The translations under genes were made by a program, and so were the position numbers. Of a stretch of DNA of 33,745 nt, positions 1-33,745 are shown one piece after another (positions within the stretch are counted from its first letter, which is position 1; each line of letters begins with the position of its first letter). Below the pieces are notes generated by a model that made no database searches, was not told where the DNA came from, and saw only the letters and a list, made by a program, of their open reading frames with translations. The DNA is taken from the NCBI GenBank assembly GCA_027451445.1, contig DAIDJG010000338.1, positions 1-33,745 of the forward strand, written 5' to 3'. Source of the DNA: Singulisphaera sp. (GTDB lineage Bacteria > Planctomycetota > Planctomycetia > Isosphaerales > Isosphaeraceae).

Positions 1-143
1 TTTGCACTTATGATCCAACAGGCGGCGATCGCTCGAACAAGGCTGTTTTTCAGCCACCGTCGCCATGTTCGTTCTCGTCGGCTGGCCAGCCGATGCCGTG
101 TGCCTTTTCGGCCCCCCCGTGAAAAGTGTCGGGTCGCCAGCCT
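1..143. mobile_element. MITE-like dispersed element, copy A (left end lies outside the window)
   Basis: This stretch aligns almost without gaps to 31661-31802, with an offset of about 31,660 bases. Identity is highest over positions 3-75, including a shared small hairpin (ggctg ttttt cagcc), and falls to roughly three quarters further on. The right end (about 121-143) matches the right terminal inverted repeat of the complete copy at 31616-31801 with a few changes. The left terminal repeat would fall about 44 bases before the window. No coding capacity is visible, so it looks like a non-autonomous element. It directly abuts the G-rich palindrome at 146-218. This copy is more decayed than the other. 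Confidence 0.7.
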
Positions 144-145
144 TC

Positions 146-218
146 GTGGGGGAGGGCTGGGGTGGGGGGCTCGCACAACCCGTGGCCACCGGAACCCCCC
201 ACCCCGGCCCTCCCCCAC
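146..218. repeat. REP-like G/C palindrome with G-quadruplex potential
   Basis: Positions 146-169 and 195-218 are inverted repeats of 24 bases with one mismatch, separated by 25 bases. The left arm is a G-run series (GGGGG A GGG CT GGGG T GGGGGG at 148-169) and the right arm is its C-rich mirror, so each strand carries one canonical four-run G-quadruplex motif. A second full copy lies at 10223-10324. Within this copy the right side continues into a small hairpin (ccctc ... gaggg, about 208-231). It lies downstream of lpxB, where it could also act as a transcription end. Confidence 0.85.
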
Positions 219-305
219 AATGGGTGAGGGAGTATTTATGTTCCTGCTTCTGAATGGTACACGATTATTTGAAGGGCATTGGGCAAAACCTCCCCGAGGG
301 TTCGC

Positions 306-1523
306 TCAATGCGTCGAGGACTCGACGTCTGCCGAAGCTACCCCGCGTGAGCGGTCATGCGGACCCCGGACCGCCGAGAAGTTTACGGCGCCAGTCAGGA
401 CATCGGCGATGTGCTTAGCCGCGCGATCGGATGCGCCCGGAACAGCCACTCGCGAACGCAACGCCGCGAGCTCCCCCGATGCTTTCGCGTGCTTGGCCGG
501 ATCGCTGATCCAGCCATGCGCCCACTCGGCGAGTTCGCCGGAGACGTCACGCGGAGTCAGGTATTCGGGCATGACTTCCGCGTCCGCGAGTAGGTTGACC
601 AGGCTGATGTATTTCGACTTGATAAACCACCGCGCCACCCAGAGATCGAAACTCTTGATCTTGTAGAGGACCACCGACGGCAGCGCCTCGACCATGAGCT
701 CCAACCCCACCGAGCCGGAGACCGCCCAGGCGACGTCCGCCAGCCGAATGATATCCGGCGTCCTCGCCGCGTGGATCTCGATCGGCAATTTCAAACCCGA
801 ATCGGTGATCAGTTCCTGGGCGAGCGCAGCGTGGCGATCATGGAGGGAAGCGACCATAAAGCGCACGTCGGGTTGAACGCGGGCGAGCTTGTCGGCGGCC
901 CGCAGCATGATGGGCAGATTCTTCAGGATCTCCTGCGTCCTCGAACCCGCGAGAATGGCGACGATTCGCCCGCCAGCGGCTCTCTCCCGTTCGATGAACG
1001 CCCCGTCCACCGTACGCTCGGCCAGCTCATCAAAGTAGGGATGACCCACATACGTCGCCTGCGGGACATCTCGGTCGTGATACCACTGGGGCTCGAAGGG
1101 CAGGCTGCACAGTACGTGGTCGACGTACTTCTGAACCTTCCTAACCCTCCAACCGGCCCAGGCCCAGATCTGCGGTGGGACGTAATAGAACACGGGAATG
1201 CCGTGCTTTTTCGCACGCTTAGCGATGTGCCAGTGCAGACCCGGATAGTCGATCAGCACCACGGCGTCCGGTCGCTGGTCACGAAAATAACGGTCTGCTT
1301 GATTCACGACGCCGACAAACTTGTGCAGGTTGAGCAGAACGCGCACGAACCACATCACCGCGAGATCAACGAGCGGATAGAGGATCGTCGCCCCGGCTTC
1401 CTTCATGCGAGCGCCCCCGAATCCGACGAATTCGGCATCGGGCCAGCGCTTTCGTAGCGAGTGGATCAGGTTTGCCGCGTGCAGGTCGCCGCTTGGTTCA
1501 CCCGTCGAGATGAAGATCCGCAT
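306..1523 (-). CDS. lpxB: Lipid-A-disaccharide synthase LpxB
   Basis: LpxB is a GT19 glycosyltransferase that joins UDP-2,3-diacylglucosamine and lipid X into the lipid A disaccharide at the inner face of the cytoplasmic membrane. The 405-aa product begins with the family signature GEPSGDLHAANL (residues 8-19). It also has the conserved stretches VLIDYPGLHWHIAKRAKK and YYVPPQIWAWAGWR, and a C-terminal half with the sugar-nucleotide region GSVGLELM. Length is slightly above the usual 380-390 because of a hydrophilic tail of about 20 residues. The ATG at 1523 gives the conserved N-terminus at once; the ribosome binding site is weak. No other lpx gene is adjacent. The 580 bases upstream hold no gene, so it is probably transcribed alone. 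Identification is secure. Confidence 0.96.
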   Translation of the reverse strand: MRIFISTGEPSGDLHAANLIHSLRKRWPDAEFVGFGGARMKEAGATILYPLVDLAVMWFVRVLLNLHKFVGVVNQADRYFRDQRPDAVVLIDYPGLHWHIAKRAKKHGIPVFYYVPPQIWAWAGWRVRKVQKYVDHVLCSLPFEPQWYHDRDVPQATYVGHPYFDELAERTVDGAFIERERAAGGRIVAILAGSRTQEILKNLPIMLRAADKLARVQPDVRFMVASLHDRHAALAQELITDSGLKLPIEIHAARTPDIIRLADVAWAVSGSVGLELMVEALPSVVLYKIKSFDLWVARWFIKSKYISLVNLLADAEVMPEYLTPRDVSGELAEWAHGWISDPAKHAKASGELAALRSRVAVPGASDRAAKHIADVLTGAVNFSAVRGPHDRSRGVASADVESSTH

Positions 1524-2103
1524 GGTTCAGAGGCTCGCGTCCGTGCCTGGGGAGAACTCCTTGTTCGCCAACAACTTAACCGATGTCCTCTCCGCGCGGA
1601 AGCCGAGTCAACGGTGTTCGAGGAGCGTTGGTTGCGATCAGGAACGGCGAGAGTTCCCGCCTTGGGCAAGCTCGGGCATTTCCGGTGGCCGCCCCTCATG
1701 TCATATCGCTGACCGCGTTTCATCTGTACGGCGGCCGCGCACACAGTCATGAAACTCCGAAATACGCAACTCGCGGAATCCCAACGATTTCGGAGTTTCG
1801 GAGTTATTTTGAGATAGTACGCAGCCCACGCTGTACCGGCATCCGAAGCGCTTGCGCGCAAACGACCGTTGACGGTCAGCTTTCGGCGTGGCGGGTTCGC
1901 GTCCAAGAGTCGTGAGAAGGAGTGAGGACGAGGCGGAAGCGATAGAAACGAGTGCACCGACAAGCTTGGAACGACGGCTCGGCGCCTGCGGGTCTCCTAA
2001 TAGGGGGAGAATCTGCAACGAGGAGTAAGCGTTGGGTGAGCATGGAGATGCCACCTCCATGAGGAATTCGATCTGTCGGTCCGCCCTTTACGGACGGAGC
2101 CGT
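1524..2103. other. Gene-free stretch upstream of lpxB
   Basis: No reading frame here has plausible protein character; those present are short, composition-driven and mutually overlapping. It holds a 13-bp perfect inverted repeat (1751-1799), a tandem echo of its right arm (tttcggagtttcggagtta) and a few small hairpins near 2000-2095. The lpxB promoter should lie here, but I cannot place -10 and -35 boxes with confidence. Confidence 0.6.
1751..1799. repeat. 13-bp perfect inverted repeat upstream of lpxB
   Basis: gaaactccgaaat (1751-1763) is perfectly complementary to atttcggagtttc (1787-1799), with a 23-base loop. The right arm is followed by a partial direct repeat (cggagtta). It could be an operator or a leader hairpin for lpxB. 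No T-run follows on either strand, so a simple intrinsic terminator is less likely. Confidence 0.6.
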
Positions 2104-2664
2104 TCAAACGAAGATTCGATCGACCGCGACCCGCCACCCGGGCACAGCGGGCTCGGCATCGGCCTCCTGACCGCGGACGTAAACCGTCGCCACGTCGGGG
2201 TGATCCGCGCGATATTTCCGGACCTCCTCAGCTTCCGGATCGACGTCCCACACGACCACTGTCCCCGCCTCGAAGTAGTCAGCCCGCTTCGCGGCCAGGT
2301 CCGCTTCGGAGCTACCGCCGTAATCGTTCTCGCTGCGGACCTCGACGGCAAACGTCGGCGGACCTTCGATAAAGCGCATTCCATCCGCCGGAAACGGACC
2401 GACGAAATAGGAGGAATCTGGAGAGAACGACTGGCGTCCTGAGGAGAGCGGACCAACCGCGAAGCCCATGTTGTCGGTGTAGGCCTCTCCCTGGCCGGTG
2501 GCCTCCGCGTGATCGTCGAGGCTGCGGAAGATTCGCGACGCGACGCGGTTCGGAATCCGGCCCGAAGGCATAAGCGGCACGATCCTTCCAGCGATCAACT
2601 CCCCTTTACCCTCAACGCGGTAGAGGTCGTCGAGCGTTGCCAGGACTCGGGTTGCGGACGACAT
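2104..2664 (-). CDS. Uma2-family PD-(D/E)XK nuclease-like protein
   Basis: This 186-aa protein has the layout of the Uma2 (DUF820) family: an N-terminal LDDLYRVEGKGELIAGRIVPL segment, SPDSSYFV in the middle (the PD of the nuclease core), FAVEVRSENDYG, then a conserved Lys (AAKRADYFEAG) followed by VVWDVDPEAEEVRKY. Family members are predicted restriction-like endonucleases, expanded in cyanobacteria and planctomycetes; their cellular role is unknown. The ATG at 2664 is preferred over one six codons upstream because AGGAGG sits six bases before it. In the E-x-K position the sequence reads EVR, as in many family members. It is a single gene with no partner visible. Family assignment is firm; activity is unproven. 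Confidence 0.85.
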   Translation of the reverse strand: MSSATRVLATLDDLYRVEGKGELIAGRIVPLMPSGRIPNRVASRIFRSLDDHAEATGQGEAYTDNMGFAVGPLSSGRQSFSPDSSYFVGPFPADGMRFIEGPPTFAVEVRSENDYGGSSEADLAAKRADYFEAGTVVVWDVDPEAEEVRKYRADHPDVATVYVRGQEADAEPAVPGWRVAVDRIFV

Positions 2665-2878
2665 GGGAGACCTCCTGCTCACTCCGGAGGGGCTAGGGGC
2701 TCCGGCGGCGCCTCATTGTAGCACAGGGAGGTGTCGCGCGCCCAAGAAGACGAGCAAAGCGCTGAACCGCGAGTCCTCCACCCGGAAATGCCCTGTGCCT
2801 CGAGGTTTTCACATTCCGTTGCCGAGAAGCATGCCTCGGCCGGAGATGGCCGGCCCAACAGCCAACTCGGTTCGGATT

Positions 2879-4279
2879 TCAGGATCTGGCGGAGCCATTG
2901 TTCGAAGGCTCCTCGACCGGTTCCGGCTCGTCCGGCATCCCCAGTTCCTTGATCCGACGATAGAGACGAGGGCGCGAGATCCCCAGGAGATCGGCGGCCT
3001 TGGATTTGTTCTGCCTCGCCCGTTGCAGGGCGAATTCGATCAGCCGGCGCTCGACCTGGGTCAACAGTTCGTCGAGCGGAGTTAAAGGCGGCATGATCGC
3101 AGGCGGGTTGTACGCCGCGCCCAGATGTCCGCGAATTCCCGGAGGCAGATCATCGACGGCGATCAAGTCGCCCGCTCCTCGCTCATGAGCATCGTCGACG
3201 ACGCGGGCCAGCTCGCGGAGGTTGCCGGGCCAGTCGTAGCCTTGCAGGACGTCCAGCGCTTCGGGCGCAAATCCTTGCCGCTGCCTGCCGCCGCGGAGAT
3301 TGGCGCGTTCCAGCATGTGCTGCGCGAGCACCGGAAGCTCGTCGAGTCGCTCGCGCAACGGCCGAAGCCGGATTACGAGCGACGTCAGCGCGTAATAAAG
3401 GTCTTCCTGGAGTCGTTCCGCGAGCAGGGCGGTATCCGGGTCATCGGCCGTGGTCGCAAGGAGCCGAACGCGGTCGCTGAGGACAGGAACCAGCCGCCGT
3501 TGCAGGTCGCGTGGAAGGTCAACGATGTCTCCAAGCATCAGCGTCGCGCCTTCAGGAAGAAAAAGGCGGTTGACCTCCCCGGCCTCGTTTTCTCCAAACA
3601 ACTCGCGTTCGAGCACCTCAGGCGGCAAGGCCGCGCAGTCGAACGGCACCAAGGGAGCCTGAGAATGTGCTCCGAGTTGATGAATGCAGCGCGCCACGGC
3701 ACGCTTGCCCGATCCTGGCTCGCCCACGATCAAGGCCGGGATGTTCAATGCACCCGCCGCACGAACCTGTTCCAGCAAACGACGATGCGCCGGTCCGAAG
3801 CCGACGAGTGTGTCAAAGCCGTGCCGTTCGAAAAGCCGGTTTCGGACTTCGAGCAGCTCACTCCGCAGGTGCTGGCTCTCGGCATCCGCGACCTGAGGGG
3901 CCGCCTCGGGCGAGCGTACGAGCCCAAACAGGACGATCAGTGCCCCCTGCGAATTGTGGAACGGCCAGAACTCCAGGCGCCGCCAACGTCGTTCACCGCT
4001 CGGGTGGACGATTAATGTGGGCCTGCCCGCGGGCTGACCGGCAAGCGCTTCGGGCGGTGGATGAAAGCTGCCCGCGAGCCCGGCCAGGTCGCCAGCCCGG
4101 GTCGGGCCGTGCATTCGGCAAACGAGTCCGGTCGCCTCCGCCGCCGAGTGCCCCGTGAGCTCTTCCCAGGCCCGATTGACCATCGTCAACTTGCAGTCCG
4201 GCCCGAGCAAAAAGATCGGTTCGCGCACCTGCTGCCAGAGGCTCTCCAGTCGAGCACCGAGGACGCGGGAAGACGCCAT
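2879..4279 (-). CDS. PAS-AAA-Fis regulator resembling a sigma-54 activator, with degenerate ATPase motifs
   Basis: The 466-aa product has three parts: a PAS-like sensor (about residues 10-120), an AAA+ domain (about 155-390) and a C-terminal Fis-type helix-turn-helix (about 424-450, NKSKAADLLGISRPRLYRRI). Walker A is present (GEPGSGKR, 186-193), as are ELFG and the WPGNLREL segment. The GAFTGA loop that contacts sigma-54 is deleted: ELFG runs straight into a short ENEAGEVNRLFLPEG linker. The Walker B region reads TLMLGDIVDL, where active members have LFLDE. It is therefore probably not a working sigma-54 remodelling ATPase and may act as a sensor-linked DNA-binding protein. The ATG at 4279 is chosen because an upstream in-frame extension has no domain content. 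It is divergent from dgoK across 87 bases, which makes dgoK a possible target. Confidence 0.88.
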   Translation of the reverse strand: MASSRVLGARLESLWQQVREPIFLLGPDCKLTMVNRAWEELTGHSAAEATGLVCRMHGPTRAGDLAGLAGSFHPPPEALAGQPAGRPTLIVHPSGERRWRRLEFWPFHNSQGALIVLFGLVRSPEAAPQVADAESQHLRSELLEVRNRLFERHGFDTLVGFGPAHRRLLEQVRAAGALNIPALIVGEPGSGKRAVARCIHQLGAHSQAPLVPFDCAALPPEVLERELFGENEAGEVNRLFLPEGATLMLGDIVDLPRDLQRRLVPVLSDRVRLLATTADDPDTALLAERLQEDLYYALTSLVIRLRPLRERLDELPVLAQHMLERANLRGGRQRQGFAPEALDVLQGYDWPGNLRELARVVDDAHERGAGDLIAVDDLPPGIRGHLGAAYNPPAIMPPLTPLDELLTQVERRLIEFALQRARQNKSKAADLLGISRPRLYRRIKELGMPDEPEPVEEPSNNGSARS

Positions 4280-4366
4280 TGTTGGGATTGGGTACTCTGT
4301 GGGAGAGGATGCGTTCGACTCGCGACCCAGGATCACCCTCGCGGCGCCCAAAGGCAAGCAAAAAGC

Positions 4367-5380
4367 ATGACGAATTTGACGCCGAACGATGCCATCGTCC
4401 TGGACGGCGGAACGTCCAATACCCGCGCGCGGTTGGTACGCAAAGGCCGGGTGATCGCCACGGTCCGACGGTCAGTCGGTGTGCGGGACACAGTGCTGTC
4501 GAACGAGTCGCAACCCGTCGCACGCGCGGTCCGAGAATGCATCGAAGAGATCTGCCGGCAGAACGGAGGGGCGTTACCGCAGCGCGTCGTCGCGTCCGGC
4601 ATGCTGTCTTCGGAAGTCGGGCTGGCGTCCGTTCCTCACGTGATTGCCCCGGCCGGGATCGACGAGCTTGCCCACAGCGTTGTGTCGTGCGACTTGCCGG
4701 CTGTCGGCGAGCGGCCCATCGACCTCGTTCCCGGTGTGCGCACACCTCCAGGAAGTGGGCGAGATGGATGGGCTGAGGCCGACGTGATGCGGGGCGAGGA
4801 ATGCGAAACTCTCGGTGCCTGGCTCGCTCTTCCCGACGCGCAGGGAAGGAATGCTGCATTCCTTTGGCCCGGTTCGCACACGAAGCTCGTCGCGGTCAAC
4901 GCCTCGGGACAGATCGTACGGAGCTACACAACGCTCGCCGGCGAGCTCACGCAGGCCCTGGCACGACATACGTTGCTCGCAGCCAGTTTGCCCGAAGAAC
5001 TCCCAAGCGAGCCCGACACAGAGGCGTTCGCAACCGGGCTGAGGCTGGTCGAGGACGAGGGTCTGGGCCGAATGGCGTTTCTCGTTCGGGTTGCCGCCTT
5101 GACGTCGGCGTTGGGCCCGTCAGAACGGGCAGCCTTCTGGGTCGGCGCGGTGATTGGCGACGATGTGGCCCGAATCGCGCGCCATGCCGTCCTCGCCGCA
5201 CCCGTACCGGTGTGGGTGGGTGGCCGCCAACCCCAACGCACGCTCTATTCCAACGCGTTGGCGATGCGGCATTCGGGGCCCGTGCACGCCCTGGACGATG
5301 ACCTTGCCGAGCGGGCACCGATGTTGGGAGCGCTCGCGATCGCCGAGCGTCATGCCGAGCTCCGGCAGCGCTCGGCCTGA
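4367..5380 (+). CDS. dgoK: 2-dehydro-3-deoxygalactonokinase
   Basis: The 337-aa protein matches the DgoK family, which phosphorylates 2-dehydro-3-deoxy-D-galactonate in the De Ley-Doudoroff galactonate pathway in the cytoplasm. The N-terminal sugar-kinase phosphate loop reads LDGGTSNTRARLV (residues 10-22). Further conserved segments are ASGMLSSEVGL, VPGVRTP, DVMRGEECETLGAWL, LWPGSHTKLVAV and, near the C-terminus, FWVGAVIGDDV. The ATG at 4367 fits the family start; the open frame extends 102 codons upstream but only over the divergent regulator. No aldolase or galactonate dehydratase gene is adjacent, so the rest of the pathway must lie elsewhere. The stop codon is six bases from that of the convergent repressor gene. 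Confidence 0.9.
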   Translation: MTNLTPNDAIVLDGGTSNTRARLVRKGRVIATVRRSVGVRDTVLSNESQPVARAVRECIEEICRQNGGALPQRVVASGMLSSEVGLASVPHVIAPAGIDELAHSVVSCDLPAVGERPIDLVPGVRTPPGSGRDGWAEADVMRGEECETLGAWLALPDAQGRNAAFLWPGSHTKLVAVNASGQIVRSYTTLAGELTQALARHTLLAASLPEELPSEPDTEAFATGLRLVEDEGLGRMAFLVRVAALTSALGPSERAAFWVGAVIGDDVARIARHAVLAAPVPVWVGGRQPQRTLYSNALAMRHSGPVHALDDDLAERAPMLGALAIAERHAELRQRSA

Positions 5381-5386
5381 CCGCTG

Positions 5387-6199
5387 TCATTCTCCGGCGA
5401 AACGGCTCCAGGACCACACGACCTGGCCCACGATCACGTTCTTCGTTGCCTCACCGTATTCCACCGGGATCAAGGGATACTCCCGGCCGGAATGACTGGG
5501 GCGCAGAATGATGTGGCGGCCGCTCACGTCGAGCCAGCGAATCATCGGCGCACCGTCGGGACACGCCGCCACGAGCCGTCCGTGCAAATGAGCCGGATCC
5601 GTGAACGAGCGGTCAATCGCAACGACCGAGCCCGGCGGAAGGATCGGGGTCATGGAGTCGTCTTCCAGGCGAACCCCCACCGTCTCCGACGGGTGTGGGA
5701 GCCATTGACGGTACGCCATCACGTATCCGTCCGCCTGGCACGTCTCGATCGGCTTCTTCGAGAGCTCATTCATGGCAACGAGGCCAACGGCGACGAACTC
5801 CGACATCACGTCGCCCGGAAGGTTCTCCGGCGCGACGACGACGACGTCGTTCGGCTCCTGTTCGAGTTTCTCGAGGCCACGACGGATCAGGTCGATGGGC
5901 GACAGTTCGGACAGAACGGCGTCTTCATGCCCCCGACGGTATTTTGGCCCCTCGCCTCCGAGCAGCCAAACCGGGTTCGCTCCGGTTTGATCGATGAAGC
6001 CGAGCAGCACTTCCGCCGGGACCGTCACACCCGTTTCGTAGTTGTACCAGGTGCGGGCCGGCAGGTTCAGCCGTCTGGCGAGTTCGGGGCCTCCATGCTC
6101 ACCGAACAGTTCTTGCCGAATCTCCCTCAGCCGCCGTGATAGAGAAGCTTTGACGTTAACGCGGACTTTCGGTGTCTTCTTGCGAGCCACAGCGCTCAC
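5387..6199 (-). CDS. XRE-S24 (LexA/CI-like) transcriptional regulator lacking the catalytic lysine
   Basis: A 270-aa DNA-binding protein. Residues about 18-75 form a helix-turn-helix (PELARRLNLPARTWYNYETG). Residues about 150-265 form a peptidase S24-like domain with the serine motif EDDSMTPILPPGSVVAID (Ser182). In LexA the catalytic Lys lies in a VKRL-type strand; here that strand reads APMIRWLDVSG, with Arg221 in the aligned position. No Ala-Gly cleavage site is evident before the domain. It may thus use the S24 fold only for dimerisation or ligand sensing. The start is the GTG at 6199, preceded by GGGAG. The 413-base upstream region carries repeated gaaa(a)cg motifs that could be operators. 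This is not LexA itself. Confidence 0.85.
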   Translation of the reverse strand: MSAVARKKTPKVRVNVKASLSRRLREIRQELFGEHGGPELARRLNLPARTWYNYETGVTVPAEVLLGFIDQTGANPVWLLGGEGPKYRRGHEDAVLSELSPIDLIRRGLEKLEQEPNDVVVVAPENLPGDVMSEFVAVGLVAMNELSKKPIETCQADGYVMAYRQWLPHPSETVGVRLEDDSMTPILPPGSVVAIDRSFTDPAHLHGRLVAACPDGAPMIRWLDVSGRHIILRPSHSGREYPLIPVEYGEATKNVIVGQVVWSWSRFAGE

Positions 6200-6612
6200 T
6201 CCCGCGGACGGGAATCCTTGAGGATCGCCCGAGTTCCCAAGATTTGCCTGCGCGGGGAGCTCGCTCGAAACGTTTCTGAGGGGCCTTGCTTATGCACAAG
6301 GGGAAACCATCGAGAGCCAGATCACGGTTCACACACATCACCCAATCTCCCCGCGATCGCCACAAGCTAGCAAACATTTCGGCTAAAATCATCCTTCAGG
6401 GATGAATGGGCTTAAAAAACAACGAAAACGTCGGGCCGTCGCACGGGTGCAACGGCGAAACGTTGACAATAATCAACTTCGACTGTGAAACGACGAAAAC
6501 TACGGCTTTCGTGCCGGTCCGTGTTTCTTGAGACGAGCGCGGCGCGATGAGGGGGATCGCCAGGAACGAGGCGCGGCGCGGAGGGAAGGGATCTCTCTTT
6601 TGTTAAGCTGCG
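6200..6612. other. Intergenic regulatory region between the S24 repressor and the end of the suf operon
   Basis: No gene is visible. The stretch is locally A-rich (6363-6510) against a GC-rich background. It contains gaaaacg at 6424, gaaacg at 6456 and 6487 (31-32 bases apart, about three helical turns), gaaaac at 6495, a palindrome gttga-N6-tcaac (6462-6477) and a small hairpin tcatcc-N5-ggatga near 6390-6406. These fit an operator region for the adjacent repressor, by inference only. Confidence 0.5.
6463..6491 (+). promoter_or_regulatory. Orphan promoter-like sequence
   Basis: A perfect TTGACA (6463-6468) is followed after 17 bases by TGAAAC, a poor -10 box. On the plus strand no gene follows before 13721, so if active it would make a non-coding or antisense transcript. 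The TTGACA also forms half of a gttga/tcaac palindrome, so it may be an operator. Confidence 0.25.
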
Positions 6613-6912
6613 CTAAAAAATGCCCAGTTGGTCGCGGGCATCGTCGCTCATCCGATCGGGCGACCAGGGCGGCGTCATGACGAGCTTGACGTTGGCTTTG
6701 GTCACGCCTTCGATCTTTTCCAGCGCACCGACCGCGTTGCGCAGGATTTCCGGGCCGGCCGGACAGGCAGGGGACGTGAGGGTCATCTCGACGTCCAGCT
6801 CGGTCTCCCGTTGCTGAACGGTGTAAACCAGACCCAGATCGACGATGTTTACATTCAACTCGGGATCTTTCACGGTCCGCAGTGCCGTAAGAATCGCGTC
6901 CTGGTCGGCCAT
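6613..6912 (-). CDS. MIP18/DUF59-family iron-sulfur assembly factor (SufT-like)
   Basis: The 99-aa protein is a compact DUF59 domain. It has the family motifs DPELNVNIVDLGLVY (residues 16-30) and TSPACPAGPEI, with the conserved Cys at residue 50. Family members (SufT, PaaD-like, eukaryotic MIP18) help mature Fe-S proteins. The ATG at 6912 is preferred because the family starts there; an in-frame ATG 14 codons upstream would overlap the Rieske gene stop. It is the last gene of the suf operon, 38 bases after the Rieske gene, which supports the Fe-S role. No clear terminator follows. Confidence 0.88.
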   Translation of the reverse strand: MADQDAILTALRTVKDPELNVNIVDLGLVYTVQQRETELDVEMTLTSPACPAGPEILRNAVGALEKIEGVTKANVKLVMTPPWSPDRMSDDARDQLGIF

Positions 6913-6950
6913 TGGTGGATCTCCCATCAGTCCGTGCTCAGACGAGCCGA

Positions 6951-7265
6951 TCAATCATTCAAAGTAATAAAGATGGCGCCGTCGCGCACGTCGACCTGGT
7001 GCGTCGCCACCGGTTCGAAAGCGGGCAGGCAGAGGGCCTTGCCTGTGCGCACGTCGAAGCGTGCGCCGTGACGCGGGCAACGAATCTCGCAGCCTTCGAG
7101 CTCCCCTTCTGCGAGCGGACCGCCGTCGTGCGTGCAGACGTCGTCGATCGCGTAGAACGTTCCCTCGACGTTGAAGAGAGCGATGGCCCGGCCGTCAACT
7201 TCGGTCAGCAGCTTGCCTCCCGTAGCGATGTCGGCGGCCTGGGCAACCTTTACGGACGTAGACAT
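6951..7265 (-). CDS. Rieske-type [2Fe-2S] ferredoxin
   Basis: A 104-aa soluble Rieske protein of the NirD/BphF type. Both cluster-binding boxes are intact: CTHDGG (Cys44, His46) and CPRHGARFD (Cys63, His66). There is no signal peptide or membrane segment, so it is cytosolic and probably carries electrons to an unidentified partner. It sits 14 bases downstream of sufE and before the sufT-like gene. That position suggests either a client of the Suf machine or an electron donor in cluster assembly, which is inference. The ribosome binding site is weak. Confidence 0.93.
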   Translation of the reverse strand: MSTSVKVAQAADIATGGKLLTEVDGRAIALFNVEGTFYAIDDVCTHDGGPLAEGELEGCEIRCPRHGARFDVRTGKALCLPAFEPVATHQVDVRDGAIFITLND

Positions 7266-7279
7266 GGTCGATTCTCATT

Positions 7280-7738
7280 TCAGGGATTCGGGGCGGACGT
7301 CGAGTCGCCATCCGCGCGCGCGTTGACAGCACGCACGAGATCGGCTTTGAGTCGATGGAGAACCCCATTGAGTCCGCGCACGCGTAACATGCCGAGGATC
7401 TCGGGCAGTCCCAGCCGATCGATCAGGTCGTTCCGCACGCTCAAGATATCTTCGACGGATGCGCCGTTGAGCCCCTCGACGAGGATCGAGACAAAGCCGC
7501 GCACGGTAGGGGCCTCGATCGGCGCATCGGCATGAATCTCAGCGCGATCGCCGTCGACCTCGACGAAGAGGAAGACGGGCGACTGGCACTCCTCCACCCG
7601 GTGGGCTGCATCTTTATGCGCGGCGAGTCGTTCGGGCAGAGGAGGCAAGTTCTTGGCGAAGTCGATCAAGAGCTCGATACGCTCTTGCTTGTCGGCTTCG
7701 CTCAGTTCGGCGACGATCGCGTCCAGGGCAGCGGGCAT
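7280..7738 (-). CDS. sufE: Sulfur acceptor protein SufE
   Basis: SufE accepts persulfide sulfur and hands it to SufB in the SufBCD scaffold. The 152-aa protein has the usual family length. Its acceptor cysteine lies in VEECQSPVFLF at residue 51, the same position as in E. coli SufE. The N-terminal region (IVAELSEADKQERIELLIDFAKNLPPLP) is typical. AGGA precedes the ATG at 7738. It is 20 bases downstream of a rhodanese gene in the place where sufS is often encoded, so the rhodanese may be its sulfur donor here, which is inference. SufE normally pairs with the cysteine desulfurase SufS, absent from this window. Confidence 0.95.
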   Translation of the reverse strand: MPAALDAIVAELSEADKQERIELLIDFAKNLPPLPERLAAHKDAAHRVEECQSPVFLFVEVDGDRAEIHADAPIEAPTVRGFVSILVEGLNGASVEDILSVRNDLIDRLGLPEILGMLRVRGLNGVLHRLKADLVRAVNARADGDSTSAPNP

Positions 7739-7758
7739 GCGTCAATTCCTGTTGCAGG

Positions 7759-8613
7759 TCAGGCACCCTTGGCGATCGGGGCGCGGACGAGGTTCCCCCA
7801 CTCGCACCAGGAGCCGTCGTAATTACGCACCTTGGGATATCCCAAAAGGTACGTCAGCACAAACCAGGTCAAGCTCGAACGCTCGCCGATGCGGCAGTAG
7901 GCGACGACGTCATCCTGCGTTTTGAGCCCGATTTCCTGCTCGTAAATCGCCTTGAGCTCGTCGGCCGACTTGAACGTCCCATCCTCGTTGACGGCGCGGC
8001 TCCAGGGCACGTTCTTGGCGCCTGGGATATGGCCGCCGCGAAGCGCGCCTTCCTGAGGATAGTCTTCCATGTGCAACTTCTCGCCCGTGAACTCTTTCGG
8101 GCTCCGCACATCGAGCAGCGCCTTGCCCGCCTTCGAGTGCACGAGGACATCGTCGCGGAATGCCCGGATCGACGCCTCATTCGCGCCGGCGACCTTGTAG
8201 TCAGTCGTCGGGTAATGCGGGACCTCGGTGGTCGTCGGACGCTTTTGATCGATCCAGAGCTTCCGGCCGCCGTTCATCACGCGGCAATCCTTGTGGCCGA
8301 AGAGCTTGAACGCCCAGAAGGCGTAGCAGGCCCACCAGTTCGACTTGTCGCCGTAGAACACGACGGTGGTGTCGTTGGCGATTCCCGTCCGGTTGCAGAT
8401 CGCGGCGAACTTTTCCGCGTTGATGTAATCGCGGACAAGCTGGTCCTGGAGGTCCCCTTGCCAGTCGATCTTCACCGCGCCGGGAACGTGCCCCATATCG
8501 TAGAGCAGAACGTCCTCGTCGCTCTCAACGATCCGCACCTTGGGGTCCTTCGCATGCTCCTGGACCCAATCGGCGCTCACCAGGACCTCGGGGTGTACGT
8601 ACGGCTCTCCCAT
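7759..8613 (-). CDS. Two-domain rhodanese (thiosulfate sulfurtransferase-like)
   Basis: The 284-aa protein has two rhodanese domains. The N-terminal one (about 8-125) is inactive, with YGDKSNWW where the active loop would be. The C-terminal one (about 148-280) carries the active-site loop CRIGERSS with Cys240. It resembles the CysA/SseA group, which moves sulfane sulfur from thiosulfate or another donor onto an acceptor thiol. It is embedded in the suf operon between sufD and sufE, 20 bases from sufE, suggesting that sulfur passes from it to Cys51 of SufE. The CRIGERSS loop favours thiosulfate over mercaptopyruvate as donor, but the sequence alone does not settle this. Confidence 0.93.
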
Positions 8614-8730
8614 AATCGGTCGGTCTCCAGGGGGGATGTTGAACTCTTACGAAGCAAGTCCCATCTCCGGCCATCCAATCGCGGTAGGCGAGTGGCAGCC
8701 GTATGAATTCAACGCTCGAAAGCCATCGCC

Positions 8731-10092
8731 TCACGACGGATTCCGGGCTGTCTCCGCGCGCTGTTCCAGCTTGGCCGCGACCGCTTGCCGGAGCGTCTCG
8801 CGCACAGGCTCGAGCGTGATCCGATCGTAAACGTTCGCGAAAAACCCTTCGACGATCAGCCGGATCGCCTCCTCGCGCGCCACGCCGCGAGAACGGGCGT
8901 AGAAGATCATGTCTTCGTCAACCCGTCCCGCTGTCGCGCCGTGGGTACAGCGCACGTCGTTGGCTTCAATTTCGAGTCCGGGGATCGAATCGGCCCGGGC
9001 GCTGTCGGAGAGGACGAGATTGTCGTCCTTCTGATACGCATCGGTGCGTTGCGCATCCTTCTCAACGCGGATCATGCCGCGCCAGACGAGTCGCGAATGA
9101 TCCTTGAGACCGCCCTTGTACAACAGATCGCTCGTCGTGTGCGGCGCAGCGTGGTCCTGGCGCGTGAAATAGGCCAGATGCTGGCGTCCGCCGGTGAACA
9201 GCACGCCGTTGACCTGGGCCGAGGCGCCTTCGCCGTTGAGCACGACTTCCTGATTCACCTTCGACAGTCTCGAGCCCAGCCCGCCGACCGTCCACTGCAA
9301 CTGAGCGTCTCGCCCCACGAGCGCGCGCTCTCGACTGAAATGCCAGGTCTGTTGGTCCCAGTTCTGGATGTTGACGAACTGAAGCTTCGCCCCTCGTCCG
9401 AGTACAATTTCGACCGCCCCGGCGTGCAATGCAGGCGTATCCGGTCGCCCCAGGCTCGTGCTTTCACGGACCAACGTGGCCTCAGCCCCGTCCTCGAGCA
9501 CGATCAGGGTGTGGTCCATGTCCACATTCCCCGCGCCGCCGAGCCCGATCAGGCTGAACAACGGGGCCTCGACCTTCACGCCCTTGGGCACGTAGAGGAG
9601 CGTACCTCCCGTCCAGAACGCCGCGTGGAGCGCGGACAAGGCGTCAGCATCCGGCGTGACCGCCTGCGTGAGCAAGTAGCGCTCGACGAGTTCCGGATGC
9701 TCTTTCACCGCAGTCGCGAGATCCACGAACAGAGCGCCGCCGAGTTTCGACGAGTCGGCCGAGCGCGCAACCGACGCATTCAGGTGCGCAATTCCCGTTG
9801 CGTAGTGGGCGCTCATCCCGTCGTAAAGGGGGGCGAGGATGGTCTGATCAGCCGCTGAGGTTTGGCGGCGCAGCGGCGCCGCAAACGCGCCGAGCTTGAA
9901 CGCCCGGATGTCGGTCCGGCGCCACTCTTCGTCACTGGATTTGGGCCAGGGGGTCGCCTGAAACGTCGCAAAGGCATCCTTGCGCCGCCGCACGAGCCAG
10001 GCGGGCTCGTCGCGGTCCTTGAGGAAAGTCTCGAAGCTGGCCTCCCCAAAACCGCCCGCGGCGGGAGGAGACATGGTGGATGCACTGCTCAT
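8731..10092 (-). CDS. sufD: Fe-S cluster scaffold protein SufD
   Basis: SufD pairs with SufB in the SufBC2D scaffold. The 453-aa product shows the SufBD core from about residue 150: LFSLIGLGGAGNVDMDHTLIVLEDGAEATLV, FVNIQNWDQQTWHFSRERA, and the C-terminal EIEANDVRCTHGATAGRVDEDMIFYARSRGV region written here only in part, which includes the functional His (CTHGATAG). The N-terminal part (FLKDRDEPAWLVRRRKDAF) is the typical SufD helical region. The ATG at 10092 is the most upstream supported start. It is separated from sufB by 284 bases that contain a REP-like palindrome, and from the rhodanese gene by 117 bases. Confidence 0.93.
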   Translation of the reverse strand: MSSASTMSPPAAGGFGEASFETFLKDRDEPAWLVRRRKDAFATFQATPWPKSSDEEWRRTDIRAFKLGAFAAPLRRQTSAADQTILAPLYDGMSAHYATGIAHLNASVARSADSSKLGGALFVDLATAVKEHPELVERYLLTQAVTPDADALSALHAAFWTGGTLLYVPKGVKVEAPLFSLIGLGGAGNVDMDHTLIVLEDGAEATLVRESTSLGRPDTPALHAGAVEIVLGRGAKLQFVNIQNWDQQTWHFSRERALVGRDAQLQWTVGGLGSRLSKVNQEVVLNGEGASAQVNGVLFTGGRQHLAYFTRQDHAAPHTTSDLLYKGGLKDHSRLVWRGMIRVEKDAQRTDAYQKDDNLVLSDSARADSIPGLEIEANDVRCTHGATAGRVDEDMIFYARSRGVAREEAIRLIVEGFFANVYDRITLEPVRETLRQAVAAKLEQRAETARNPS

Positions 10093-10222
10093 CGGGTGTC
10101 GATCTCAATAGAAGCCAGAACAGTTCCGCACGCGGTCCTTGACCTGGTAAATCCTTCACGGCGGGCCTTGGTCCGCACGGCGAGGCCCCGATCCTCGAAG
10201 CCCAAGAAGACGTAGGATTTAA

Positions 10223-10324
10223 CTCCCTCCCCCCTTGTGGGGGAGGGATGGGTGGGGGGGTTCGAGCGGCCACGGGTGGTGCGATACCCCCCACCCCGGC
10301 CCTCCCCCACAAGGGGGGAGGGAG
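10223..10324. repeat. REP-like double hairpin (BIME-like) between sufB and sufD
   Basis: The outer arms 10223-10247 and 10300-10324 are perfect 25-bp inverted repeats. Each arm is itself a hairpin (ccctccccc-N5-gggggaggg). The inner parts (10248-10260 and 10287-10299) also pair with a few mismatches. G-run series at 10239-10260 gives a G-quadruplex motif. The 26-base centre is related to the reverse complement of the centre of the copy at 146-218, so the spacer is inverted relative to that copy. Lying inside the suf operon, it could set the ratio of upstream (sufCB) to downstream (sufD onward) mRNA. Confidence 0.88.
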
Positions 10325-10376
10325 CACTTATTTCCCCCAGTCCCCATGGTTTATTGCCATCCGAGCGGCATGCGCG

Positions 10377-11795
10377 TCAACCGACCGAGCCTTCCATCTG
10401 AAGCTGAATCAGCTTGTTCATCTCGACCGCGTACTCCATCGGCAGCTCCTTGACGAGCGGCTCGATGAACCCACTCACGATCAAGGTCGACGCCTCAGCT
10501 TCACTGAGCCCTCGGCTCATGAGGTAGAAAAGCTGCTCCTCGCCGATCTTGGAAACGCTCGCCTCGTGGCCGATCTTGACGTCGTCCTCATCGATCTCGA
10601 TGTACGGGTACGTGTCGGAGCGGCTCTGCGGGTCGAGGATCAGGGCGTCGCAAACGACGTTCGACTTCGACCCTTTTGCTCCGTCGGCCACCTTCAAGAG
10701 CCCGCGATACGACGCCCGGCCGCCGTTCTTGCTGATGCTCTTGGAGATGATCCGCGAGCTCGTATAAGGCGCGGCGTGGACAACTTTGGCGCCCGCGTCC
10801 TGGTGCTGCCCCTTGCCGGCGAAGGCGATCGAGAGCACCTCGCCGCGTGCCCCTTTGCCCATCATGTAGACGGCGGGATACTTCATCGTCAGCCGGCTGC
10901 CGAGATTCCCGTCAACCCACTCCATGAGCGCGTCTTCGTGCGCGACGGCTCGCTTCGTGACCAGGTTGTAGATGTTGTTCGCCCAGTTCTGGATCGTCGT
11001 ATAGCGGCATCGGGCACCCTTCTTGACGACGATCTCGACAACCGCGGAGTGGAGGCTCTCGGTCGTGTAGATCGGCGCGGTGCAGCCCTCGACGTAATGA
11101 ACCTGGGCCCCTTCCTCGACGATGATCAACGTCCGCTCGAACTGCCCCATGTTTTCCGCGTTGATCCGGAAATAGGCCTGAAGCGGGATGTCCACTTTCA
11201 CGCCGGCGGGGATGTAGACGAACGAGCCACCGGACCAAACGGCGGAGTTCAAAGCCGCGAACTTGTTGTCGTGGATCGGGATGATCGTCCCGAAGTATTC
11301 CTTGACCAGGTCCGGGTGCTCGCGGAGCGCCGTGTCGGTGTCGGTGAAGATGACCCCCTTCTTCTGGAGGTCCTCACGGAGGCTGTGATAGACGACCTCC
11401 GACTCATACTGCGCACCCACACCGGCGATCAAACCGCGCTTCTCGGCCTCGGGAATTCCCAGCCGGTCGTAAGTCTTCTTGATATCCGACGGGATATCGT
11501 CCCAGCTCACGCCCTGGCGGTCCGCCGCCTTCATGTAGTAGTGAATATCGTTATAGTTCAGCTCGCCGAGCTGACCGCCCCAGGTCGGGGTCGGCTTCGA
11601 CCAGAACACATCGAGCGCTTTGAGACGGAGCTCGCGCATCCAGCGCGGTTCTTGCTTCATCTCCGAGATCTGTTCCACGACTTCCCGGTCGAGCCCCTTG
11701 CGGCTCTTGAATGAGTAGTTGGCGTCCGAGTCGCGGAAGTCGTACTTGTACTCTTCCTTGATGCCAGCCACCTGGCTGCTGAGATCGGTCGACAT
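10377..11795 (-). CDS. sufB: Fe-S cluster scaffold protein SufB
   Basis: SufB receives sulfur from SufE and builds the nascent cluster with SufD and SufC. The 472-aa protein is the usual length. Visible motifs include [36 protein letters not shown] (Cys238), [31 protein letters not shown] (Cys382, the conserved scaffold cysteine) and [11 protein letters not shown] (His410). The ATG at 11795 is chosen because GAGGAAGGA lies upstream and the family N-terminus starts there; a 27-codon upstream extension would run into sufC. It is 28 bases downstream of sufC. Spurious long frames on the opposite strand mirror this gene. Confidence 0.97.
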
Positions 11796-11823
11796 CGTGT
11801 ATCGTCCTTCCTCGTTCGAGGGA

Positions 11824-12657
11824 TTAGTGTGCCAACTGGCCAGCGGCCGCGTGTTGTTCCATCTCGTCCTCGTCACGTGCGGCCTCGGGGTACTTCTCGC
11901 GCACCCAGTCGTAGCCCTCTTTCTCGAGCAGGTCGACGAGTTCGGGACCGCCGCTCTCGACGATCCGGCCGCCGTAGAGGATGTGGACGAAGCCGGGCTT
12001 GATGTAGTCCAGAATGCGCTTGTAGTGGGTGATCACTAGGACCCCGGTCGACACCCGGGCGGCCACCTTGTTCACGCCTTCGGCCACGATCCGCACGGCG
12101 TCGATGTCGAGCCCGCTATCGGTCTCGTCGAGGACTGCGAAGGCGGGTTGAAGCATGGACAACTGCAAGACCTCGGCCCGCTTTTTTTCGCCGCCGGAGA
12201 AGCCTTCGTTCAGGTAGCGACGGGCGAACTCAGGATCCATGCCGAGCTCGTCCATCCGCTCGCGCATTTCCTTGCGGAAATCGCGCATCGAGATCAGGTC
12301 CTCGCCTTCCTTGCGCTCGGGATTGCGGACGTTGGTGACCGCATGGCGCAGGAAGTTGGCGACCGTGACTCCGGGGATTGACGTCGGATACTGGAACGCG
12401 AGAAACAGCCCGGCCTTGGCACGCTCGTCCGGCTCCAGCTCGAGCATTTCCCGGCCATCGAGCGTCACTGACCCTTCGGAGACTTCATAATTCGGGTGCC
12501 CCATCAGGGCATAGCTCAGGGTGCTTTTTCCCGAGCCGTTGGGGCCCATCAGGGCGTGCACTTCGCCTTGCCGAATGGTCAGGTTGACCCCTTTGAGAAT
12601 CTCTTTGCCGGCGATGGCAACGTGCAAGTTGTCGATCTTCAGAACCTTGCTGCTCAT
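11824..12657 (-). CDS. sufC: Fe-S cluster assembly ATPase SufC
   Basis: SufC is the ABC-type ATPase of the SufBCD complex. The 277-aa protein has Walker [10 protein letters not shown] (38-46), the Q-loop [11 protein letters not shown], signature FSGGEKKR (153-160), Walker B with the SufC-type continuation [15 protein letters not shown] (173-187) and a switch histidine in [15 protein letters not shown] precedes the ATG at 12657; a GTG lies one codon upstream. A hydrophilic tail rich in Glu and Asp follows the ABC fold. It is the second gene of the operon, 95 bases after sufR. Confidence 0.97.
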
Positions 12658-12693
12658 CACTCTCCTACCCTGTCAGGCCTCGGCGGCTACGTC

Positions 12694-12712
12694 CCCTGGG
12701 CGATTCCCAGGG
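12694..12712. promoter_or_regulatory. Hairpin between sufR and sufC
   Basis: ccctggg (12694-12700) and cccaggg (12706-12712) form a perfect 7-bp stem with a 5-base loop in the 95-base gap between sufR and sufC. No T-run follows on the minus strand. It may be a processing or attenuation element separating regulator from scaffold expression. Confidence 0.45.
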
Positions 12713-12752
12713 AAGTCCCTGCCCCATTTGGTGTGATCCGTGTTACGTAGCC

Positions 12753-13403
12753 TCAAACCGCCTCAGCCGTCCTTGGAGGAACCGTCGGTTTGGCTTCAAA
12801 GTCGCAGGAATGATGCCCATCGAGCCGGCATTGGCTGAGCCGCAGTCCGCGCCCGACGACTTTTTCGAACATCTTGCGTTCCATCGCACAGACCGCGCGA
12901 TCGACCTCCGCGAGCTCGTAATAGGGGCAAGTGTGCTGCCGAAGGACCGCAAGGCTCCCGACGGTCCCGGGAGTCACCTCGGTCTCGATCCCCCGTTCGT
13001 GGAGGATCGTACCAAGCTGGTACAAGCGACCCTCCCACTCGTCCCCTTTCATCTGCGCGCGGTACAGCTCTGCGAGCCGATCCGTGATTCGTTGAAAGAG
13101 CACCCTGCGCAGCTTGCGGTCCTCAACCGTCTGCATCATCTCTTCCCAGAGCACGACGGCAAGATCCGCGTAATTCTGCCCGAGCCTCTTGTGCGCTTCG
13201 ACGCTTGCCTGGTAGGTATACTTGGGTCTTCCGCGCCCTCCATGCTCCGCCCGCCGCTCCACAAGCCCCGAGGCGACCAGCCGCGTCAGCCGATTGCGCA
13301 CGGCCGTCGGCGTGACCTCGAGGTGACTCGCCATCTCGGCGATGGTAAGTGCACCGTGGCGACGCATGAGGTCCAGGAGTGTGCGATCGGACGATTCCGT
13401 CAT
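12753..13403 (-). CDS. sufR: Fe-S-sensing transcriptional regulator SufR
   Basis: The 216-aa protein has an N-terminal winged helix (about residues 5-65: LTIAEMASHLEVTPTAVRNR, then GGRGRPKYTY) and a C-terminal domain with four cysteines at 159, 172, 192 and 200 (spacings 12, 19 and 7). This matches the SufR group, known in cyanobacteria as a [4Fe-4S] repressor of the suf operon. It is the first gene on the minus strand before sufCBD, which supports the assignment. The 9-N8-9 inverted repeat at 13512-13537, upstream of its start, is a candidate operator. The ATG at 13403 agrees with the family N-terminus. Confidence 0.9.
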   Translation of the reverse strand: MTESSDRTLLDLMRRHGALTIAEMASHLEVTPTAVRNRLTRLVASGLVERRAEHGGRGRPKYTYQASVEAHKRLGQNYADLAVVLWEEMMQTVEDRKLRRVLFQRITDRLAELYRAQMKGDEWEGRLYQLGTILHERGIETEVTPGTVGSLAVLRQHTCPYYELAEVDRAVCAMERKMFEKVVGRGLRLSQCRLDGHHSCDFEAKPTVPPRTAEAV

Positions 13404-13511
13404 TAAGAATCCACCCCAGGTCCTAAGCCAGACGACAACGCTCTTTTCATCACTGCCGCATTGTAAGCACTTTGGCGCCCAGCGTCTATGGGCTGAGCCC
13501 CCTTTCTCACC

Positions 13512-13537
13512 TTTTTCGCAGTGAAAATTGCGAAAAA
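13512..13537. promoter_or_regulatory. Candidate SufR operator: 9-N8-9 perfect inverted repeat
   Basis: tttttcgca (13512-13520) and tgcgaaaaa (13529-13537) are perfect inverted repeats around gtgaaaat. They lie 109 bases upstream of sufR and 184 bases upstream of the divergent DUF1501 gene. Symmetry, AT content and position fit a dimeric winged-helix repressor. It is unlike the CAAC-N6-GTTG type described for cyanobacterial SufR. A terminator is unlikely because neither flanking gene ends here. Confidence 0.5.
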
Positions 13538-13625
13538 GATCCAGCTGACTCGGCGGGAGTATAACGGGCTAGCAGGGATGCATGCCCTTCCTGACCACCC
13601 GCTGGTGACGGGATTGGCGGATTTC

Positions 13626-13653
13626 TTGTGAAAAACCGGCGCAGAGCTATAAT
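13626..13653 (+). promoter_or_regulatory. Candidate sigma-70-type promoter for the DUF1501 gene
   Basis: TTGTGA (13626-13631), a 16-base spacer and a perfect TATAAT (13648-13653) precede the start codon at 13721, giving an expected leader of about 60 bases. Another TATAAC at 13560-13565 lacks a good -35 box. Confidence 0.55.
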
Positions 13654-13720
13654 GTTCAACGTTTGGCAAAACAATCGGCGCGGCGCGTTCCGAATCCTTT
13701 CCTCCCCAGGGAATTGAGCT

Positions 13721-15058
13721 ATGCTGACCATTCCGGGCAGGGTGCACCGCGGATTCTGCGATGGCCTGACGCGGCGAGACTTCCTGAAGGTGGGAAGCCT
13801 AGCGCTGGGTGGGTTGTCGTTGCCGCAGTTGCTTGCGGCTGAGGCAGAAGCAGGCTCAGGCCTTTCTCACAAGGCCGTGATCATGGTCTTCCTTGCGGGT
13901 GGCCCGCCGCATCAAGACATGTTCGATCTCAAGCCAGACGCACCGGCCGAGATCCGCGGCGAGTTCAAGCCCATCCCCACGAACGTGCCCGGAATCGAGA
14001 TCTCGGACCAGTTGCCCCGGCTTGCGGCCATGATGGACAAGCTGGCGATCATCCGCACCATGGTCGGTGCCCAGGGTGAACACGCCGCGGTGCAGTGCCT
14101 GACCGGCTTTCCGGAAGGGATCAGTCGCCAGCAAGGGGGCCGGCCGAGCCTCGGGGCGATCCTGTCGAAAATTGAGGGACCCGTCAATTCCGCTGTGCCC
14201 CCCTTCGTGGGACTCTCGCCGCGCATGGGGCATGCCCCCTGGGCCGACAACGGCAATCCGGGCTACCTCGGGGTCAAGTACGCTCCGTTCACGCCCAATG
14301 GTGCTGACGTGGCCAGCCTGAGCCTTCAAGGAATCGGCCTCGACCGGCTGGGTGATCGCAAGGGCCTCCTCCACAGCTTCGACGGCCTCAGGCGCGAGGT
14401 CGACGCCAACGGCTCGATCGAAGGAATGGACACATTCACGCGCCAGGCGTTCGACATCATCACCTCGAGCAAGCTCGTCGAGGCGCTCGACGTCACCCGG
14501 GAAGATCCCAGGCTCCGGGCGAAGTACGGCTATGGCGACATGAAGAACGTGGACGATGGCGGTCCCTGCTGCATGGACCACTTCCTCGTCGCTCGCCGAC
14601 TGGTCGAGGCGGGTGCGCGTTGCGTAACCATCGGCTTTGGGCGGTGGGACTACCACGACCGCAATTTCATTCAGTGCCGCGAGCGTCTTCCAAAGCTCGA
14701 CGCTGGCCTCTCGGCGCTGATCGAGGACCTGCACATCCGTGGTCTCGACAAGGACGTCTCTGTCGTCGTCTGGGGTGAGTTCGGCCGCACTCCCAAGATC
14801 AACCCCCAGGGAGGCCGCGACCACTGGCCGCCGGTCTCGTGCGCCCTGCTGGCTGGCGGTGGGATGAAGACTGGTCAGGTGATCGGCCAGACGAATCGGC
14901 TGGCGGAGGTCCCCAAGGACCGCCCGGTCACGTTCCAGCAAGTTTTCGCCACGCTCTATCGGAACCTCGGCATCAGTCCGACGACCACGGTGCCGAACCA
15001 CTTCGGCCGGCCAATGTACCTGCTCGACGACTTCGAGCCGGTGCGCGAGTTGATCTGA
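13721..15058 (+). CDS. Tat-exported DUF1501 domain protein
   Basis: The 445-aa protein begins with a twin-arginine signal ([26 protein letters not shown], residues 17-42, here cited by position) and continues as a DUF1501 domain, a sulfatase/alkaline-phosphatase-like fold expanded in planctomycetes. Visible blocks are [55 protein letters not shown] with WDYHDRN, and [23 protein letters not shown], the usual C-terminal metal-site-like motif. In many planctomycetes it pairs with a DUF1549/DUF1553 gene; none is nearby. The ATG at 13721 has GGGA upstream and a promoter at 13626-13653. The substrate is unknown. Confidence 0.93.
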
Positions 15059-15087
15059 ACGCCCTTCGGGCAGCACACCAAGCAAAA

Positions 15088-15131
15088 GCCGCACGGCACC
15101 GGCTCTGTATCGTGAGCCCGTGCCATGCGGC
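15088..15131. terminator. Bidirectional terminator hairpin between DUF1501 gene and small basic protein gene
   Basis: Arms 15088-15105 and 15114-15131 pair over 18 bp with two mismatches around an 8-base loop (tgtatcgt). On the minus strand the stem is followed by TTTTGCTT, the form of an intrinsic terminator for the gene at 15194-15337. On the plus strand it lies 30 bases after the DUF1501 stop but has only a weak T tract. Confidence 0.75.
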
Positions 15132-15193
15132 GATTTGGATTCCGGCGATTCAGCACTCACCGCCAACCGTCAACGGTGGGCGTGAGGAGACTT

Positions 15194-15337
15194 TCAAAGC
15201 CCTTGCCCACCCAGGTGCTTGCGCTTTTTCGGGTTTCGGACGCCGTTCCGCTTGGGACGGCGCCCCTTGGCTACCGGCGAAGAGTCCGCCTTCTTCCGCC
15301 ACATGTGGCCCTTGCGATGTCTCGTTTTCGTTTTCAT
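15194..15337 (-). CDS. Small, highly basic 47-aa protein of unknown function
   Basis: Predicted product of 47 residues, of which nearly half are Lys, Arg or His (it starts MKTKTRHRKGHMWRKK and ends KKRKHLGGQGL). I do not recognise the family. Its composition fits an RNA- or ribosome-binding peptide; a loose resemblance to small ribosomal proteins such as bTHX is not enough for a call. The frame extends upstream, but the ATG at 15337 is preferred because a good promoter (15389-15417) ends only about 45 bases before it. GAGAG precedes it as a modest ribosome binding site. A strong hairpin plus TTTT follows the stop on the same strand. This full set of signals is why I accept a gene this short. 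Confidence 0.6.
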   Translation of the reverse strand: MKTKTRHRKGHMWRKKADSSPVAKGRRPKRNGVRNPKKRKHLGGQGL

Positions 15338-15388
15338 AACGCTCTCAACGTTCCTGACGGCGAGAAGTCCCAAACAGGGAAAACGACC

Positions 15389-15417
15389 ATTATGCGACGT
15401 TGATCGGCCGGCATCAA
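15389..15417 (-). promoter_or_regulatory. Promoter for the small basic protein gene
   Basis: Read on the minus strand: TTGATG (15417-15412), a 17-base spacer, then CATAAT (15394-15389), one mismatch from the -10 consensus. It points to the ATG at 15337 with a leader of about 45 bases. Confidence 0.6.
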
Positions 15418-15913
15418 GCCGAACTGGAACTTCGCACACTTTCGGCATGCCGAACGATGCACAAGTGGAAACGCGAATCCTCATTCGCAACGCACGAACG
15501 CCATGAAATCAGCCGGACCCGCCGAACGTCCCGCAACACAGCAAAAATGATTCGATCAAACATGTTTTATTCGCCATAGCGGTTAAACAGCCTGCGGATA
15601 TTTCGTGAACCGTTTTCCAAGAATTGTCTTGCAATCGGCCGGCGAAGTGCGCACACTCTTTTCGTCGGCATCGAAGGCTGCTCTCCTCCGCCTTCCTCTC
15701 CCGCCTCAAGGGCCTCCCTCCTCTCCCCTTAAGGTTCGATTCCGACGAGCTCCGGTAATCCCCTACCTCCAGACCTCGACGGCTCCCATCTCTCCTTTGG
15801 GTGTCGATCTCGAGACCGCCGGAATTTCCTCGTTCGTACGACCTCAAGGTGCCTCTCCTCGCCTACCGGTCATAACCCAAGAGGGCTTGCGTCACACTGA
15901 TGTTTCGTCGTCC

Positions 15914-15932
15914 CGGCAGTGATCCACTGCCG
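15914..15932. repeat. Perfect 8-bp hairpin in the leader of the DUF1559 gene
   Basis: cggcagtg (15914-15921) pairs with cactgccg (15925-15932) around a 3-base loop, 75 bases before the GTG start at 16007. No T-run follows. It may stabilise or regulate the leader. Confidence 0.45.
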
Positions 15933-16006
15933 CCATTCCCATTCCGCGTTGCATCCTCGAATCCTATCTACTTCAGTGTTAGGACATTCGTCCCAGGAGG
16001 TTCCCC

Positions 16007-16978
16007 GTGATTCGCGTCCGACGATCTGGTTTCACACTGATCGAGTTGCTGGTGGTGATCGCGATCATCGCCGTCCTGATCGCGCTCTTGCTCCCCGCAG
16101 TCCAGGCAGCGCGCGAGGCCGCGCGGCGCTCACAGTGCGTCAACAATCTCAAGCAGCTTGGCCTGGCGCTTCACAACTACGAAAGCACGAATTCGGTCCT
16201 CTGCATGGGTGGAGCGAACCTCGGCTGGTGCAGCGGCACACCCGTTAACCCCACGCAAGGCATCATGAACCTGAACGGACTCACCACCTTGCTGCCGTAC
16301 GTCGAGCAGGCGGCCCTCTACTCCGCGACCAATTTTTCCCTCCCGATGTCGGACGTGGTCTGGAATTCCGGTGCACGACCCCTGATCGGCAGTCCGCTGG
16401 CCAACTCGACGGTCGTCTCCACCAAGCTCAGCGTGTTCCTTTGTCCGACGGACAACGGAACCAACACGGTATACGCGAGTAACCCTTACTGCCCGGACAT
16501 CACTCAGCCATCCGCGGTGATCGGTTACAAGACCAGCTACGACTTCACCGCCTACCCGGCACTCAGTGTCGACTTCTGGCGGACCGAGAGCACCCAGAAC
16601 CGCATGATGTTCGGCGAGAACAGCAGCACAACGCTCGCCATGATCTCGGACGGCACCTCGAACACGATCGCCATGATGGAGAAGACGTTCAACGTCTACA
16701 ACGGCGACGGCACGGGCTGGGCCTTCCGCGGCTGGGTCCAGACGGGGGTTTATCCTCCCTATGGCATCAATAATTGGACCTATCCGTCGACACCGACTTC
16801 AACGTTGGTGGGTCGCCTCGGCTCGTGGGCCTGGCCGGGAAGCCTTCATTCCGGCGGCTGCAACGCGTTGTTTGCCGACGGCAGCGTCCGCTTCATCAAG
16901 CAGTCCACGAGCACTCCTGTTTTGACAGCAATCTCGTTCATCAGCGATGGCAATGTGATTTCTTCGGACTCGTATTAA
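16007..16978 (+). CDS. DUF1559 pseudopilin-like protein
   Basis: The 323-aa protein starts with a type IV prepilin-like leader: [20 protein letters not shown], with cleavage expected after Gly8 and Phe9 as the first mature residue, then the hydrophobic helix. The planctomycete extension [33 protein letters not shown] (by position, residues 28-60) follows. The C-terminus carries the H-x9-DG motif ([17 protein letters not shown]). DUF1559 proteins are a very large planctomycete family, probably surface or periplasmic; their roles are unproven. The start is GTG with AGGAGG at 15995-16000, spacing six, a strong site. It is 12 bases upstream of the lipoprotein gene, a pairing often seen. Confidence 0.95.
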
Positions 16979-16990
16979 GGAGCAACGCGA

Positions 16991-17530
16991 ATGACGCGTC
17001 TCTTCGATCGTTGCACCGTCAACCGCGGGTTCCGCGTGATCGGTGCGGCCGGACTCGTGCTCGGAGCAATCGGCTGCAGTGGGGACATGAATTCCTCCGG
17101 TGCCCCGATTGTGTCCGCGCACGGCAAGATCACAATCTCGGGCAAGCCCCTGGACGGAGCGCTGGTGGAATTCATCCCTGAAGGCGACACCAAAGGCTTC
17201 GGAGGGTTTGGCATGACGGACGCAAGCGGTGCCTATGCTCTGACGACTCGGTTCAAGGAACCAGGCGTGCCCGCGGGTCAGTACAAGGTGGTGGTGACCA
17301 AGGCGCAAGGGACTGCGGCGGCTGACTCGCCGGACCACATCATCCCTCCGACCGAGAAAGACGAGATCCTGTCACCCAGCTACACGGACCGACGATCGAC
17401 AATTCTGACGGCCAAGGTCCCCGAAAGTGGGGAAGCCACGGTCGATTTCGATCTCCAGTCGGGAAAGAGTCGGCGAGTGACGGTGAATTCAGCCGCCATT
17501 GCCGCACCCGTACCAGTACCAACGAGGTGA
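16991..17530 (+). CDS. Lipoprotein with carboxypeptidase-regulatory-like (transthyretin-like) domain
   Basis: The 179-aa product has a signal peptide ending in a lipobox (GAIGCSG, lipidated Cys29) and then a small beta-sandwich-like domain: HGKITISGKPLDGALVEFIP, TDASGAYALTTRFKEPGVPAGQYKVVVTK. This kind of lipoprotein regularly follows DUF1559 genes in planctomycetes. Its job is unknown; an accessory role for the preceding pseudopilin-like protein is inference. AAGGAG overlaps the stop of the upstream gene and serves the ATG at 16991, so the two are co-transcribed. A 15-bp-stem hairpin follows at 17561-17594. Confidence 0.88.
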   Translation: MTRLFDRCTVNRGFRVIGAAGLVLGAIGCSGDMNSSGAPIVSAHGKITISGKPLDGALVEFIPEGDTKGFGGFGMTDASGAYALTTRFKEPGVPAGQYKVVVTKAQGTAAADSPDHIIPPTEKDEILSPSYTDRRSTILTAKVPESGEATVDFDLQSGKSRRVTVNSAAIAAPVPVPTR

Positions 17531-17560
17531 TGCACCCACGTTCCAATCTGTGAAATGAGC

Positions 17561-17594
17561 GAACTCCCGACGAAGGCGTCTTCGTCGGGAGTTC
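17561..17594. terminator. Strong terminator-type hairpin between convergent genes
   Basis: gaactcccgacgaag (17561-17575) and cttcgtcgggagttc (17580-17594) form a perfect 15-bp stem with loop gcgt, 30 bases after the lipoprotein stop and before the end of the convergent SPFH gene. There is no long T-run on either side, so it may need Rho or act as an RNA end protector, but position and stem argue for termination in both directions. Confidence 0.8.
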
Positions 17595-17709
17595 CCCATA
17601 CTGCGGGTCGCCCCGAGCCAACACCGTGGCCCGAATTTGCGGGGCCGCATCCGCAACGCCACAACAATCAAAGCCGTTTCATTCGCGGCCCGGTGCGACG
17701 TCCGTCAGT

Positions 17710-19950
17710 TCAATTCGCACCGTTCTGGGCGGCTGCCGGGACAGAATGAGCGGATTCGAGCTCAGTGACGGTTTCTGTCTCGGGTTTCGCTTCAACGGAC
17801 TGTTGCATGGACTCCATGGCCTGCTTCGACATACGGTCGACGAACTCCTGAAGCGTGGAGTTCCCGGTCGTTTCGGAAAGCTGGAAGCCGGACTTCTCCG
17901 CGACCAGGAGGTTGATCAAGAGCCCCAGCAGGCCAGAGCCGGCGGAAAGGCCGTTTCCGTCCGAAGTGTTACCGTTCGTCCCCGCGACGAAGACGCGTTC
18001 GGGAACCAGGGGTTGGGTGCTCTTCGAGAGTTGCTGGGCAACTTGCGACAATGCATACAACCGCGGATCGGAGAACGATTGGATCTTGCGCAGCAAGACT
18101 GAGGCCTCTGACAAACCCACCTGAAGAATCCGCGAGCCTTCGCCGCGACCGGCGAGGACTCGCTGCTGGCTCTCAGCCTGGGCGGTAACGACCAACTGCT
18201 CGGCCTGTTTGCGAGCACGCGCGAGAGAGGCTTCACCCTCATTCTCCGCGATCCTCACTTGCACCACCGAATTGGTGAGCGAAGCCTGCATCGCCGCGTG
18301 CGCCTCGGCCTCCTTCAAACTTCGAAGTTTGTCGGCTGCGGCGACCTGTCGCTCGTAGGTCTCGATCTGCTCGATGGACAGTTGCCGCAGCCGCAACTGT
18401 TCCAGAAGCGTCTCGATCTTGCCGCCCGCTTCCGCCGTGTCGGGTTTGCCGATCAGGACGTCGACGCATTCGATGTCGAATTCGTGGAACTTGCGACTCA
18501 GCTCGGTGCGCGACTCCAACTGGATCTCGTCGCGTTCGTGCAGGAGTTGGAGCATGGTCTTCTTGTGCGCGACGTCGCGGAAGTAGGCGCTGAGCATCGG
18601 ATCGAGCGTCTGCGTGATGAGCTTCTTCACATCGCCAAAACGCTGAATGACGTTCGGAGCCTTCTGGTAATCGATGTGGACGACCACGGAAAGCGGCAGC
18701 AGCGGCTCGTAGGCGTCCTTGGTCACAAGGTCGATCGAGCGCAGGCTCTCGTCGTAGCGGTGCGACTCCGTTCGACCCGTCACCCAGTGGAGCACGAAGT
18801 TGGTGGTCGGCACGAGGATGATGTTGCCGGCATACGTATTAAACGGATACTTGCCTGGCCCGAGGGGCCGTTCCCAGACTCCGCGCTCGCCCTCGGCCAC
18901 ACGTTCACCGTGGCGGAACTTGTCGCCCGAGACGTCGTGGCCGGTCTGTCCGTAGTAGCTCACGACTACGCCCACGAAGCCAATCGGCACCACGGTTTTG
19001 GGGATCGACTCGACCGTCGCGAACCACCGGTTAATGAAGTAGGTACCGTCGGTCAACGGCACGTACTGCAAGCCTCGACGTCCCCCTGCGCGGAGGAAAG
19101 CCTCGGTGTCCTGGTAGTTGTTGTGGTAATTCTTGTCATTGCGATCGGTGCCGACCGCCGGCGCGATGATTTCGCCGGGTGCCAACGACGGGCCGTCCTG
19201 CACGGTGACGATGCCAATGCTGTCGACCTGGATCGTCTTGCCCGGCAAGATCGGGTCGGGCGCGTCGACGGGCCAGCCGATCACAACGGGAAGGAAACCC
19301 TGGACCTGATTCAGCTCGGTCTGCCAGCTCACGAGCGTCTTCAGCTCGCGCTGACCGCCGATGTCGAGTCGATAGACGGCATCGTCGGTGATCACGACGA
19401 ACGCCGCCAGGTTGATCGCGTAAACGCCTTCACGCAAGATCGCGCGCTGCCGTCCGCGCTGGCCGATGGCCGGCTCGTTTTCGGCGCTCGATGGTTCTCC
19501 GATCAGAAACGCCCGCGCGTCCTGGAAGTTGTTGCAGGCAACGCAGTGACCCAACGTTTGGCTCGGCGGCAGCGGTTGGCCATCGCGTGCGTACACGTAG
19601 CCGATCTTCCCCTGCGGCACGGTCACCAGCGGCACGTTGTGGATCTTGAACTGCCAGCGCCAGAGCCCGAAGTGAAGACCACCGCGGAGGATGACAGCCT
19701 GATAGCCGGCTTCACCGTTGAGCGCGATAATGCGTCCTTCGGAAACCGATCCTGCAGGCGACCACAGCTTTTCGACAATCCCGACACGGTTGTTGGAGAT
19801 GTAGCGCATCCCCAACGCCTCACAGACGACCACGACCGCGACGACCAGGGCAACGCCCCAGAAAAGCAGGGTGACGAATCCTGAAGACGGCTGAGCAGCC
19901 TGCGACTGAGCCCAAATTCCCGACACGGCCCCAAGCCACGGCAGACTCAC
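17710..19950 (-). CDS. Large SPFH/band-7 (flotillin-like) membrane protein
   Basis: This 746-aa protein has one N-terminal membrane segment (about 26-48, GFVTLLFWGVALVVAVVVV). Two related beta-rich repeats follow: FGLWRWQFKIHNVPLVTVPQ then GKIGYVYARDG near residue 100, and FINRWFATVESIPKTVVPIG then FVGVVVSYYG near 330. The SPFH core is at about 370-560, and a long charged coiled-coil (about 540-650, rich in Glu, Ala, Gln) precedes a low-complexity tail. Such proteins form large oligomers that organise membrane domains. The GTG at 19950 is preferred over an upstream in-frame ATG (19992) because AAGGAG lies seven bases before it. No NfeD-type partner is adjacent. Family is firm; function is not. 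Confidence 0.88.
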   Translation of the reverse strand: MSLPWLGAVSGIWAQSQAAQPSSGFVTLLFWGVALVVAVVVVCEALGMRYISNNRVGIVEKLWSPAGSVSEGRIIALNGEAGYQAVILRGGLHFGLWRWQFKIHNVPLVTVPQGKIGYVYARDGQPLPPSQTLGHCVACNNFQDARAFLIGEPSSAENEPAIGQRGRQRAILREGVYAINLAAFVVITDDAVYRLDIGGQRELKTLVSWQTELNQVQGFLPVVIGWPVDAPDPILPGKTIQVDSIGIVTVQDGPSLAPGEIIAPAVGTDRNDKNYHNNYQDTEAFLRAGGRRGLQYVPLTDGTYFINRWFATVESIPKTVVPIGFVGVVVSYYGQTGHDVSGDKFRHGERVAEGERGVWERPLGPGKYPFNTYAGNIILVPTTNFVLHWVTGRTESHRYDESLRSIDLVTKDAYEPLLPLSVVVHIDYQKAPNVIQRFGDVKKLITQTLDPMLSAYFRDVAHKKTMLQLLHERDEIQLESRTELSRKFHEFDIECVDVLIGKPDTAEAGGKIETLLEQLRLRQLSIEQIETYERQVAAADKLRSLKEAEAHAAMQASLTNSVVQVRIAENEGEASLARARKQAEQLVVTAQAESQQRVLAGRGEGSRILQVGLSEASVLLRKIQSFSDPRLYALSQVAQQLSKSTQPLVPERVFVAGTNGNTSDGNGLSAGSGLLGLLINLLVAEKSGFQLSETTGNSTLQEFVDRMSKQAMESMQQSVEAKPETETVTELESAHSVPAAAQNGAN

Positions 19951-20256
19951 GGTGTAACTCCTTGCTGAACGAAGGCTCGAGGAACGGGCCAAAGACGAGC
20001 CCTTGGACGGAAACCGTTTCCCCGGCAGAGTTTACCCGATCGTTCGGGTCGGGGCGACTCGTTCGTTCGCCCCTGCTTCACAAGATATTCGCCAGAACCC
20101 ACAATTATTGAGTTGAAGCCGGTTCTTCATGTTCGGATTGGTCGGGGAAGGAGCGATTCGCCTCGGGCGAGGGTGGTTTTAGACCGCAAGCTTGGGCAGA
20201 ATCGGCCGTGCACGATCCGCAAAGCCACGAATTCGGTCGGGTCACAGGTGGTCGAC
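19951..20256. other. Divergent intergenic region between SPFH and CYTH genes
   Basis: Contains the AAGGAG ribosome binding site for the SPFH gene near its left edge and an AT-rich patch (about 20085-20120, including caatTATTgag) that could hold promoters. No reliable -10/-35 pair or additional gene is visible. Confidence 0.4.
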
Positions 20257-20817
20257 ATGGGCTACGAAGTTGAGGTCAAATACCGCGGGGTCGATCGGGA
20301 AACCCTCATCAAGAAGCTCGACGCGCTTAACGCCCAGGGCGGCCCAACGAGCGTTCAAGAGGACGCATACCTCAAACACCCGTCGCGCGACTTCGCGCAG
20401 ACGAACGAAGCATTCCGTATCCGGCGCGTTGGGGCGTCGAACTACATCACTTACAAAGGTCCTCGACAGCCGGGTCCCACCAAGACGCGCGAAGAAATCG
20501 AAATTGCCTTCGCGCCGGGAGACGAGACCTATCACGCACTCGTTCGGCTCTTGCACTCGCTCGGATTCCAGCCCGCCGCGACTGTTCGCAAGACGCGTTC
20601 CGTCTATGCGATCCGCTTCGGCGGCTGCGACATCGAGGTGGCCATCGATGACGTCGAAGGGCTAGGCACTTTTGCCGAGGTCGAGGTGCTCGTTGCGAAC
20701 GATGAGGGTCTCGCGGCAGCCCAGACGGCCGTACTGGCCCTTTCGCGAGAGCTCGAACTCGTCCAGGTCGAGCCGCGATCGTATCTCAGAATGGTGCTCG
20801 AGCGACTGGGAGCCTGA
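20257..20817 (+). CDS. CYTH-domain protein (class IV adenylate cyclase / thiamine-triphosphatase-like)
   Basis: The 186-aa protein begins MGYEVEVKYR, giving the CYTH signature E-x-E-x-K at residues 4-8. Conserved tunnel residues follow: FRIRRVG, YITYKGPRQPG, EEIEIAF, VRKTRSVYAI, CDIEVAIDDVEGLGTFAEVEV and the C-terminal SYLRMVLE. CYTH enzymes act on triphosphates: CyaB-type cyclases, tripolyphosphatases or thiamine triphosphatases. The pattern LGTFAEVEV resembles CyaB-like proteins most, but substrate cannot be settled from sequence. The ATG at 20257 is chosen because the signature begins at once; AGGTGGT lies upstream. The open frame extends 48 codons further without homology-like content. 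Confidence 0.9.
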   Translation: MGYEVEVKYRGVDRETLIKKLDALNAQGGPTSVQEDAYLKHPSRDFAQTNEAFRIRRVGASNYITYKGPRQPGPTKTREEIEIAFAPGDETYHALVRLLHSLGFQPAATVRKTRSVYAIRFGGCDIEVAIDDVEGLGTFAEVEVLVANDEGLAAAQTAVLALSRELELVQVEPRSYLRMVLERLGA

Positions 20818-20823
20818 CTGACA

Positions 20824-20853
20824 GGTTCGCGAGATCCCGGGATCGCGAGAACC
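20824..20853. terminator. Hairpin after the CYTH gene
   Basis: A 30-base near-palindrome (ggttc ... gaacc, centred on gatcccgggatc) starts seven bases after the CYTH stop; 13 of 15 positions pair. It lacks a T-run but is placed like a terminator. Confidence 0.55.
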
Positions 20854-20953
20854 CGGCTGTTCAGACTTGAGTCATTCTGGTATCAAGTCGGCCGACCGGG
20901 GGCAACCTCCGCGTCTCACGTCTTGTCAGTGTCATGTCGAGGAGTTTCGCGCG

Positions 20954-21862
20954 ATGGATCGCCGCCGCTTCTTTCCCTCCTCGGAGTCACTCGACGCGCG
21001 CGTTTTACTCAGCGGCGTCTTCAATCAGAACAGCGCGCTTTCCATGGCGGCGTCGGCTCAAAGCTCCGAGTTTCCCGACACGTACCTTCAGAAGCTGAAA
21101 CGGATCGAACGTATCCCTTCTTATCTTAACGATTTACAACCCGGCCGGTTTCTGCCAGCCGACACGATCAAAAACCTTCAGACCGACATCGCGGCCGTCG
21201 CCGCCAACCTTGAAACAACGCGCACCAACGTTCTGAACCCTCAGCCGGTGCCCGAATTGTCGGCGTTCAACGAACAAATCCGGAAGATGCTGCCGGAAAA
21301 CAGCGTGAGCCCCAAGGAGGCCGGCGAGATCAATCAGCTCTTCGGGGCCGCGCTCGCGCAGGCGGGCGCAACGCCGCAGGAGCAGTCGAATCTCCAAAAC
21401 GACCTCAGTGGGATCGCGAATGCCGACACCAGCAGTCCCAACCCGGTCTATCTCACGACGAACGATTATTCGATCCTTCTGCAGGGGATCCGAATCCTGG
21501 GCCGGCCGATTCAGACGCCCGATACGCCGCTCCTCGCGTCCGGAAGTGGGATCCGGCTCAAGCAAGCCGGGGAAGGCGCTACGAGCAATCCCACGCCTAC
21601 GTTCGTGGGCTACTACCGCGTTGGAGGGGTCATCGACCCGGGAACTCAGGTCCAGATCATCAACCTGCAAGGGCAGGTCCTTGGCTCGGGTGAGGTTCCC
21701 GTCAGCGGCGCGAACCAAGGGAAGTACCGCTTCACGCTCAGCGAGCCCCTTCACATGGGTCTGAACTGGATGCGCGTCCAGGCGGTTGATGTCGAAGGAC
21801 ACGTTAGCGTCGTGAGTCCGGTCTTCGCGGTGAAGCTCGTGCCGCCGAAAGGTCACGCGTAG
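20954..21862 (+). CDS. Secreted protein with LEPR-XLL-like N-terminus and Ig-like C-terminal domain
   Basis: The 302-aa protein opens with RRRFFPSSESLDARVLLSG, close to the planctomycete LEPR-XLL export-associated motif (E-x-LEPR-x-LLS). A helical middle part (about 45-190) rich in Gln, Asn and Pro follows. The C-terminus (about 215-300) resembles a bacterial Ig-like domain: FVGYYRVGGVIDPGTQVQII, GKYRFTLSEPLHMGLNWMRV, and VVSPVFAV. I do not recognise the whole protein. It is probably surface or extracellular. The ATG at 20954 is supported by GGAG at the right distance and by the motif beginning there. It is a single gene between a terminator and the rpsR promoter. Confidence 0.75.
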   Translation: MDRRRFFPSSESLDARVLLSGVFNQNSALSMAASAQSSEFPDTYLQKLKRIERIPSYLNDLQPGRFLPADTIKNLQTDIAAVAANLETTRTNVLNPQPVPELSAFNEQIRKMLPENSVSPKEAGEINQLFGAALAQAGATPQEQSNLQNDLSGIANADTSSPNPVYLTTNDYSILLQGIRILGRPIQTPDTPLLASGSGIRLKQAGEGATSNPTPTFVGYYRVGGVIDPGTQVQIINLQGQVLGSGEVPVSGANQGKYRFTLSEPLHMGLNWMRVQAVDVEGHVSVVSPVFAVKLVPPKGHA

Positions 21863-21928
21863 ACGAAAGAGCTCCGGACGCGTATCCCCAAATCCGCGCC
21901 TCGCGGAAAAAGCGGGCAACCGCCGGGC

Positions 21929-21956
21929 TTGACTCGCAGACGGAAACCCCTTAAAT
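21929..21956 (+). promoter_or_regulatory. Promoter for rpsR
   Basis: TTGACT (21929-21934), a 16-base spacer and TTAAAT (21951-21956); a 17-base spacer would give TAAATT. It lies 92 bases before the rpsR ATG in an AT-richer patch, indicating that rpsR is transcribed on its own. Confidence 0.6.
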
Positions 21957-21985
21957 TCTTGGTTTCTCACTATTTCGAAAGCTCG

Positions 21986-22011
21986 TGTTGGGGAATGATT
22001 TATCCCCAACA
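21986..22011 (+). promoter_or_regulatory. Leader hairpin upstream of rpsR
   Basis: tgttgggga (21986-21994) and tccccaaca (22003-22011) form a perfect 9-bp stem with loop atgattta inside the expected rpsR leader, 37 bases before the ATG. Ribosomal protein genes are often controlled by leader structures, so autoregulation is possible; it does not obviously match the known S6:S18 leader motif. Confidence 0.55.
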
Positions 22012-22048
22012 ACGCGATGCACGTTTTTCGTCCGAGGACACCAGGTTC

Positions 22049-22291
22049 ATGCCGAGGAAACGTTTCGGTCGCAACCGCAAGAACCGCTGCCGGTTCTGCA
22101 CCCCCGAGGGATGCCCCCGACCTGCCTATGTCGACTACAAGGACGTCGGCCTCCTGAAGAAACTCTGCACGAATCAAAGCAAAATGTTCTCACGCAAGCG
22201 CAGCGGCAATTGCGCGGCCTTCCAGCGCGCGGCGAGCGATGCGATCAAGCGCGCCCGGTTCATGGCCCTCATCCCCTACGTGGGCGAGTGA
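22049..22291 (+). CDS. rpsR: 30S ribosomal protein bS18
   Basis: The 80-aa protein matches bS18: CRFCTPEGCPRPAYVDYKDV, LLKKLCTN, RKRSGNCAAFQRAASDAIKR and RARFMALIPYV. The Cys pairs (C-R-F-C near residues 14-17, with later cysteines) indicate a zinc-binding (C+) form. bS18 binds bS6 on the platform of the 30S subunit. The ATG at 22049 gives the usual basic N-terminus; a 40-codon upstream extension is rejected because it spans the promoter and leader hairpin. The usual partners rpsF, ssb and rplI are absent, so this is either a relocated gene or a second copy. Confidence 0.92.
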   Translation: MPRKRFGRNRKNRCRFCTPEGCPRPAYVDYKDVGLLKKLCTNQSKMFSRKRSGNCAAFQRAASDAIKRARFMALIPYVGE

Positions 22292-22313
22292 GAACCGACC
22301 ATTCGCGCGGCGC

Positions 22314-23876
22314 TCAAGGTGCCGCGCCTCCCTTCAAATAGGCGAGAAACTCGGCGTCCAAATCCTTGTAAGGGAGGCCGAGCCGGCTTTCCAGCGAGCG
22401 GCCCGACGCGCGGCCCACGCGCCCCTTGAAGGCGTCGCTCACGTAGTCGAGGAATCCCTCGCGGTATTTCCGGTCGTTCGCTTGCATGAAAAAGACCGCC
22501 AGTGCGTTGGCCTCCTGGTAGTGCAGGAAGACGACCTTATCGGTGTTGAACCGCTCCTGGCTGTAGCTCACGAACTCCTCGAGCGGAATGTACTCCTGGT
22601 TTCCCGCCAACCGGGCGCGGGCATATTCAATACGCTTTCCCACCAGGCCGCCGACTTCGAGCGCGCCGTCGGGCGCGTGCTCGAGCGTCTCGAAGTAGGT
22701 GCCGAGCCCCTCGAAGACCCAGTAATTCCCGACGTTCTTCTTGTACCCTTCCGGATCACCCAGTCCGGATTCGAAGAGGAGCTGGTGTGAGACCTCGTGA
22801 TAGAGGGTCGCCGTGACCGGGAGCTGTTCCTTGGTATCGCGGAAAAAGTACGCGGGTCGGTGTTTCTGCTTGCCTCGGGGCGGGATGTACAGGCCAAGAC
22901 TCTTGGCAACGCCAGGCCCTTCGAGCGGAACGATGAAGTCGACGAATTCCTGCTGGGTGGCGAAGTAATACACTTCGTGAGGCTTGACGACCTCGGGTTC
23001 GCCGACCCGCTTCGGATTGTGCCAGCGTTGGGCTTGCGGGAGCCCCTCGCCGAAAAGGTCCGCCAGGAGTGCGAAGAAGAGCTGATGGAAATCCTCGAGA
23101 CGACGGCTGAACACAATCGCTTCCGCCAGCGGCACGTTGGTCCGGACAACGAAATGCTCCGTCGCGATTTGCCAGGCCTTTTCCCAGGGCGCGTGGAGCA
23201 TATCGGCTTCGTCGGCTGGTAGCCAGCGCGCTTGACTCTGACCGCGCTCGGGGGGTGCGGGGAGCTCACCCTTCTCGAGGTGGGGTATCCAGTCCTTGGG
23301 CACCCAACCGTACGTGCGATGGAGTTGTTTACCCGCCCGGAGCTGTCGCACCGCGTACGGGGTGGCCCATCCCCCTTCATGCGGAACGAATCCGAGTAGC
23401 CGCCGCGCTTCCGCGTGATCCGGTTGCCGCGCGATCACCTCGCGCAGGCATTCATCGGCCAGCGCGTAATGCTTCGGCTGCCGCGTCGCGGCCTTTTTCG
23501 CCAGGTCGGAGAATTCCTGCGCGGAACGTTGTCGAACCTTCTGCAGCTCCCCCTGCCAGTCGGCGTCCTTGGCGGGTTGCGCCGGAAGGTTGGCCAGCGC
23601 GCGACTCTTGGCGGGTCCGATGACGTCGGGGAAAGGAAGGAATCGCGACGCCCCAGAATTTGGAATCGGCGTGAGCCAGAGAGACGACACTGCGGTCGCT
23701 CCGGCGGAATCGCCGTCGTGCTTGAGCCGGTCCACAAGCTTCGTAAGATCCGTGCGTTCGCGCTCGGCGATGCCGCGCTGCGCCGCGCTCAATTCAGTTG
23801 ATAGGTCCCCTGCCGCTCGAGGAGCGGGCACCTGCAGGGTGAGCGCCAGAACGATCAGACACGAGGATTGCGTCAT
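22314..23876 (-). CDS. DUF1570 domain protein, predicted secreted zinc metallopeptidase
   Basis: The 520-aa protein has an N-terminal signal peptide (about 1-22), a helical region (about 30-240) and a C-terminal DUF1570 domain. The latter holds the zinc-metallopeptidase motif HEVSH (His360, Glu361, His364) and a downstream Glu in WVFEGLGTYFE (Glu389) suitable as the third ligand, the gluzincin arrangement. Substrates of this planctomycete-rich family are unknown. AAGGAGG precedes the ATG at 23876; a GTG lies one codon upstream. It ends 22 bases from the rpsR stop, convergent. The gene at 24054 is divergent from it. Confidence 0.87.
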   Translation of the reverse strand: MTQSSCLIVLALTLQVPAPRAAGDLSTELSAAQRGIAERERTDLTKLVDRLKHDGDSAGATAVSSLWLTPIPNSGASRFLPFPDVIGPAKSRALANLPAQPAKDADWQGELQKVRQRSAQEFSDLAKKAATRQPKHYALADECLREVIARQPDHAEARRLLGFVPHEGGWATPYAVRQLRAGKQLHRTYGWVPKDWIPHLEKGELPAPPERGQSQARWLPADEADMLHAPWEKAWQIATEHFVVRTNVPLAEAIVFSRRLEDFHQLFFALLADLFGEGLPQAQRWHNPKRVGEPEVVKPHEVYYFATQQEFVDFIVPLEGPGVAKSLGLYIPPRGKQKHRPAYFFRDTKEQLPVTATLYHEVSHQLLFESGLGDPEGYKKNVGNYWVFEGLGTYFETLEHAPDGALEVGGLVGKRIEYARARLAGNQEYIPLEEFVSYSQERFNTDKVVFLHYQEANALAVFFMQANDRKYREGFLDYVSDAFKGRVGRASGRSLESRLGLPYKDLDAEFLAYLKGGAAP

Positions 23877-24053
23877 CACCCCTCCTTGCTGAACAGGACG
23901 AGCCCGGCTGGAATTTCATTCGACGGATCGCAACGGTTCCCCCGACATCCGATCCGTCTGGACGGGCGCGGGATTCCCGCGCACAATGCGCGCGGAACTT
24001 CCGGACCGGACGTCCAAGCCCCGACTTGCGCGCTTCTGAAAGGAGTCAGCCAC

Positions 24054-24596
24054 ATGTCAGTACCCCGTATCCGCGTCCCCGGTGCACTCACGCTGGCTGC
24101 CGGCGTTTTCATCGGCTGGGGCCTTGCCGCAACACGTCTCCCCGTTCTACGGGCCAGTGGTGGCGACCGTTCAGGACAATCGATTCTGACCAGCGGGCCA
24201 GCAATGCTCGGCTATAACGCCGGCCTCAAGGTCCAAATGTCCCAAGATGCCCTTTACTTCCTCGATTATAGCGGCGGCCGTTTGTGGGCAACGATTCCTT
24301 CCCACCAGTCGGGAGTCGGTGGAAACCGAATCGTCGGCGCGTTTGCCGAGCGTGACCTCATCGCCGACTTCAAAATCAACATGGACGAAAAGCAGCCCCG
24401 GTTTCTGATGACGACCGGATCACTCGGCGTCTACAGCGAAGGTTGGGCACCGCTCTATGTGTTTGAAACCACCACGAGCCAGGTCGCCGTTTACCGCGTT
24501 CAGCCGCAGATGATCGGAGCAGAATCCAAGCCTCGCTTTGAACTGCTTGAAATGCGCCCGCTCGCGCCGCACAACGCCGTCGCCGGAGCCCGCTAA
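24054..24596 (+). CDS. Membrane-anchored or secreted protein of unknown function
   Basis: The 180-aa protein has an N-terminal hydrophobic segment (ALTLAAGVFIGWGLAATRLP, about residues 11-30) that may be a signal anchor. A beta-rich body follows with aromatic-rich strands (DALYFLDYSGGRLWATIPS, GWAPLYVFETTTSQVAVYRV). I do not recognise the family. The ATG at 24054 is supported by AAGGAG eight bases upstream; a longer frame beginning at 23868 would overlap the divergent gene's control region. It ends 35 bases from the convergent CvpA-like gene. Confidence 0.75.
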   Translation: MSVPRIRVPGALTLAAGVFIGWGLAATRLPVLRASGGDRSGQSILTSGPAMLGYNAGLKVQMSQDALYFLDYSGGRLWATIPSHQSGVGGNRIVGAFAERDLIADFKINMDEKQPRFLMTTGSLGVYSEGWAPLYVFETTTSQVAVYRVQPQMIGAESKPRFELLEMRPLAPHNAVAGAR

Positions 24597-24631
24597 TCGC
24601 CATAACGCGCGGTCCCGCCCCAACTCGCTCG

Positions 24632-25450
24632 TCAACGCGGGGGAGCGCCGGTTGGTGGAGAGCCACCGGGCGGCATGGCTCCGGGCATGGCTCCAGGGCC
24701 GGATGGTGAAGAGCCGGATGGCATGGCTCCGGGCATTGCCCCAGGCGCTGCGGGACCGGACGGCGCCATGCCTCCAGCAGCCGGAGCCCCCCCACCTTCG
24801 GCGCCACCGGCAGCACCTCCCGCACCCGCTTCATCGCCGAGAATCTTGTCGTCGCCGTAAGGCCGAGCCTCCTGGTGGATTAAGAGCCATTCCCCTTTGG
24901 GGTCGAATACATTGGCGTCGCCGTATTCGATGAACGGGTCGCGCCGATCGGTATGGGTCACAAAGACCTGACCGGTTGTATACTGGAAGAACGCGAGCCA
25001 GCCGTGATCGAATCCCATGCCGAAGGGAGGCTGGGTCTTGTAGTCGATCGCGCCGAAGATCTTCTTGTGGACCGGGGCCACGTGAAAGCCCAGAAGCAGG
25101 ATACCCATCAACACGACACTGGTGGCAAACGCAAACGCCAAACGACCAATGTGATAGATCGGCGTCGGAAAGCGCACCATCGCGGGTGCGACGGTTTCGG
25201 TCGTTAACCGTAGCAACAGGACAGCAACGCAAAACACCGCCATCATACAGAGCGCATCGGTGAAGCCCCAATTGATCCCTGCCTTGTCCACCAACCCAGC
25301 GAGCGGCTCATAGAAGTTGAACGTGATGATGCCCGCGAAGAGCACATTGAAGAACATCAGGGCCGCACCCCAGAGCCCCTCGCTGGAGAGCGCGTAGGTC
25401 AACAGAAGGACAAGGGCGAAAATCAAGACGTCGACGATCCAACCTGGCAT
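24632..25450 (-). CDS. CvpA-like membrane protein with Gly/Ala/Pro/Met-rich tail
   Basis: The 272-aa protein has about four predicted membrane helices in its first 130 residues (VDVLIFALVLLLTYAL, WGAALMFFNVLFAGIITF, ALCMMAVFCVAVLLL, FAFATSVVLMGILLLGF). It resembles the CvpA (colicin V production) family. A soluble segment follows with aromatic residues (FDHGWLAFFQYTTGQVF). The last 65 residues are a low-complexity tail of GAMPGAMP-type repeats, likely disordered. GAGGA precedes the ATG at 25450. It starts 54 bases after the PilB-like ATPase gene and is probably its operon partner; a role in that machine is inference. Confidence 0.7.
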   Translation of the reverse strand: MPGWIVDVLIFALVLLLTYALSSEGLWGAALMFFNVLFAGIITFNFYEPLAGLVDKAGINWGFTDALCMMAVFCVAVLLLRLTTETVAPAMVRFPTPIYHIGRLAFAFATSVVLMGILLLGFHVAPVHKKIFGAIDYKTQPPFGMGFDHGWLAFFQYTTGQVFVTHTDRRDPFIEYGDANVFDPKGEWLLIHQEARPYGDDKILGDEAGAGGAAGGAEGGGAPAAGGMAPSGPAAPGAMPGAMPSGSSPSGPGAMPGAMPPGGSPPTGAPPR

Positions 25451-25504
25451 GTTCGAGTCCTCTACTGACGATGAAGTGGTCCAAGTTCGAGCATGGCGCG
25501 TTGG

Positions 25505-27253
25505 TCACTTGACGACGCGCAACAACTCGTCGATCGACGTCTTACCCTGAATGACCTGCCGGAGCCCGTCTTCCTGGAGGTAGATCATCCCGTTCTTCCT
25601 CGCCTCCGCCTTGATGGCGTTGATTGAGGGATTCTCGCGGATCATGTCCCGCATGGGTTCCGTGATGATCAGCAGCTCGAAAATGCCCGTTCGCCCGAGG
25701 TATCCGGTGCCCCCGCACTGCGGGCACACTTCCTGGGGCTCAGTGGGCTTGCGGTAGAAAAGTTCGACCTTGTCCGCCGGCAGGTTGGCCTTTTTCAGGA
25801 ACTCGGGCTTCGGCTTGTACGGTTCCTTGCACGCCTCGCAGAGCACGCGCACCAGCCGCTGACCAAGCACGGCCGTGAGGGCCGACGCGATCATGAACGG
25901 CTCGACGCCCAGGTCGAGCAACCGGAAAAGCGCCGTGACGGTGTCGTTGGCGTGGACCGTGGAGAACACCATGTGACCGGTTGTTGCCGCCTGGCATGCG
26001 ATCGTGGCGGTCTCCTGATCGCGGATCTCACCAACCATGATCACGTCAGGGTCTTGCCGCATGATCGATCGGAGGCTGGTGGCAAACGTCTGTCCGCTCT
26101 TGGTGTTGATTTCCATCTGCGTGATGTTGTCGAGGTGATACTCGATCGGGTCTTCGACCGTGATGATGTTCTTCTGGAACCGGTCGATCTCTCGCAGACA
26201 GGCGTAAAGTGTGGTCGTCTTGCCGGACCCCGTCGGCCCGCAGCAGAGGAACATGCCGTGGGGCTGGGTCACTAGGTTGCGAATCTCTTGCACGAGCTTG
26301 GGGCGAAGCCCCGAATCGTCCAGGCGCGCGATCTGGCCTGCGTTGTCCAAGATACGCATGACCATCTTCTCGCCCGACTTCGACCCGGACGTCGCAACGC
26401 GGAACTCGAGGTCGCGCCCTTCGAGCTTGGCGCCGAAAGAACCGTCCTGCGGTTTCCGCTTCTCGGAAATATCGAGCGCAGCGAGCACCTTGAAGACGTT
26501 GATCACCGCATCGCCCGTTGGCCGATCGAACGGCTCGGCGGCGTGGAGGATACCGTCGATGCGGTAGCGAATCGAAAGTTGTTCGGTGGTCGGCTCGAGG
26601 TGAATGTCGCTCGCGCGACGGAGCACGGCGTCGTAGACAAGCTCCTTGGCGGACATGTAGGAGCGCGACTCCTCGGCCGCTCGCACGCGGGCCGGGTCTT
26701 CTTTGTGGGATCCCTGGCTCTTGCCGATGAAAACGATCGGCGGTCCGGCGGCGTTCGCCGACGTTTCACCGCGGTTGAAGATCGCCTTCATCCCCATCTT
26801 CACCATCAACCCGTTCATGACCTCACCGATGTGATACGGCGTCAGCACCTTCGCATCATCGGGGACCGTCTGATTGCGCATATATATGTAAATAAATAGC
26901 GGCACAAAATAAGCGAGGAGCAAGAGCGTCAAACTGACGGGATAAATCGGGATGGCCCAGACCAGAAGGAGGCCGAGCACGCCCGTGAAAAAGACGACGG
27001 AGTTCCACAGTTCGAACTTAAGGTTGTTCAACTCCTTCGTATCATCGTCGACCCAGTATGTGGTCCAGGACCACATCAGGAAGATGATCACGACGGGGAT
27101 GAACTTGAAGAGGTTCAAATAAAGCCCCGGCCCGCGCGTCATGTTCGGGGCCTGCGCGAGCAGGACGCCGGCGAGCTCGGCGGCGTCGGCCCCGGCGGCG
27201 ACGCCAAGGGTCAACAGGGCAAACGTCCCGAGGAGAAGGCGCGGACGATTCAT
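25505..27253 (-). CDS. PilB/GspE-type ATPase with N-terminal membrane domain
   Basis: The 582-aa protein combines an unusual N-terminus with a complete secretion ATPase. Residues 1-25 look like a signal peptide (MNRPRLLLGTFALLTLGVAA). Three hydrophobic segments follow at about 50-66, 85-103 and 107-125, in place of the normal cytosolic PilB N-domain. The ATPase (about 190-582) has ASDIHLEP, Walker A GPTGSGKTTT, the Asp box TVEDPIEYH, Walker B DPDVIMVGEIRD, the His box GHMVFSTVHAND and the zinc-binding CEAC ... CPQC pair. It should power pilus extension or type II-like secretion. GGGAAG precedes the ATG at 27253. It lies 111 bases downstream of pilT, same strand. Confidence 0.93.
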   Translation of the reverse strand: MNRPRLLLGTFALLTLGVAAGADAAELAGVLLAQAPNMTRGPGLYLNLFKFIPVVIIFLMWSWTTYWVDDDTKELNNLKFELWNSVVFFTGVLGLLLVWAIPIYPVSLTLLLLAYFVPLFIYIYMRNQTVPDDAKVLTPYHIGEVMNGLMVKMGMKAIFNRGETSANAAGPPIVFIGKSQGSHKEDPARVRAAEESRSYMSAKELVYDAVLRRASDIHLEPTTEQLSIRYRIDGILHAAEPFDRPTGDAVINVFKVLAALDISEKRKPQDGSFGAKLEGRDLEFRVATSGSKSGEKMVMRILDNAGQIARLDDSGLRPKLVQEIRNLVTQPHGMFLCCGPTGSGKTTTLYACLREIDRFQKNIITVEDPIEYHLDNITQMEINTKSGQTFATSLRSIMRQDPDVIMVGEIRDQETATIACQAATTGHMVFSTVHANDTVTALFRLLDLGVEPFMIASALTAVLGQRLVRVLCEACKEPYKPKPEFLKKANLPADKVELFYRKPTEPQEVCPQCGGTGYLGRTGIFELLIITEPMRDMIRENPSINAIKAEARKNGMIYLQEDGLRQVIQGKTSIDELLRVVK

Positions 27254-27364
27254 CACTTCCCTTTCTGAGCACGATGAAGACAGCACGATTCCGGTCGAAA
27301 GTGGAAGCCGGTCCGCCGACCCGCAGCGCCGAAGCGCCGCGGGGCGCGGTGCAAGCCTGGTCTC

Positions 27365-28522
27365 TTACAAAATGCCCGGTTGATTGACCGTAATCCCTTT
27401 GAGGGCCATTTTCAACTGCTCGACATTCGGCGCAACTTCGAACGCCGTCGCCCGTTCGATCTTCTCCGCCTGAACGAGGGCCTTCAGGCTCTCCGTGAAG
27501 TCCTGCATCCCCTCTTCCTTGCCGATGCGGATCGCATCCGCGAGCTTGATGTCTTCTTCTGTCAGGATCAGCTTCCGGACGGTGGGGTTCATACGCATGA
27601 TCTCGCACGTCGGCACACGCGTTTGACCTGTCTTCTCCGCCCACTCCTTGGTGGTCGGCAACAGCTTCTGGGCGATCACGGCCTTGAGATTGAACGCCAG
27701 GTTCTGGCGCATCGCAGGGTGCATATCCTGCGGGAAGAGGTCGAGAATACGGCTGATCGTCGACGGAGCGCTGGAGGCGTGAATCGTCCCGAAGACGAGG
27801 TGCCCCGTCTCCGCAGCGTGCAAGGCCGCGCTGAACGTGTCGCGGTCACGCATCTCACCCACGAGGATGATATCGGGATCCTGCCGCACGGCGTGCTTCA
27901 GGGCCGTGTCCCAGTCGATCACGTCGATGCCAACCTCGCGCTGGTTGATGATCGACTTAGCGTCGGTGAAGGTGAACTCGATCGGGTCTTCGATCGTCAC
28001 GATATGACAGCGCTCGTTGGCATTGACGAAGTTGAGCATCGAGGCAATCGTCGTCGACTTTCCGGATCCGGTGACGCCCGCCAGGATGATGATCCCCTGA
28101 TCGGCTTTCGTAATCTCGCCGAGCACGGGCGGCAGCCCGAGGCCCTCGAAGTTCGGGATCGATGTACTGATGCGCCGGGCGACCAGGCTCAGCTTGCCGC
28201 GTTGCCGGAACAGGTTGACGCGAAAGCGGGTCTCCAGGCCGTCTGGGTCGAAAACGATGTGGGCGAAGTCCGCCCCGCCGGTTTCCTCCAGAATCTGCTT
28301 CTGGCGAGCGGTCAGGAGCGGGAACATCAACCGCTCCATATCGGCTGTGGTCAGCGGAGGCATCTGCATCTGCCGCAAGACACCCGATAACCGGAGCGAC
28401 GGCGCCAGGCCGACTTTGAGGTGGAGGTCGGACCCCTTGAGCTTCATCACCATCCGGAAGAGCTTGTTGGCCTCAGGCTCGTTGGAAATGGCTTCGACGG
28501 GATTCTCGGTAGCAGTCGCCAT
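27365..28522 (-). CDS. pilT: Type IV pilus retraction ATPase PilT
   Basis: PilT drives pilus retraction and twitching motility. The 385-aa protein has the PilT N-domain (KGSDLHLKVGLAPSLRLSG), Walker A GVTGSGKSTT, the Asp box TIEDPIEF, Walker B DPDIILVGEMRD and the His box GHLVFGTIHASSA with the PilT-specific IDLFPQ-like continuation RILDLFPQ. There is no membrane segment, so it is cytosolic. AGGAG precedes the ATG at 28522. It is 107 bases after hisF and followed by the PilB-like gene on the same strand. The AIRNLIRE motif of classical PilT is modified to TVRKLILTEED. Confidence 0.93.
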   Translation of the reverse strand: MATATENPVEAISNEPEANKLFRMVMKLKGSDLHLKVGLAPSLRLSGVLRQMQMPPLTTADMERLMFPLLTARQKQILEETGGADFAHIVFDPDGLETRFRVNLFRQRGKLSLVARRISTSIPNFEGLGLPPVLGEITKADQGIIILAGVTGSGKSTTIASMLNFVNANERCHIVTIEDPIEFTFTDAKSIINQREVGIDVIDWDTALKHAVRQDPDIILVGEMRDRDTFSAALHAAETGHLVFGTIHASSAPSTISRILDLFPQDMHPAMRQNLAFNLKAVIAQKLLPTTKEWAEKTGQTRVPTCEIMRMNPTVRKLILTEEDIKLADAIRIGKEEGMQDFTESLKALVQAEKIERATAFEVAPNVEQLKMALKGITVNQPGIL

Positions 28523-28629
28523 AACGTCAGGCTCCTGGAATCAGGCCGTGGGAATTCGAACGGGGGACTGTGGTCGTGGAATCAATCGGAGAGCGAACCG
28601 CGTGCGAAAATCGTATCGGATCGTCCGTG

Positions 28630-29433
28630 TTAACCTGGGGCGACCGCCAGGAGGGGGTTGGCGGGCAACTGCCGAACCGGCACACCATGCCGAGCCAGAT
28701 ACGCTTTCGTCTCGGCGATGGTGTATTCGCGATAATGGAAAATGCTTGCGGCGAGCGCCGCGCTGGCTCCTCCTTCGATCAAGGCCGCGCGAAGGTGTTC
28801 GGGAGCACCCGCGCCCCCCGAGGCCACGACCGGAATCTCCACGGCGTCGACCACGGCTCGGGTCATTGGTAAATCGTACCCGTTTTTGGTCCCGTCGGCA
28901 TCCATACTCGTCAGAACAATTTCCCCCGCGCCCAGGCGCTCGACCTCGCGTGCCCAGGCCACGGCTTCCAGCCCGGTCGGGATTCGGCCTCCGTTGATGT
29001 GGACCTCCCAGACTTCCCGGCCGTCGCGTTGCACACGCTTCGGGTCGATATTCACGACGATGCACTGGCTGCCGAACCGCCGCGCCGCGCGCTGGACGAA
29101 CTCCGGATCCTTGACCGCGGCGGAGTTGATGGAGACCTTGTCGGCACCGGAGTTCAGCAGTGCACGGATATCGTCCAGGGTGCGGATTCCTCCACCGACC
29201 GTGACCGGCATGAAACACACTTCCGCCGTTCGCCTCACCACGTCCCAGATAATCTCACGCCCCTGGTGGCTGGCGGTGATGTCGAGGAAGACGAGTTCGT
29301 CCGCACCTTCTTCCTCATAACGCGCGGCCACTTCCACGGGGTCGCCCGCGTCGCGCAGATTGAGAAAGTTCGTCCCCTTGACGACTCGGCCCTCGTTGAC
29401 GTCGAGACACGGAATGATTCGCTTGGCCAGCAT
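28630..29433 (-). CDS. hisF: Imidazole glycerol phosphate synthase subunit HisF
   Basis: HisF, with glutamine amidotransferase HisH, makes imidazole glycerol phosphate and AICAR in histidine synthesis. The 267-aa protein is a half-barrel-duplicated TIM barrel with both catalytic aspartates at standard positions: Asp11 in [15 protein letters not shown] and Asp130 in VVNIDPKRV. Phosphate-binding motifs VTVGGGIR and VVASGGAG are present. The ATG at 29433 fits the family; an upstream in-frame start would add 13 unlike residues. A C-terminal tail of about 12 residues exceeds the usual length. No other his gene is adjacent. Confidence 0.96.
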
Positions 29434-29551
29434 GCGCGGTCCTGGGGCTCTGCATCGGCTTGCTTGATTCACGAGACCTTGACTGGGCCTGAATTGTATA
29501 ACACAAGCGACGCCGATCCAAGGGGTTGGGCGCCGTCTCGCGAATCAGGTC

Positions 29552-31537
29552 TCAGCCGCCTTTCCGCGCATCCCACACAATCGTGTCAACGACGCGAGGG
29601 CAGTCGGGAAGCGAGCTCAGGAACGTGCGCCCGTAAGGCTTGGTCAGAACCCGGGGATCGAGAATCACGACGATTCCCCGGTCGTTTTTCGCCCGGATCA
29701 GCCGGCCGAAGCCTTGCTTGAGGCGGATCACCGCCTCCGGGACCTGGTATTCGACGAACGGATTGCCGCGCCGGAGGCGAATGTCTTCCAGTCTCGCTTC
29801 CAGCAGAGGATGAGTCGGCACGCTGAAGGGCAACCGGACTATGATCACGTTCGAAAGCGCTTCGCCGGGTACGTCGACCCCTTGCCAGAAGCTCTCAGCG
29901 CCAAATATCACACTGTCGACGTCGGCCTTGAACGCTTCGACCATTTTCGATCGCGGCATCCCTTCGCTCTGCGCGAAGAGTGCGATGTTCCGCTCCGCGA
30001 ACCAGGGGGTCAGCCGGCGGACCGCGGTTTCCATCATCCGGTACGACGTGAACAGGACAAATGCCTTACCGTGGGTCATCTCCAGGTAATGGCGAATGGC
30101 GTCGATGGCTCGACTCTCGAACTCCGACGATTCGGTCGAGGGATCGGGCAAGTTGCGCGGCAGGTGGATCTTCACCTGGTTCGGGTAGTCGAAGGGGCTC
30201 CCTAACTGCAGCGTCGAGCACGACGTGAGACCCAAGCGCGTCTTCGCGAAATCGAAACGAGGGGGCGAGCCAACCGCGAGCGTCGCGGAGGCCATGATGC
30301 AGGTCGGTCCACGATCAAAAAGCGCCCTGCGCAGCGTGGGGCCGATATCTAACGGAGCCGACGAGAGAGTCACTCGAAGCCGACTTCCCGAGGTGACTTC
30401 CACCCAGTAGACACTGTCTTTCATGGTCTGCTGCTGCCACGATGCGAGCGAGTCGGCGAGGTCCCGGCAGCGGTCGCGCGCCGATGTGACTTCGATGCGC
30501 TGTTCTTCGTCCTCGATCGATCGGGATCCTTCGTCGATGGCCGTTCCCAGGCGGCGGAGCGCTTCGCAAAGGGTATCCGGCCAGCTCAAAGGCTTCCGCA
30601 GCCGGCCGTTCGACGCCCCCTGGTGTTCCTGCCAGATTCGGACGTCGTCGAAGAAATCACTCGCCACCTGGCGCGTTCGCCGCGCCTCGCCGACCGCCTC
30701 GTGCAGTTTGTGGTAATTGAGTAAACCCTTGTTGGTTCGATCGTTATGGAGGCGCGTCAGCAGATAATCAACCTGGGTGTTGGACAGATGCAATCCCAGG
30801 TGCTGACCCGCGACGGCTTCGAGAGTGTGCGCCTCGTCGAACACCGCGACCGCATAGTCGGGTAGGATGGATACCCCGGCGTCACGCAGCGCAAGGTCCG
30901 TCATGAACAGCGCGTGATTCACAACCAGGAGGTTCGCCGACCAGATCCTGCGCCTGGCTTTGAAGTAAAAGCAGTCCTTGTGGTGCGGGCATTTCGGGCC
31001 CAGGCAGTTGCCGCTCTCACTGGCGACCGCATCCCAAACGCTCGGCAACGGCTTCATGTCGAGGTCCGACCGACTGCCATCGGTGCTCGTCCGCGACCAC
31101 TTTCGAATCGCATCGAGCTGGTCGAACTCATCCTGCCGCAGGAACGACGCTCCCGCACGTTGGGCCGCCGCCTCGGCCCGTCGCAGGCTGATGTAGTTGC
31201 CGCGTCCCTTGACGAGCACGGCCGAGAACTCCTGCGGCATCACCGAGCGCAGGAAGGGAATGTCCTTTTGCAGTAACTGCTCCTGGAGGCTGATCGTGTG
31301 CGTGGAGATGACAACTTTCTTGTTCGTCTCGGCCGCATAGAGGATCGCTGGAACGAGGTAGGCGAAGCTCTTGCCCACGCCGGTTCCGGCTTCCGCCATC
31401 AGATGGGTTCCGCTCTCCAAGGCGCGCGCCACGGCCTCGGCCATCTCGAGCTGCTGTGGCCGCGCTTCATAGGTGGACAGGCGGCGGGCCACCGCACCTT
31501 CAGGCCCCAGGATGGAAGCGGGATCGAGCTTGGTCAT
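29552..31537 (-). CDS. DinG/XPD-family ATP-dependent DNA helicase
   Basis: The 661-aa superfamily 2 helicase has Walker A AEAGTGVGKS (48-57), motif Ia-like STHTISLQEQLL, DEAH box VFDEAHTLE (232-240), motif III-like MASATLA, and motifs V-VI with ESFWQGVDVPG and QGFGRLIRAKNDRG. The Fe-S domain shows only three of the four usual cysteines: Cys178, Cys183 and Cys189 (CLGPKCPHHKDC). The first, expected in NYLC after KGR, is replaced (KGRGNYISLRR). The enzyme likely unwinds DNA 5' to 3' in repair. It appears transcribed alone; the ribosome binding site is weak. A MITE-like element lies just upstream. Confidence 0.93.
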   Translation of the reverse strand: MTKLDPASILGPEGAVARRLSTYEARPQQLEMAEAVARALESGTHLMAEAGTGVGKSFAYLVPAILYAAETNKKVVISTHTISLQEQLLQKDIPFLRSVMPQEFSAVLVKGRGNYISLRRAEAAAQRAGASFLRQDEFDQLDAIRKWSRTSTDGSRSDLDMKPLPSVWDAVASESGNCLGPKCPHHKDCFYFKARRRIWSANLLVVNHALFMTDLALRDAGVSILPDYAVAVFDEAHTLEAVAGQHLGLHLSNTQVDYLLTRLHNDRTNKGLLNYHKLHEAVGEARRTRQVASDFFDDVRIWQEHQGASNGRLRKPLSWPDTLCEALRRLGTAIDEGSRSIEDEEQRIEVTSARDRCRDLADSLASWQQQTMKDSVYWVEVTSGSRLRVTLSSAPLDIGPTLRRALFDRGPTCIMASATLAVGSPPRFDFAKTRLGLTSCSTLQLGSPFDYPNQVKIHLPRNLPDPSTESSEFESRAIDAIRHYLEMTHGKAFVLFTSYRMMETAVRRLTPWFAERNIALFAQSEGMPRSKMVEAFKADVDSVIFGAESFWQGVDVPGEALSNVIIVRLPFSVPTHPLLEARLEDIRLRRGNPFVEYQVPEAVIRLKQGFGRLIRAKNDRGIVVILDPRVLTKPYGRTFLSSLPDCPRVVDTIVWDARKGG

Positions 31538-31599
31538 GAGCGTGGGGTTGACAACTAATACCGTTCGGTTAGCCCTAAGCCGAAGCAGGCGAAAGATTT

Positions 31600-31817
31600 A
31601 ACTCCCTCCCCCCTTGTCTGGCCACCCGACACTTTTTGCGCGGCGGAACGTCTTGCAAGGCTTGCACTTATGATCCGACAGGCGATGATCGCTCCAAAAT
31701 GGCTGTTTTTCAGCCAACATAGCCTTGTTCGTTCCCCAGCAAGCTCAGCCATTCGCGGTGTGCTTTTTGGCCACCGGGTAAAAAGTGTCGGGTGGCCAGA
31801 CCCAACTGGGGAGGGAC
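31600..31817. repeat. REP-like hairpin interrupted by the MITE
   Basis: aactccctccccccttg (31600-31616) matches the start of the REP-like copy at 10221-10237, and tggggaggga (31807-31816) is the other arm of its hairpin. Between them lies the MITE (31616-31801). The interruption is in the hairpin loop, next to ttg. Confidence 0.75.
31616..31801. mobile_element. MITE-like element with 22-bp perfect terminal inverted repeats, copy B (complete)
   Basis: Positions 31616-31637 (gtctggccacccgacac then ttttt) and 31780-31801 (aaaaagtgtcgggtggccag then ac) are perfect inverted repeats, giving an element of 186 bases. There is no coding frame of note. The interior contains a hairpin tggctg-ttttt-cagcca near 31700. 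The segment 31661-31801 is shared with 1-143. A clear target-site duplication cannot be read. Size, terminal repeats, lack of genes and a second dispersed copy fit a non-autonomous miniature transposable element; the mobilising transposase is not in the window. Confidence 0.8.
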
Positions 31818-31841
31818 GAGTCGCGGAGCCAGGCAAACCGC

Positions 31842-33617
31842 TTACAAGCCGCTCAAGTCCGCGGCGATGACGCGCACTCCGTGCTTGAGTTTGAGCCGAT
31901 CAACAGTATCGGCGTTTGCCGGGGCGGTCAGGGTTTTGCGAGGCGGCAGACAAAAGCCCGCCAGTGCTGCGGGGGGATTCTCTGCCGAGACTTCAGTTCC
32001 GGCCAGTGCCAGGCCGTTCAGAATCAAGGGGGAGCCGTTCTCGATCTTGATCTTGTACGACAGCTTTCCGTTCACGCGCGGTCCCTTGGACAGGTGGACG
32101 CGCACGAGGCGCGTCAGCAGGCCTTCCGCGACCGCATCGCCGAGACGTGCCGCCTGGGCAAGGCGCACCTTGTCGCGGCTCGGTTTGTCGGTGGTGGAAT
32201 TGTCAAAAACCGGTGTGATATCAGCACGCTTGATCGTGAACGGCGTGAGCTCCTGCCAGGCCGACGCATCGCCGTCGGTCGAGGCCGGTTCCACCGAGAT
32301 CGACTGATCATCAACCTTGAGGCGGCACGCGAGTGCCGGCCCCTCCGGGTGCGCGGGAATGCCCTCGTGCGGCTTGAGGCCGAGTACTGGGTATTGGCTC
32401 CAGAGCGACCGCAAGCGTTCCACAAGCGCTTCCGATTCAACGCCACTGGATTTCGCTTCCCAGTAGAGCCGGCCCGAATCTCCGTTCGGCGAGGAGTCCG
32501 CCGCGGAATCAAGCCGGTCAACAAACTGGCGGGCCAGCGCGAGTTCATTCGCATTGGCCCATCCCTGCGCCTGGGACAACCGGCCAATCGTTTCCCAATC
32601 GATCTTTGCGGCCACGTTCCAAAGCACCAACTGAGCGACGGTCTGAGGCGCCTTGTCTTCGGCGAGTCGCTTCATCGCGGCTTGCGTGCGGGAGTCCTCC
32701 GTCACCTCGGTGATCGATCCGACTCGATATTTCTCCCCCAATTCAGGCACCAACGGACGACCGTCGCGTTCCGCGATCGGCCCCGACAACCCCACGACGG
32801 CGGTCGGCAAATGGCGCGATTGATGAGGGGCGAGCGTCGTTTCGGGCAAACCCGTTGCGGGCACGGACCGGAAGCCACCACCCATGCCACCCATCATCCC
32901 CATGCCGCCGCCCATCATCCCCATGCCGCCGCCCATACCCATCATCATGCCCATCATAAGCGAGCGCTGATCCCAACTATCGCGATCGCCAATCAGCGTC
33001 ATGATCAGGCGGCCGAGCATCATCATCCCCATGGAGGCAGGCATTGTGCCGCCGCCCCGCATGCCCATACCACCTCCCCGCATGCCCATACCACCTCCCA
33101 TCATGCCACCGCCCATACCACCCATACCGCCGCCCATCATGCCCATGCCACCGCCCATCATGCCCATGCCGCCGCCCATCATGCCCATGCCACCGCCCAT
33201 CATGCCCATACCACCGCCCATCATGCCGCCCATACCGCCGCCAAAGCCACCCATGCCACCAAACTGGCTGGTTGCATTGGAGACAATGAGGCCCGGCGGG
33301 AGAACCACGCGCAGCTTGCGTCCGGTGCGGTTCGTCAGCGAAAGCGTCACTCGCCCGTCCTTTCGGCCTTCTGCGGAAGCCGAGAGTTGACGCGTTTTGA
33401 GGCCCTCAAGAACATTAATCGTGAGAATGTCTTCCTCGGACCTGCCGTCTTTCGACGCCGGCGATTTCGCCGTCGGCTCGTGAGCCGTGGACGGCGTCCC
33501 AGGGTTCGGGGACGAACTCGCGGAGTCCGCTCGCAGCGGCGGCAATGACGTGAGTGCCAAGACACAACCAGCGACCAACGCCGTGAAAACGGACGCAAGA
33601 CGCGCACGCGCAAACAT
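31842..33617 (-). CDS. Secreted Met/Gly-repeat protein of unknown function
   Basis: The 591-aa protein has a signal peptide (about 1-30, MFARARLASVFTALVAG then CVLALTSLPPLRADS). A small beta-like segment follows (RQLSASAEGRKDGRVTLSLT, NRTGRKLRVVLPPGLIV). Next are two Met/Gly-rich blocks (about 118-195 and 220-250) built on GGGMGMM heptads, and a C-terminal domain (about 265-591) ending in KLKHGVRVIAADLSGL. I do not recognise the family, though Met/Gly-rich secreted proteins are frequent in planctomycetes. The ATG at 33617 is chosen because the signal peptide starts there. Methionine clusters could bind copper, which is speculation. The open frame on the other strand is His-rich only by mirror translation. 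Confidence 0.8.
   Translation of the reverse strand: MFARARLASVFTALVAGCVLALTSLPPLRADSASSSPNPGTPSTAHEPTAKSPASKDGRSEEDILTINVLEGLKTRQLSASAEGRKDGRVTLSLTNRTGRKLRVVLPPGLIVSNATSQFGGMGGFGGGMGGMMGGGMGMMGGGMGMMGGGMGMMGGGMGMMGGGMGGMGGGMMGGGMGMRGGGMGMRGGGTMPASMGMMMLGRLIMTLIGDRDSWDQRSLMMGMMMGMGGGMGMMGGGMGMMGGMGGGFRSVPATGLPETTLAPHQSRHLPTAVVGLSGPIAERDGRPLVPELGEKYRVGSITEVTEDSRTQAAMKRLAEDKAPQTVAQLVLWNVAAKIDWETIGRLSQAQGWANANELALARQFVDRLDSAADSSPNGDSGRLYWEAKSSGVESEALVERLRSLWSQYPVLGLKPHEGIPAHPEGPALACRLKVDDQSISVEPASTDGDASAWQELTPFTIKRADITPVFDNSTTDKPSRDKVRLAQAARLGDAVAEGLLTRLVRVHLSKGPRVNGKLSYKIKIENGSPLILNGLALAGTEVSAENPPAALAGFCLPPRKTLTAPANADTVDRLKLKHGVRVIAADLSGL
33130..33234. repeat. 21-bp tandem repeat encoding GGGMGMM heptads
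   Basis: Four near-identical 21-base units (33130-33150, 33151-33171, 33172-33192, 33193-33213; consensus ccgcccatcatgcccatgcc plus one base) are followed by a partial fifth. On the coding minus strand each unit gives one Met/Gly heptad. Differences are mostly at third positions. A shorter related block is at about 32880-32960. Confidence 0.9.
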
Positions 33618-33745
33618 CGCAACACCACCTTTCACAGAACTGAGGAGGCCGGTCCCGGGAAGGAGGGGGAAGGGCAACCGGGAACCCAGCTTTCGGGATG
33701 AATCTTCACTCGAGGCGGGAGGAGGGGGTCATCCCGGTGACTGGG

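Follow-up and report, generated by a model that had tools for sequence, protein, structure and literature searches.

We find that non-autonomous MITEs of this genome adjoin halves of C-run/G-run palindromes almost without exception, and very probably an IS4-family transposase moves these elements in trans into the axes of REP-like palindromes. This interpretation is drawn from sequence: the elements share their ends, 10-bp duplications occur, palindrome halves flank 51 of the 52 testable ends, intact palindromes stand empty elsewhere, and the transposase ORF is intact and bears an IS4 signature. In the proposed mechanism, a MITE of about 182 bp with terminal inverted repeats of 19-20 bp would be mobilised by a DDE transposase whose gene lies in an insertion sequence of 1,187 bp, present in the same genome and bounded by the same terminal repeats. 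The transposase would cut and paste the element into the palindrome axis, where a 10-bp stretch (CCCNNNNGGG-like or CCTTGGGAAG) becomes duplicated and one palindrome arm is left on each side. The cut-and-paste chemistry and the mode of recognition, by arm sequence versus hairpin or DNA shape, are what we infer from these features. The window, 33,745 nucleotides in length, comprises contig C338 in full; the assembly totals 10.88 Mb in 622 contigs.

Palindrome halves at element ends and intact targets

Element ends were collected genome-wide with up to three mismatches allowed, and their flanks were extracted and classed by palindrome type. The 53 ends found belong to the MITE subfamilies alpha and beta, to one gamma outlier and to the insertion sequence, which is present once in full and otherwise as several fragments at contig ends. 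With one end left out of the flank test because its flank measures only 1 bp, half of a C-run/G-run palindrome adjoins 51 of the 52 ends with a usable flank, at a nearly fixed palindrome position; the remaining flank, on C326, is degenerate. These counts bear out the central proposal of the earlier note, that a non-autonomous element has target specificity for REP palindromes. They also answer its worry that most copies might lie in unrelated flanks, as the flanks adjoin palindromes while the DNA outside the palindromes is unique except for similarity confined mainly to repeat arrays. R2 halves (AACTCCCCCCCTTGGGAAG or CCCCCCCTTCCCAAGG) account for 29 ends, R1 halves (CTCCCTCCCCCCTTGTGGG or CCCTCCCCCACAAGGG) for 18, including the left flank of copy B in the window, and R3 and R4 halves for two each. 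Since every insertion gives one end of each kind, the larger one-sided half count per type is a lower bound on the number of sites, and the sum over R2 (21), R1 (9), R3 (1) and R4 (1) indicates at least 32 separate insertions in at least four palindrome types. Left halves of R2 number 21 against eight right halves; the G-rich right half was perhaps lost in assembly. A contig end lies within 400 bp of 41 of the 53 element ends, so that most insertions are visible from one side only. Such crowding of copies at contig ends is what a fragmented assembly should show for near-identical repeats.

The two MITE copies seen whole on C515 and C146 carry exact 10-bp duplications at the palindrome axis (CCCACAAGGG and CTTGGGAAGG, respectively) and are the only MITE copies with a perfect duplication in place, while the insertion sequence on C205 is bordered by an 8-bp duplication (CCTTGGGA). 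When the flanks of the C515 and C146 copies were joined minus one duplication, the best matches ran gap-free across the junction, with 32 and 15 junction-spanning matches, respectively, to intact repeats elsewhere in the genome. Nearly every 10-bp duplication starts with C and ends with G, and outside the duplication at least seven of nine bases are pyrimidines in all 52 usable flanks; no figure was taken from the random control for pyrimidine content, which drew contigs evenly and is distorted by masked bases.

The window also holds an intact empty R1 double palindrome, consisting of two inverted hairpins around a 24-nt loop, at positions 10222-10324 between two SufB/D-like genes. It is of the type that flanks copy A and provides a reference for the unoccupied target. 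As DNA, this segment folds into a strong hairpin (−51.9 kcal/mol, z −8.7), and hairpin folding is possible for R1, R2 and R3 sites alike. About 40 R1 units were found, and R1 and R2 occur in pairs and arrays, in keeping with the description of REP/BIME units as high-copy extragenic palindromes, often in inverted pairs (extragenic position was checked within the window). The REP definition also includes a GTAG or CGTC tag beside the palindrome (PMC3733652). A further hallmark of REPs is their link with REP-associated tyrosine transposases (RAYTs). R1 and R2 were absent near Y1 tyrosine-transposase genes at the four examined of nine such genes in the genome, and an Rfam search of the window returned no match. 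Background counts were obtained from 40 sampled contigs (0.49 Mb) and scaled to the genome: about 217 CCCN4GGG sites in the sample extrapolate to about 4,800 genome-wide, and intact R1 and R2 palindromes together extrapolate to about 300 in 10.9 Mb; the sample contained no element ends. An even-centred palindrome score did not separate the target sites from random CCCN4GGG sites because several loops are odd-sized. At the orthologous site downstream of lpxB, no comparable palindrome was found in the same-genus genome G001 or in G005, an uninformative comparison.

The MITE family and its two copies in the window

The alpha and beta subfamilies, of 182-183 bp, are about 80% identical to each other and have terminal inverted repeats of 19-20 bp (ends CTGGCSACCCGACACTTTT). 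Complete beta copies were aligned from C515, C103 and C146. Alpha copies, 98-100% identical across most of their 182 bp, are the places where most contigs break. The family resembles bacterial MITEs in general, which are short and non-coding and have terminal inverted repeats, target duplications and a related autonomous element in the genome: it is multi-copy with no evident coding sequence, exact 10-bp duplications border the two two-sided copies, and an insertion sequence of the same genome has the terminal 19 bp in common. A search by DNA similarity found no such MITE in 58 other genomes. The gamma outlier (C530:1-300, at least 300 bp) has the same end as the MITEs and an internal inverted repeat, GCGGGGGCTTGCTCCCGC; apparently it holds another repeat inserted within a MITE.

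Copy A, at positions 1-140 on the plus strand, is the 3′ part (140 of 183 bp) of a beta MITE, as indicated by alignment with complete beta copies; its first 43 bp are absent because the contig starts inside it. The element ends at 140 rather than at about 143 as previously claimed, and is followed at 141-150 by CCTTCGTGGG, the putative right-hand 10-bp target duplication by analogy with the duplications of two-sided copies. This sequence is a variant of R1, and the same loop variant flanks a copy on C249. What is left of the R1 double palindrome into which copy A has inserted lies at 141-226, with inverted repeats I1 and I3, the flank of this copy being seen on one side only.

Copy B is a complete 182-bp alpha MITE at positions 31618-31799 on the plus strand, with terminal inverted repeats of 19-20 bp (CTGGCCACCCGACACTTTTT) and no evident coding sequence; the span 1-218 given earlier for both copies thus contains A and not B. 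Both copies sit between genes. The left flank of copy B (31600-31617) is an R1 half-palindrome, AACTCCCTCCCCCCTTGT, and its right flank (31800-31815) is a half, ACCCAACTGGGGAGGG, of the single-copy palindrome R3, which differs from R1; the right flank does not contain TGGGGTGGGGGG, which comes after GGGGAGGG in R1. No target duplication surrounds copy B, nor the C118 copy in place. Copy B does not split one hairpin, and the view that A and B lie in the loop of the same hairpin has to be abandoned; what holds of it is that the window contains two related inverted-repeat elements next to C-rich/G-rich palindrome arms. A targeting argument built on A and B alone fails because the halves around B stem from two different palindromes.

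The other half of R3, CCCCTCCCCAACCCAACTGG, adjoins the left side of the C118 copy, and the right side of copy B reads ACCCAACTGGGGAGGGACG. The two share an exact 10-bp duplication and give a perfect hairpin when joined, and intact R3 has no match in the genome within three mismatches. Judging from these flanks, this is a single R3 insertion whose two sides were separated onto two contigs, via recombination between MITE copies or an assembly join. The mismatched flanks of copy B are accordingly best explained either by homologous exchange among MITE copies or by contigs having been joined through the repeat during assembly, and for this copy an assembly artefact could equally well be the cause as recombination. 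The near-identity of alpha copies, the breaking of most contigs within them and the recovery of one site with a perfect 10-bp duplication from B-right and C118-left speak for an artefact; against it, hybrid direct repeats in three of nine copies of ISRm22 were read as recombination (PMC1525189). Contigs joined through the MITE repeat, this window at copy B included, may be chimeric. Elsewhere in the window, positions 32865-33266 contain a repeat region with a 21-bp period within a 611-aa minus-strand ORF without a Pfam match.

A candidate transposase and its relatives

An intact insertion sequence of 1,187 bp (C205:7271-8457) has the same terminal repeats as the MITEs and occupies the same target repeats, with 19 of 19 terminal bases in common between its 3′ end and that of alpha. 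The MITE interior is unrelated to that of the insertion sequence, likeness being confined to the terminal repeats, so that the pairing rests on the ends. This insertion sequence is the likely source of transposase for the MITEs, and mobilisation in trans by its transposase is what we infer, the interiors being unrelated. Its ORF encodes a predicted single-ORF DDE transposase (DDE_Tnp_1) of 358 aa (PF01609, 34.7 bits against a cut-off of 23) with D63D101E spacing and an exact Y2R3E6K, YSKRVWTEELFKDEK. As the IS4 family is defined by a Y(2)R(3)E(6)K signature and D(60-110)D(100-150)E spacing (PMC2266710), the predicted protein falls within the published definition of that family. A duplication of about 10 bp, as in the IS4 family, was seen at C515, at C146 and in the relative from G017 (10 bp each), and measures 8 bp at the insertion sequence itself. 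The best family match, NCBIfam NF033591 (transpos_IS4_2 equivalog), reaches 117.5 bits against a cut-off of 152, a score below cut-off that suggests a divergent relative outside that equivalog. With regard to IS4 subgroups, the length of 1,187 bp and a duplication of 8-10 bp agree with IS4Sa, the CT end with IS10.

Transposases 72-73% identical to this one were found in G017 and G065, and more distant ones, 49% identical, in G067 and G066. The G017 and G065 relatives (about 73% identical) have a 10-bp duplication, GGTCCGGAGG, and the G017 site is a short GC palindrome that is not an obvious REP. In the complete genome G067, from another family, the 49%-identical relative is accompanied by a MITE, and five of five ends lie in C-run/G-run palindromes, the duplications at those ends being imperfect. 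This MITE, an independent one of 200 bp with related ends, lies in a C-run/G-run palindrome at G067:C1:7202071-7202270. A wide contig scan for the transposase gave one match, without a target duplication. These comparisons suggest that palindrome specificity is probably older than this genome, yet not strict everywhere. More tentatively, and with some doubt on our part, an IS4-type transposase lineage found across families of this class may recognise C-run/G-run palindrome architecture rather than one sequence, and may be the source of independent MITE families, each colonising the palindromes of this kind in its own host, R1-R4 here and others in G067.

Alternative explanations and REP-targeting precedents

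That MITE and palindrome form one composite repeat spreading together, with no targeting, would agree with the dispersed, multi-copy nature of R1 and R2 themselves, and the earlier note had named it as an objection. However, four palindrome types, one of them single-copy, flank the same element, numerous palindromes stand intact and empty, 10-bp duplications are present and the same sites serve as targets for an insertion sequence whose interior differs. A composite repeat is refuted by R3, a single-copy site bearing a 10-bp duplication, and by the intact empty repeats, and we give it the least credence of all. Scarcely more credible, and still very improbable, is random insertion with survivors only in neutral intergenic DNA, REPs merely marking intergenic space. 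Selection against the disruption of genes is certainly at work and the copies in the window are intergenic, but the roughly 300 intact R1 and R2 palindromes account for little of even the intergenic DNA and nevertheless hold nearly all ends. Near-exclusive and nearly always axial occupancy of palindromes, at 51 of 52 ends and a nearly fixed position, makes a by-product of intergenic survival very unlikely.

A far stronger contender, only slightly less probable than an even chance, concerns the recognition step alone: the transposase would read a short rule, CCCN4GGG-like with a pyrimidine-rich left and a purine-rich right arm, of which REPs are the richest source. The C...G form of nearly all duplications and the pyrimidine content of all 52 usable flanks are consistent with it, as is R3, which fits although it lies outside any repeat family. 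On the other hand, the CCCN4GGG sites extrapolated for the genome run to about 4,800, the ends found include none at such a site outside a palindrome, and the R1, R2 and R3 sites share the capacity to fold. The short-rule and hairpin views overlap and are not told apart by these data. Under either, targeting of palindrome axes by an IS4-family transposase acting in trans stays the favoured reading.

IS1397 and ISKpn1 belong to the IS3 family, differ from the element here in transposase and in duplication length, and are autonomous elements only. Like the element here, these enterobacterial elements insert into palindromic REP/BIME units (cited in PMC1525189). The parallel with IS1397 drawn in the earlier note is apt as behaviour, but the transposase here is of the IS4 family, for which ISRm22 is a published REP-targeting precedent (PMC1525189). 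REP targeting by insertion sequences is established, including by ISRm22 at the palindrome axis (PMC1525189; PMC2266710), and ISRm22 is the nearest precedent, closer than IS1397. In Sinorhizobium meliloti, every copy of this IS4Sa-subgroup element sits at the REP palindromy axis, like the element described here (PMC1525189; PMC2266710), and its hybrid direct repeats recall copy B (PMC1525189). Its direct repeats are 6 bp rather than 10 bp, hosts and REP sequences differ, and the likeness is one of description, not of transposase alignment. The IS110/IS1111 elements ISPpu9, ISPpu10, ISPa11 and IS621 also use REPs as targets but have a different type of transposase; for this family, RNA-guided target choice (PMC11208160, PMC11187229) and direct repeats of 0-2 bp in REPs (PMC1525189) are reported. 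A MITE carrying a REP targeted by IS1111 represents the reverse nesting (PMC10969869). The term MITE is absent from the ISRm22 paper (PMC1525189), and the literature searched, subscription journals lying mostly outside it, yielded no report of a MITE whose insertion is restricted to REPs.

REP targeting is known from a few transposons, and each of the REP-targeting insertion sequences described so far is present in few copies; in this genome a swarm of miniature elements makes it plain, in a burst that offers, for a single specificity, at least 32 sites belonging to at least four palindrome types. With the diverged transposases found elsewhere, this burst opens to direct test the question of whether arm sequence, hairpin or DNA shape is recognised.
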